A stretch of DNA of 64,000 nucleotides from Karstenula rhodostoma CBS 690.94 (Eukaryota > Ascomycota > Dothideomycetes > Pleosporales > Didymosphaeriaceae): contig MU001501.1 in NCBI GenBank assembly GCA_010093485.1, forward strand, positions 1,071,052-1,135,051, in the 5' to 3' direction. Below the pieces are notes generated by a model. That model was not told the origin of the DNA. It saw only the letters and a list, made by a program, of their open reading frames with translations, and did no database searches. The position numbers were made by a program, and so were the translations under genes. Shown here piece after piece: positions 1 to 64,000 of this stretch. Position 1 is the stretch's first letter. The number at the start of each line of letters is the position of its first letter.

Positions 1-342
1 TGGAGCGTGAAGACTCAATTGATGTATCTTTCAAAGCCCAAAAAAATGCGCGCCACCTATCACGCACTGCCACCTAACCACCTCACACCAAGGCAATCTC
101 TATCTATGCGAGTAGACAAACGGGGTATGGGGATGTATCCGAAAGCATAAGACTCAATGATAATAAGACAGCCCACGACCAGGACAACCCCAACATAGGG
201 AACTTCTTGTCGCTGCTTTCATGGACTGCAACGAACCGGCACAGTTGGAGACCTGGGATCACAGTCCGCAAGGTGCAACCCTCCTCGAGAGCCCTTGGCG
301 CGACAAGGTAACGTTGCTCTCGGGAGTAGGCGATGTACCATC
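1..342. other. 3' flank of asf1
   Basis: No gene is visible. This is the downstream flank of the minus-strand asf1, and the window edge may cut a neighbour. Confidence 0.5.
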
Positions 343-1336
343 CTAATGGACCATGACATCTGGGTTTGGTTGAGCGGGCTGTTTAGGGTGGCTCTGGTCG
401 CCGTTCGCAGGGCCAGCATCATCCATCTCCATATCGTCACCACCCTCCTCCTCAAGCTCCTCCTCTTCCTCATCATCGCCTTCACTGTCCTCGATGTCTT
501 CGCTGCCAGCCTCCGAGGCAGCATCGTCGTCTGCAGCTGGGACAGCAGTCTCGTCTGCTCCGGCCATGGCGGCATCTTCGCCCTCAGCAGGAGCAATACC
601 CTCAGCATCCTCTTCCTCTTCTTCTTCTTCCTCCTCTTCGATGCCGTACTGGTCACCATCCGCATTGAGATCGGCCTCGGGCTGATCAGGGGGGAACTCG
701 GGTGGTGCCTGCTCCTCGGAATCCCTGTCACGGTCAGTGCTGCTGTTGTCTAGGTTACAGTTGGGATCCGCGAGTCATACCATTTGATCGCAAAGCGGGT
801 CACTCGAGGCTTCTCAGCCAAGATGTTTCTCCGCACCTTCTCGATGATCGGCTTCGCCGGAGGCTCAAGCTGCAAGGCCTCATCTGTGTATTCGTTGTTC
901 ACGTAGTATCCAACACGCACGAATTCGCGGTCGTCGTAGCTGCAGCTGAGGAGAATGACGGTGACGCCAATGATCTCGTTGTTGGGGATGCGCGATAGGT
1001 CTGGAGGGTCGGCGCGGAACTCGAATTTGTTCACACCCACGGGGATGGGTCCGACGAGAACGGAGTCAAGCTCCTGGTCATGCTCGTTGCTGGTAAAGTC
1101 AACGTGCTGATGCTAAAGAAGTCCGAAGCGGGGCACGTACGATGTTGCAGAGCCGACGTAAGTGAGCTTCCACTCGAGGTCTGCGGCTGGTCAGCAGCTG
1201 GTATAACAAGTAATAATTCAGTATTACCTTTTTGCAGCGACTCGTGGCACTCAAAGGTGATCAGGAACTCGTATGGCGCGTCGAACGTTGTCGGGTTGTT
1301 CTTAACCTCGACGCCGAGGAGCGAGACGATAGACAT
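343..1336 (-). CDS. asf1: Histone chaperone ASF1
   Basis: ASF1 binds H3-H4 and hands it to CAF-1 or HIR during replication-coupled and replication-independent nucleosome assembly; it acts in the nucleus. I read four exons: 1336-1228, 1180-1141, 1089-782 (through 781) and 724-343. The introns are 1181-1227, 1090-1140 and 725-780, all GT-AG and all keeping frame. The product starts [15 protein letters not shown] and carries the family core, including [31 protein letters not shown] and VGYYVNNEY. After the globular domain comes a long acidic tail rich in Glu, Asp and Ala, typical of fungal ASF1. The ATG at 1336 gives the conserved N-terminus. The family call is certain; the only doubt is a base or two at the splice sites. 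Confidence 0.95.
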
Positions 1337-1917
1337 GCTGAGAGATGTGGGGCAAGTAACGCAAGGTTGAGTATATAATGCAGTTTTGCTGTAGAAACTG
1401 GTTGTCTTGATACGAGTGGACGGGAGAGGAGTCGAGTGTTTGTTGTGACGGGGGAAAGAGGCGGTGGACGTGCGGCATAAATACAGAATTGGCGGGCGCC
1501 AGTTAGCAGGCCAGACCCATGCCGCGGCGCGAACGCCAACGCGTCGCGAGAACTTAAGTCACGTGCTTGCTGGAACCCCCCGGGATTGTAGAGTTGAGAC
1601 GACTTCATGCTCGTCACTTTCAAAACAAAGCATTTTATCATATAATAGACAGGATTCTCACTACAGTGCATACGACCATAACACTAAAGGCCGGGCACCG
1701 CTCTCTTAGGCGATCGAGGCATAGCAAGGTAGGTAAAGAAGACAGCATATTAAATCCCTCAAAAGTGCATCAGACCTTATATACCTGCAAACTTCATCAT
1801 GGCGCACCTGCTCAATGATCAAAACACGATCTCAAAGGGCGCTCGTATAGATTCAATGCCGTTCAACTATTATGACCCGAGGACTCATACAAAACGCCAC
1901 CAAATGCACATGCATAC
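1337..1917. other. Intergenic: asf1 promoter and atg22 3' side
   Basis: No supported gene. It holds the upstream region of asf1 (pyrimidine/purine-rich near 1420-1460) and the 3' flank of atg22. The ORFs here are short and resemble nothing. Confidence 0.5.
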
Positions 1918-3954
1918 TCACTGATGCTGGTATCCTTGCTCATAATCTTGATCTACCACCATATCTTCTTCTCCTTCTTCCTCTTCCTCTTCTGTGATAA
2001 CTTCCGCAGCGGCAATATCCTCCAACTTGCGAGCCAGTTCAAGGCCTTCCGCCCGACCTCGCTCCACGTCGACAAGCATCATGATTGGGAAAGGGAGACC
2101 GATAAGAACGGCGAGGAACCAAAATGCCTAAAACATCATCAGTATAGCAGGGGGGTGGGGTCAGGTTAACCCAGATGATAAACTTACGGGTCTTATCTCG
2201 CCATAACGATCCGTGATTGCGCCCACAATCGCCGGTCCAAACACACTGCTACCTTTGTCGGTGATGGCGTACAGTGCATAGAAGGCCGCTTCATAGCCCG
2301 GTGGAATCAGCTCGCCGAACAAACTCCTGCAGTAACTGCTCAATCCGCCCAGAACGAAGCCGTACACTGCTCCCAAGGGGTACATTTCCCATTGCTGCTG
2401 TAGGCCAAAGACGCCGAGGCGTTGTATGGCTGGGATATATCCGAGTAGTCCGTACATGGGGATTAGCTCGAAGAGGAGAATGCATGCAAGAATCGTCTGA
2501 CTAGGCCGAAGGCGCAGGTAGATGCTGATGCGGGCCCAAGTGATGGCGCCGATGACGCCGAAGATTGTAGCGATTACGTTAATGAGGGCAAGCATGGCGT
2601 AGGACATGCCCAGAGTCGTCTTCGCGAATAAGACGGCAGTGCCAGAAACTGTGGCAATGGAATCACTTAGGAGAAACCAGGCTGCTAAGAACAGCAATAC
2701 ATCTTTCAGGTATCGTGCATGCTTGACTGTTCGGCCAAGCGACTTCCAACTGTATGTAAAGTAGGCGAGGCCAGTGCCAAATGATGACTTCGATGAGGCA
2801 ATGTGCAGTGGGGGCCCAGGGCGGGGGCGCAGCCACATGGCTGTTGGAATGGTGAAGACAAACCACCACGCGCCGATTATGAAAAGGACAAGGCGGAGAC
2901 CAAAATTTGAGCTGCTGAATGCGATTACGACAAGGATACCTATCGTCTGGACGAGCAAGGCGGCTATGTATCCGATGGCGATGCCGTAAGAAGAAATTTT
3001 GGTGGACAACCCAAGTTCCTGGGAGGGTGCTGCGCGCGAGATGGGATTGGGGACTGTGAGATCGTCTTCGGACTGTATGCGCGGAAGGAGTGCTGTCGTT
3101 ACGTCGAGGACGTTGTCCATGACATCCTCGTCGTGAGCGAGTTGATTAGAATAGTGAGCCTCTTGAGTTATGTCTGGGTCATCGAAGTCCTCGTCGCCCA
3201 AGTAGCTTGAATCTGGCGACACGTCGGCGTACTGAATAGTCGGGTGAAACCTTACAAGCAACGGCAAGAAAGAGTTCAAAAGCACGAAGCTGGCTCCGAA
3301 ACACGTATTCGCAATGATGGCCAGCACCGCGCCCAAGACATAGACCTTTGGTACGATGGGCAGAAACAGCATGGTCGCGGTGCTTCCTATGAAGGCGAAC
3401 CACAAGAGAAAGGTCTTGCGAAAGCGGCCGTGGTCTGCCGCGCCAGACATGGAGATTATAAGCAGTGCTTGGATGAGGACGGATATTGAAAAGGTGTACA
3501 TGGCGAAACTGGCCGTGTTTATTTCGAGGCCGAGCAGCCTGACGATGCATTGTCCCCTGTCTTCGTTGGGGGAGAATATGGAGTATGTGGGTGTTGTGAT
3601 GCGGGCGTTTTTGCATGGCTGGGTAGGGTCGCGGAGTAGGAAGCCGTTCTCGCGGGCGAGCTGCTCCAGGGTGACGGGGATGAAGCTGCCGATGCCGCAG
3701 ACGACGAAGACCTCTGCAGCCCAGCCATACATGTAGAAGCCAGACAGCTCTTTGTCGCTGGTCAGGCGCACGTCCTCGCCCTCATAGTGCGGCGGGGAGC
3801 GGTCGGAGGACATATCTGCGTAATCGTCGGATATGCTCTGCTCGTCGTCCGCTTCGTTGCTGGGGGAGAGCGAGGGGGCGGAGGCTTTGGACTGATGCGA
3901 CACATCGCGGTCGAGCGTTGGACGAGGTATGAAGTCAGGCACCCGGGGAGTCAT
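1918..3954 (-). CDS. atg22: Vacuolar amino acid effluxer Atg22 (MFS fold)
   Basis: Atg22-family proteins sit in the vacuolar membrane and export amino acids released by autophagic breakdown. The first exon (3954-2188, 589 codons) encodes a hydrophilic Ser/Asp-rich N-terminus, then the family signature [20 protein letters not shown] at about residue 77 and a polytopic membrane protein. The large hydrophilic loop in the middle is also typical. A GTAAGT...TTTTAG intron (2128-2187) joins the second exon (2127-1918), which adds [20 protein letters not shown] and an acidic Glu-rich cytosolic tail ending at the TGA at 1918-1920. The total is about 658 aa, somewhat longer than many Atg22 proteins because of the loop and tails. 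The intron matters: reading through it ends the protein inside the last membrane segment. Confidence 0.93.
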
Positions 3955-5035
3955 TGCGGCGCGCGGGAGGCGGGCGCTGCTTGGCGGCTGCAGTGCGTGT
4001 CACCTAAAACTTGGAAACATGGCGACTCGAGCCGCGGGCAGACAGACAGTGGAGCAAGGGAGGGCAAGGGAGGGCAAGCAGAGAAGAAGAGCAGAGCCTC
4101 CAGGAACAGTAGCACGGCGGTGAGCAGACGGCAAGTGTGGAGGGGCTGGAGTCGCTTGCTTGGGCCTGGGGAAACTCGGGTGATGTAGACTGGTTGGGAA
4201 GCATGTGACATGGCCAAAACACGACGTCTACGCGCATGCCCACACCCGCGACGGGGCATCCGAGAGTTATGCATGCCTTGGTGAGAGCACGCGCGGTTAT
4301 GCAGGTCGCAGGTCGCAGGTCGCAGGTCGCAGGTCGCAGGTAGCAGGTAGCAGGCGGGCGGCAGCGCCAACTCACATGCAGCCTTCGCTTCTTCGCGTCT
4401 TCGCTTGTGGCCAGCCCTCGTGGCTGGTGGGATTAGTCATTGACCCGCTGTCCCGTTTGATGGCCGCGATTCAGGGCTTCGTCACGCCTACGGCCCGCTC
4501 GAGCCTTGCATTCTTGCAACTCCTCACTACACCACCAAACCTCACACCGCAGCCGCCCTCTCCCTCCATACACCCACATCCACACCCACGCGCGCCCCGC
4601 CGCACCCACGCCGTTGCGACCGACCGTCGAGTGCACTCCCGCCGGCTGCATTGCGCAGGCGCCGTCGCTGCCCACCGAGCCTACATACAATGCAATAGCC
4701 GCACCCACGGGCTCTCTCACCCGCCACCCCTGCACACACGCACCGCATCCCCCCGTGCTGGCCAGCGCCCGAGACCCGTCCTTTGGAGGGTTGACCGCGC
4801 GCCTTTGCCTCCCTCGTAACCACCCGCCTGCGACAACCACCCGCGCCCGCAGACGCGACTCTGGAGGCCGCCCCCCCAAACCCGCTCTGCAAGGCTCCCG
4901 GCTCTCCGGTGATTCAGCCAGCTCAAAATACAGTCGACGCAACCACTCAAGCGGGCGGAGCGAGATAGTGGGGAGGCTGCGGAGAGCAGCAGGGGCGGCG
5001 CGCGCTCCCACGGGCTGCAGGGCTGGGACCAGACT
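3955..5035. other. Divergent promoter region atg22/med14
   Basis: No gene is supported; ORFs on both strands are C/A- or G/T-rich shadows. It holds the heptamer array listed separately. The 500 nt before med14 are strongly pyrimidine/CA-rich, like a TATA-less fungal housekeeping promoter. Confidence 0.5.
4301..4354. repeat. Heptanucleotide tandem array GCAGGTC/GCAGGTA
   Basis: Five exact copies of GCAGGTC are followed by two of GCAGGTA and a partial unit, in the shared upstream region of atg22 and med14. Confidence 0.95.
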
Positions 5036-8000
5036 ATGCCAGGCATCTTGAAGATGAACAGCAGTGCGAACGGAGGCCTAGGCGCAAGAGACGTGGAGAG
5101 CAAAAAGCGCGCTCATGACGGCAAGATGGTCAATGGCGAGCGACCCCTTGTCAGGAAAGACTCGCCCGCAAGCGCACCCGCTGTCAAAACCCCTTCGTAC
5201 AATGGCAGCGACGCAAACGGGGCTATACACGCCGCCAACCAGATAGCACAGCTTCCACCCGAAATAGCCCACGTTCCCGTTGAGGCGTACCACTCCCTCT
5301 CGAAACTGATTCAACGAATCTCCCAAGAAACCTACAACGAGCTCTCTGAAACCCTTGTGCAGATGAGGGAACTGAAAGCGCCTCAAATCAATGGCAATAT
5401 TCCGAACGGACTTGGTCTGCCGAACCCACAAGATGTGGAAATCAGCAAACAAAAGAAGCTCCTGCTCCTGAGATTTGCGCTCGACAATAGAGCAAAGTTC
5501 ATCAAGCTGCTGGTACTTACCGAATGGGGCAGGAAGTCATCAGCGGATCTGTCTAAACTTATCGATCTTTTCGGGTGGGCCACGAAACAGAGATACGGCC
5601 AGGACCATATCAGCGACCAGATCGAATTCATGAAATATGTCATGAACGATGCAAGACAGCTGAACCCTGATATTACGACCGCACTCGAAATTTTGGGTAC
5701 GGGGAAGGCAGAGTGGATACCTGATGTGAGTAACCCCTCTTCTCTGCACGGATGAGACGCTAATCATCTACAGATGGGGTTTATCCCGCCTCCCCCAATG
5801 ACAGCAGAGAAGGCGCTCAAGCTGTTGCGATATATGAACATCTCACTCTCCACCCGTTTGATTGTCCATGAAAAACTCCCACACCAATTGTCTAAATGGC
5901 GGATAGGAGATGGCCGCGTAACCTTTATCCTGGACGGCGAGTTCGAATTCGACCTAATGTCGTTCGTCGAAGATTCCTCGGATCAGTTCCACTTCATCGA
6001 TATGAGGTTGCTATTCTCTCCAGCACCAGTGATATCGGCAGATAGTCGTTTCTTCAATCGCCTCAAACTAGGTGTGGATAATCTGCTTCGAGAGGAAGGG
6101 CTAGAGGCCTGCTTCGGCTATCTTCATAACGTCACGCTTTCCCACAAGATTTTTATACTTTCCACACAGGTCAACGATCTACTCCGGACGGGGTGGGCTG
6201 GTTCACTTCGATCCGAATTCGCGCATCGAGTGCTCTGGATCCAATACTGGTTGAACAGGCCTGGGAGGAAGAGCTGGATCGAGATCGGTGTTGCCAGCAA
6301 CAAGCCCAAAGATGGAAAAGTAACATGGCGAGGTCCTCCAATACCGTCAATAACTGTGCGTTGGTTCCGCGAAGGTGTGCATGTCCAGGACGTTGACCTT
6401 GATTTTGATTGGAACCATCTGTCCGTGGAGCGTATGATGAAGCGGGTCATAGCCCTGCATGTTGGGCACCTCTTACGAACTACACATCAGGCTTTTAGCC
6501 CCAATGTGATTGCACGGCCTATTTTGTCGGATACTGAACCCTCGGACAGCCGGCTGGCTGTTTCCATCGGTTCCAAAGAAAACACGACCAACCTTTCTAT
6601 CGAACCCATCACGGGTAAATACACTCTAAGCCCAGCTACTCCTCTCTCAACCCCCGCAGAGAATGCGATCAATCGCTCCCTCGAGCCAGCAGCAACAAGC
6701 AACACAATAACGCAAATTCTGGCCCGCTCGATTCTGGAATTAATTCAACGATATGCACAACAGCTTGGGTGGCAGTCTGTTGCGCGTCAAGCTCTGCGTA
6801 TGGAGGTTGTAAAAGCAGCAGTGGACTTGAATGTGCTGAGATTCACACTCTTTTGGCCGAGGGGCTGGTCAACAAACACAGCTCTCGTCGCAATCGTGGA
6901 CGCTACTGGCGAATCATGGTGGATATGCGAGATTGGCGAAAAGGGATCTACCATCGTGCACGCTCAAAGGATCGCCATTGAACGCATAGACGGCCGTCCG
7001 CCTCCAATCAATCGCCCGACGCTGTCACGCATCGAGCGAGTAGCGGTCCACCAACTGGCCTACTCTATTACGGCGCGTGCTCTTGGAAAAGAAGGCAAAA
7101 CATACAGCCTCCGCTACGAAATTGAATCGCCACGGCGTCCGGCGTCATTGGACGGTGTTGTACGGGGTTGGGCGTTGCATGTCAGAACCTCAGAACTCCT
7201 CTCTTCAAAGACAGGAGACAACTCTTGGCTGATGCCTGCGATGCAAATCACGGGGCATGGCTTCCGCTCTGATTATCGCAATCTCTGGCACATTGCAACC
7301 GGCACTATGGTATCCGAAGTTGCTGCGGACATGCAAAAACTCATGTCTGCGTCACCACAAGCAAACTTCACATTTTCAGAAGGTGGAAAGTTCTCGATAC
7401 TTCTGTCTACGCCGTTTGGACACGAAGTTGTCAGTGAGCTGAAAGCTCGGTTACGAGACCTGAATCGTCTACGCTCCTTCGCAACTACACTCGAGAAGCG
7501 TAAGATGCTGCTCGAGTCTTCGTCGCTCGAGCAGGTTGAGTTTCAATATAGCCAAGGGCTTTCCGTGAGGGTCTTCTTCGGCACGGGAACAGACATTCAG
7601 GTCAAGTTTGGAGACAGGAATCCTCACAATCGCATACATAGCTTCCTCACAGACATGATCAATGATCGGTCACCTGGTCTTTCACAGTCGTCGCCCGGGG
7701 ACAACAATGGTCTGGATCGATTCTGCGCGGCTCTCATCTGGTCCCGACCTCTTTTGACGGTCCTCGACGAACTTGAAAGTCGGACACCCGGCAATGTCGA
7801 CAACCCCGCTGTACACGTGCATGCTCTACGCACTTATCGCATTACTTACACTAACCCGCCGTGCTCTTTTGATATCAAACTCAAGCTCAAGGACGACCGA
7901 ATGCTGTGGGACATCGAAGACAACGAGGGCAAGCCAGCAGACTTGCGGCCAAAGAATGAGCGCAGTCCCAATTTCAAACGGTTAGATACCTTGAAATCCG

Positions 8001-8302
8001 CGTTGCAGAATTTGTTTCGGAAACGAGACGAGCGTTGGTGGGGAGTACGCACAGGCATCATTGCTGATATCGATGGGGTCCCGGATGCGCTGAGGAAATT
8101 GAACGAAGCCGTCATCGGCTGCTACGTTGAGGGTGGAGTCAAACAAGAGGTCGGCGACAACAACGCATCGATCAGTGCACCTGCCAGGCAGCCAAACTAC
8201 CCCAATCCGGCCAATCGGCCCAACGGCGACGCTCCCATAAACGTTAAAAAGACCCTGGCTGGGCGAGGTGGCGGCAATCACGAGGTGATTACAATCGACT
8301 AG
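5036..8302 (+). CDS. med14: Mediator complex subunit 14 (Rgr1)
   Basis: MED14 is the scaffold subunit linking head, middle and tail modules of the Mediator coactivator of RNA polymerase II. Exon 1 is 5036-5725 and exon 2 is 5774-8302; the 48-nt intron 5726-5773 (GTGAGT...CTACAG) leaves 1,072 aa. After a low-complexity leader of about 80 residues comes the conserved N-terminal MED14 region (LPPEIAHVPVEAYHSLSKLI, then an alpha-helical stretch with LVLTEWGRKS and GFIPPPPMTAEKAL). The rest is the long, less conserved repeat-like body. The length matches fungal Rgr1. An in-frame ATG at 5051 is an alternative start. It is transcribed away from atg22. Confidence 0.94.
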
Positions 8303-9118
8303 GAAGCGACTGACTGAGTGTCTTTCTTGCTTAATTCTTATATGAGCGTGTATTGCATTTCCGGGGGTGGGGAACCTTTACGGAGTTTTTTAAAAGGCAG
8401 TGGCACTTTTGCGCATTTGGATTTGGTTCGCTTGGGGATACCTTTGGGTGAGGAGTAGTCTGCCGCTGATCGCCCGGCTTTTTCCGGACGACGGCAATGT
8501 ATCATAGACTTTTAGGGGGTATGGCATGGAAGGCTTTGTATGATAGAGCCTAATGGCCCGGGTCCAGTGGACTAGCTGGGTCGCGTAATGAACGAATACA
8601 TCAATACAGTGGATATTCAGAGTAGTCCGCCTTACCCAGATTTCTAAGCGTGTTTATGTGTTGGTGTGCCTGGCAGTGGAGCTTGTTTTCTCACTCCCCT
8701 ATGCTTGCTCGCAGTGAATGAGGCTTGCGGTCGTTAGGAGTTGGTCTACTGGGTGTGGCTAGACAAGAGTTGCTCAAAGTAAAAGTAACAACAACATATT
8801 GTGGGTATTCGCTGTACATGTGTCGAAATAACGTTGGGTCGTATGCAGCGAAAGCGGTTGCAATTGCATTGTGCACATGCTCCTCCATTACAACATAGAA
8901 AATGACTGCTGGTTTGCTCGAATCAAGTTCACACGCAGGAACCGAGACAATAAGACAAGCCCGACGATCAACCATCCATAAACCGTGTACGCAAAAGGAA
9001 GCCCGCTCAGCCCTCCACTACCAAGTCGGCTATCTGGTACATTATTACAATCTTACAACCTAACCCAAGCCACCCAACCAACCTCCCCCATTCTACAGCA
9101 CCACACGCCTTCCCCGAC
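8303..9118. other. Convergent intergenic region
   Basis: This separates the 3' end of med14 from the 3' end of the minus-strand small gene. I see no gene and no repeat. Confidence 0.5.
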
Positions 9119-9493
9119 TCAGCGCAACGTCTGCTTCAACTGCCCCACCTTGCTCCCCTCGAGCATACTCGTATCCAACCCCTCCCTCTGCATCTCCTGT
9201 ATGCGCTCCTGCTTCCGCTCCTCCATGCGCTCGAGATTCTCCTTCAGCGCAGGCGGCACGTCCTTTTCTTTCTTCTCGTGGTGGAAGGGTTTCTTGATGG
9301 CGTCGACGATCTTGGTGATGGAGGAGCGGCGCTGGGGCGCGCTGCTGTCGGGTTTTGCGTCTACGGATGATCCGTGAGATTCCTGTATTACGAATGGTGA
9401 GGTAAGGGGGGTGTTACCTAGGAATTCAGGAGATGGGCCGGAGGAGGGGTCGGCCGTGGTTTTGTTGGTGGTGGTCGCGGGGGTGTTGTCCAT
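9119..9493 (-). CDS. Small conserved-looking hydrophilic protein, function unknown
   Basis: A 124-aa product without signal peptide or membrane segment. The N-terminal third is Thr/Ser/Pro-rich and looks disordered. The second half is charged and predicted helical (RRSSITKIVDAIKKPFHHEK, then MEERKQERIQEMQREGLD) and ends in VGQLKQTLR. The RRSS motif is a plausible basophilic kinase site. A 36-nt GT...AG segment near 9383-9418 could be a very short intron, but the frame is open without it. I do not recognise a named family; the charged, non-repetitive second half suggests a real gene. Confidence 0.6.
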   Translation of the reverse strand: MDNTPATTTNKTTADPSSGPSPEFLGNTPLTSPFVIQESHGSSVDAKPDSSAPQRRSSITKIVDAIKKPFHHEKKEKDVPPALKENLERMEERKQERIQEMQREGLDTSMLEGSKVGQLKQTLR

Positions 9494-10173
9494 TGATGGT
9501 TTGCGAGTACGTGGGATTTGTGGAGCGGGGTTTCAGAGGGTGGAGGTGGTATGGGCCGAGCACATGGTTGAATCCGAGGGGGTAAATATACAGTGGTGGT
9601 GATAAAGAGGTGCAATGTCATCATGAGGCTGTGTGATATGCGCGTATGCGAGGATGAGCAACATTTCGAGGTCTTGTGATTAGTAGGCAGAACTGCGGGG
9701 TAGCTGTAAGCAAGCTTATCATTGGCATATCGTCAGGTGTTTGGTGAGCGATTCGGGCCGGTTTTAATGGGCGCGGGATGGGAGGTATGGAACGGAGAAA
9801 CTACTGGCTGTTGCGTGAAGGATATCATCGCTGGGACTGGGTATCGGATCATTCCGATCGTTCGACAGCCTTCGACGTAACGCCTGCACAATTGCAGTGG
9901 CTCGATTATAGAGGTGGTAGCCAGGGATTTGGTTCTGCCCATGCTTAATGAGAAGCATTTCCAATCACCTGATCCACATCGACGCGTGGACCAGCTGTAT
10001 GATCAATGTCGGACCACACGGTTCGGATTCTCCGGGAATGAGATCGCCTTCGGTAGACTCTTTGCCTCTATCGATGTGCCTCCTAGCTCGGGGTCCACCA
10101 ATCTCCCTTCCATTGTGAGCTTCGTGCCAATGTCTCATTATCTTTCTTGCACCAGATGGCAACTCGTCCAGCT
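9494..10173. other. Intergenic
   Basis: Upstream region of the small minus-strand gene and 3' flank of rmi1. No supported coding sequence; the ORF on the plus strand over rmi1 is a shadow. Confidence 0.5.
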
Positions 10174-10875
10174 TCATCCATTCCCAGCCTCGCCCGAAAT
10201 CTTGGCAGCGTTCATGAGCCGCTCTTTCTTCCCCTCTCTCCACGCCTTGTCAAGCGCGTCCATCTTGCCGCCCAAGATCTGCACATTGGCAGGCTCTATC
10301 ATAGCAACGGCCCTCCTGACATCAGTGTTTCGCAGCAGAAGCTTCGCGCCCATGGCCATGTCAGTATTGACCCCTTGGATGCCGCGCAGATCGATCGCAT
10401 AGATCTTTGCACCCTTTGCGTCTTGCAAGAGAAGCTTGAAGGGGCCTCTGCTGTGCACGGCGGGTGCGACTGTCCCACCATCATGCTCATCCTCGACGAC
10501 CCGCACGATCTCGCGGCCTTTTGTTGTCTCGCCGCGCTCTTTGGCCTCAATCTGCTCGACCTGTGCCCAGCGCGAGAGGCCAATGTCTTCGATGTCAAGT
10601 ACTTGGCAGACGATGGGGCCGGCAATGATGCGCGTTTGCGTTCTCGGGTTGAGAACGTCTTGAGGAAATACCGTGTGTGATGGTGGTTGCAGCGAGGTGG
10701 TGAGATCGGTGGCGAGCAGGCGGAAGAGGGCTGTCTGCTTGAGTGCAGGCAGCGGCGTGTTCGGACGTGTGCCGGAGACGAAGCTCTGGAGCCATGCAGC
10801 GGCGGGATAGAGGTGTCTGCTGTTCAGGTGCTGTGTGAGTTCTGCTGTGAGGTTATTTGCCATGCTGGCGATCAA
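10174..10875 (-). CDS. rmi1: RecQ-mediated genome instability protein 1 (Rmi1)
   Basis: Rmi1 is the OB-fold partner of topoisomerase III and the RecQ helicase (Sgs1/BLM) that dissolves double Holliday junctions. The product is 233 aa, uninterrupted and near the usual fungal length. It has the helical N-terminus (LNSRHLYPAAAWLQSFV), the start of the OB fold (GPIVCQVLDIEDIGLSRWAQ) and the conserved KLLLQDAKGAKIYAIDLRGI and MAMGAKLLLRNTDVRRAVAM stretches. The insert in the fold is acidic and short. A second ATG four codons in (MANNL) is equally possible as start. It is divergently transcribed from vps51, about 250 nt apart. Confidence 0.9.
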   Translation of the reverse strand: MIASMANNLTAELTQHLNSRHLYPAAAWLQSFVSGTRPNTPLPALKQTALFRLLATDLTTSLQPPSHTVFPQDVLNPRTQTRIIAGPIVCQVLDIEDIGLSRWAQVEQIEAKERGETTKGREIVRVVEDEHDGGTVAPAVHSRGPFKLLLQDAKGAKIYAIDLRGIQGVNTDMAMGAKLLLRNTDVRRAVAMIEPANVQILGGKMDALDKAWREGKKERLMNAAKISGEAGNG

Positions 10876-11129
10876 TTGGTCGTGTGACTGCGCGGCTACT
10901 GTGTGTGCAGAACGATGTCTGCTCCTGTGTAGTGGAGGAGTGCAGCGAAGTGGGTCACAACGCGTCGAACGCGGGGCAGGTAGCTTCCTGCTAGGCCAGC
11001 CCTACGCGGCTTGCGGCTTGGCATCGGTGAATGTTCCGCGCAACCTCACCATCCTCTTTGTACCAGGCCATACATCGACAATCTGCGCCAACGTACCGGA
11101 CCGCCCATTCACGCCCCCACAAGGTCAGA

Positions 11130-11978
11130 ATGTCTACCATAGCTTCGCCGCGCCCAAGCTCTTCCATACGAAGCCCGTCCTCCACCCGCGCCTCCTTCGA
11201 GTCGTCCGCTAGACCACCTTCGACCACGCGACGGAACCGCGCCGCGCTGCGCGACTACTATGGCCTCAAAGCTGCAAAAGACAACGAGGCGAAGATATCC
11301 GAAGAGTCGACGAGGACAGAACTTGCCCACGAAGACGACGAGACTTTGACCGAGCTCGATGCCACCGATTTCGATGCCGATGCATATGTGAACAACCTGC
11401 TAGCGAAGGAAGGTCTGAAGGGCGTGCTCAGAGTAGAAGCAGACCTAGTGTCGCGTATGTCCCGATAGACTCATGTGCCAGTCGAGCCTCGCTGACCACG
11501 CCCAGAAATCCGGAATCTCGACAGCGACCGCAAGTCCCTCGTCTACGATAACTACTCCAAGCTCCTCTCTGCAACCAGCACCATCCGCCGCATGCGCGGC
11601 AACATGGACCCCCTCGCACCCACCACACACACCCTCGGCCCTGCCATAGCACACATCGCAGAGACGGCCGCCTCGCTCTCATCCTCGATGCAGGCACTAC
11701 CCGTGAGGCCGCAGGGCCTGGGCATTGACATACAAGTCGAGGGCGAAGACAAAAGCAAGGCAGAAGCAGCCACGAAGCAGAAGCAGAAAGACACCGTGCT
11801 CTGGGTCTTGGACACGCCAAGGAGACTGCAAGAAATGATCGACCAGGAGCAAGACGAAGAGGCGGAGCAGGAGTGGGAAGACATGAGCAAGATACTGGAC
11901 AGGTGGGATGTCGTTCCGGGCGTCCAAGAGCTGAGGCAAAGATGTGAAGCTATCATGCAAGAAGAAGAATCCGAGTGA
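11130..11978 (+). CDS. vps51: GARP/EARP tethering subunit Vps51
   Basis: Vps51 is the small subunit of the GARP complex, which tethers endosome-derived vesicles at the trans-Golgi. Exon 1 (11130-11454) has a Ser/Arg-rich N-terminus and the signature ALRDYYGLK, then DADAYVNNLLAKEGLKGVL. The intron 11455-11505 (GTATGT...CCCAG) joins exon 2 (11506-11978), which continues IRNLDSDRKSLVYDNYSKLL and has a helical C-terminal half with an acidic end. The total is 265 aa. I chose the ATG at 11130 because MSTIASPRPSS directly precedes the conserved motif; an in-frame ATG at 11031 would add 33 residues. Confidence 0.93.
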
Positions 11979-12687
11979 TGCAGCAGACTTCTTAAAGTGG
12001 AAACACCTATGCGGAAATCATGAGTCCGGACGACTTCAACGCGATGCACCTTTTCGTTACGCATCGTATCCTAAAGGCACGAACATTCGCTGTAAAGCAC
12101 ATAAAGGCACCATCGTGTCAAAGCCGATGGAGATCCGTACGGCTCCAGCCACGTCATGGGGACAGTTGGCCACCCGGTGTAACACAAGGAGGGTTGTGTC
12201 TCTAGACCACCTCAATCCCGCGGTGCGAACTGCCTGCTGGATGCAGTAGGCCATCCGAGGGTGGATGTAGATACGGCAAACATTAGCAAGTGCAAAAAGA
12301 AGCCCTTGAGGCCCCGCACCAACAGCGCCGCCGGACGTTGTTCAAGAGTAGGAACCATCTTGGACATCTAGAGTGGATGGCACATGTCCACAAGTTGTGC
12401 TCTTCAAGGTTGGAATTGCACAAGAGGATGAGCGTGGGGATAGGGGTTCCAAAGTACAGCTTGGGGTCAAAGGTCGGAGTGCAGTGCCTTGCCCTAGGAT
12501 AGCTATCGCACAAGCCGATTGTAGGAGCTTGGGTACAGTGTCTTGTCCAGTGTCGGCAACACGTAGGCCGGTTGTACTCGGGCTTGACATAGTACTGTCC
12601 CTAAAATATGGCACTTCAAGACCCACATTGCGTGCGGCATCAAAAACAGATGCATGCGGTTTAGCTCCGCCACTTCGAGATGCTACC
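11979..12687. other. Intergenic, no gene seen
   Basis: Follows vps51. The ORFs are short on both strands and none has a recognisable motif. Confidence 0.45.
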
Positions 12688-13269
12688 TCAACACAGACAA
12701 AACGTCCTCTCCTGCACCCCTGGCAGCCACAACCCCTCTCCTTTCATGAATCCATGCACGTAGCACTCCCCGATTAGTCTCCACCTCTCCCCGCTCTCCC
12801 TTATCACAAATGACACGCAACCTCCCTTCATGATAGCAACCACGTCCCCCACCCGACTCAGCCCGGGAACGACGCCGACAAAACCCCGGTTCGTGACCAC
12901 GAACTTCCATCCCGCCAGAGTTCCCCGGAGACATGCCATATAGCTCTTGTGCGCATTCCTGCCAGATTCGTGACTGCTACTCGAAGAACTGCGGGACGGA
13001 CCTTTGAGCATCTTCCGGAATGCGGCGTACGTGGTATTCATGTCCGTGGTAGAGTGCCCTTCTCCCAGGAGTGTGAAGGGACGAGCCGTGGCTTTTAAGA
13101 ACACCGGTGGCTTCGGATTGTGACCATGGGAGGTAAAGTGGGACCTAGAATGTATCAGCTTAGAAAGAGAGGGATCTCGGTATGTGCGTACGACTTCCGG
13201 TCTTTCAAAACTTTCGATCCTACCGACCTGGCTTGAGTCCCTCCTCTTATCAGGCCTGTTATAAAGCAC
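12688..13269 (-). pseudogene. C-terminal remnant of a HET-type (heterokaryon incompatibility) protein
   Basis: The 193-aa open frame ends with the pattern usual at the C-terminus of HET-domain proteins: FVVTNRGFVGVVPGLSRVGD, then VVAIMKGGCVSFVIR and RLIGECYVHGFMKGEGLWLP. In full genes this follows an N-terminal HET domain and a variable middle. No HET domain is visible here or within 1 kb upstream, where unrelated decayed sequence lies instead. It is therefore most likely a truncated relic, although transcription as a small protein cannot be excluded. Confidence 0.6.
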
Positions 13270-13376
13270 AAGCTGCTTCTCTTTACGGGCGACACTTTCT
13301 CCACGTGCAGTCGAAGTACATTGTCAACTTCGCTCAGAGATGTTCGGATCTTCCCGCTTTTCTTACTTTTTTCTAG

Positions 13377-14330
13377 TCACGCTTGCAGCAACCAGTTCTT
13401 TGAGAACATCAGCTTCCCACCGTGAATGAAATGCCAAGGATCAACTACTATGTCGAAGTAGAAATTAGCCTCTGAATGCGCCTGGGCCAACTGTCTCAGA
13501 ACGTTTGCGTGTTCAACATCATCGTTGAGGTGAGGTGGGAACCTGAGGTCAATCATCCAAAAGCCGCACTTAGCACCACACTCCAACACACCAACACACG
13601 GACAAAAATACGGGAGCTTGCCCTTTCGAGCCACGTAGTGTGCATGACGAACTCACCCGTTTCGCCTCCGCTGACAATAACGTCTATGTGATATGTAGGC
13701 AACGTAGTTTTTAATCTTTCCCGCCACGCCATGCTTTGTGAGTCCACATACTCAACCAAAAGATCGGTCATCCAGACGTACTTCAGAACCCCTGTATTAA
13801 AGTGAAACATGTAAGAGAGGAATACCTCTGGTAGAACATTCCGTATCATAGTGTTCCAGGGGAGAGTGCTCTTGATATCTTTGCGGCTCGCAGTGAGCAG
13901 GAAGTCGGCTTGAATGAGAAACTTGAATCCATAGCCGCAGATTGGAAGGAAGGCATAGACGCTTTGTGTCTTTTGCGGCGGCTTCTCTCCGGCATTAGGA
14001 ACCGGCAACGCAAGCAGAATGCTTGTTTGAGTCCAGTCTCTTCGTTTCACTTCCTTTGGCAGATCTCCCACAACATGTTAGGTACGTGAGAAGGCTTGGA
14101 CCAGCTTGAAGGACCACCATCTAATCCGAGTCTTGTTCGTACTGCGTCTTGCCAATCTGTTTCTTCCGCAGACTTCCGTCGGCGCGGTTCACTTCGATGT
14201 CTCAGAAAATCGAGCAAATTGGTGTCAAACTCTTGAAGCTCTCCGACGAGCGTCTTCTCGTCGTATGTCAATATTTCATTTCATTCGGTTATCCATCTTT
14301 ACAAAAGACTCGATTATCTACCTAAGGTAG
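13377..14330 (-). pseudogene. Relic of a NOV-like / HSP90-type ATPase fungal protein
   Basis: The frame 13553-14071 contains VYAFLPICGYGFKFLIQADF, LLTASRKDIKSTLPWN and a preceding VVGDLPKEVKRRDW. This is the stretch that follows the histidine-kinase-like ATPase fold in large fungal NO VEIN/sacsin-like proteins. The upstream frame 14047-14271 and the downstream frame 13377-13634 do not join into one ORF. The ATPase motifs and more than a thousand residues of a normal member are missing. It is transcribed in the same direction as the HET-type remnant beside it. Confidence 0.6.
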
Positions 14331-14533
14331 TAACGCCCGTCTATGAATGCATATGCTATACTGCTATACGAAGCCGGTGGTATATCCTATCCCATGTCGT
14401 TGATGCCCAGAACACCGCCCAAATGCTGATATGACAAAAGAAATTGATTGGATGTCAAACGTGGAATGGCGGAACTAGTGAGGCGAGGTTGCCTTAAATC
14501 CAGCCACATCGCGGAAGGGATGCTCGGCACGAC

Positions 14534-15502
14534 TTACACAGCACACTTCTCTTTTACTATTTCCCTGTCTTCTTCGCATCGCCTGATCGCGCCCGTCTTC
14601 GCGTCTTCCAAGCTGTGTTCGAGCACTTCTTCCGCTGCAGCTCTCTGGTTCAACAACGAAAGATAGGTCTGCCAGCCAATCGCGATGACACCGCCGAATA
14701 TGCTGCGATACTCAATGGGTACAAATGCGAACATGAACGCCGTGACTGCAGGCCATAGTTTGCAGCTGTTGATCCAAGACACAGGTACAGTGTGTTTTAT
14801 GCGCTCGATGGTATCGGGAATGGTCATGCCGGAGAGCAGCGACTGCATGCCGAAGAAGTACGAGTTGAATAGAGGTGTAAAGGTAAGCTGGTTGACCGCG
14901 ACCTGCGCATATGTTAGCTTCGTGAAATACGGGCATTTGCCAAAGGGAAAACAGACCTTGGTCGCCAACGACAGCGTCTTGGAACTATAATTGAAGGAGT
15001 TGCTCAACCACAGAAACCACCTGTACCCTGGAACCGCCGCTGCACCTCCGATCAAGAGGGCTCTTCCTGTCCTCGCCCAGTCCCTTTCTTCTGCCCAGGC
15101 CTGCACCCAACCTTTTTCCACTTCCTCCTCCTCTCCCTCCACCCTCTCCACCCTCTCCACCTCAGCCGGTGAACCGATACTCTGCGCAACAAAGTCTCCC
15201 ACCAGATAGACCACCAGAGAGCTTATGAACTGCGTCATATACGGCCTCCTCCTCTGCACCCTGCCATACGCACGGAACGGTTCATAGATGGGCTCAAGCC
15301 AAAGCCAATTTGGTCCAGGAATCGTGGTGACGGACTCGGGTGCCTTCTGGCCCACAGGCTTGGGCGACGCATACCATCTCTTCGTTGTCTTCGTGGTACC
15401 GCAGCGGACTTTGTGCAACACGTTTACCGTGTGGCAGTGTGGGTTCGGGGTTGTGCGCTGAAGGCCTGCACGCAGGACCCAGGCGCGCGACGTGGGTATC
15501 AT
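14534..15502 (-). CDS. Mpv17/PMP22-family membrane protein
   Basis: Small polytopic protein of the Mpv17/PMP22/Sym1 family, found in the inner mitochondrial or peroxisomal membrane. The N-terminus is rich in Arg and lacks acidic residues (MIPTSRAWVLRAGLQRTT), like a mitochondrial presequence. Family motifs follow: PYMTQFISSLVVYLVGDFVA, a PGYRWFLWL segment, FTPLFNSYFFGMQ, and KLWPAVTAFMFAFVPIEYR near the C-terminus. The open frame is 322 aa. It almost certainly contains an in-frame 54-nt intron (14903-14956, GTCTGT...GCGCAG) because removal joins LSLATK to VAVNQLTFTP, the family pattern. The spliced protein is 304 aa. Confidence 0.9.
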   Translation of the reverse strand: MIPTSRAWVLRAGLQRTTPNPHCHTVNVLHKVRCGTTKTTKRWYASPKPVGQKAPESVTTIPGPNWLWLEPIYEPFRAYGRVQRRRPYMTQFISSLVVYLVGDFVAQSIGSPAEVERVERVEGEEEEVEKGWVQAWAEERDWARTGRALLIGGAAAVPGYRWFLWLSNSFNYSSKTLSLATKVCFPFGKCPYFTKLTYAQVAVNQLTFTPLFNSYFFGMQSLLSGMTIPDTIERIKHTVPVSWINSCKLWPAVTAFMFAFVPIEYRSIFGGVIAIGWQTYLSLLNQRAAAEEVLEHSLEDAKTGAIRRCEEDREIVKEKCAV

Positions 15503-16392
15503 GATATTGGGGCGTGGTAGTGGTGCATAGGTTATGGTGTAGCAGGATATCTACATGGCAGGAAGGATCACGGGCGAGAGAGTGTTGAGAGTCACTTGGG
15601 TGCGCCTTGTGACAAAAGACGCTGCGCTTTCGGGCATCGGAAGCGGGACCGGAATGGCGAAAGCGACAGCCACGCTGGCGGCATTAAACGAGAATTCCAC
15701 GGGATGCGGCTGAATCAGCTGCGCGGCCGGCATTAGCCGCGATAAACCCTCCCTCCTCATATGCTTATACATGCATCAACAGCCTTCACAGTGAAAATGG
15801 GCGAGGAGAGCCGCAAGTTGCGTGCGATAAGGCGAGATGGGTTGTAACATCACATCCTATAGTTCGCTGCATTTGGTCTTCCCAAAGGGCCGTTTTTGAG
15901 TCGCTCGACGGCTCACCAGCATCACATCTCTACGCATACACTGTCAACCCATTCCACAGCCGCATGCCTTCTAGTAGCTACCCAAGTCTGACAAGTGTCA
16001 GCGTTGTCTTGGGTTCTTTTGCAGCCTTTAGCCGCGGTGTGTTTCCTTGCTCCTGGCTGAGGGTCCCTCCTGCTCCACCTCTATCCACCAATCAACCAGG
16101 CTCGGCCCGAAACCTCTATCATTAATTCTCTGTTCCCCAGACCAACGTCATGTGGACAAAACAAGCTGCGACGTCCCACAGACAGCCTGGAAACCAAGGT
16201 GAAGTACTGCTAGCGAGTAAATGTGGGATAGGGGAACGCTGGTGAGTCGACGTCATCATGTCGAAAAGTGCGTAGACAGTAACGTGGCAGCTACTCATTT
16301 GAATCCTACTCCATCTACTCTTATACCCTGCTTTCCGCCTCTGTTCATTACCTTGTACCCTTTCGTGATCCGAATTGCACTTGCGACCCATC
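15503..16392. other. Divergent promoter region (Mpv17-family / hexokinase)
   Basis: No coding sequence is supported. It serves both divergent genes. Confidence 0.5.
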
Positions 16393-18051
16393 ATGCCGAC
16401 GTCAAAAGAGCCTGTCAAGGAAGACGACACCTGGCGGCAGCGCTCAGAGCTAGAGGCAGTGGCAGGGCTGTCACCACGGCTGGAAAAAGAGATTGAGAGG
16501 CTGGACAGGGAGTTGTGGATTTCGAGTGAGAAGCTGAAAGAGGTTGTACAGCGCTTCAAGGAGGAGCTTGAGGAAGGTACTTAGGCATCTCCAAATATGG
16601 AAACATCCGCTCTATGTTCCAACACTTCCTAGGGCTCGAAAAAAACAACCAAAATATTCCCATGAATGTAACATGGGTGCACTCCCTCCCGACGGGAAAA
16701 GAGACAGGCACTTTCCTGACGATAGACCTCGTACGATACTCCCCAACAAAAAGTCGCTATGTCTAAGACATACACTAGCCCCACTATTTCGACTTGGCTG
16801 ACATCGTACCCGCCGGTATAGGGAGGAACCAATCTACGCGTGTGCAAAGTCACGCTGCATGGTGAATCGGCAAAGAACAAGGATCAGAAATACGACATTG
16901 AACAGGAACAATACAAGTTTCCCAATTCCATCAAGTCCACCAACGCCGATGAGCTTTGGACGCACGTGGCGGAAAAGCTGGAGGACTTCATTGAAAACAA
17001 GGGCCTGGCGAAAGAGTACGACGACAAAAACAAAATGCCCCTCGGATTTTGCTTCAGCTACCCAGCAACGCAAGACGGTATCGACCACGCAGTCTTACAG
17101 CGCTGGACAAAGGGCTTCGACATCGATGGCGTGGAAGGCCACGACGCAGCCGCACAGCTGCGCGCTAAGATGGAGGAGAAGAAGCTACCACTAGATCTCA
17201 TCTGTGTCATCAACGACACCGTCGGCGCACTGGTCGCGTCAGCCTACAGTGACCCTGCCACCATCATCGGCGGTATATTTGGAACCGGGTGCAACGCCGC
17301 GTACATGTCATCCGTCTCTTCCATCAAGAAGCTCTCACCCGACGACGAAAGACTCAAAGACAAAGACGGGAACACGAGGCCTCTTATGGCGATAAATTGT
17401 GAGTACGGCGCGTTCGACAACGCACGCAAGGTGCTGCCGTGGACAAAGTACGATGCGCAAATCGACGAGGAGAGTCCCAGGCCCGGACAGCAGGCGTTTG
17501 AGAAGTTGTCTGCGGGTCTGTACCTGGGAGAAATATTCCGCTTGATTCTGGTGGAGTTTGCGGATCGAGGGCTTATCTTTGCGGATCAGGAGAAGAATGG
17601 CAATGAGAAGCTGCGGCAGCGATACTCAATCGACACGGGCTTCCTCTCGCAGATCGAGAATGACGAGACCGAGGGCTTCACCGATACTCGGGGCATGTTC
17701 AGGGATGTGCTGGGGTTGGATGTCGCAGACGAAGAACTAGAGGTTTTCCGCCGAGTGGCGGAGCTTATTGCCGTCAGGGGCGCGCGGTTGTGTGCGTGTG
17801 GCGTTGCGGCAATATGCCTGGAGGAAGGAATCACGGAAGGCCATGTTGCTGCGGATGGCAGCGTGGCGAACAAGCATCCGCACTTCAAGAAGAGGTGGGC
17901 AAAGGCACTGGATCAGATATTAGGATTTGACAGTGTAGGCGAGGATCAGGACCCTATCATTATCACGAGTGCAGATGATGGGTCTGGCGTGGGCTGTGCG
18001 ATTATCGCGGCCATGGAGATGGAGGATAGGTTGCAACGCCAGGCAGCATAA
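16393..18051 (+). CDS. Hexokinase
   Basis: Phosphorylates glucose and other hexoses with ATP. Three exons, 16393-16576, 16633-16730 and 16822-18051, give 503 aa; introns are 16577-16632 and 16731-16821. The junctions restore PTGKETGTFLTIDLGGTNLR. The sugar-contact residues of yeast hexokinase are all present: Ser in CFSYPATQ, Lys in RWTKGFD, Asn-Asp in VINDTVG, Asn in GTGCNAAY, Glu in INCEYGAFDN and Glu in QQAFEKLSAG. The ATP-site ADGSV and DDGSGVG motifs are also present. Unlike the main fungal hexokinase, the N-terminus is a charged leader, NDTTGT is NDTVGA, and NAAYME is NAAYMS. It could be a second hexokinase rather than the principal one. Catalysis looks intact. Confidence 0.92.
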
Positions 18052-18497
18052 GACACAGACGAAGGGCCTTTACCGTGTTGGGCCCTGCTTCTCGTGCATA
18101 TTAAATTCAAGCTTCTCATACTGTCTTATATCATAGAGTAAGGACAAAATCATCAAGGTTCGCGTGATATACGCTTTATCCCTTCAAGTGAACCCAAGGT
18201 GTTTACAAAAGCCACAATAATTTAGTTGTGTCGACCACCGTGCGAACGATCAACAAATCTCAGGTAAACATCACGTAACCAACAAAAAGTGCAATGATGG
18301 GTAATCTCATATCATACAATGAGCTTTTCGATTCCATTCGTCACGAAGCGCTATATACAGTGAAAAGAAGCGGCCGCATCGCAGCACATGCAGAAAAAAG
18401 ATAGGACGCAGCCTATATCCAAGAACATACTCTCAAAGAACCAGCCCGTCTACGAGGGAGACGAGAATGCAGAAGGTCATGAAGGATTGCGAATCGC
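18052..18497. other. Convergent 3' region
   Basis: Lies between the 3' ends of hexokinase and the LPMO. It is AT-richer than its surroundings, with no gene seen. Confidence 0.5.
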
Positions 18498-19562
18498 TTA
18501 AGCGAAGTCACGGGGGTGAGCACGGCGGGCGAAAGCGCGGGCGAAGCGCTTGGCGGTGGCCGAGCCGGTCTTGGTCTCGAGCCACGAGATGAACTCGGCG
18601 ATGGTGAACTGTTCGGGGAGAGTGGAGCCAGAACCGGAACCAGAGCCGGCCTCGGCGGTGGCGGTGGGCTGCGCGGCAGGCTGGGTGGCGGTGGGTTGCG
18701 CGGCAGGCTGGGTGGCAGCGGGAGCAGAGGTGGCAGCCGGGGCGGAGGAGACTGGGGCGGAAGAAGCGGCTGCGGTGGCAGTGGGGGTGGCAGATGAGGC
18801 GGGGGCAGCAGACGGGGCGGGGGCAGAGCCCGAGCCAGATCCAGCACCATCCCAAACCTCGGGGCCGGGGACGTCGTAGCCAGCGCTACCGGAAGCAGTG
18901 CAGGCGACCTCTCCGCCGTAGATGTTGCAGAGAACACCTGGGTCGGTGGCAGAGTAGGCGCCCGGGAAGGCGACACCTGCGGGAAGGCTGGTGGAGCCGG
19001 AGCCAGTGATCTTGATCTGACCGCAGCCGTTGTAGAATTGGGCCTTGCCCTCGGAGCCGGCCTCGTGAAGGGCGATAATCTCAGGGCGGATCAAGTACTC
19101 GCCGGCGGCGAGCTCAGGAACCTTGACACTGATGAGGCCCTTGTTGGCGATGAAGTTGTCAACACCCCAGGTGGTACCGGTCAGACCATCTTGCTGGATC
19201 TTGACCCAGACATCGCCCTCTCCGTTGGACTCGGCAGGCGCGATGTAAACGATGACTGGTCCGTGATGAGAGCCCGCAATGGGCTCGTCGGAGTCGGCCC
19301 CAGTAGGTGCCCCTTCATTGTGATGCCATTGAAGGCCAATCTCCGAACCAGCAGCAACCTCGATGGTGTCATCAGCCTTGGTGCCGCCGTTGCAAGACAT
19401 GGAGCTGGATGTGACATCGAGGATGGGGTTGTTGGCGTTGGAGGGCTTTCGGACAGCAAAGTTCTGGCCCTGGTCCTTTCCGTCAATGACGAAGCTCTGG
19501 AAGGTGGCGTGGGCAGCGGCGAGCTTGCCAGCAGCGAGAGCGAAAGCGATAGCGGACCTCAT
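18498..19562 (-). CDS. AA9 lytic polysaccharide monooxygenase with C-terminal extension
   Basis: Secreted copper enzyme that cleaves cellulose or related glucans oxidatively. The start at 19562 (MRSAIAFALAAGKLAAA) gives a 17-residue signal peptide that ends exactly before HATFQSF, so His18 becomes the N-terminal histidine of the copper brace. The second copper His is in GSHHGP (about residue 100) and the axial Tyr in AQFYNGCGQIKITG (about 177). The AA9 domain ends near GPEVW. A linker rich in Ala, Pro, Thr and Ser follows, with repeats of ATQPAAQPT, then a short conserved-looking module (LPEQFTIAEFISWLETKTGS) and an Arg-rich tail. There is no CBM1. A start 16 codons upstream is in frame but would bury the signal peptide. 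The gene has no intron, and the total is 354 aa. Confidence 0.93.
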   Translation of the reverse strand: MRSAIAFALAAGKLAAAHATFQSFVIDGKDQGQNFAVRKPSNANNPILDVTSSSMSCNGGTKADDTIEVAAGSEIGLQWHHNEGAPTGADSDEPIAGSHHGPVIVYIAPAESNGEGDVWVKIQQDGLTGTTWGVDNFIANKGLISVKVPELAAGEYLIRPEIIALHEAGSEGKAQFYNGCGQIKITGSGSTSLPAGVAFPGAYSATDPGVLCNIYGGEVACTASGSAGYDVPGPEVWDGAGSGSGSAPAPSAAPASSATPTATAAASSAPVSSAPAATSAPAATQPAAQPTATQPAAQPTATAEAGSGSGSGSTLPEQFTIAEFISWLETKTGSATAKRFARAFARRAHPRDFA

Positions 19563-21296
19563 TTTCGTGGGTGGTGGGTTGGTTGGTTGGAAAGTGAGAG
19601 TATGTTTCAAGAGATGGACGAAAGAAGGTTAGACGAATGAAGGATCGAAAACAAAAGCGAGTGGATGATAAAGAGCGTGTAGAAAATGAGAGTGCAGCTT
19701 CAAGCTTGTTCTCTCCATGAAGCAGAGGCTGAGGCTCTTATACTCTGTGTGGGTTTGCATCCAAGAACCTGGAAATGACAGTCCTAGTGCTGTTTCTGCA
19801 TCGTCTTACCGAACGTTAGTCTGCGGCCAAGCAAAACCTCATCAATCTCGTGAGATCTAGCGCGCATTTGGACATGGTGTATACCTATTAGCTGCCGCAG
19901 GGCGACGAAATAGGGCTGGCTCGACCGCGTGCCAAGATGTTTTGATGAGTCCATGACCGTGCAGGAACGGAACGGCATCGCTTGCATGCATGTCCATGAA
20001 CTCCATCCGTGAGACGGGACGTCGGTGTGGTCGAATGACAGTCGGCTCTCAGGAAACTGAAACGACGCAGCGGCGTGCACCCTGGTTTGAGTGGCCTAGA
20101 CAGCAAAACACCATGCCTCGGCGACAAACGAAACATCATGCGTTCACGGCGCTATTGATGTTCTTATTGAAGGTAAGGCGTCAAGTTATGCGCCGTGATC
20201 TTTACCTCCGTGTTGGTCGTGGTTCCAAGTCACGTGTTGTATGAACCAATCAGAGACAACGCCAGGATTTTGGCTGCCAAGCGCTCTCTTCTGCAGCTGT
20301 CAAAGCCCGAGTCAACAATCTCCACTGCAGCGAGACGCTCACGAAGATTGCGATGCGTGGCTTCTCATCTCGGCTTAGAAGGCGGGGGGCGGTGGGAGGA
20401 CGAAAGGTAGATACTGTGTGGTGGAGCCAATTTTTCCGTTTGCATGTTACAGGTTTGAAACGGAATCCCGTGGAAGAGATTGCTGGACCATGCCCTGCAG
20501 CCACGCCCTCGCCAAGGATTCCCATGACATTCTCATCACACGAGGGGCTTGGAGAACAAAGCACTGTGCTGTAGTCGTGCCCACGCTCTCATGGCAATAA
20601 GAAGCGGCCTTTGCTAGTCAGATATCAAGAAGTTAATCCTGGAGTGACTCAGGCTACTATACGAGTCCTCAATCTGGACCTGATACTGTATCGCCGGTGT
20701 TCACCTTCCCGTGGTGCCCACTGCCCAGGCGGTTACGCGGCGACAAATGGAGGTCCTGCTGGTTGCTGGTCATGAGGCCTGGCGTGGGATCGTGGGGGGT
20801 GTGCTTGTCCCTTCTCGGCTCGGTTAGCGGCCCGACGGTGTTGCCCCTTGCCCCTTGCTTGCCCCCTCGTGAGTTGATACGAGTGCAGTTCGCTTGGCTT
20901 GCATCACCACCTTTGGGGATACGGGACAAGACTTGCCAAGGGGTCTTGGCCGCTTGTAGCCCGCATGCGTGGCTGCGGAACGAAACTCAACACCACAACA
21001 CGCCTATCCAAGAGTTGGTGATGTTCTTGTTCGACGTGGATTTTCGTCATGAAGTCGGTCGTCATTTGTAACAGCAAGCGAACGAACGACTGGTGGAAGA
21101 AATAAGTTGACCCCGCGGGGGTGTGGATACTATCTGCGATCAGCACGACTAAACCTCGGAACGTGGAGACAACGGGGCAATATTGCCATAGTGTCTTTCT
21201 CCGCTCTGGGGAAGATGGCGGCAATTGTAAAGGGCCCCGATATGTAAAAGGCGATTCCCCGGTCTGCCAGGCAACCAACCTCAAGCTCGCGTCAAG
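19563..21296. other. Divergent intergenic region LPMO/MFS
   Basis: 1.7 kb without a supported gene. It contains MITE copy 1 (20586-20713) and serves as promoter for both divergent genes. Confidence 0.5.
20586..20713 (+). mobile_element. MITE copy 1 (degenerate)
   Basis: Aligns with the copies at 36899-37045 and 56660-56804. It starts CTCTCATGG, shares TTAATCCTGGAGT, CTACTATACGAG and CTGATACTGTATCG, and ends in GCCGGTGTTCACCTTCCCGTG. The right terminal inverted repeat is cut after CCCGTG. It lies about 580 nt upstream of the MFS gene. Confidence 0.8.
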
Positions 21297-22948
21297 ATGC
21301 CGTCCAAGTTCTTCAAAAACCGCAGGGTGTACCTGCTCACAAGCGTGGCCTATATGGGCAGTCTTCTGTTCGGTAAGTGACGTGATGGACTTGTCAGCGT
21401 TATCTGACCCCCCTAGGCTACGATACCGGAGTAATGGGCAGTGTGCTGTCCCTCAAAGCCTTCAAGCAAGACTTTGGCCTTCCAACAGACTCGTCTGGGT
21501 TTGCAAGCTCCCGGAATGCCTACGTATCGTCCAACGTAGTGTCACTCCTGACAGCTGGATGCTTCTTCGGGGCCATCGCTGCGGCCTTCCTCAACGAGCG
21601 CTTCGGTCGTCGATACTCGCTCATGTTCTTCTCGGTCATCTTCCTCATCGGTGCCGCTGTTCAGACGGCTGCGCATCATGAGATCGGAATGGTATATGCG
21701 GGGCGTGTAATTGCTGGTCTGGGTATTGGAGGAATGTCATCCATCACTCCTGTGTTCGTTTCAGAGAATGCGCCGCCCGAAGTTCGTGGTCGTATTGCAG
21801 GACTGTTCCAGGAGTTCCTCGTCATTGGATCAACCTTTGCCTACTGGTTGGATTACGGTGTGTCACTCCACATCCCAGTATCTACCAAGCAATGGAGGGT
21901 CCCGGTGGCCATCCAGCTCATCCCGGGCGGAATCATGCTCATCGGTCTGTTCCTCCTGAAGGAATCGCCTCGTTGGCTTATGAAGAAGGGACGGCATAGT
22001 GAAGCCGCCGAGTCCCTCGCTCACATCCGATGCGAATCCGTCGACAGCCCAGATGTAGTAAAGGAGCTTGCCGAAATCCGCGCTGCTATTGAGGAAGAGC
22101 TCAACGCCACTGAAGGAGTTACCTGGCGTGAATGCATCCTACCTGGGAACCGATACCGCTTCATCACAGGCTTCGTGTTGATGTTCTGGCAACAATTCAG
22201 TGGAACAAACAGGTAAGATGTGTCCCAGAAGAGCGACCACCTGGCATTACTAACATGTATCAGCATCGGTTACTATGCGCCACAGATCTTCCAGACTATC
22301 GGTGTATCGAAGAACAACGCCTCTCTGTTTGCGACAGGTGTGTATGGAACGGTAAAGGTCATCACTACCGGAATCTTCTTGATCATCGGCATCGACTTCG
22401 TCGGTCGTAAGAAGTCTCTCATGGCGGGAGCGGCTTGGATGGCAGCGATGATGTTCATCATCGGAGCCGTACTGGCAACTCACCCCCCGGATCCCACAAC
22501 AGCCTCGACAGGCTCCGTCTCTAAAGCATCGATTGCCATGGTCGCCATGATCTACCTGTACGTCATCGGATACTCCGCATCCTGGGGTCCTGTACCGTGG
22601 GTCTACCTGTCCGAAATCTTCCCTACGCGACTCCGTGCGTACGGTGTGGGTATGGGAGCGGCGACCCAGTGGTTGTTCAACTTCGTCATCACTAAGATCA
22701 CGCCCGAGGCCATCAACCACATTGGATGGAAGACGTTCTTGATGTTTGGTATCTTCTGTGTGTGCATGTGCATATTTGCTTTCTTCTTCATCAAGGAAAC
22801 AAAAGGCCGTACACTGGAGGATATGGATGTCTTGTTTGGGGCTGTTTCTGCGGCGCAGCGCGCACAGGATGTGGAGAGGAGCATAGCGGTGGAAAACAAG
22901 ACAATGGAGCTCGAGGAGAGAGAGGGGGCCCCGGAAGAGAGCAAGTAG
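21297..22948 (+). CDS. MFS sugar transporter, quinate-permease type
   Basis: Twelve-helix proton-sugar symporter of the plasma membrane. Exons 21297-21372, 21417-22212 and 22264-22948 give 518 aa; introns are 44 and 51 nt (21373-21416, 22213-22263). Sugar-porter motifs are in order: GYDTGVMGS, NERFGRRYS, GRVIAGLGIGG, KESPRWLMKKGR, FWQQFSGTNSIGYYAPQIF, PVPWVYLSEIFPTRLRAYG and ETKGRTLEDMD. The short cytosolic C-terminus is Glu-rich. The sequence resembles fungal quinate permeases (QutD type) more than HXT hexose carriers, but the substrate cannot be decided from sequence. No quinate catabolic gene is nearby. Confidence 0.92.
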
Positions 22949-24014
22949 GATTTGCGTTTAGGATACAAAGACTTGCGGTGGCCTACGGAATTCGGGGGTA
23001 GGCTTACTTTATAGTCTGTGAAATGAAATGACATGTTTGGCTGCTCGTGAGCAGATTTGCGACCGTTTCCCAAGAGTAGCAAATGCCAACCTCGAACCTT
23101 GACCTAGATTGGCTGACTCATCAAAAGTGACGGTTCGTAGGAGGCTCAGCGAGAACCTGGACGCTGTGGTTATGCTGGGCCGTTAAGCCTTGCTTGCTTA
23201 CCTAACCCTTTGTTGTACCCATTTACAACGTTTCTTTTGTGTACTTTTGGGCGGCAGTCTATTTTTTTGTCTATTACTTTAAGGGACACCACTTCGTGGT
23301 TCTTGTTAACAATCAGAAAATTACAACGAGTGTGGTAAAGGTATCTGAGTTTACTCTGCATCCTCTGTGGCCACGACTGTTAGACATGTGTTTAAGCATC
23401 CCTTCAACTCGAATGAAGTACTATGATTTCTTTGTGAAGATCATGGGGCTATTTAAGAGGTTTTTAGTGTTTTCCGAAGGCGTTTAGGTTGGTTTCCGCG
23501 GCTCCGGCATCGGGAAGCATCGTCGCGAACTATGCCAATTACGTATATTGGCTTGCGTCGAATGTTTAATCTCTCAGTAGTTTCACTGGAGTGTATTTGT
23601 TTCATTCCATCTACTTGTGTTAGTGTACTGCAACCTGAGCCTAACTTATGGTAGCAATGACGTCATCGATACTTCCATTGCGCCATGATATGCTATGCGC
23701 AGCTCTCGAAACGTGTATATATACCAATCCAGCCCTGTCCCCACAAACCCACATCGAAAACATAACATCTCGGCTTGCTTAGAGTACACACACGCTTCTC
23801 TTTTGCTTTTGTGAGCTGCTATACAGTGTCCGAACATTTAACAAGGCAATTCCCAAACATCACAACGAGGACGAAACCAGATTAGAAGAGCAAATCCGAG
23901 AGAATCTGAAATCGGTTGTAAAATTGGCTAGACTGCATTCTGCTTCTTTTCCTGCGTCTACGGAGCCAAAACCGCCCCTACTTCTTCCGTCGAGAGGCGA
24001 AGACCCTCACATAC
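22949..24014. other. Intergenic
   Basis: 1.07 kb between two plus-strand genes. It holds an AT-rich stretch (about 23200-23480) and a CT-rich leader before the next gene. No gene seen. Confidence 0.5.
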
Positions 24015-25166
24015 ATGGCCTCATCCACAGCAAAACTCCCATGGTACCCCATACCCGCCTCACGAAACGGAACAACATGCAACGTCCACCTCCTTCAGGC
24101 GGGCGGCCTAATGATCCCCTACGACCGCGTCTTCCTCCCTGGTCCTAAACAAAACAGCCACACGCTCTCCCCAAACTACGACCCATCCAAAAGCGAAAAG
24201 TACTACGTCCCGGACTACTGCTTCCTCATCGAGCACCCACCAACGGGCAACCACTACATCTTCGACCTCGGCATGCGCAAGGATCTGGAGAGCCTGCCGC
24301 CCCTCATCAAGAGGGACACGCTACCGGTGTTTACCCCGTTCCCCAAGAGCCCGGCGGATATACTGAAGAAGCATGGGCGTCCGGAGCAACAGCCCGAGAA
24401 GGTCAAAGCGGTGCTGTTCTCGCATGTGCACTTTGATCATGTGGGTGATGGGGCGAAGGCGGGGTTTACGAACGCAGAGTTGTGGGTCGGGCCTACGACG
24501 TGTACGTATGCGAGGCCGGGATATCCGGATTACGAGGGCGCGCCTGTGTTGTCTGAGAACTTTCCTACGGATGGGAGCAGGAAGATCGTGGAGGCGTATG
24601 TTAGCGATGAGCGGTTGGGAAAGAACCGTGATAGCAGGGTGGGCAAGGTAGCAAGGGGGAAGGACGAGGGGAAGTATGAAGCTGTGGAGTTGAGAGATGT
24701 AGGGGATGAGGGATGGATAGGCCTCGGGTCGTTCGAGTGCGCGTTCGATGTTTTTGGTGATGGGTCGGCGTATGTGGTTGATGCCCCGGGTCATTCACCG
24801 GGTCATCAGATGCTGCTTGTCCGCGTAACTGCGTCTGCTCATTCGGGTTCATCAGCTTCGTCATCTGATGAGGATAGCTTTGTTCTCCTGGCAGGCGACT
24901 GCTACCATCATCCGGATCTCTTGAAAGATCCCGAACGCACCGCGCGTCCCCCTTATTCCAAGGGCTCGATGCATGCTGATCCCGAGGTAGCGGTCGAGAC
25001 CATACATCGCACGCAATCTTTTGCTCACAGAGATAACGTATGGGTTATGGCGGCGCATGACTTCAGTGTTGGCGAGGCTCTGAGGAAGGGCGAGAAAGTG
25101 GTCGAAGGTCTCATTCTGATGAATGACTGGCGAGGGAAGGGGTGGAAGCCGGATGCGCACTTGTAG
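24015..25166 (+). CDS. Metallo-beta-lactamase-fold hydrolase
   Basis: A 383-aa intronless protein of the MBL superfamily, close to the lactonase-like group. The zinc motif HVHFDHVGD lies at about residue 138. Downstream metal ligands appear as DAPGHSPGH, LLAGDCYHHP and MAAHDFSVGE. The N-terminus has no signal peptide, so it is probably cytosolic. Family members hydrolyse lactones, thioesters or similar bonds; some cluster with secondary-metabolite genes, but no such cluster is seen here. The substrate is unknown. A Ser-rich insert (SAHSGSSASSSDEDS) interrupts the fold before the second metal site. Confidence 0.9.
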   Translation: MASSTAKLPWYPIPASRNGTTCNVHLLQAGGLMIPYDRVFLPGPKQNSHTLSPNYDPSKSEKYYVPDYCFLIEHPPTGNHYIFDLGMRKDLESLPPLIKRDTLPVFTPFPKSPADILKKHGRPEQQPEKVKAVLFSHVHFDHVGDGAKAGFTNAELWVGPTTCTYARPGYPDYEGAPVLSENFPTDGSRKIVEAYVSDERLGKNRDSRVGKVARGKDEGKYEAVELRDVGDEGWIGLGSFECAFDVFGDGSAYVVDAPGHSPGHQMLLVRVTASAHSGSSASSSDEDSFVLLAGDCYHHPDLLKDPERTARPPYSKGSMHADPEVAVETIHRTQSFAHRDNVWVMAAHDFSVGEALRKGEKVVEGLILMNDWRGKGWKPDAHL

Positions 25167-25907
25167 GCATATGTTACCACCATCGATAAACAATGTCGAC
25201 GCGGAATATAGAGAATGCCTAAGGCTCAGAGCCTGTTGGCAGATAACCCATCAACACTCTCCGCCTCGCTGCGATGCCTGGAAGCCACCTCAAACATGAT
25301 GGTGGCTCCATTCACCGTTTATGCAAAGAGAAAACGTATCCATCTGCCGTATAGCACAGCCGGAGCGACACAGCACGGCTACAACTACCCGCGCAAACGC
25401 GCCAACGCGGACACCGAGACACCAAGCCCCGTCTCGCCTGCACGCATCGAGATTCAGCCGCGCGCGACATATGGCGTTTTGAGTGGCTGCTCGCATGGAC
25501 CAGAGTGGCGTGACTCTCTCTTCCCTGTATTCCTCTGATACACGGTCGGATATGCGATCCGCAAGCAGTTCCGCGGACCGCGGACGGGAGAGTTAGCAAC
25601 TGCCAGTGCAATTGAGTGGACAGCCGAATGAACATTTGACTTGTTTTTATTCCATGTTTACATGTGGTTCTTGGATCTAAGGTATCGTATCGTGTCTTTC
25701 GCCTTCGCAGCGCGGCTGCGCAAGACATCGGGGTACTAGGTGCTATGGTAGGGTAGGGTGGATATGAGAATTATGCACTTTACTCGAAGAGATATTGATG
25801 ACAATACAAGATGACGCCTCCACCACCACCGCCAAACAGCGGGTTCGAAGGAATATGTACTGGGTGATGAAAATGGGTTGCAATGCAATGCGGTGCGGAT
25901 GCGGCGT
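25167..25907. other. Convergent intergenic region
   Basis: No supported gene. A 107-codon frame at 25215-25538 has no recognisable feature and lies in the 3' flanks of two convergent genes. Confidence 0.45.
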
Positions 25908-27740
25908 CTAGAAGTTTTCTTTGCCCCACACGAAGTTGAAGCCGGGCTCGGAGTACATGTTGCACTTGATGTGGAGGGTCGAACCGAGGACTTTGGGCCC
26001 GCAGAAGAAGACACCGGCTTCCGCGGGCGCGTGGATCTTGCGGATGGACTTGAAGATCATGTCCCAGTTGGGGCGGCCGAAGTTTGTGGGTGCGCGGAGA
26101 CCGGTGATGGCGTCTTGTTCGGCGTTGGCGTCGTTGATCATGATGTTGGTTGCGTCGTCGGCCTTGATCTTGGCGGTGAGGTACTGTATGATCGTTAGCT
26201 TCGCATTGCGCTTGTTAGAATGATTGGGTTCTTACGGTGTGGATCTCAATGTGGTCGTCAAGATCTTGTGCCTCGATGGCCAAGAGCAGCGATCTGAACC
26301 ACTCAAACGAGCCAAAATCTCTGCAAATCCAGAAAAAGTACACTTTTCGTAGGCGAGTGCGGCCTTGAGGGTAGTTCATCCGGTACCAGATACTCTTGAG
26401 GATGGAAGCGAAAGGTGTCACACCAATACCGGCACCGACCAGTACAGCGACTTCGAATTTGAACACGTCTTCAGATGCAGAACCGAAAGGACCGTCGATG
26501 TAGACTCGCGGCAGAATCTGGCGGAGTGCAACCTCTGTGGCTCCGTCCTTTTCACCCTTTGCACCGCCTTTCTCAAGGTTGCATCCAAGCGCCTTTCCAA
26601 GCGCCTTCGTGAAATCACCAACCATACGGACGTGGACGGAGATGTAGTCCTCCTCGGGTGCGCTAGTAAGCGTAAAGGGATGGTATTGCCAGATGGACAC
26701 TTCCGGGCAGCACAGGAAGATGTACTACAATTATTAGCAAAGCATCAGGTACAAATGCACGTAGCCTTACCTGACCGGCCTGAGTCTTGGTGTTTTCCTT
26801 CTTGATCTGAATCTCGCAGACGTTGCTAGGATGCTGAATGACCTTGGAGACGTACGTCTTGTGGCGTCCACGGATTTCACGCGATGTTCGCTCGGCAAGA
26901 TACGCAAAGCCACCGTACATCCAGTACTCCCAGAAGACACCGATACCGTCACAAAAAGGTGCAAAGTCGGGCTTGATCATGCAGAACGCTCCGTGAATGG
27001 ACCAGAAAACGAAGAAGATGATGAACAGGTGGTGCGTGTACCAGAACCGTTCGAACTGTGCTCGACGTGGCTTCTCAGCAGCCGTCCAGGCCATGGCAGA
27101 CAGCGCAATCAACATGACATATCCACTCCACCCAGGTCCGGTGGCCAGGTTAGCAAGGAGGAAACCGATGAATCCGAGTTTGTTGATCTGGGCAAAAAGC
27201 CACAAATTCCTCCAATGCGCAATGGTGTGTAGCCAGGAGAAGAAGACAATGGACCATCCCACGAGCTTGTGGAAGGTGATGTTCTTGTCGAAAGGGATGA
27301 TACCGTTGAGGGGAGTTCGACGTGCCATTGAGATCAGGTTCCTGCACACGGGAAATAGGATGAAAGCTACGTCGACATGTAGCGTCAAAGCTGCTGAACG
27401 AGCGATTGGGAACGTTATGCCAAACATGTTCCGAGATCCGATCGAGTTGTCCTTGAAGCCATAATGTGCCATGCCGAACCCAAACACCATCAAATGTAAG
27501 ATGAGGAAAGTGAAGACGAAGCTGAGGTGGTCAGTACATATTGACGACGTGTAGCAACGACACGACGTACAATCTTCGGTAACCCTCGTTGACCATCCAT
27601 CTGTCAAACTTTTCCTTCAGATAGAGCTCTCGAGGTTTCTCGTCTGACATCTCTCCAGACATGAGCATTCGTGTAAGAGGAGGCCATCTTGATCGCTCTC
27701 GGCCTGAGAGGCTGTAGCCTGCGTAGCCAGTTTTTTCCAT
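25908..27740 (-). CDS. noxB: NADPH oxidase B (Nox2 class)
   Basis: Transmembrane flavocytochrome that makes superoxide from NADPH and O2. In fungi NoxB acts in ascospore germination, penetration and polarity. Four exons, 27740-27571, 27521-26771, 26724-26236 and 26183-25908, give 561 aa; introns are 46-52 nt. The N-terminal extension before the first membrane helix ([20 protein letters not shown] and on) marks the NoxB rather than the NoxA class. Haem-ligand histidine pairs sit in FHKLVGW...HTIAHW and in WYTHHLF...SIHG. The FAD site is [11 protein letters not shown] and the NADPH site [13 protein letters not shown]. The C-terminus ends in FVWGKENF, the usual Nox end. No EF hand is present, as expected for this class. 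Confidence 0.96.
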
Positions 27741-28873
27741 GATGATGGAGGTGTGAGTGCAGCAGCCGCGGAAGGCTGGAATTGGAAGCGCTTGGGTTCA
27801 GATCCTGCTGAATGTGGACAAGTGTGTACGAAGTTCAAAGAAGGACCAAAATCTGGACCATGGTGAGCATGCGCGGTGGCACAAGGCGGCGCGAGGGGTG
27901 TAGACTTACTAACAGATGTGCCCGCACGCAAGAAGAGAAAGGTAGGGAGAGATGACTTGGCCGGTTAAAGAGGCACCGGCATGAAAACGGATGCTGTCCA
28001 AAGGGGAAACAATGACTATAACATGCACGGTTGGGAGGAGTTTAGAGGGGGTGGGGGGTTGATTCAGGATATCACTGCGGCGCCATGTGGGCACGCAACA
28101 GGGACGCGTGGAGAAGGAATAAAGCTTAGCCCGAGGGTAGCAGAAATCGAACCACTCTAACAATCCAAAGCCCAGAGCTGTGACAGGAGTTAGCAGGCGG
28201 TCTACGACAGCGTATCGCAAGGGCCGCACAAGACCGGGCAGGGGCCAATGAACGACTGGCAAGGTGTACAAGCAGACTAGCGCTGTGCAAAGATGGGAGG
28301 CTGAAACGCGTTTAGACATGGCATCTTCTTTTGGGCGGCGAATGGAGAGAGCTGCCCAGTGCGGCCGTGTCTGAGACGTGTGTCAGGAAGCCATGTGAGG
28401 CGAGGCGAGTCTGGCGTCGGCGCTTGGGCACCCACCTCCACTTCTCCGACGTCTCGACTCGACTCGACTCTGCACAACGGACGGCTTCTCGCGCCACCTG
28501 GAGACCAGCGTCCGCCATTGTCGGACGAGGCTCGGAGAGCTGCTGCATGCAATCGGACGGCGTGTGAAGTACCGTCTGCAACTCGGAGGAAAGCGCAGGC
28601 GCCCCACAGTATGGAGACAACCCATGGACAGGCATCAAACCACGTGTCGGAGGTCGGCAAAGGCATCGTGAATGCGAATCTGACATGACCAGCAGGCCGC
28701 ATGTTTCTTATAATAATACACTTCCATGATTCCTGTTCCGGCACGATGGCACGGGTACCTCCGCAATGCCAAACACATCCAGTCTGGAACCTCGCAGACC
28801 CGAGCAGGGAAACCGATCTTCCAAACATCGGAAGACCGACGAAAACACCGTAAACCACACTGCTGCCTCACAC
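27741..28873. other. Intergenic: noxB promoter and SDR 3' flank
   Basis: 1.1 kb. A 193-codon minus-strand frame (28277-28858) shows no family feature and is judged spurious. TCGAC/CTCGA micro-repeats occur near 28450. Confidence 0.45.
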
Positions 28874-29771
28874 TCAGTACATCGTGTAACCTCCACTTGC
28901 GGAAATCGTTTGACCCGACACCCATCGCGCACTGTCGTCTGACAACCAGGCGACAATCTGGGCGACATCATCGCTTCAGGAAGTCAGCATGTTCCAACCA
29001 TACCGAACACAGCGCCAGCTGTTAGGGCCATGTCTGCCAAACTCACACTGTCCCATGATGATGTTCGACCGGGGTGGTCTTCAGCTGTATATCAACGGTA
29101 TCCTGGGGAACATCGTCGAGCATTTCCGACACTACAGGGCCAGGCGCAACTGCGTTCACAGTATGTCCCACATTCCCAAGCTCAGCCGCCAGTCCTCGCG
29201 TCAGACCCTCGATAGCAGCTTTTGATGAGGAGTACATGGCCAACGACTCGAAACCTTGCCGTGCGCCGACCGAGGAGACGTTAATGATCCTTCCGGGAGC
29301 GCGAAGATGCGGTTCGACGGCCTTGGTCATGAGCAACGGCGCCCGAACGTTGACATCAAAGATGGCTGCGAAGTCATCGGCGGTTGTCTTTCGTAGAGAT
29401 TTGCTAAATAATACGCCAGCGTTGTTGACCAGGATGTCAATCTTGGTACCAAAAGCTTCCAAGGTCGCTTTCACGATGCGGTCAGGCGCATCAACTTCCC
29501 GCAGATTCGCCCGCACGACTATCGCTCTGCTGTCGTTTCCAAGCTGCTCTATCTGGGAAGCCACATCGTGTGCCCCCGCCTCGCTCTTGGGTGAAGTGAA
29601 GACGATCGTAACCTGGTTCGAGTTAGCGGCTCGTACTCGCTTTTCAAAGTCGGATGTCAGACGAACACTGGCGCCTTTCTTGGCCAACTCCAAGGCAATG
29701 CCAGCTCCGATACCGCGCGAAGAGCCGGTCACAATCGCGACCTTACCCGAAAGGTGAGCTTCTTTGATCAT
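28874..29771 (-). CDS. Short-chain dehydrogenase/reductase (FabG-like)
   Basis: NAD(P)-dependent oxidoreductase of the classical SDR family. Exons are 29771-29667, 29612-29047 and 28973-28874, giving 256 aa. The motifs are complete: cofactor site TGSSRGIG, LVNNAG, the catalytic Ser in INVSSVGARQ, and the YxxxK motif in MYSSSKAAIEGLTRG. The last exon supplies DDVAQIVAWL and GQTISASGGYTMY. Intron 1 (29613-29666, 54 nt) is in frame and has a GCTAACTCG branch site; removing it joins GASV to TIVFTS. Intron 2 is 28974-29046. The family resemblance is to 3-oxoacyl-reductase-like fungal SDRs; the substrate is unknown. Confidence 0.92.
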
Positions 29772-30763
29772 AGTGGTGCAGTTGGTGGCGTCGGGTTGTG
29801 TTGTGTTTTTGTTTTAGACAATGGAACTAAAGCAGTATACGAGCATTCACAACTTGGAGACGTGAGACTCGACATATCCATGGTAGCTTCTATATAAGCC
29901 AGCCTTGCGTCATTCCTGGTCTTGCAGAGACAAAAACAAATGGGACATGGGACACGAAGCTGTCGGAACGTCCGATATCTATCGGTAGAACGAAGAAATC
30001 CTAAAAGATGATCATTGCCTGTCAGACAAGCAAACCATGGGTCCGTGTGTACTGTTACACAGTGTACCCCGGGGGTGGCGCCGAAAGCCCCGAGAGCTGT
30101 CGGCGCGGTACAACATGCACCAGCGACAATGTGCCTGGGGCTGGTGTTGCAGCCTGTTGGGTCCCCGAACTCACTCACTCACAGCCAGACGAACAAGGCG
30201 CTTTCGCTGCGAGAGGCCTTTGTGAGGGTATGGGGCGGGCGAGGATGCCATTGGTGGAAGCAGTGAGGGGAGCTCGCCAAGCCAACGGCGCGGGTCACGG
30301 GCGGGCGAGAATAATCTTCTCACCAACACACACGATTCGCACCCACGCCCAGTTTTCTGACTCCAACCCGTCTAACACGCCCGCCTGCCTTCGGACTCCG
30401 GTCATCCTCCTGCTGTTGTATAAAGAACATTTAAAGTGCTAACTGTACAGGCATCGCCGAGCTTCCCGATCCCACTGTAGCGGTAATCACAACTGCGTCT
30501 ATATCACCAAGTGCATATCAAAAAGCGCCATCGACCTTCACCATGGGCGGCCTTCCCTTGCGAAACGACAGCCCGAGCGACCGCGAACGCAAGCCTGTCC
30601 GCGACTCTCCCGAGCGGGGCACGAAGAGGATAAGTCAGTCGCCCGCCGTCACAAACGCACACAGCCGTTGGTCTGCAAGCTGCGCACCATGCGCCTTCCA
30701 CTACCGCCCTGCACCCCACCGCGTCGTCCGGCATTCAACCTGCTGAGCATTCAACCTGCTAAC
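29772..30763. other. Divergent promoter region SDR/emg1
   Basis: About 1 kb. No separate gene is supported. A short frame starting at 30543 could be an upstream coding exon of emg1 (see findings). Confidence 0.5.
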
Positions 30764-31602
30764 ATGACGCTTCAACCAGGGACGCAGTCGCTACCTCCGC
30801 CCGACCTGCCCAAGCTTGTCGCCGAGCAGCACCAGCCCATCCCGAGCAGCGACAAGGACACGCAGCGCATGATTGTCGTGCTGTGCAGCGCCACTCTTGA
30901 GACGTACAAGGCCTCGCACGGCGTCGGGCGCGGCGGCGCCGGCCGCGAAGACAAGTTCAACTTGCTCAACAGCGACGATCACATTGGCGTCATGCGCAAG
31001 ATGGGCCGCGACATCAGCGAGGCCCGCCCCGACATCACCCACCAGGTAAATCGCCGCCAACGCGAAACTCTTCGACCCTTCGCCAGCCCACGCGACGCGA
31101 CGCCAAGTACTAACAGCCCGTGTAGTGCCTGCTCACCCTGCTCGATTCGCCCATCAACAAGGCGGGCAAGCTGCAGATCTACATCCAGACCGCTCGCGGC
31201 GTGCTCATCGAGGTCAACCCCACCGTGCGCATCCCGCGTACCTTCAAGCGCTTCGCCGGACTTATGGTCCAGCTGCTGCATCGCCATCAGATCCGCTCTA
31301 CCACTTCCAACGAGAAGCTCATCCAGGTCATCAAGAACCCCATCACCGACCACCTCCCGCCAAACTGCCGCAAGGTCACCCTCAGCTTCGACTCAGAGGT
31401 CGTGCGCGTGCGCGACTACATCCAAGGTCTGCATACCAACGAGAGCATCGCCGTCTTCATCGGTGCCATGGCCAAGGGCAGTGATGACTTCGCCGACAGC
31501 ATCAAGGACGACAGCATTGCCATCAGCCAGTTCAACCTCAGCGCCAGCGTTGCCTGCAGCAAATTCTGCCACGCTGCTGAGGACGTATGGGGCATCATCT
31601 AA
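30764..31602 (+). CDS. emg1: 18S rRNA pseudouridine N1-methyltransferase Emg1/Nep1
   Basis: SPOUT-fold enzyme needed for 40S subunit assembly; it methylates the hypermodified pseudouridine of 18S rRNA. Exons 30764-31045 and 31126-31602 with an 80-nt intron (31046-31125, branch TACTAAC) give 252 aa, the usual length of the family. Seen motifs are [55 protein letters not shown] and the C-terminal substrate/SAM region [13 protein letters not shown]...[17 protein letters not shown]. The start at 30764 gives the expected N-terminus. Confidence 0.95.
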
Positions 31603-33036
31603 CTGGACCAGCACCTAACTGGACCCTAGCGGACAGGCCGCTACCTACCATCAATTGCCGATTCGAGGAAGGAAGGAGACATCAAAAGCATCGAAACCCA
31701 GGAGTGATTCAGGTTGCGGGGGCGCTCACGCCGAGATCACAACATCGACGTGTGGGCGCCGTCACCGCAGTGTTTTTGAGCGTCTGTCTGAGTTTTCTTT
31801 TGCAACAAAACAATACTCCGACTCAACGTCCAAAAAATACTCATAACGAGTCTCGCGGAGCACTCAACGTGCTCCGCCTCTCCTGTGTTTCTTTTGTTGA
31901 TTTGCGCAGAGGAAGATGCGCGAAAAGTAGGACCAAGTACGTGGGGTACGCGTGTAATGTCATGTATGGCCAAAAGCTGCAGATAGTTGGATAGATAGCC
32001 GGAGCAAGGTGCGGCATACGTAGGCTGTACCGACGTCAGTCTCCCTATGCCCCGCGAATGCAAAAGGTCGCAGCTCATGTCGTCACGTTTATGACAGCGC
32101 ACTTTCGGACACTGTTTGGTCCGCCCAGCGTGATGCTTACGAGACACTTGGACATGGTGGGGGCGGCGGCGCGTGTGGCGGGAGAGCAACATGTACCTAG
32201 GTCAGAAATGCCACCGGTTCATCGTCTGCTAGCGGCGTCTAGGGAGATGGATGAAGCGCTCAGCATCACACACGTCGACAGCCCTGCCTCAGCAATCGGG
32301 GGCTGGCAGTTACGCCGTCGAGTGCATCGCTGGGGCTGTCGTTAGTCTCGATCTGGTACTTGGGCGGTATGATTGTCGTGTCGTGGCACCCCACCGAGTT
32401 CCTTTGCTGTGTTTTGCCGTGGCTTGCAAAAGCGCGAAGCGTCAAGAATGGATTATCGTGTCGTTTTGCGGCATCTGCACTGCTGAGCCGTCAAATCACT
32501 TTATATATTGCTCGTGCAGCGCGGGGACAGGTGGCCGGGTGCGTACGTATTGCTGGCTGTCAACGGCCACCTGCGCGATGGCCCAGATGCACCCAGGCTC
32601 CAGGTCTGCTCGAGTCACGATATGAGGCGGGAGACGCAGCGGACGCGGGCCGAGAGAGCATCCAATCGCCTTGTTCGCTTGTGCCACAAATTTAGCTGCA
32701 GGCGGTGGACATGTGGCAGCACGAGGGCTTGACTTGACAACGGAGTCCTTGAAAGCCAACGACATCAGTGGGGCGGCCTAAGACCGGCGGCCTTCCCGCA
32801 TGGGTATGGGCGCCTCGCCAATTCCTTCACCATGGATCGAAAGGCTCATACCGCCCATGGGTTGGATATAAACCCGTGGTGCTACCTCATGTACACTCTC
32901 TACACTCTGTCACACGTCTTGTACCCGCCCTAGCATCTTGCAACTTTGCTGTGCCTCACACACAGCACCTTGTTTATATATTCTTCTACTACATACCTAA
33001 TTACTTTCGTTCCCTTGTTCCCCGCCTTCTTGGAAA
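31603..33036. other. Intergenic
   Basis: 1.4 kb between two plus-strand genes. No supported coding sequence, no tRNA and no clear repeat. The last 150 nt are CT-rich, as expected of a leader. Confidence 0.5.
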
Positions 33037-35253
33037 ATGCCTGTTTCTCACATCGGCCTTACTGTTTCGCACCTACCAACTTCATGTTCCTTCTTTCTAT
33101 CAGCTCTGCAACCGCTTGGGTACCGCTATATCGGACAGCAAGGCAACCAGATTGGTCTCGGCATCTACGGCGCCGACTTCTTCCTGTGCCAAGAAACGCC
33201 TGGGTCAGGACCCCTTGACGATCATCAGGAGTGCTTACACTAACAAGACTACAGCGTAAAAGCCGGCGCAGCGCACATTGCCCTCACCGCTCATAGCAGG
33301 GTTGCCGTTCGAGACTTCTACGCCGCTGCTCTGACCGCTGGCGGTCGGCCTAACGGCGCACCGGCCTCTCGTAGCGACGACGATGGCCACTTCAACGCTG
33401 CCATCCTAGACCTCGACGGCAACAGCATCGAAGTCGTGTTCAGGAATGGTCCCGACTTCAGGGATGACGGGACTGTCATCGAGCATAGTAGAGTCATCAC
33501 GTGGCGAAGAACTGTAACAGAAACCTTCCGCGACGACAGAAGTGTCGCAAGTCGTCGATCCACCCAGTCGTTATCGAAGCAGGCATCCGCACCTGCTGCT
33601 CCCTCGGTTGCACCTTCAGCGGCATCGAAAGCACCCAGTGTCGCGCGCAGCATCTCCGAACCTACCATACCCAAAGCGTCTGCGGCTTCGGAAAGCGGTA
33701 ACAATGGCGGTGGAGCCGCAAAGCAGATCATCGGCACTCTCCTCGGAGCTGCCGCTGGCGCAGCAGTTGCTTACGCGATGGTTGCCAGCGAACGAGACAG
33801 CGCAAAGAAAGAGAAGGAGTTCGACGCTTTCAAAACGGCCAAAGCGGCCATGGCTTCGGTAGCCCAGTTCGCTCAGGGCAGCGGAGAGCCAAAGCTACCC
33901 CAGCAGGACCCACAACCCGTCTACGAAGCTGTACACCGCAACATCAATGATAGTGACTCGCAGTACTCGCGGGCTCGCAGCGTACGTGCCATAGAAGCCG
34001 CTCCCAGCGATCACGGCCCACTGTACACGAAGGCACCCACACAGATCAGCATGTCTAGACAGCTCGAGTATGCTCCAGCGCAGTCGATCGCACCTTCCAG
34101 GGTGTCTGAATATGTTCCGGCTGCTTCAATAGCACCATCCAAGGCAGCTTCCAGGGTGTCAGAATATGTTCCGGCTGCTTCAGTAGCACCATCCAAGGCA
34201 GCTTCCAGGGTGTCAGAATATGTTCCGGCTGCTTCAGTAGCACCATCTAAGGCAGCTTCCAGGTCACCCGAACCTAGAGCTATTGAATACGTCCCAGCTG
34301 CCTCGGTCGCGCCTTCCAAAGCACCCTCCAGGGCAGCCGAGCTCCGAGCTATCGAGTATACCCCAGCTGCTTCGGTGGCGCCGTCCAGACTGAGTCATCG
34401 ATCGAAGACGAACCCTGAGCTGACGACTGCCGAGAAGGCCAGGAGCACCGTGTCTCGAGCTCAAAGTACAGCGCCTAGCTCGTTCATCTCGACCTTTGTC
34501 CCGGACGAGTTCGAGCGTCGCGACACTGACGATAGTAGCGTGGCTTCGCACCGCTCTAGCAAGTCGAAGAAGTCCAATCATACGAAACATAGTAGTAGTA
34601 AAAGTAGAGCGCATTCACCGTCGCCGTCCAAAGCACCTTCAGACGCTCCATCGAAGCTCCATTCGAAGGTAGGGTCTGTCTTGGGCAGCATTCTCGGCCG
34701 CGGTGGCGACGATAATAAGTCCATCGTCAGCAACCCTTTCCGTGACGAGTACGAAATCGACGACTACACCGATGACGACAACTACACGATCGCCCCCTCG
34801 GACAGTATCTCTCAGGTATCATCTTCGCATTCGCGCCGCAAGCACCGCTCGCACCGCTCTTCCAAGGACAAGGACAAGGATGAGGCCTCTGTTGCCGACT
34901 CCTCGGCCAGCAAGCATAGCCGTTCCTCCAAGCACTCTTCCAAGTCGCACAAGTCTCGCTCGTCAGCCAGCAGCTCGCAATACCACACTGCGGAGGAGGA
35001 GTTCCGCAACAGTGTAGTCAGCGAGCCCAGTGACGCCAGCACGATCAAGCCCAAGTCGAGACATCCGGAGCGGAAAGACAGCGCCACCGACTATGACGAG
35101 ATGTTCGATCGGGTGCAGTATGGAAGCGGCAATGTGCCTGTTAGGGGCATCACGCCGAGTATGGTCAAGGGAGGTAGTCCTGAGGAGGGGAAGAGCAAGA
35201 GTGTGATGGGATATAAGATGGCGCAGAGGTTGAGGGCTTTTGAAGGGAGATAG
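33037..35253 (+). CDS. VOC (glyoxalase-like) domain fused to a repeat-rich Ser/Ala tail
   Basis: Exon 1 is 33037-33203 and exon 2 is 33255-35253. The 51-nt intron (GTCAGG, branch ACTAAC, ACTACAG) joins QETPG to VKAGAAHIAL, for 721 aa. Residues 1 to about 130 form a vicinal-oxygen-chelate domain (MPVSHIGLTVSHL at the start, FNAAILDLDGNSIEVVFRNG at the end), as in glyoxalase and bleomycin-resistance proteins. Then come an Ala/Ser-rich part, a hydrophobic stretch (QIIGTLLGAAAGAAVAYAMV, about residues 230-250), and three 18-residue repeats RVSEYVPAASxAPSKAAS (from about 338). Two 23-residue variants and a long Ser/Arg/Lys/Asp-rich tail complete it. The enzymatic role is unproven. The hydrophobic stretch could anchor it to a membrane. 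Confidence 0.85.
34099..34260 (+). repeat. Three 54-nt in-frame tandem repeats in the VOC-fusion gene
   Basis: Each unit encodes RVSEYVPAASxAPSKAAS. The copies are nearly identical at DNA level, which suggests recent expansion. Two longer diverged units follow to about 34390. Confidence 0.92.
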
Positions 35254-36195
35254 GGTCGACGGGTTTTCTGTTTTCGTGAGCATAGTTTGGACTGGTCTTG
35301 CATTTGGCGTTTGGGTAATGGCTGATTACTTCACGAAGCATGACGATGTACAACGAGAGCATAAGACATAGAAACTAAGGAACGGAGACGGTGTTGGTCT
35401 TTGAGAACTCTACTTTTTTCTATCTCTTTTGCGTGAGACTTGAGATAAGCAACGCAATTGTGGTTCGGTCAATTCTTCATCATGGTGTGATAGAGCTCGG
35501 TCACACCTTGCAATGCCACGTCCTCTAAGCTGCTCTGCCTGGGTTGCCGCAGTGGGTAGCTGTGCTGCTTCTACATGGCCACCGGGACTGGATGGCACCG
35601 GGAGGCGCGGCGGCAATGTCTTGCGCACCTGCCAAGCGTAAGTCACTCTCTTGTAATTGCAGTTCAAGACACTTCCTTTCAGTCTGTGCACCATCTCCCT
35701 TGTTCGTGTCGAGCGCACTCGCCATGGGGCTGTAGGAAACTGGAGACGCGAAAGAGAATTTGGCGATGTCTGTGATGGAACAGGATACGCCAAGTGGCAA
35801 CAACGGGCCACCACAAAAACGCGCGCGCGTTGGCAGTGCACCCAGGACAGCGGCGAAAGACGGCGGCCAGCTGGCCAAAAAGAAACAAGCCACCCTACCC
35901 GCGCCATGGTCTGTCGAGACTACACTTAGGCCCAAGGGAGATGCAAATGCAACTGGGAAAGATTGAAAGACAAAGAAGCGTACTGGACTGGAGCGAAGTC
36001 AGGTACAGTTGCGCATGAAAAGGGGTGATAGGTAATGATTGAGCGTCGCGTGGGGAGAAATTCGAGGCACTGCATATATACATACACTACTCCATATCTG
36101 AATGACGGCCTCTTATATATGCTTCTTGGACTGTCTTCGATACTGTGCGCTTCTCGGCATAACCACAATCACTACTGATTGACGACGTCGTTGGG
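35254..36195. other. Transition from gene-dense region to accessory island
   Basis: No firm gene. A 68-codon plus frame at 35760-35966 has a basic PQKRARVG motif resembling a nuclear localisation signal and may be a leftover first exon. The sequence becomes more AT-rich after about 36000. Confidence 0.4.
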
Positions 36196-36898
36196 ATGAC
36201 AATATTCGGTAATAGCCGTCGACCGGATTCGGCACCGACGAAGTCCGACAGGGAAGGAGCTACGGGAGGCACTCACCCACGCTCGTGCACCCCAATCAAT
36301 GACAGCCCGCCTCGTCGTCCTGCAATACCTTGTCATCCGCTTCTGTTGCTCCCGACACACCCAGCTCCCTGCAGATGTCTCACCATGGAACCGCACCATA
36401 GCCCGGCAAGACAGATCGAGCAATCCTCTCACATGTCCGCAGAGTTGCGCGCAGAAGGAAGTATCTACTGGGCGGATGATTGGAATGGAATTTGGTGAGT
36501 GCCTTCCTGGTGGCGGGCGTGCGTCCCAGGCCTGACAGAAATGTAGTGGAGCAGAGTACGCCCAGTTGCGCAACGATGGAACAGTCGCCTCGACGTATAC
36601 AACAGAGTATCTTCGTCGCCTGAAGAACTACGACGTACTACGAGCTTCTTCCTGCGCTAAGCTCACAGCAACTGATCGTAACAGTTACCCCACCTCGCTC
36701 CGATGGGCACACCCAGTGCCATTCATGTCCTGGGGGAACTCCTCAGGCTCCCAATACTACGAAGCGGTCGGACAATCGACCTACGCACCACACCCTGGAG
36801 CTCCGCCCCGCGGGATCCAGACAAGCGTCATTCCATTGAGTTTTGACTGTTCCGATGGACACGAGGACGTGCGATCCGGAGACCCGAGCAATATTAAT
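36196..36898 (+). pseudogene. 5' part of an unidentified gene cut by a MITE
   Basis: A frame beginning at 36196 (or 36385) runs to GTGAGT at 36495. It resumes after ATGTAG at 36547 in a compatible phase, giving IYWADDWNGICGAEYAQLRN and a further 110 residues (to EDVRSGDPSNIN). The frame then enters MITE copy 2 at 36899 and ends in its sequence. I do not recognise the family. The intron with correct phase argues that this was a real gene, and the MITE has truncated it. Confidence 0.55.
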
Positions 36899-37045
36899 CT
36901 CTCACGGGAAGGTGAACACCGACGATACAGTATTAGGTTAAGATTCTAAATTTGTATAGTAAGCTAAGTTACTCCAGGATTAACTATTCTATATCTGAAT
37001 AGTAAACGCTTTAGCTTATATCCAGTCTTTATGTTCCCATGAGAG
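36899..37045 (-). mobile_element. MITE copy 2 (147 bp)
   Basis: Terminal inverted repeats: CTCTCACGGGAA at 36899 and, at the other end, TTCCCATGAGAG. The interior is AT-rich and matches the copy at 56660-56804 in opposite orientation over its whole length. It interrupts an open frame. Confidence 0.88.
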
Positions 37046-38495
37046 ATCGGTGCCTTTATGTACCTTTAAAGGTATGTTGGCCAGATATCAACATAGTACC
37101 ATGGTAAAGTGGAACGAAACTTTTGCAAGCGATAACAATACTCAGGAGATCACAGTTGTTGAGGTTGTGAAGAAGATATACGGCCGCTTCAAGATGTCGC
37201 CCCCGCACAATCACGACACCGTCGAAAAATAGTCCATTGCCCTGATCGCGAAGGCGATGCTCGAATCAAGCTCAACCTTCCTCGGAGTCATCCCCATTCA
37301 GCTTTCACGACACGAAGCTGGCCTGGACAGCCGTCGATGTTGGGCTGTCATGATTGAGACCATCACAGCGCTCAATATTTTACCCGTACATCTCTGGGTG
37401 AGAGAGTCCTCAGCACGATGTGGGTCGGCTGAGACTGACTACAAGTACGGACATGAGCGGGGGCCCTGGTCGACCTCAAAGTCTTGGCGACAGCGAGCCA
37501 TCCCATTCTCAGCTGACCGGTTCCTCCAGCTGTATGCGAAGGAGGAGGGCCAGCCACTCTTAGCGGTCCAGGACGTGGAAGCAGTGTGTCGAAGCCATAT
37601 CACGAAGAATGAGAACAATGACATTGGACCAGACAGTAAACCCATATGGGCTGATCGGTTCTACATCCCCTTTATGGGATTGTTTAAAGTCTTATAATGC
37701 AAACATCATTGACGGGGAGGTGAGTTGCAAATTCTCGGAGTTCTGCCCATTTTCGACGCTGCCAAACGCTATACTGTGAGCATCACTGCCTCTGTGCGGC
37801 AGAGAAATATATTCAGCTCCTTGCCGCCCATTCAGACCAAATTCGCAAACAGCTGTTCATGGACAGACCTCTACTCCAGGACGTGAAGTTCAAGGATGAC
37901 ACGAACGCGAACAACTCTATCCGGCAACTATATCAGCTCGCTCACGACTACCACCTATGGCTGTTGAATTGGGAGTACGTGCCGACTCCGAGTATGTTTC
38001 CAGTCAGTATTGAGGTGAGCGTCCAGGACCTCTGGACGGGAAAGGATATTGTATCAGCAGGAATAGACTACGGTCTAAGCCTGGACGCGTTACACGCACT
38101 GATTGAACCTCACGAACAACTACCAGCGACGGTGGGTCGAGTCGAAACTGAAGCATATCCACTACCCGGAGACTAGGACCACGGGAATGACGATGGCACA
38201 GGTCGGTGAGCGGCTACGTGCTAAGGGTTACAAGGCTCATACTCACGATTGGCGAGTTGGCATGCAGCCCCAGACATGATCTTAATACACAAGGCCCTCA
38301 AAGGCGACGACAGGGTCTATATGTACTATAATCAAGGAATCTACTGCATGTCATTAGAATCTGGAGACACCGGTATGCTCGACTGACTGGTGTACACCAG
38401 AGACTCTGATGCCTGCACAAAATCTTACCTATACTGTGTTACCCCATACCGCTTCTGCCACATATTGAGCAACAGCTTATAACTTGCTGCACTTG
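37046..38495 (+). pseudogene. Degenerate multi-exon coding sequence, unidentified
   Basis: Several plus-strand frames look like leftovers of one gene. They are 37257-37697 (with a possible in-frame 48-nt intron beginning GTGAGAGAG and ending TACAAG), 37859-38176 (QLYQLAHDYHLWLLNWEYVP), and a fragment just after 38176. Stops and phase changes separate them. They may be the continuation of the gene cut by the MITE upstream, but no motif proves it. No known family recognised. Confidence 0.4.
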
Positions 38496-39565
38496 CTATC
38501 GATCTAGTCCAATGCGCTTCTTGTAGGGTTGCCGGAGGCATCGGGCTTGGACCTGACCTTTGCCTCGACGACATAAACTGATGGTAGAGTACCCTACTTG
38601 ATTTTCTTCACTGGCTGAGTGACTCCTGTTCATCGCCAATGCGTGGATGCTTGGTGGGATACGCGGCTCAACATCGCTAATCTTCTCCCGTTCCACTGAC
38701 GTATTGGACTTCTCCGCCACGGTCGCTTCGGGCGTTTCGTGGATTCCAGGTTGACTATGCACCTGGGGCGGTGGATATCTGCTGATCACCAGGTATGCAG
38801 GGATGTACTGGGTAGGGTGTGGGTAGCGCAGCTCGTCCCCGTAGGCTGCCTCGAGGGTTGTTTTAATCGTGGGGAAAGCCTCACGATACGAGCCGTAAGC
38901 CTCGCTAGAGAGTCGATTTCCAACAGCCTCAAGCGAGTACGTTGACGAGATGACCTGCAGGGCCGGTAGACGGGTTGCGACCATGCGATTTCCAAGGCTC
39001 GAGGCTGGGTGTCCGCCACGGGTGTATTGCCGTTGACCAACGAGCTGCCGGACTTGTCTTCAGTCTCAGTCTTCTCGGTGGACACGATGCCACCGTCGCT
39101 CTTGGGGTGGGGTTCACTGTCCGAAACCGGCGTACTTGGTAGGACCTGGCTACTGAGCAACGGGCTGCCGGGTTCGTCCTGAGCTGTGATCATTTCAGTG
39201 GATCTCGTGTCTGCAGGCTGGTCAGTCTAATGCATGGTTACAGGCTCTCCACGCCTATCCGTGATTAGCATACTTACTAACGGTCTTTGGTGGAGAGCTA
39301 GTTCCTGTCGGACAGCATATTTCAAGGAAGTAGCGTCGCGTCGACGGATGGGGACAGGAGTCTTGAGGTCGAGCGGCCGACGGGCGGCGGATGGTGGATA
39401 ATTGAAAGCTTGTCGAGGATGGGAAGATGGGAAGGCTGGAGGGGAGAGCGATCCAGGGTAGAAAGGAGCAACTAACCTCCGCACCGACCGACGCATGACA
39501 TCCATAGAATAGCCTTTGTCCCGAGTGCGTGCTGTATGAAGCCATTGTGCGTTGCAGGAAGGCAT
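38496..39565 (-). pseudogene. Duplicated decayed locus, unit A
   Basis: The minus frame 38496-38984 contains RLPALQVISSTYSLEAVGN followed by LSSEAYGSYREAFPTIK. The frame 38786-39193 (Ser/Thr/Asp-rich) precedes it but in another phase. The frame 39227-39565 lies further upstream. The first motif recurs in unit B (39819-40330), as does DNA near 39440-39500. Function unknown. Confidence 0.5.
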
Positions 39566-39818
39566 TCCCTACTAACATTTGTTCATAACCCCCTGTTTGG
39601 GCTCTCCGCGTCTCGGCTCGGCGCTGGCGGCGGCGGGGGCATGCTTTGTTGACGACGAGGTGGGCAAAAATAAATTAGACGGGATGGGGATCGAGTAGCT
39701 CTTTGTCGTATGCTGTTCGCAGTGTTGACGTAACTGTGAGGAGAGCCTCACGATATAAACCGTCAGGAGGGAAATAATAACAAAAAGATCGAGTTATCGA
39801 GTGTGTAGACAAATTTTT

Positions 39819-40330
39819 TCACAAAAAGGTGCTTCCCCTAGCTAACAGCTCAAAAATAAGCGTATTATATAAACCGTATACATCAATAGAAAGCCAGTTA
39901 CCGACTGTCTCGAGCGAGTACATTGACACAAGCACTTGCAGGGCTGGTAGACGGTCTTCGGTAGTGGCGCTTGAGGCTTGGTCACTGACTCTCGTTGCGG
40001 GCGCGTCGTGATTCGCCGCAGTCTCCATTGATTGGTGTCGTTTCCATGCATCCTGCTTCTGCGCGCTGGTCAGTCCACGCCATGGCTGCTCAGCTTACCG
40101 CTACCCTCGCTGGCGGGGTGCTTCAGTTGGGGCGTCATACTTCGGGCGAACAACGATGTTTCGGTCGATACACGAGGAGCATCTGCTGGCGGATGACGGA
40201 TGGCGGATGCAGTGTGGTAGATGATTGAGCGCTTGCCGGGTGGCGAAGGTTGGGGGCACAGCGACCCAGAGTCAGAAGGAGCAACTGAGCTCTAGATCGA
40301 CCGACGTATAACAAAATGTTATGGGGCACA
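39819..40330 (-). pseudogene. Duplicated decayed locus, unit B
   Basis: The minus frame 39819-40028 contains RLPALQVLVSMYSLETVGN and LSIDVYGLYN, clearly related to unit A. DNA at 40255-40315 (AGAAGGAGCAACTGAGCTC, CGACCGACGTATAAC) matches unit A near 39440-39500. Many differences are C-to-T or G-to-A, as expected after repeat-induced point mutation. Confidence 0.5.
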
Positions 40331-40932
40331 GCGTAGCTTCCAGGAGCGAGAATCAAGTTCTCCTTGTCGAGCAAGGACATGCGGTCGTCGACGATCTCCG
40401 CGTCTTGTGTTTCGTGCAGGCATCAAAGTCTCTGGTGTACACAAGTCAGTCGAGCATATCAGTGTCTCCAAATTCCAAATTCTAATGACATGCAGTATAT
40501 TCCTCGATCCAGTTTATGGTACATATAGACATTCTTACCCTACTGGAAGCGGTTTGGGAAGCAGTGAGGCTATGGCTAGAGGCTTTGTTAGATTGACCAA
40601 TATCCCTTCCAAAAGTAATTGTATATTGCAATCGCGAGAGTACTATATACATAATAACTCAGCTTATATTATCTACGCTGGGCGCGCCTTAGCCACTTTT
40701 TTGGTCCCCCTTTGTTCGTGCATTGGCAAAGCACAACGCGCCTTTTTGTCCCCCCTACTTCATTGAGTCACCCTACCTCATAGTGAATCTCTACAATATA
40801 TATATTATCTATAACAATTATGTTCGTGTTGGGGTTGTCTGAGGTTGAGATCCCCTCGCCTGATCCCCGGTCCACCACCACCACCTCTCCACCTCTCCAC
40901 CATCAAAAACAACGTTTCCAACGGCAAAAGCA
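40331..40932. other. AT-rich accessory sequence
   Basis: No gene is supported. Two direct repeats of a GCGCC...TTTTT(GG)TCCCCC motif occur near 40683-40710 and 40738-40755. Confidence 0.4.
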
Positions 40933-40960
40933 TGCATCAGCTGGGAATCGAACCCTGTCC
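40933..40960 (-). pseudogene. 3' fragment of a tRNA gene
   Basis: The minus strand reads a B box and T loop (GGGTTCGATTCCCAG) directly followed by an acceptor 3' strand CTGATGCA. The matching 5' strand GCATCAG and a D arm are absent in the 80 nt before the next tRNA gene. It is a fragment, not a full gene. Confidence 0.6.
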
Positions 40961-41021
40961 ACTGGCCAGTACTCCAGGCAAGGGGAAGGTAGTCAGTCTT
41001 ATATACGAAGGATATAAAAGC

Positions 41022-41026
41022 AAAAA
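41022..41026 (-). terminator. Oligo-T after tRNA-Gly
   Basis: Five T residues on the minus strand, 11 nt past the 3' end of tRNA-Gly, fit a Pol III terminator. Confidence 0.6.
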
Positions 41027-41037
41027 GTATTGAGACA

Positions 41038-41184
41038 TGCATCGGCCGGGCTAGTGATTATTAGTATACGCTCATATCTTTAGTAGATAGCTTAACTTAC
41101 AATCGAACCCGGGGCTAGCCGACATTGACTGGAGGCTATCCAGATCAATGGCAACGGCTAATTTTACCACTAAACCACCGATGC
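41038..41184 (-). tRNA. tRNA-Gly(GCC) with two introns
   Basis: Three exons: 41184-41149 (36 nt), 41122-41101 (22 nt) and 41050-41038 (13 nt), together 71 nt. The acceptor stem GCATCGG/CCGATGC pairs fully, with discriminator A. The D arm is GTTTAGTGGTAAAAT. The anticodon stem AGCCG/CGGCT pairs fully, with loop TTGCCAT. The T arm is CCGGG-TTCGATT-CCCGG. Intron 1 (41123-41148, 26 nt) sits at the canonical 37/38 site and folds into a hairpin (CATTGA...TCAATG with CTGG/CCAG). Intron 2 (41051-41100) splits the T arm after the T loop and has GT-AG intron signals. The two exon junctions restore a perfect tRNA. It lies 49 nt downstream of tRNA-Leu. Confidence 0.85.
41051..41100 (-). other. GT-AG intron-like insertion in the B box of tRNA-Gly
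   Basis: 50 nt. On the minus strand it begins GTAAGTTAAG, contains TACTAAT, and ends ATCACTAG. It separates GGTTCGATT from CCCGG. The signals match those of introns in nearby protein genes (for example GTAAGT...GCTAACTAATGCAG in bck1). Confidence 0.85.
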
Positions 41185-41186
41185 TG

Positions 41187-41190
41187 AAAA
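41187..41190 (-). terminator. T4 tract between tRNA-Leu and tRNA-Gly
   Basis: Four T residues lie 44 nt past tRNA-Leu and 2 nt before tRNA-Gly. This is weak for a fungal Pol III terminator. Confidence 0.35.
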
Positions 41191-41233
41191 GATGGAAGAC
41201 ATTCCCGAAACCCACTCTGAGAGCGGACGATAG

Positions 41234-41380
41234 TGATGAGAGTGGGACTCGAACCCACGCCACATACGTGACCAGGAAATAGTGTTAAGTAGACCTTAAC
41301 CTGGCGCCATAACCTAGGACTGTTAGTCGAGGTTTTGGTGTGGGAATGGATGATGAACATACCAACTCGGCCATCTCACC
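41234..41380 (-). tRNA. tRNA-Leu(TAA) with two introns
   Basis: Exons 41380-41363 (18 nt), 41313-41295 (19 nt) and 41276-41234 (43 nt) total 80 nt, a class II tRNA. The acceptor stem GGTGAGA/TCTCATC pairs fully with one G-U. The anticodon stem GCCAG/CTGGT has loop GTTAAGC, anticodon TAA. The variable arm is CAC-GTAT-GTG. The T arm is GTGGG-TTCGAGT-CCCAC. Intron 1 (41277-41294, 18 nt) is at the canonical 37/38 site and contains CTTAAC, the exact complement of the GTTAAG anticodon loop, as expected of a true tRNA intron. Intron 2 (41314-41362) sits in the D loop between the two conserved Gs. Confidence 0.85.
41314..41362 (-). other. GT-AG intron-like insertion in the A box of tRNA-Leu
   Basis: 49 nt. 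On the minus strand it begins GTATGTTCATC, contains the branch-like GACTAACAG, and ends TCCTAG. It separates GAGTTG from GTTATGGC, inside the A box and D loop. It shares no sequence with the tRNA-Gly insertion except the splice signals. Confidence 0.85.
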
Positions 41381-42865
41381 GTGATGTGATTGATGGGGAA
41401 AACTGCAAATGCGAGACATATATAGCAAATGATCAAAGCAATGGGAGACGACAGTGAGATTTCCTGTCGCACCAAAGACGGGAGCTATCTTGTGAAGACG
41501 GTGAGCCAGTGTTGGTGGCTAGGCTATGAGGGGAAGAATTTTTTCAAGTGCCCCGCTATGTGGACCTTAGACCCTATACCACCCCGAACCCCATCACAAC
41601 CCGAATTCCATGGCAGCCCCAATCAACAGTCTATACGCTCAACATGATACACCTGAAAATGCAATCGGCCGTGCAGAGAACCCCTCTTGGCTGGATTGTT
41701 TTACGTCCTACACACGGCTCGGCCATCTCTACGCGATCACAACACTGAGCCAGGAAACCTGCTTGGTGGCTGAATTCAGCATACAGAAGGTTGTTCCGGA
41801 CGCGTGCGGTGCTATAGTAGCCTTTGGACTGGAAGTTGCCGGACTGCACCGACTTCCTGCTACCTATCGTAACTATTCCTTCTACTACCGTGATAACTAA
41901 AGCACGAGGGACAACTTTCGCATCTTCAAAGACGCGCACATTCAAGAGCTCGTTGTTTTGTGAAATACACATCATTACCATCTCAATCATTAGCAAAGGG
42001 GCGGAAATGAAAGCCGATGCTATCCGTAAACCCTATCTTATATTTAGCTGCTCAAAGATATCATAGATACAAAAAATCATTATAGTACGAGTTACCTCAA
42101 AACACAATATATCAAGTAATTAGAGACTATCTAATTCTATAAACACTTCTATTGTCAATGTAAGGGTGTGCTCGAACAGTCCCAATCAAACTTACAGTCT
42201 CAGTCTCTGTGCGCTGTCTGGATCCGGAGCGACACCGTACAAACTCTCGTAAGGTACAGGGCAAACCTTGGATTTCCAAAAGATTTTTATCGGCGTCTAG
42301 CACCCCACTACTTAGCCATCTCACCCCGTCTCTCTCCTATACCGTGAGAGACACGGAGCTAATCCAAATATATAGTGCCCTGGTTCTTGAATTTGCATGA
42401 GAGACCTCAATAGGCCGGACCTATAGTCATACGAAATAAAAGAGCCCGTCGGAGTTCCGCGAACTCTGCAGGGTCGAGAAGACGAGTCGCTCACTTGCAA
42501 AGCATGTCATGTTATGAATTTCATGTGGTGCTTGGAAGAGCGATGCAGCGGTTTATGCCTTGGTAGGCAATCACCTTGGGATAACAAACATCTTCGTCTC
42601 CTAGTCTCGAGCACCTGAGTCAGTGTAGTGTGCGCGGCATACTTGGATTTTCCAGACTGGCTCATCTTCGCGTCTGTAGTGAACTTCACCATCATCACCA
42701 CGGAAAAACATGATATTTTAATCGGCCAGATACATTTCGACTGCTCAAGCTTAATAGATGCTACTAGTATTTACATGTCCGAAGCACGTCCAAGCCCCGA
42801 CGAAGTGTCAAGCCCATCAGCTCAACCAAGACACTGTGCTATGTACAAATCCTGTGTCACACACT
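41381..42865. other. Accessory sequence, no firm gene
   Basis: A 96-codon frame (41610-41900) and others have no recognisable motif. The 12-mer CTCGGCCATCTC at 41718-41729 repeats the 5' part of the tRNA-Leu (41366-41377). Sequence near 42000-42130 and 42350 is AT-rich. Confidence 0.4.
41418..41423 (-). promoter_or_regulatory. TATATA upstream of tRNA-Leu
   Basis: TATATA about 38 nt before the first base of tRNA-Leu. It could serve external Pol III or Pol II initiation. The spacing is only suggestive. Confidence 0.3.
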
Positions 42866-43851
42866 CTAGCTCCGTGAAGAGGAGTGTGTGGTATCAAGAT
42901 GTAGGAAGATTTTTCTATGCGACGAAGCGCCTAGCAAGGGCGCCCGAGGTCGGGTCGTGGATGTAGTGTCAGCACCCGCAGCACCGGCGCCAGCAGCAGC
43001 ATCTGCGGTTCCATCAGTCGCCGGAGCAGCAGTGCCGGCAACATCAGCAGCAGTGGTGTTACCTGCCGCGCTGCCTGCCGTCTGGAACGCAATAACACCA
43101 CCAAACGGCCCAGCGTTGTTTGCTATCCCAGTCAGCATCTGCCCGCACAATACATCAAGAAATGGGAAGCAACTCACAGTTCGCAATTTTTATAAGCACA
43201 CGTTCTGCTGGCCGGCGACAGTCCCTAGGAAGGTGGTTCCCGCCGGCACCGCGACGTTTATGGGGAAGTCCATGTTGACGTTGGACGCGCGGGCTACGAG
43301 ATCGCGGGCCGCGCAGGACTTTGCCGCCGGACCTGATGTTGCCCTTGTTGCCGGGGACGTCTGGGCTGGTTAGCATATACTCTTCTCGAGAAGGGGGAGA
43401 AATCGGAGAACAGAGCATACCAACGACAACATTCGCCTTGACACCGCTTGCAAACGCCCCGGTGCCCGTCGGATCGATCATCGCCTGAACGGGCCCCGCA
43501 TCATCGGTAGTAACGATGTGGAACGTGCCAGTGATGCTGCCGCCGTCGCTGACCTGGGGGAGCATGGCGCCGCTCTGGTCCATTGCTGCCGAAAGCATGT
43601 TGACACTGTTCTTGCCCTGGCCTGGCGTCTGACCGAGGCCGTTGGCCGCGATGTTGGTCTTGCCGAAGACGGTGGTGTCGACCTCGGTGACCTTGTTCTT
43701 TCAGGGGCCGGGGACGACGCCGCCCTGGATGCCGGTGGCGGTGCCGTTGCCCCCTGCGTCACCGGCCACGGCGGCGATTTTTCCATGTGCAGAGATGAGG
43801 GTGGGGGCGAGGGAGGGGTCGCGGAGACGAGGGCGTGGGCGTTGGAGTACA
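42866..43851 (-). pseudogene. Egh16/gas1-like secreted virulence-factor homologue, broken
   Basis: The minus strand retains the family body: GDAGGNGTATGIQ, then VNMLSAAMDQSGAMLPQVSD, GTGAFASGVKANVVV, NVNMDFPINVAVPAGTTFLG and NAGPFGGVIAFQTAG, then an Ala/Thr-rich tail. Two introns still have good signals (43361-43420 and 43123-43177). Lesions: the N-terminal frame does not join the body, a TGA stop replaces a Gly codon at 43701-43703, one extra base lies near 43325, and one base is missing near 43195. The expected secretion signal is not readable. Family members are secreted and expressed in appressoria of pathogens such as Blumeria and Magnaporthe. Confidence 0.8.
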
Positions 43852-44209
43852 TGGTTACTGTGGACTTGGTGGTGAAGTGAGTAGGGGGTGGATGGAGGGT
43901 TGATTAAACACTGGATTGGTGGATAGGAGGTTGGAAAGTGAAGCAGAGCAGTGAGCCAATCGCGCTGAGAAGAACAGAAGAACAGGTAAAGTGAGGGGTA
44001 GGTGTCTTGCCGTGTTCTGGAAGAGACAGTGCGACCAGCCGGTCCCACCCATAAAAAAAAAAGGCGTATCTCAACACTGCATGTGGACATGAAAGAAAAG
44101 AGTTGAGAATTGGCTGTTTTATCAGCGTACAATTATATACGTTATTCGTTAAGCCCGACAACTTGTCCGGCACCTGTGATCATCCACCATATTCCACCAC
44201 ATGCTCTGC
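43852..44209. other. Intergenic
   Basis: Upstream of the Egh16-like pseudogene and downstream of pyruvate decarboxylase. No gene seen. Confidence 0.5.
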
Positions 44210-46183
44210 TTAGTCCGAAGCTTCAGCGTTTCTCCGCGCTGCTGCTTCCGCAGTGGTCTTCAACGCTGCGGGCGCGTCGTCCCATGGCATCACCAGCTCG
44301 ACGAACCGCAGCTTCTGGGTCTCGCCGCTCGAGAATTCCTTGTCCAAAAACAGCTCTTCTACTTGTTGCTTGCTCTCCACGCGGTAGGTCTGGTACTGGT
44401 CTTTTGACGCACCGAAAGCTGCTGGCAAGTCCTTGTACTTCCACTCTTGAACATCGTTGTAGGGGTCTTCCATACCGTGGATGAACCTTTCGATGGTGTA
44501 TCTATATCAAGTCAGCGTAACCCTTTTGAATGGTGATGAGCCCGCTCAGTCTCAAGCAGCTGGCAAAAGCCGAGTCTCGAGCCTTAGCAGCAGCAAAGAA
44601 CTACTCTTCACTTACCCGTTGTTGCAGATGATGAAGATGATGGGGTTCAATTTGTTGCGGAGCATTGTGCTGACTTCTTGCGCAGTAAGCTGGAATGAGC
44701 CGTCGCCGGTGAACAGAATCGTGCGCTTGATGCCCATCTCCTTTGCGGCGAGAGCAGCACCCTGGCATGAGCCAGTGGCGTAACCGATACTGCCCCAAAG
44801 CACCTGTGAGATAGCAATCACATCGTCTGGGAATCTCGTCTCCCATATACCGAAGTTGGCCGTGCCAGTCTCGGTAATAACGATATCCTTGGGCTGCAAC
44901 CACTGGCCCAGGCGCGGCCAGAACCATGCTTGTGTGATCGTCGGCTCTGGTGACTTGATTTCATCATTCGGGATCTCGTTGTCCGGCTTCGGTCCTTGCT
45001 GGATACTGAGTTTGCCCAGTTTTTGGGTCACCTTCTTTAGCACGCCGTTCATCCGCACACCCGGGTACTCAGAATACCGCACCTTGACTGCATAGCTGTG
45101 GAAGTCGATGGTGTTGAGCTGGGAAACGCGGTAGGTGAACCCAGCAGTGTTGAAGTCTGATTTGATGGCGCCAATGGTGATTACCAGGTCTGCAGACTCG
45201 ACACGCTCGCGCACGCCCTTGTTGCTGCCGTCGCCGGCGTAAACACCTCCATAGTTGGGCAAAGTCTCGTTGACGGCTCCCTTGCCCATTGGCGCGACGA
45301 AGACTGGTATACCAGACTTCACGATGAAGTCATGTGTCTCTTTCAGTGCTCGGTGGCGGATCGCACAAGCGTCGACTAGGATGACTGGGTTGCGGGCTGC
45401 CTGTAGATACTTGAGAACCACATCCACGACATAATCCTCCTTCTCGGGGTCGTTCTCCGGATAAGTTATGTCCAGGGGCGTCTTGAGCCGGTCGCCATCA
45501 ATCTTCTTTTGAACCATGTCTGTGGGAAGCGCAATGTAGACGGGCCTCGATTGCAAGATGCACTCGCGAATCGCGTTGTCGATCAAGGTAGCCGCTTCAT
45601 GCTGGTGGTTCAGCAGAGAGACAGCGCAGGAAATTTGAGTCGACATCTTGGAGAAAACATTGAAGTCACCATTGCCGAGGGTGTGGTGAAGCAAAAGGCC
45701 GTTCTTCTGGGCCGCGGTGGTGGGGTATCCGACAATGTGCACGATTGGGACGTATTCCGAATAGGCTCCGGCAATGGCGTTGACTGCGGAAAGCTCGCCC
45801 ACGCCAAAGGTGGTGACCATTGCGGAAATGCCCTTGACACGAGCGTAGCCATCGCTAGCATAGCCAGCGTTCAGCTCGTTGCAGTTTCCAACCCAGTGGA
45901 GACCAGCAGGTCTGATGTAGTCGAGAGCTACCAGGTTGTAGTCTCCCGGGAGACCGTGGACGGAGCGAACGCCGACTTCATGAAGCCGTTTGAAGAGGTA
46001 CTAGCATCCGTCAGCAAACTCCAAAAAGATCATAGGCAAGTAAATATGAGAAAAGTAGCAAGACCGCAAGCGACTGCGCTATAGCCATGAACAGCGCGTT
46101 TGTCGGCGGGGCAGCGAGGTCGGAATGCTCACCTCGGCGACATCGATCGGGTTCTTGATTTCCTGTGTTCGCAGATCTGCCAT
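44210..46183 (-). CDS. Pyruvate decarboxylase
   Basis: Thiamine-diphosphate enzyme that converts pyruvate to acetaldehyde and CO2 in ethanol fermentation; cytosolic. Exons 46183-46133, 46000-44616 and 44501-44210 give 575 aa, a normal length. Introns are 46001-46132 and 44502-44615. Key parts are the activating Glu region [20 protein letters not shown], the catalytic histidine pair in [11 protein letters not shown], and the ThDP/Mg motif [20 protein letters not shown] ending in CNNG. The C-terminal exon continues [10 protein letters not shown]. The first exon encodes only 17 residues ([17 protein letters not shown]), a start supported by the fit across the intron. Confidence 0.95.
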
Positions 46184-48046
46184 GGTGAAGGGTGTGGAAT
46201 TATGAGTTGATAGTGCGTGGAAGAGTTGAAGGTGCACTGTTGTGGTAGCCTTACGGTGGCTCGCGGCAGCTCTTTGTAGATATAGCTGGCTATGACGAAG
46301 TTATTGCGGGACTCGATGGTTAGTCAGGCCCTGGGTCGGCCCACCACTACTCGCGCGTGGTGGTGTGATCAATAGTGTACTAAGCCCAACAACATGCAGC
46401 TATCGATGCTGAAACTCCACTCGGAGGCAATTAGTCTTGCCTGGTGTGCTTCAATCTTTGCTTGCAGCTGGCACTACTAGATAAGATGGAGCTTCTTCAC
46501 TTTGAGCTTGTTCAAGTTGCGTATCCATAGCGAGGGTTGATAGCGAGGTTTGACAGGTCCTGCACCTGGCATTTTTGGGAAAGAGGCTATCGCGAGCTCG
46601 TAGGTTTCAAGCGGAAGTCACGGCGTTTGTTGCGCCTGCGGATCCATCGGGGAAGGTTCTGCAGTGCTATGATACACTGCGACGCGAACATGACCCAATC
46701 AGCAGATACAAACGTCCATGGCCATGAAAAGCTTGCAAGAGCTGCGATGAGCTCATTCTAGACCGAGGGGCACGGTTGACCACAAGAGAGATGATACGTG
46801 TGCATGGGGTGACTTGGCGTTGCATACGGCGGGTACTCTTGAGAGGCGAAGAAGATTGTCTGGTGTCTGGTGGGGCATCCGGTCGCAGAATCTAGGGCGC
46901 ACAGATATGAAAACCCTGTGCTCATGGATCATGCTGTTCGATGAGGCTGAGATGGACCGGAACGTGCCCATGGTAAGAGGGCGCAATCATGTCCCGCGCG
47001 CACCACGCCACGGCAAGTCACGTGTGCACTGCGACGCCCCGAGTACACAATGCCACTGCTCGCGTGACTGCGACGCACAACACCATGGTCCATGGTCGGA
47101 TGGCCCATGGGCGAGGAGCAGCGTCGGCCCGACACGAGCATCGCGTTCCAAGCTCGTCTCACCATGGACCATGGAGGCGCAAAGCCACGGCCACAGCCAA
47201 GCGTCTGGGTGCGTGCTGCGCTGGCTGCCCGCGCGCCTTAGCTGGAGAGCACGGCGGTGAGTTGGCGCTCAAAGCAAGTAGGTCAAGAGAGGCGTGGTAA
47301 TGGCAATGCGGCGCAAGTGGAAGCAATCGCCGTCGTCGCTCGTTGCGTTGCGCCGCCCCATGAGCATGAGGAAACATGCGAGGTGTAGACTGTACCGGTA
47401 CACACAGTACAAAGTACTTTCGTACTCGTAGCGCCGCTCGGGGCCGCTAACCCTCTCCCACCCATCTGATCTCACCTCACCTCTCCTCCGGGCGCCCTCC
47501 AGCTCGCAGCCAGCAGCCAGCAGCCCGCAGCCCGCAGCCAGGCTCCAGAGGCCGCCCGCCCTCTTCCTCCTCCCCGTGCCCGCCCACATCCCCACCTCGC
47601 CGCCGCTGCCTCCTGTGTGTATCCGCGCGAGCGCAGCACCCACCCGTCCGCTGCGTTGCTGCATCCCCAAGTGCACCGTGCCTCGTTATCGAGCCTGGCC
47701 TCGCAAGCGCCGTGCCCAAACCGAGCCCTACCCGTTGCATTTCCAGACCAGTTCACGCCAGACGACGCATCCGACGCTGCTCGCTCCTGGTGCCCTTGTG
47801 GACAGGCTGCCACCGCTGTCGCGCCAACGCTTGCGACGTTGACGTCGGCCGTTGCAATTCTACAACGCGCCGCCGCCGCTGCCTCGGATAGCTGCCCGCG
47901 AGTCAGACTCGGCAAGCTCGCTCACATTTGGCCCAAGACGACCGGTGCTGCTCCAGACACGCCGGGCTCCAGAGCGCGCTGTCGCATCGACATGCCGCCG
48001 TGCCTGCGTCCAGAGCACTGAGTAGCCCGTTCTCGAGGCCCCGAGA
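46184..48046. other. Divergent promoter region pdc/bck1
   Basis: 1.86 kb without a supported gene. Near 47085-47180 are several CCATGG-containing near-palindromes (CCATGGTCCATGG and CCATGGACCATGG). At 47505-47545 there is an imperfect array of CAGCCAGCAG/CCCGCAG units. The last 550 nt are CT-rich, as expected for the bck1 leader. Confidence 0.5.
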
Positions 48047-51000
48047 ATGACAATTGCTTCGCGACAGCGCTCCACATCCAACATCTCCAACGCCCCGGAT
48101 CGTTCAGGACGTCGCGGACCTCCCACGCCCCTCTCCGGCCCACGCTCCAATCTCGGTCTGCCTGAGCACGACATACAGAACCTCGTCTCTCCTCCGCTCC
48201 TCACCTCCAACGCCGGCACTGGCTCGCCATACTCGCTGCTTCCCCCGGGGAGCTCCTACACGACAAGCCCGCGGGCTCGCGCGCATACAGTTGCAGACCC
48301 GAATCTGATCCAGAGACAGCCAAACTACATGTCCCAGTCCACCATGCATCAGTACAACCTCCCCCCGCCGCCGCCCCAACCCACCTCGAACCCCGCCTCC
48401 CACAACATGAACCTCCCCCCGCCGCCTCCACGGCCCCCGACCAACCTGAGTGGAATGCAAATGAATGCCCCGCAGCATCAAAACTATGGTTGGGGCGCAC
48501 CGCGGCAGCAGTACAACCCGGGTGCGTACCAGGGGTACCACCTTCCTCCTCCGCCAGGGCCTCCGCCGCTGCAGCAGCAGCAGCAGCAAACTCAGGAGGC
48601 GCCACTCACCTCAGCGACCTATATACCCGGTGGAGAGTCGTTTGGGCCAGGCGTCGGCATCCCGCCGCTACACACCTCGAGACACTATCAAGAGCCGGCG
48701 TTTTACAGCGAAGAGTCCTATTCGGCGAATACTGACACTTCTGCGACCAGCTTTCCCGTGCAAAACTATGGGGCCAACACTTCGTACGCTACTGCCACCA
48801 ACCGTAACCACCTCAACATACCCACCGAAAGATCTCTGAACTACGACTCCCCTGGACCACCTACGGCCACCATGCAGAATCCCATACCGCAAGCCCATGG
48901 CAGTGTGTACTATCGCAACGAAAATACCGGCACGACCCCTATCTCGCCGAATGACGCGGCTTCCCTATGGCCTGCGGAACGAGTTCAGATGTGGCTGGCG
49001 AGTTACGGATTCTCAAGAGACTGGCAGGAGACGTTTAAGACACTAGGTTTGGAAGGTACCAGGTTTTTGGAGATCGGGCGCGGTCATGGCGGCAAGGGCA
49101 ACGTTGGCATGATGCACCAGGTTATCTTTCCGCAACTTGCGAAACAATGCACAGCGAGCGGGACTGGCTGGGACCAGAACAGGGAAAGAGACGAAGGTCG
49201 AAAACTGCGAAGATTGGTCCGTGCAATCGTTGAGACTGGAAGCGCAAGCAACGTGCGGCTGCCCCAACGCCAAGATACAGGTATAACGTTGGCCAGCGCA
49301 GGCACTGAAGGCACACTCGAAAATTCTCCGTATCTAGGCACTGGTCGCGATCAGTTTGGTTCGACGCCCACGACTGCCGGAGGCGGCGAAGAAAGTCCCG
49401 GACGCCAGATGCCTCTCACTTCACCTGGTTCCGCGACAATTCCTCGCCAACGAAACTTCACTGTACCTGGGCTTGGTCCGCCGCCCGACTACAACGAAAC
49501 ATCCGGTTTGGGCGCTTACTCGAAAGAGCATCGCGAGATGCTGCGCGACCTGGATGCCAAGCCCAAGCACCGACATAGTCCTAATGCCTCCGGTGAATTT
49601 GCTCCATCTTCGTTCGGTACTTCGAACCACCGCGATGTGATGAGGCAAGCAAGCCCGCAACAGAGTCCCGGGTTACAGTCGGCACGCCTTGCGACGAATG
49701 GTCAGCACAGTACGGGGTTGAGCTCGTCAGCGAACAGGTACTACAGCAACCACGTCCGCGGTAACAGTTCCGAGTCAAATCTATCGACATTCGCTACGGT
49801 TGGCTCCGTCAATGGCGGAGTTTCTGGCCCGCCTTCAGGGAGGTCTGTTGAAGGCAGGTCTGAAAGTCGCACCGAAAAAAGGCCTGGCTTCGATGGTGGC
49901 TCTAGACCAGGTACTGGCATGTCAAGGCATGATAGCGCAGAGATCCCGACGAGCGCAAAGGATCACAAGGGATTCTTGCCCAAGTTCATGCGGAGCAAAA
50001 AGAAGGATGAAGGTCATCCTTCACCTGACGATGCTAGCCTTGACTCTCCGACGAGCCCAGCGAGCCATCGGAATATCGCTGCAGGAACATTATTTGGTAA
50101 ACCTGGACTAAACTCTAGCGAAACGTCCCTGAACGACCGCCCATCTTCTCGCCGTTCTGCCCAAACAGATTCAGATAGTCGGACCGGTATCCGCGGCCGC
50201 GGCTCATCGGTGAGAGAAAGTGACAGGAGATATGCATTCGTTACTCCGGATGGCTGGAACTACCGATTAGTCGACATATCTAATGCCAGCAATGCGGCAG
50301 CGCTGCGAGAAGTAGTCTGCGAAGAGCTTAACCGAGGACTCAGTCAAATGCCGGGCGTCCAATTTCATTTGACATCTCCAGGACAGTACGAACACAACGA
50401 ACCTCTCACCGATTCCAAGCTGGTGAATGCTAGGTCAACATACGGAAACAGGCTGGGAGACCTTAAGATATTTGTCAAAATCCCAAGAGACGCATATGTT
50501 CCTTCATCTACAGGTCTAGGAGTCTCTATTCCTCCCCCGGCCGGGAAACCCATCGATGAGGCTACATATGCTCGTCTAAACGAACTGGACCCAGATGTCA
50601 AATCCGGTGAATCTACTCTTGTTCCCGACAAGAATGGAAAATTACGAAACTTGGCAGAGAGACAAGATCTGACGCCCGAAGCGGTAGCGGAGCGTCTAAA
50701 CGGCGGCAATAGGCTACCAGAGCCTTCATGGGCTGTAGGCGATGATCTTCCAGAAGAAGAGCGGCAGAAGCTTCTTCAAGCCGCTTCAGAGGAGCACCAG
50801 CGGGAGACGAAGCGCAAACAAGCAGCCTACCTGGCAACTCGCCAAGAAGAAATAAAGAAAAAAGGATCTACGCCCTTATCGGCCAAAGATGTCGGTATTC
50901 ACAGTCCCGGCATCATTGACTTTGACGAGCCACGCAATTCACCATACGAAGGTCCAAAAGCGTTTGACGATCGGAGGAAGAGCAAGCAGTTGGTGCCGCT

Positions 51001-53461
51001 CAGAGAGCCACCGCCTGTACCCGGGGATTCAAACACGTTGATCAAGGCTAATTCGTTGTCGAAGACCAAGAAAGATCGCACATCCTGGCATGATGGTGAC
51101 GAGGACCAATCAAAGCGATCGTCAACCGACGCAGACCTATCTAAGCGTAAAGCTATACCCCAAGGGCCGGGCGGTCTGTCTAGTATTGCTGCTGCGATTA
51201 TCGGGGCTGGCAACATCGGCAGCTCAGTCGGAGCTGCCAACAAGGCTCCTAAGCCACCTCCTAAAGATGCTGAGAACCTACGTCCCTCGCAGAGAGTTCT
51301 CCAAGATAATGAATTTGGATCCAATTCGGGGAGGAACAGTCCAGGTGGGTCTCCTCGCAGTCTCACCATGAGCAAGGGCAATGTTCCGTTCTTGATACCT
51401 GACTATGAGGAAGATATTCTCGATGATGTTACGCTTGACAGGCCGCTCCTCAAGCTCAAGATGCCAAGTGCGCCAAACCCGATCGTCTCTAAACTCAAGG
51501 ATGATCTACCGTCACGGTCAAGGTCACCTAATATCAGTCCTCACTCCGCGCATCCGCCAGCCTCTGCCCTGTCCCGGGATTCCTCGCGAGTTTCCATGTA
51601 TGGAGGGACAATCGACTTTGACGAAGCGCGAGTCTCGTTTCACTCGAAAACTACTCAGGATCTGGATCCCGTCAATTCTGATGATGATTCTGACGATGGA
51701 CTGTTTGCTATGCCTCTCGCAAAGACCGGGCCTCCTACTCCTGCCAATAATAGTTTATCATCGGCGGGGGATACCCGCGGGCAACGTCCCAATCTTACAT
51801 TGAAGACTTCCCGATCCAAGAACTCACTGGACCGGGTGACAGAAAGATCAGGCGATGTTAGTGCAGCCACAGACGACACTCGGAGCACTCACCCGAACGA
51901 TGTGAATCCGGAAACTCCTCACTCCAACACATGGACGGACTCACCTGATGACCGAGGCGGCTTTAACAATGTCCTGCGCCGGGAGTCGTTTGCTTCTGAT
52001 CTTTGGGCGAACCGACCTCCCGCGGAGGCCCTTGTGGAGCACCTAGACGAGTTCTTCCCCAACGTCAATCTTGATCAGCCAATGCTTGAAGAAGATGCCG
52101 ATGATACCGACGCATCGACCGAAGTGACCAGTGATTTTTCCAAGGAGAGTCGTTCTGTCACGCCAGCCTCGTCTTTTGAAGACACCAGTAACGTTAAACC
52201 GGCTCTTAACAGAGCGTCAGTCCAGTCAATGGCGCAACGCAATATCCGCAAGTCGGGCGTTGGTCTCAGCCGTACCAAGTCGATTCGTGAGGTGGTTAAG
52301 TCGCAATATCAACCCCTCGAGAAAAGGCCGCTGCCAGGCCAAATTCCAGCCGCTGCCGCAGGACCCTCACGCATTTCTACCCTGCGCAGCGGAGACATTG
52401 TCCGTAGAAAGTCGACGAAGATGTTCCACGCGAAGATTGAGCAGGTTAAGCCTCCACGTGGCTCCAGGTTAATCCAGCTAGAGACGATTCCGCAGGATCA
52501 TCTACCTCTCCCGCAACGTCAGCCTACGTTCAAATGGATGAAGGGTCAACTCATTGGCAAAGGAACGTTTGGTCGCGTGTATCTCGGTATGAACATTACT
52601 ACGGGTGAGCTCATCGCAGTCAAGCAAGTAGAAGTCAACCCCAAGGCCGCTGGATCCGACAAAGACAAGATCAAGGAGCTCGTGAAGAGTCTGGACCAGG
52701 AGATTGACACAATGCAGCATCTGGACCATGCGAACATTGTGCAATACCTCGGTTGCGAGAAGAAGGAGTACAGCATATCCATCTTCCTGGAATACATCAG
52801 CGGTGGTTCTGTCGGCTCCTGCATCCGCAAGCACGGAAAATTCGAAGAGAGCGTTGTCAGTTCGCTCACCAGACAGACGCTCGGCGGCTTGGCGTACCTG
52901 CACAGAGAAGGCATCCTGCACCGCGATCTCAAGGCAGACAACATCCTCCTTGATCTTGACGGCACGTGCAAGATTTCGGATTTTGGTATCTCCAAGAAGA
53001 CGGACAACATCTACGGAAACGACGTTACGAACAGCATGCAGGGGTCCGTCTTCTGGATGGCGCCAGAAGTGATACGGTCGCAGGGCCAGGGCTATTCCGC
53101 CAAGGTGGACATCTGGTCGCTCGGTTGCGTCGTGCTCGAAATGTTCGCAGGCAAGCGGCCGTGGTCCAAGGAAGAGGCCATCGGTGCCATTTACAAGCTA
53201 GGCAGTCTGAACCAGGCACCTCCCATCCCCGAAGATGTTTCACGGGTCATCGGGGTGGAGGGCTTGAGTTTCATGTACGACTGCTTTACCATGTAAGTCA
53301 TTGTGTCGTTTGCGAATTGAAGGTATGCTAACTAATGCAGCGACCCGGCGGAGCGCCCGACTGCCGAAACCCTTCTCCGCTCGCCGTTTTGCTTTTCGGA
53401 CCCGAACTACAACTTTCTCGATACGGAACTGTACGCTAAGATCCGGGGCGCGTTCCAGTGA
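48047..53461 (+). CDS. bck1: MAP kinase kinase kinase Bck1 (cell wall integrity)
   Basis: MAPKKK of the cell wall integrity cascade, downstream of Pkc1 and upstream of Mkk1/2. Exon 1 is 48047-53292 and exon 2 is 53341-53461; the 48-nt intron has GTAAGT and GCTAACTAATGCAG. Total 1,788 aa. The order is: a Pro/Gln-rich disordered N-terminus; a SAM-like domain at about 307-375 (WPAERVQMWLASYGFSRDW); a ubiquitin-like/Ras-association-like segment at about 728-812 (YAFVTPDGWNYRLVDIS); a long Ser/Thr-rich middle; and a C-terminal kinase domain from about 1495. The kinase has GKGTFGRVYLG, AVKQVEVN, HRDLKADN, DFGISKKTD and APEVI, and ends with DPAERPTAETLLRSPF from exon 2. All catalytic residues are present. 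Confidence 0.95.
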
Positions 53462-54434
53462 AGGCGAGTTTCTCATTACGCATCTTGACGTTCCTGACAT
53501 TACCCTTTTTTTTTTTTTTTTTTTTTTATCGGTCGAGCACATTCTTTCTGCGATGTTACCGCCTATACCCATGCTGGCTTTCCTATCTCAGTTATTCTTC
53601 GTATATTACATGGCTGCATGTCGTCGTCTAGCGCGGGTCACGCTTATGAATTTCTTCCCTGGGCTTCCAGCGCGGCGTCATGGAGAATTGGGCTTGGGAA
53701 TAAGGCACGGGGCCTTTGCGATGCATGCGGGCACTTGGGACGGAAGGCATTTCGTCACTGGTCAGCATGCGTCACCGCCTCCCGCCTGTTTCTGGCGAGG
53801 CTGGGTAACGGGGCGGCGGGCGGGGTAGCCGAGTTCCTCCTCTGTTGCAGTGTAGCTAGAAGGCAGGCGGTGCACCCGTCGAATGATAGCAGTACCAAGA
53901 CTTGTCGCGCCGCGGACTTTGTCTAAAGGCCGCCCTGCAGAGAGGCGGCGGGTACCCACGGTGGTAGCGGCCGCAGTGGCATGGCGGTGCATGACGCAGG
54001 GCGCATGGTCGGCATGTCGCAAGTCGGGCCGCCGTGGGTGCGCGCTGGTGATCAGATGTCGCGTCGCGCATCAGGTGATGGTCAGGTCTCCAGGCTCTAA
54101 CGCCCTGCGTACCACGACATGTTTGCGCAGTTACATATGCAGCCACGCCCAGGACGTCGGCGGTTGGCCTTGGGTTCGCCCGGTACCGTCCAACCTGCGC
54201 ATCTGCACTGTATATAGGCGGCGGCTGCCTGCAACTAACTAATCCTAACCATTAACCATCCTACCATACCTACCGTACCCCTCTCAATAAACCAATTTGC
54301 ACCACCACACTTCTTTCCTCCTGCCTGATCCTACCCACGCACCGCAACAGGCAATTGTTCTCGCAACCAGAGTTACCGTTTGGGCTTTTGCAATTGTGCA
54401 CGCATACGCGGGTATATACAGGGAGCCGGGAGCC
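53462..54434. other. Intergenic
   Basis: Begins with the 3' region of bck1, including a 22-nt T tract. No gene seen; the ORFs here are G/C-rich shadows. Confidence 0.5.
53506..53527. repeat. T22 homopolymer
   Basis: 22 consecutive T residues, 45 nt past the bck1 stop codon. Confidence 0.95.
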
Positions 54435-55301
54435 ATGGACACGCCAGCCATCACACCCGAGATTCTTGCTTCGTCTTCGAGTTCATCTTCGACTAAGCCG
54501 TCTGAGTCAGCCGCGCCAGCCCAGTCACAGGCACATTTGCACTTGCATTCCCATTCCCATATCCTACCGCAAACACAGCTGCAGCCACAGAAGCAAGCAA
54601 CCACCACCACCATGGATTCGTATTTTTTTGCCAACGCCCTGCGTCCGCTCTCCCCACCAGAATCCCCCTTCGCCTTTGATGCCGCCTTTTCTGCAAAACC
54701 GACGTCGCTGCCTACATCCACCGCGCCCGCGAGCCCGCACTTTGATCTCCCCGCCCTAGTCAGACCCACCGCCATGGCAGCAGCAGCAGCAGCAGCAGCG
54801 AGATTGCCCACGCCCAAGTCGTCCAAGACGAAGCGCGAGAGAGGCTGGGCCAAAGCCGTCCTGAAGAGCACCGCGGGAGCAGAAAATCCGTATTTCCCCT
54901 CGATCGCAGAGCAGGAGCGGGCGGAGCGCTGGGCGAGGGACGCAGCGAGGTTGCCGCAGGCTAGCCCACCGGTGGATACGGTGGGTGGAGCAGGCCCACT
55001 GGACCCGTTATCACATGCCAATGTTGCTGGGCCTTCAGCATCGTCACCGTCGACAGCAGACGAGGCAGAGCACGGTGGTGGGTTCAAGCTCCATCTGAGT
55101 GATGTGCGACGGCGGCGCGCGCTCGCTCTCTGCACGTCTGGAGGGGCACAAGTTCCGGCTAGTCCTGAGAGTATGGCGTCGGGCCGGTCTCGGGAGGGGG
55201 AGGAGGCGTATAGGAGGGGGATGGCGGCGCATGTGGCGGAGAGGATTAAGAGGAGGAATGTGAGGCCGGAGCCGTGGGGGAGGGATGGGTTTGAGTGGTG
55301 A
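54435..55301 (+). CDS. Low-complexity protein of unknown function
   Basis: A 288-aa intronless product. It starts at 54435 in a good context (GCCATGG); an in-frame ATG at 54297 would add 46 residues. The N-terminus has runs of Ser and His (SSSSSSSTK, HLHLHSHSH). A poly-Ala run follows (MAAAAAAAARLPTPKSSKTK, about residue 112), then a more ordered part with KRERGWAKAVLKSTAGAENP and YFPSIAEQERAERWARDAAR. The C-terminus is basic (VAERIKRRNVRPEPWGRDGF). The KxKRERGW and RIKRR segments could be nuclear localisation signals. No family recognised. The GC-rich composition favours open frames, so it could also be spurious, but its length and ordered C-terminal half argue for a gene. Confidence 0.6.
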   Translation: MDTPAITPEILASSSSSSSTKPSESAAPAQSQAHLHLHSHSHILPQTQLQPQKQATTTTMDSYFFANALRPLSPPESPFAFDAAFSAKPTSLPTSTAPASPHFDLPALVRPTAMAAAAAAAARLPTPKSSKTKRERGWAKAVLKSTAGAENPYFPSIAEQERAERWARDAARLPQASPPVDTVGGAGPLDPLSHANVAGPSASSPSTADEAEHGGGFKLHLSDVRRRRALALCTSGGAQVPASPESMASGRSREGEEAYRRGMAAHVAERIKRRNVRPEPWGRDGFEW

Positions 55302-56659
55302 GGAGAGGAGCATTTTCATCCACTTGGGTTTCTGGGTTCCGCAGGGGCGTTTTGCATCACACCGCAGAGCATCGCAGAGCATACATAGGGAAGGCGTTTG
55401 GGTTGGTCATGGTCATGACCGCGCGGTTACGAATTATGAGTGCGATATGGGACATGATGTTTGCATTAGCATGCACGACTTGGAATAGCATTGGATTATC
55501 CCAAACACAAAACCATCAATACATCCGTGGTGTGGTTCTTGCTTGCCTGACTTTACCAGCCATCTTTTCCTTCCCGCGGTTCCTTCCTCCTCGTCAGACG
55601 CCCCTCGCCGGAGGGAAACACATTCTTCTCGTTCCCGCGGGAAGCGTGGTTTGTGCATGCCAGTGGTGAGACCAGACCAGACCAACGCCAGCCCCAACAC
55701 GCGTACAGCATTTCGCATGCGTGAAGGTCGCGCGGGCCAATCAGCGCTGCGCACGCGACCGCATGGATATGCAGCTTCTTCGCTGGTGCCGCAGGGTTTT
55801 CTCTCTACTCTGCATGTATGCACGGCAGCACGATGGGCAGAAGGAAAAAAAAAAAAAAAAAAAAACTCTTCAATGGGGCTGGGGAGTCGTGAGCGACAGT
55901 CTGGCACGTCATGGATGCGTTGATGTAGGATCGGCGAGGCCGCGCGTAGATAAGTGGTGGTGTCGAAGACTCTCAGAATTAGGAAACTGTGGGAATGCTT
56001 GGTTGCGTGGATCATGGATGAATGCTCGGTGTTAGGCTAACGCCGCGATGAGCGAGCAAGAGGCCAAGGAAGAAAACAAGTGGAAGACTCGGCATGTGTG
56101 CGTTTCACCGCTTGGGAATTTTGCTGTGCTACGAAGACATTCAGATTTGGGACGTGGTCGACTCTGTGGGTGGTCGGGATTAGGCTAGCGCTGGGAGGGA
56201 AGTGGGGAAGGGGTCCTCGAGTGGAAGGGCTGCAAGGCAGAGAGGTGTGCATATGGCATTTATCCGATGCGATTGACGCAGGCAGAGTGCGGGGTGCGTA
56301 AGTGCAGACGATCGGGAACATGTCTTGGAATTCCATCAAGTTGGTATGGGAGGCGTGACGCATGCGATGGACGCTCAGGTGGCAGTTTGGCTCACGCGCA
56401 CTTGCGAGAGCCCTGGAGCAGTGACGTATCGGGGCTGTTGATTGGTGGGTAGATAGATGGGTTGTTATATTGCATGCTTGGTAACGAGACGGGTGTGGAC
56501 AAGTAGAGGATTGACTGTTTGTTGAACGGGACCGAGTGTTTGAGATGTTCGTTCGGAGCAGATGTGCATAGACTCGATGGTGCGACGTGGAGAACCGTTC
56601 AAAGTGAAGACCCTGTGACGTAGAGGACCCTGTCCAGGTACGACCAAGGAAAGGGCAGT
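55302..56659. other. Intergenic with A21 homopolymer
   Basis: No supported gene. A run of 21 A residues lies at 55845-55865. Confidence 0.5.
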
Positions 56660-56804
56660 CTCTCATGGGAACATAAAGACCGGATGTAAGTAAGGCGTTA
56701 CTATTCAGATATATAATAGTTAATCCTAGAGTAACTCGGCTTACTATACAAGTTTATAATCTTAACCTAATAGTGTATCGCCGGTGTTCACCTTCCTGTG
56801 AGAG
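56660..56804 (+). mobile_element. MITE copy 3 (145 bp, best preserved)
   Basis: Terminal inverted repeats CTCTCATGGGAA and TTCCTGTGAGAG. It is flanked by a direct repeat GGCAGT on both sides (AGGGCAGT if two terminal bases are counted differently), an apparent target-site duplication. The interior matches copy 2 throughout. No coding capacity, so it depends on a transposase elsewhere. Confidence 0.9.
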
Positions 56805-58744
56805 GGCAGTTTTCAGCGTACTGTCGGCGCGAACAGGGTCCGATGGTGCAGGTCCCTGGTGTCAACGGCACTGTTGGAACGACAGGCCCGGGTAGGCCCA
56901 ACAATTGAAGTGCCGGTGTAGGTAACGAATGGACCATGTACAATCCGATGCGCTCAGACTTGCCTACCAATGAGCAAAGTACAAGTCGTGGAAATGGCAT
57001 GCGCAGACTATCGCACGTGAGAGTGTAGGGCTACGCTGCGTTGTGATTCGCTAGGGCGTGATCGGCTGCAATACTACAAGCTTTACCACTTAGCTATAAC
57101 TCCCCGCGCAAACTACACCCGAAGCCCATATCCACAGAGCAACGAAAGGAACACAGTCGCATACAAAGATGGTTTGGGGCTGGCGTGACATGGGCTGGGC
57201 GAGTGTTCGCGCGAGCCCAAGTCCGGCGGTGCACAGCCGCAAACATCGTGTTGCGCGCGAATGGGGCAACGAGTACGGAGATCAAGCTGTGAGACATGGG
57301 CAGATGCGGAAATTCGTGGAGTGGCCCGCGGGGTTATGACCCGAATGTAGGGCGGTGGCCAGTCGACTGGGCGTATAGGCGTACGTACGAAGTGTCCAGG
57401 ACATTGGGCGGTTTCTTCTTGGTGGTGATTCATGCTGATGCTATGTTGGGACGGCGCAGCTGGCTCTTCGAAGCCTGGAGGCGGCGTGTGAGTAGTCTTG
57501 ATGCAGCAGACATGTTCTTATTCCCATCGCAGCTCCTCTCTTGGGGTCCCTGGCGCCTCAACATCAGAATAGAGTCTGTAGGCGGATACCGGCATCGGTA
57601 CTGGTATGGGAAAGTTTGTGTACGGTGTGTACTAGCGAAATGTACAAGGCTAGACGAAGGCTGTTCGGATGCGTGCTCGATGCACGGACGTTGGTTGAAA
57701 CATGCGGAGCACACACCAAGTGGATTGGTGGAAGCGGCTCATGGATGAAACAGCCAAACAGCACCGCGTCGCTGCTCGGCAGTGCGCGCAGAGATGAAGA
57801 TGGGCGCTCGCGGCAATGCCTTCGCTGCTACCGGACAACCATGACGACGGCGAGATTGAGAGAGTCGTGCCTGCCCCGCGGGCGAGTCGAGTCGAGTCGA
57901 GTTGTCGCCGGTCGCGCCTGCGTAGTGTGCGCTTCTCGCCGTTTCCTATTCTCCTAGTCTGTGCGGACTCCGCTGGTCAGCACCGAGCACGCACTTCTCC
58001 GACCCATCGACCCATCTGTGCTCAGGCCGCCCCTCCACCACTTCCTCTCATCTCTACCGCACGCACAGTCCTGCACCCTCGGCCCTGCACGCTCCGTCCT
58101 GCACGCTGTCACCAAGACGCCTGGAATCAATACTTTCGCTGCTGGGGGCCCATGCGGCTTGTGTGCTCAATTGAACGACGCCCGGGTGAACAGCTGCATG
58201 AAAACGACGCCCACCACAACCACCACGACCACCACGACCACGGCGGACCTGCAGCTCGCCGCCCCATTTTGGCTCCGACACCGTCGCTTCCAGCTTAGCC
58301 AGGGGCACGCCGGCTCGTAGATCGCTCGCCGTTTGCTCGTTCGGGCGCGAGCGCAACCCTAGAGGCCCGCCGCGGACCTCTAGGCGTCCAATCGCACACC
58401 AGCCCCTGCTCTCCTCCCATGCGCCTTCACTCCCGCAGCCACCGCCCGCTTTCCAAAATGGAAGCCCGGAGAGTCAGATCCAGGCTTAGGCGCGGTATAT
58501 GACCCTGACGCCTGCGCAGCCATGCTGCACCACACACCGTCGCTCCTCTCTTAATTGTCCTTGTGCCGTTGAGGTCCCTTTTGGTTCCTCACTTTCCCTT
58601 CGCTTGACTGCGGCTTGTCCAAAGTCGTCCAATCTTTTCCAAGTCAATTGTTAACTTCTGTTCTTTTCCACGCAAACACTCTTTCTCTGGCATTGGTCCA
58701 CCCTTTCCACCCCATCACAACATAGCATACAAGAGGTGGTCAAT
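56805..58744. other. Intergenic: tyrosinase promoter side
   Basis: 1.9 kb without a firm gene. It contains a possible tRNA 5' fragment (57067-57105) and TCGAG micro-repeats near 57890. The 160 nt before 58745 are CT-rich. Confidence 0.5.
57067..57105 (-). pseudogene. Possible 5' half of a tRNA-Cys(GCA)
   Basis: The minus strand has a strong A-box-like D arm (TAGCTAAGTGGTAAAGC) preceded by GGGGAGT and followed by an anticodon-loop-like TATTGCA. No B box follows within 250 nt. It is probably a relic; chance cannot be excluded. Confidence 0.4.
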
Positions 58745-60869
58745 ATGGTCGCCTACAGCAAGCCCCAGAGCTTCATGGGCATGTTGCTCACTGTTTTCCT
58801 TCTTCTCCAAGTCACCGTTGCCTTCTCGCACAATGCCCACTCGCACCCGGCCCACCGATCGCCAGCTGCCATGAAGGCTCACCTCGAGGACACGCGGTCC
58901 ATGCTCACTGCCCGTGCCGGCAAGGTCACGGTCAAGGGAGCCCCCGATGGCCAATACCCTCGCCTGGACATTCGTGAACTCAAGAAGAATGCCGACCAAT
59001 GGAACCTGTTCCTGCTGGCCATGGAGAGGTTCCAAAGCAAGCCCAAGACCGACCCCATGTCCTACTACCAGATTGCTGGTATCCACGGCCGTCCTTTTGT
59101 TTCGTGGAACGACGCTGGCATGCAGGGCGGTGGTGGTGGATACTGCCCCCACGGCCAGAACACGTTCGGTTCCTGGCACAGACCGTACCTTGCCATCTAT
59201 GAGGTGCGTGGATGACTGCATTGCACAAGATCAAGCTAACGACATTCAGCAAGCCCTGTACCTGAACGCTCAGGAGGTGGTTGCATCTTTCCCCAGGAAC
59301 CAGCAGCAGCGATGGCAGAGGGCTTTGACTGGTCTGCGCATTCCCTACTACGACTGGGCTGCTGAGCCCCCGCGTGGCGAGGGTGCTATCCCGACATCTA
59401 TTCGTGACCAGACCGTCGCTGTGACCAAGCCCCAGGGCAAAGTCACCATCCGCAACCCGCTGTACTCGTACACTTGGGGCAACTCCCTTCCCAGCGAGAT
59501 GGGCTGGGGTCCTAGCAACGGCTTCCCGACTACTCTGCGCCGCCCTGTTTCGAACCCCACCCGCAGCAACAACAACGCTGTGAACGCCATTTTTGGCCAG
59601 GCCCGCGTCGGCTGGCGCCAACGTGTCTTTGCCCTCTTCGCCAGCAAGCAGCCCTGGGGTTACGCGTCTACTGCCGCCTTCGGTGTCAAGACTATCCGCA
59701 GCAACGCCGACAGCTTCGAGGCCATTCACGATGATATTCACGGCACTGTTGGTGGTACTGACGGACACATGGGCTACCTCGATGTTGCCGCTTTCGATCC
59801 CTTCTTCTGGCTGCACCACACCAACATTGATCGTCTTCTCACAATGTACCAGCTTGTCGCCTCCAACACTTGGGTTGTGCCTGGCAAGGTTAACCGCGAC
59901 ATGGCTCAATGGAGCGCTGGCAAAACGAACGATGCCAACACCCCTCTTGTTCCCTGGCTGAAGGACAACCGCGGCGGCGTGTACTCTTCCAACGATATCA
60001 AGGAAACCCGTGTCCTCGGATACTACTACCCCGAAACCCAGCAGCGCTCCGCCAGGCAGGTAATTCAGGCTGTAAACAGGCTCTACGGCATGGGCGAGCG
60101 CCAGCTGACCAAGCGCGACGGTGAGGACGCGGCTCCCATCTACGCTGGTCGCCCTTTCCAGGCTGGTGACTACGACACTGTGCTCTCTGTGGTCGGTGAC
60201 AAGTACGCCATGCCCGGATCGTACCAGGTGCACTGCTTCCTTGGTGCTCAGCCCGCCAACGGCACCGCTCCCTCCCACCTGCCCACTGGTCTTGTGAACG
60301 GCACTGCGCCCACGACGAAGCCCGTCAACGGCACTACCGGTAATGGCACCGCCGACTACGAGTACGGCTTCGACTCCAGCTACGTTGGCTCGCACACCTT
60401 CCTCGGCGGCTCTGTCGCTGGCAGCGGTAACGGCAGTGCTCCTACTCTCGTTGAGGGTTGCATCCCAATCACGGCCGCTCTCCAGGAGAAGCAGGCCAAC
60501 GGCGAGCTCGCGTCCCTACACCCTGACCACGTCGAGCCCTACCTCAAGGAGAACCTCAGCTACAAGATCATCGGTCCCAACGGCCAAGAGTTTGTGCCTG
60601 AGGATGTTCCCAACTTCCATGTCCAAGTCAAGTCCTGCGAGGTCGAGCCCGCCACCAGCGACGACGAGCTCCCGGGATACAAGGAGTACATTGAGCTTCC
60701 TCGCGCTCACCTCCCTGCCTCTACACCGTGGACCTATACCCCTGGCCCGCTCGACACCACGCCCGACACTCCGGCTGAGACCCCGGAAGGCTACTGTGTC
60801 AGCCAGCAGACGATCCACTACGTCGACCCGGCGGGCAACTTCCTCTACGAGGAGGTCTCCGGCATGTAA
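58745..60869 (+). CDS. Secreted tyrosinase (type 3 copper)
   Basis: Oxidises phenols to o-quinones. Exons 58745-59203 and 59250-60869 with a 46-nt intron give 692 aa. The N-terminus has a hydrophobic signal peptide (FMGMLLTVFLLLQVTVAF) followed by a His-rich stretch (SHNAHSHPAH). CuA ligands are in AGIHGRPF, YCPHGQNTFGSWHRPYL. CuB ligands are in IHDDIHGTVGG and FDPFFWLHHTNIDRLL. The C-terminal extension contains several NGT N-glycosylation sites (repeated near 60250-60350) and a domain ending in a double-Glu VSGM. This extension normally covers the active site until proteolysis. It could contribute to melanin or cell-wall browning; no melanin cluster is nearby. Confidence 0.94.
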
Positions 60870-61605
60870 ATATAAAGGTGGACTGTATACTGTATACGCT
60901 ACGTACATTGGCACGATATGATACGAGGGCTGTGCAAAGCAGCTGTATTGGAGTGAGCATCACATCCTGCAAGGAAAGCAAATATTTCTATTGTCTATTC
61001 TTAGGGCATTTATGGCGTTGATATCCCCCTGACGTTCCGTGACTCGTGCGATGTGGAAGCTTCTTTTTTTTCTTAGAGTTTAGAATACCAGCCAGCCAAT
61101 CTAATGATCTGCTATTGACTATACTTCTCCATTGCGTGATAGCAGTAACATGTTCTACTCGCGTACCTTTGAATTGGAAATTCTGGCCTCGATTGCATCT
61201 CGTCGCGAAGTGATGAAGGGGAATTGATGTGTTGATACGATGTGCTAACGTGTCAATACTTGGGATGGGTGAAGGGTGACGCAAGAAAAGGTAGAGGACA
61301 ACTGTTAATGAGGAAGCAGTATACGAGGTGACGATGTGAGTATATGCGTCTGCAGTAACTGGACAAGTTCAACTTCACTCTTCCCAACGAGGGAAACAGG
61401 TTGAGGATTTCCCCTCCCTTATTTCCTGTATGACATGGGGTTGGGCACGCGGCCAACCAAACATGAATCGTCCAACGCAGAAACAGACAGTTTTGATGTG
61501 ATTTATCCGTGTATTCATGTAGATGCTGAGGAAAACATAAACGCCGGCTACTATGCATGTCTCACCTCTACCCGTGGTATAAAATGCGGCGCTCGGTCCG
61601 GTCCA

Positions 61606-61659
61606 ATCCCATCCCATCCCATCCCATCCTATCCTATCCTATCCCATCCCATCCCATCC
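61606..61659. repeat. Pentanucleotide array ATCCC/ATCCT
   Basis: About eleven units: ATCCC copies with a central block of ATCCT copies. Confidence 0.95.
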
Positions 61660-61708
61660 GTCATCACTCGTGATATCGTCAAGCCATGTCTATGCTCCAC
61701 TCCACCAG

Positions 61709-61736
61709 ATGCCAATGCCAATGCCAATGCCAATGC
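61709..61736. repeat. Hexanucleotide array ATGCCA
   Basis: Four to five consecutive ATGCCA units, 45 nt from the end of jjj1. Confidence 0.9.
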
Positions 61737-61780
61737 TACATGCACACCCCTTCCTACAACCACGTACATACGTCCCGAAT

Positions 61781-63484
61781 CTACCGCTTTTTCCCCTTCT
61801 TCCCTCCTCCCGCGCCCTTGGTCACGCTTATCGGCGCCGCATGCCCGCTCTCATTGATATGATCGAACAGTTTCGTCTTGCTCGGGAATCCATTGTTACA
61901 TCGCATGCATTTGTGCGGCATGCCGTCAGCGTCCGAACCGCCGTCTGCCTGCTTCGCGGCCCTCTTTGCGCGCTTCAGCGCCGCGGCGCCGAGCTTCTTC
62001 GGCGGAGGCTCGGGGGTGTCGTCTGGCGGGTCCACTTCCAACGGCCCCTCTGCTGTCGAAGTTGCAGGCGTGTCTGCGTCAATGCGGTACGAAGCGAGGC
62101 GCGCTTCGATGTCGGAGCGAGAGGCGTATTCGTCGTCTTCGTCGTTGTCTGAGTCGTCTGATCCGGATGGCGGTTGGGGGACGGGAGGGTCCGAGTCAGG
62201 TGTTTTATTGGTGTCTGTGCGTGCATGGTCAAGCTTCACGCTTTGGAGCTTGTCGCCGAGATGACCATGCGTTTGGTTGTCGGGTGCATCTGAGATTTCA
62301 TCCGCAGTATCCGCGTCCTCGGAGTCTACGTCTTCTATCTGCTCGTCATCGTCGTCGTCGCGGGCTGGCGTGATGGCACCGCTGCTGGACACGTCCTCGT
62401 CCAGGTTGAGGAAGTCGTTGTCCTTTTGCATCTTCTTCTTCAGCGCGTAGATGGCTTTCTGGTGCTTCTTGCTCTTCTCGTGGGCCTCCCACTGGCGCTC
62501 GCTCTTGAACGTCTTGCGGCACGCCACACACTCAAAGTGCTCTTCCTCAATCTCCTCGTCCGACTCCTCGAGCAGCTCCTCTGGTTCCCGCACCTTTGCC
62601 CATTCGGGGACGGCATCGGCCTCGTCCTGGATCCTGGCCGCGTTCGCAGCACGCGCGCGCTCCTGCTGCTGTTTTCTCGCCTCGCGCTGGGCCTTTGCCT
62701 TGTCCGCCTCGGTCTGCATGTTCGGGGTGTATCGCGGGTCTCGCTTCCGCACAAAGGCGACCAACGTCTGCACCGCGACGTTGAACTCTCGTATGCCCTT
62801 CTCACGCAGCTTTTGGTTCTCCTTCTCCATGAGGCGGCGCACACGGCGGTCGGGCGCATCAGAGGTGCGGTACATGTCCAGCGACGCGAACGACTTGACC
62901 GTCGCAAAGCCTCCCCACACGTTGTAGAAATTCCGCACCACGCCCCCGCTCTCATACGTGTCGTCCATGTGGCCAAACGAGGGGTAGTCGGTGACCTGGA
63001 CGCCCTCGTAGTCTCCCGCGCGCTCCTCCTCGCGCGCCAACGTGTCGAAGGTTTCGCGCAGGAAGCCAAAGAAGCCCGTCGGCGAGTCTGTGAAGTCGAC
63101 GTTTGACCTGAACCTGCCCATCATGCGCGAGATGTCCTCGGCGGTGGTGACCTTCATGTTGTACTCATAGTGGTCGCCACCCCCATGGCCGGCCCCGTCG
63201 CCGCCGCGCAGGATGTCGCCCTCGTGGGCATCGTACCAGGCGCGCTCCTGCGGGTCGGAGAGGACTTCGTAGGCGGTGGAGATGTCGGCAAAGAGGGCGG
63301 TGGTGCGTTCGACGTCGCCATAGTTGCGGTCCGGGTGCAGCTCGAGGGCCTTCCTGCGGTAGGCCTTTTTGATCTCGTCGTCGGTTGCGGTGCGCTCGAC
63401 GCCCAGCAGCTCGTAGTAGCTGGTCTTGAGCTGCACGGCCTCGTCGCTGGCATGGCCGCCGGCGGTCGACTGCTGCGCGCCCAT
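61781..63484 (-). CDS. jjj1: J-domain protein Jjj1 (60S ribosome biogenesis)
   Basis: Hsp70 co-chaperone that acts with Ssa and Rei1 to recycle Arx1 and other factors from cytosolic pre-60S particles. The gene is intronless, 567 aa. The J domain is at about residues 21-90 ([20 protein letters not shown], with the HPD motif in [10 protein letters not shown]). A family-specific region follows ([20 protein letters not shown], then [11 protein letters not shown]). A charged coiled-coil-like stretch follows. Two U1-type C2H2 zinc fingers are present: [20 protein letters not shown], and near the C-terminus [20 protein letters not shown]. An acidic region lies between them and the C-terminus is Lys/Gly-rich. 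It is complete, and the start has the expected short leader before the J domain. Confidence 0.96.
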
Positions 63485-64000
63485 GTCGTGCTCGGCGGAA
63501 TAGACGCGCTATCGGCAGAGTTTTACCTCCACGTGCGGCCAGACGTGGTGTTTGTGTGTTCGCAGCTGGTGGATGACTGGACAGGCGGGCGCTGATTGGC
63601 GCGCATGCGAGTCCGGCGCGAACGGCGAGAAACATACAGCGTCAGAGTCTGCCCTGTGGATGAACTAGCCACACACGCCGAGATGCCATCACCGCAGAGA
63701 AACGATACAAAACCACCCGGGGCCCCTGTTCTGTTCTGGTTTGTTCTCGATACTGTCCTGTCCCGGAAAGCACACCCTGGCCCCACTCTCCCCTCCACAC
63801 CCATGACTCGCCTCGAGAAGGCGCTGGACATTCAGACACCCCGTCACGTGCCTTGAGCGCCACAGCTGCTGCTCTCCGGCACAGCCACACCACCCTTCTG
63901 CGGCACTCGGTTCAGGGCCACGCAAACGTCATCCCGCATCGCTGCAGGGCTGACGAATTAAATCGCTCGAGACGAGGGCGTGCAAATTTGCGCGTCTTCA
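63485..64000. other. jjj1 promoter and window edge
   Basis: No gene is supported. It is the upstream region of jjj1. Confidence 0.5.

Follow-up and report, generated by a model that had tools for sequence, protein, structure and literature searches.

Introns of nuclear tRNA genes are taught as substrates of TSEN, the usual tRNA splicing enzyme, and spliceosomal introns in RNAs made by RNA polymerase III (Pol III) are, to our knowledge, taught as a peculiarity of U6. Other fungal noncoding RNA genes resemble the genes described here in having mRNA-type introns, which reportedly interrupt U2 snRNA (Rhodotorula) and ascomycete rDNA; these are other RNAs, made by other polymerases than tRNAs. The U6 snRNA of Schizosaccharomyces pombe is described as a Pol III transcript with an mRNA-type intron that is spliced and is thought to have arisen via reverse splicing (PMC10484740). 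Cyanidioschyzon merolae and the Guillardia theta nucleomorph are described as having tRNA introns at unusual positions, with several in one gene (PMC3978253). The yeast SNR6 gene is described as combining an upstream TATA element and an intragenic A box with an extragenic B box past the terminator (PMC11346459, PMC5356446).

Here, we describe two adjacent tRNA genes in a 64,000-nt stretch of Karstenula rhodostoma DNA (the window), together with a genome-wide set of similarly interrupted genes. The likeness to S. pombe U6 lies in a GT-AG intron of spliceosomal type in a short, here putative, Pol III RNA (PMC10484740), but U6 belongs to the spliceosome, whereas the hosts here are tRNAs of many isoacceptors, interrupted at many sites, most of which hold a second, TSEN-type intron as well. 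Unusual positions and multiple introns per gene are shared with Cyanidioschyzon and Guillardia; those introns, however, are treated as BHB mediated or as lacking a defined BHB, and the accessible text of PMC3978253 describes no pattern of GT-AG ends plus branch site. SNR6 is a U6 gene; in this genome its layout of TATA, internal A box, and B box past the terminator recurs at genes for tRNA-Gly, initiator Met (iMet), and Val(AAC). The accessible text of the open-access literature gave no account of nuclear tRNA genes with spliceosomal introns. The substrate (tRNAs) and the scale appear to be new; the intron class and the splicing of a Pol III RNA are already known. Very probably, the two window genes are working genes, each with one TSEN-type and one U2-type spliceosomal intron, that belong to the genome-wide set and are transcribed by Pol III, then spliced by the spliceosome, and then by TSEN.

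Two tandem tRNA genes with two introns each

The locus comprises the following features, listed in the direction of transcription.

41417..41424 (-), TATA element, starting 44 nt upstream of tRNA-Leu
41234..41380 (-), tRNA-Leu(AAG) with two introns (Rfam tRNA model, 34.9 bits; ARAGORN once the GT-AG insert is deleted)
41362..41373 (-), Leu A box, TGGCCGAGTTGG, already whole in the unspliced gene
41314..41362 (-), Leu GT-AG intron, 49 nt, GTATGT ... GACTAACAGTCCTAG, in the D loop after G18
41278..41293 (-), Leu canonical (TSEN-type) anticodon-loop intron, 16 nt (ARAGORN)
41245..41255 (-), Leu B box, GGTTCGAGTCC, intact
41187..41190 (-), T4 between the Leu and Gly genes, a short Pol III terminator
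41038..41184 (-), tRNA-Gly(GCC) with two introns (ARAGORN once the GT-AG insert is deleted)
41124..41149 (-), Gly canonical anticodon-loop intron, 26 nt (ARAGORN)
41051..41100 (-), Gly GT-AG intron, 50 nt, GTAAGT ... TATACTAATAATCACTAG, in the T loop, splitting the B box
41022..41026 (-), T5 terminator after Gly
40944..40954 (-), extragenic B box, GGTTCGATTCC, past the Gly terminator

An earlier, sequence-only reading had recognized two same-direction tRNA genes separated by 49 nt, both of which carry a canonical insertion alongside a GT-AG one. This anatomy is borne out (41234-41380 and 41038-41184), with the strand of both genes corrected to minus and the Leu anticodon, which had been read as UAA, corrected to AAG. 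ARAGORN detected no tRNA in either unspliced gene and returned complete tRNA-Leu(AAG) and tRNA-Gly(GCC) when the GT-AG insert was deleted; the Rfam tRNA model reaches unspliced Leu but not unspliced Gly. Both GT-AG introns carry a fungal branch site, and the insertions exceed chance, since three further Leu genes and four further Gly genes have them at the same place, with splice signals kept. The T4 between the genes and an upstream TATATA had likewise been noted correctly, except that the latter starts 44 nt, not 38 nt, upstream. The same reading had the insertions splitting a promoter box in each gene, so that neither would keep an internal promoter. That is true of the Gly B box (GGTTCGATT, then GTAAGT) and fails for Leu, in which the intron's first G takes the place of G19 and so leaves the unspliced A box matching the consensus at 8 of 8 positions. 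Leu keeps both its A and B boxes, and Gly has the extragenic B box, the surroundings of which resemble the 3′ end of a tRNA-Gly.

A genome-wide set of GT-AG introns in tRNA genes

The genome searched spans 44.3 Mb in 29 contigs, with the window on contig C10. For one window gene, the most similar named proteins came from Paraphaeosphaeria minitans (92%) and Didymosphaeria variabile (91%), which places the fungus in or near Didymosphaeriaceae (Pleosporales). T-arm (B-box) matches followed by a T-run were listed, and 60 stretches were picked by eye and supplemented with four more. In a deletion test, GT..AG segments of 38 to 100 nt with a branch-like motif were removed and the remainder submitted to ARAGORN; 521 deletions at 74 loci gave 29 rows from 22 of the loci, several of them alternative deletions of one gene, and one (L120) was judged spurious. 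Six genes (three Phe, one Val, and two His) were read by eye. Together with the spliced-sequence and Rfam searches described below, this uncovered 28 tRNA genes with 31 GT-AG introns between them, at 14 sites when counted per tRNA family. The interrupted genes make up 28 of 106 distinct assembled tRNA genes, a nonexhaustive set in which genes of identical sequence were merged, the T-arm patterns required a near T-run, Rfam scored 62 of 1177 candidates, and one T-arm listing covered 100 of 103 matches. They encode Leu(AAG) (4 genes), Leu(CAG) (2), Gly(GCC) (5), iMet (2), Ala(CGC) (2), Glu(UUC) (1), Pro(UGG) (1), Pro(AGG) (2), Thr(CGU) (1), Phe (4), Val(UAC) (1), and His (3). The UGG anticodon of one Pro gene (L154) was read by eye, ARAGORN having given GGG.

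The sites are scattered over the tRNA. They lie in or beside the D arm in Leu (three sites), Glu, Pro, Ala, and Val; in the acceptor stem in Thr; at the 3′ edge of the anticodon loop in iMet; in the variable region in iMet and Phe; and in the T arm in Gly, Phe, and His. A search with the spliced Leu sequence retrieved five further Leu genes, four visibly split among the matches listed, whereas in the fifth (L014, 76% identity) an intron at base 10 confines the match to the sequence from that base on. The spliced Gly search yielded four further split genes, one uninterrupted gene, and two fragments, and among 54 Rfam tRNA matches GT-AG inserts were seen in an iMet gene (L071) and an Ala(CGC) gene (L072). 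Three Phe genes (L127, L145, and L146) contain three introns each, one canonical and two GT-AG, the latter separated by the 6-nt exon ACTGTG. In each of the three His genes found, the intron sits where the stem of the T arm meets the loop. The three iMet genes encode the same 72-nt tRNA after joining of exons, one being uninterrupted (L029) and the others having the intron after base 37 (L071) or base 45 (L150). Uninterrupted copies were also found for Pro(AGG), Pro(UGG), Thr(CGU), and Gly(GCC). A Gly(GCC) gene lacking a GT-AG intron was found just once (L022/L023; G000:C6:746816-747173); it adjoins a degraded Gly copy and has an unusual canonical intron of 38 nt with a T-arm-like inverted piece.

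Joined exons gave the expected tRNA in ARAGORN for 28/28 genes; of the unspliced genes, 22 gave nothing, 2 the correct isotype, and 4 an incorrect one.

A T-loop-intron pattern matched 6 times versus 5 in a reversed control, with 4 of the 6 being Gly genes; GGTTCAA gave 45 matches versus 38 in the control and no recognizable tRNA; and a D-arm pattern had 0 matches in viral contigs. Among the 64 stretches, L129, L134 (degraded Ala-like), L147, L151-L153, L160, L165, L166, and L172 contained no acceptable tRNA, and neither the tRNA-like L113, L119, L120, L128, L138, and L164, with long inserts, nor L171 (U6) was accepted as tRNA. L119 (955-1103), L120, L113, L138, and L164, several of them on contig C9, have acceptor, D, and T arms with inserts of roughly 85 to 220 nt in the anticodon region; such elements may be repeats derived from tRNAs or else unknown RNAs made by Pol III. 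Two B-box-like repeats were also encountered, of which AGTTCGAGTCAACAATCAGAAAA... has about 10 copies and AGTTCGAATCCCAC.CTGATCTTTACC... about 8.

The introns have mRNA-type signals

The 31 introns are 48 to 67 nt long, and each allows exactly one GT-AG placement. Their 5′ sites are GTAAGT (14), GTGAGT (6), or other GT types (11), and they end in CAG (17) or TAG (14). CTRAY with its A at 9 to 12 nt from the 3′ end occurs in 28/31, the other three having a near variant (CTAAG or TTAAT) at that distance. The branch-site distance was not imposed by the search, a branch-like motif being required in the deletion test. GT-AG ends were a filter in that test and are therefore not independent evidence for the genes found only there; they were no filter for the Leu and Gly genes, which came from broken BLAST matches, or for L071 and L072. 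Three mRNA introns of the window, picked by eye for comparison, are similar (51, 48, and 44 nt; branch A at 9 to 10 nt from the end), the 51-nt one ending in TTACTAACATGTATCAG. Judging by the translations, their hosts are presumably a sugar transporter gene (51 and 44 nt) and a kinase gene (48 nt). A regular expression for mRNA introns showed no clear enrichment over the whole window, with 17 matches against 12.7 expected (maximum, 19). In consensus GT-AG ends, branch-site distance, and mRNA-like length and signals, the tRNA introns agree with the U2 type.

These signals also bear on the idea that the GT-AG ends are coincidental and that the introns are ectopic ones, like those of Cyanidioschyzon or the Guillardia nucleomorph, removed by TSEN or by a relaxed endonuclease. 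Ectopic tRNA introns without a defined BHB are described for the latter (PMC3978253), 26/28 of the interrupted genes contain a canonical intron in addition, and 7/31 introns reach 3 of the 4 pairs of the BHB central helix when wobble pairs are allowed, the highest value observed. However, the full 4-bp central helix is absent from 31/31 introns at every placement, and an endonuclease leaves unexplained both the CTRAY motif at its constant distance and the mRNA-like length. None of the 14 sites occupies the canonical position 37/38; the nearest, in iMet_1, follows gene base 37, which is base 38 in tRNA numbering. We regard endonuclease cleavage of the GT-AG introns as very improbable and continue with U2-type spliceosomal introns as the preferred reading.

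Conservation differs between exons and introns. Exon ends are 0.98 to 1.00 identical within Leu, Phe, Ala, Pro, and His, and an exon identity of 0.69 in 4/10 Gly pairs is an artefact of GlyGCC_3 being one base short. Intron identity is 0.50 to 0.71 in Leu, Phe, and Ala and 0.61 to 0.90 in Gly, Pro, and His, compared with a mean of 0.48 (maximum, 0.60) for shuffled introns and a mean of 0.58 for 349 pairs from different families. The Phe and Ala introns (0.50 to 0.61) are no more alike than introns of different families and thus lend no support to common descent. Introner-like elements of fungi also place many new spliceosomal introns in one genome, as near-identical copies. A search with a 381-nt stretch of the window gave 14 matches, all of them Leu or Gly tRNA genes or fragments thereof, and no dispersed near-identical copy of either window intron outside tRNA paralogs. 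An introner origin was accordingly rejected for this pair of introns. Their lack of copies and the scatter of sites would fit a possible origin by reverse splicing.

The U6 snRNA gene of this genome (Rfam, 74.8 bits; L171 228-331, G000:C3:1527700-1528250) has a GT-AG intron as well, 54 nt long and placed after ...CGCTCAA. A B-core-like AGTTCGAGTCC lies within this intron, and another B core lies past the U6 T-run.

Promoters, terminators, and choice of polymerase

A TATAW at -20 to -70 precedes 23/28 interrupted genes, 60/78 other tRNA genes (distinct sequences), and 4.6% of random places in the window; a T4 is located 0 to 43 nt downstream in 28/28 interrupted genes. As both elements are common to tRNA genes here, the Leu-Gly locus looks ordinary for this genome. 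Leu combines all the elements of a type 2 Pol III gene (A box, B box, and T-run terminator) with an upstream TATA, and Gly has an A box at 7/8 positions, the split and the extragenic B boxes, and the T5 terminator, with no TATA of its own.

Of the families here, Gly alone has an intron that breaks the B core. The core remains intact in His and at the second intron of the three Phe genes because the AG of the intron supplies the G of GTTCGA. In 4/5 interrupted Gly genes, a B core occurs 37 to 84 nt downstream, past the first T-run; GlyGCC_3 (L024), its B box likewise split, lacks a downstream core, as does the uninterrupted Gly gene. Overall, a B core within 150 nt downstream accompanies 7/8 genes that lack an internal one (five Gly and three iMet) versus 5/98 others (Fisher P = 2.5e-7), a comparison biased by L150, L159, and L161, which were fetched for that box; without L150 the former figure is 6/7, and L159 and L161 are counted among the five, for three of which the box belongs to the next tandem tRNA gene. 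Random 250-nt stretches contain a B core in 0.75% of cases. The A box is broken before splicing in LeuCAG_2 (4/8 versus 7 in the spliced form), the Val and Glu A boxes lose one position each, and that of Thr is whole in the second exon, with the intron preceding it, so that its apparent score of 5/8 is an artefact. Two Val(AAC) genes (L159 and L161) and three iMet genes (L029, L071, and L150) have unusual internal B boxes, and extragenic B cores lie 26 to 49 nt downstream of all five, with or without a GT-AG intron.

This arrangement is relevant to the earlier proposal that a single Pol II, or mixed, transcript contains both tRNAs, is spliced like an mRNA, and is then cut into tRNAs. GT-AG introns usually belong to Pol II transcripts, and the closeness of the pair, with the T4 alone in between and no TATA for Gly, would suit one transcript. 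Nevertheless, interrupted single genes elsewhere mostly have their own TATA and all have a T4, the Leu A and B boxes are kept, split or weak internal B boxes go together with extragenic ones, and U6, a Pol III transcript (PMC10484740), also contains a GT-AG intron in this genome. A Leu-Gly pair elsewhere was not among the matches of the window-stretch search, so the tandem looks incidental. With TATA and T4 being general to tRNA genes here, a Pol II origin is unnecessary, and we consider it highly unlikely. What stands of the proposal is the sequence of spliceosome-type removal followed by the tRNA endonuclease, with which the anatomy agrees; the Pol II transcript and the loss of both internal promoters find no support. 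Under Pol III transcription, which we favor, Gly, having no TATA of its own, may be expressed by dicistronic read-through of the short T4.

The T-run of Leu(AAG) and Leu(CAG) genes is unusually distant, at 36 to 43 nt from the tRNA end (window 41185-41233; L010-L014), and the 3′ trailer behind Leu genes starts alike (CTATCGTCCGCTC...) in at least L009-L013. Elsewhere, Ile(AAU) and Glu(CUC) genes lie 5 nt apart with no T4 between them (L006/L008; G000:C19:794969-795119) and are probably one dicistronic Pol III transcript.

Proposed maturation route

Introns, signals, restored folds, copies with and without introns, and promoter and terminator elements are all directly visible in the DNA. From these we infer that Pol III would transcribe each gene from a TATA plus A box and an internal or extragenic B box. 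The nuclear spliceosome would remove the GT-AG intron of about 50 nt by intron definition, enabling the tRNA to fold. RNase P and RNase Z would then trim the ends, and TSEN and ligase would act last, removing the anticodon-loop intron. The choice of polymerase, the role of the spliceosome, and the step order are thus predictions from sequence; spliceosomal removal is placed first because, until it occurs, no normal T arm can form in Gly, Phe, or His and no normal acceptor stem in Thr.

Likely dependence of translation on the splicing machinery

GT-AG introns split all four Phe genes retrieved by a spliced-Phe search and each of the three His genes found. Our nonexhaustive searches turned up no uninterrupted gene for Phe, His, or Leu(AAG), and a list of 97 GGTTCGANYCC..T4 matches contained no uninterrupted His T arm. 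If the assembly and the searches are complete, Phe and His codons would be readable by spliced tRNAs alone. The interrupted genes might instead be dead, unexpressed pseudogene copies. Gly(GCC), iMet, Pro(AGG), Pro(UGG), and Thr(CGU) also have copies free of GT-AG introns, so the interrupted genes of these isoacceptors need not be functional. Our nonexhaustive searches yielded no such copies for Phe, His, and Leu(AAG), though, and the interrupted genes, with exon ends conserved while introns vary, assemble into the expected tRNA throughout, unlike pseudogenes. We find the pseudogene explanation scarcely credible. The data suggest that tRNA making here may rely on the mRNA splicing machine besides the usual tRNA splicing enzyme. 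Taking working genes as the preferred reading, it is likely that translation in this fungal lineage is spliceosome dependent, with every Phe, His, and Leu(AAG) gene bearing at least one spliceosomal intron, repeated gains at 14 sites, and promoters rebuilt, their boxes being completed by the intron's G or AG or moved past the terminator.

The misses of ARAGORN on 22/28 unspliced genes imply that annotated tRNA sets of such genomes may have serious gaps. Gene pairs with and without the intron would bear on how introns are gained, possibly by reverse splicing into abundant nuclear RNAs. If our interpretation is true, these genes would allow the need of the spliceosome for Pol II, a cap, or exon definition to be tested directly, two splicing systems would operate on one RNA of about 100 nt, with exons of 6 nt, and mRNA splicing would be coupled to decoding.
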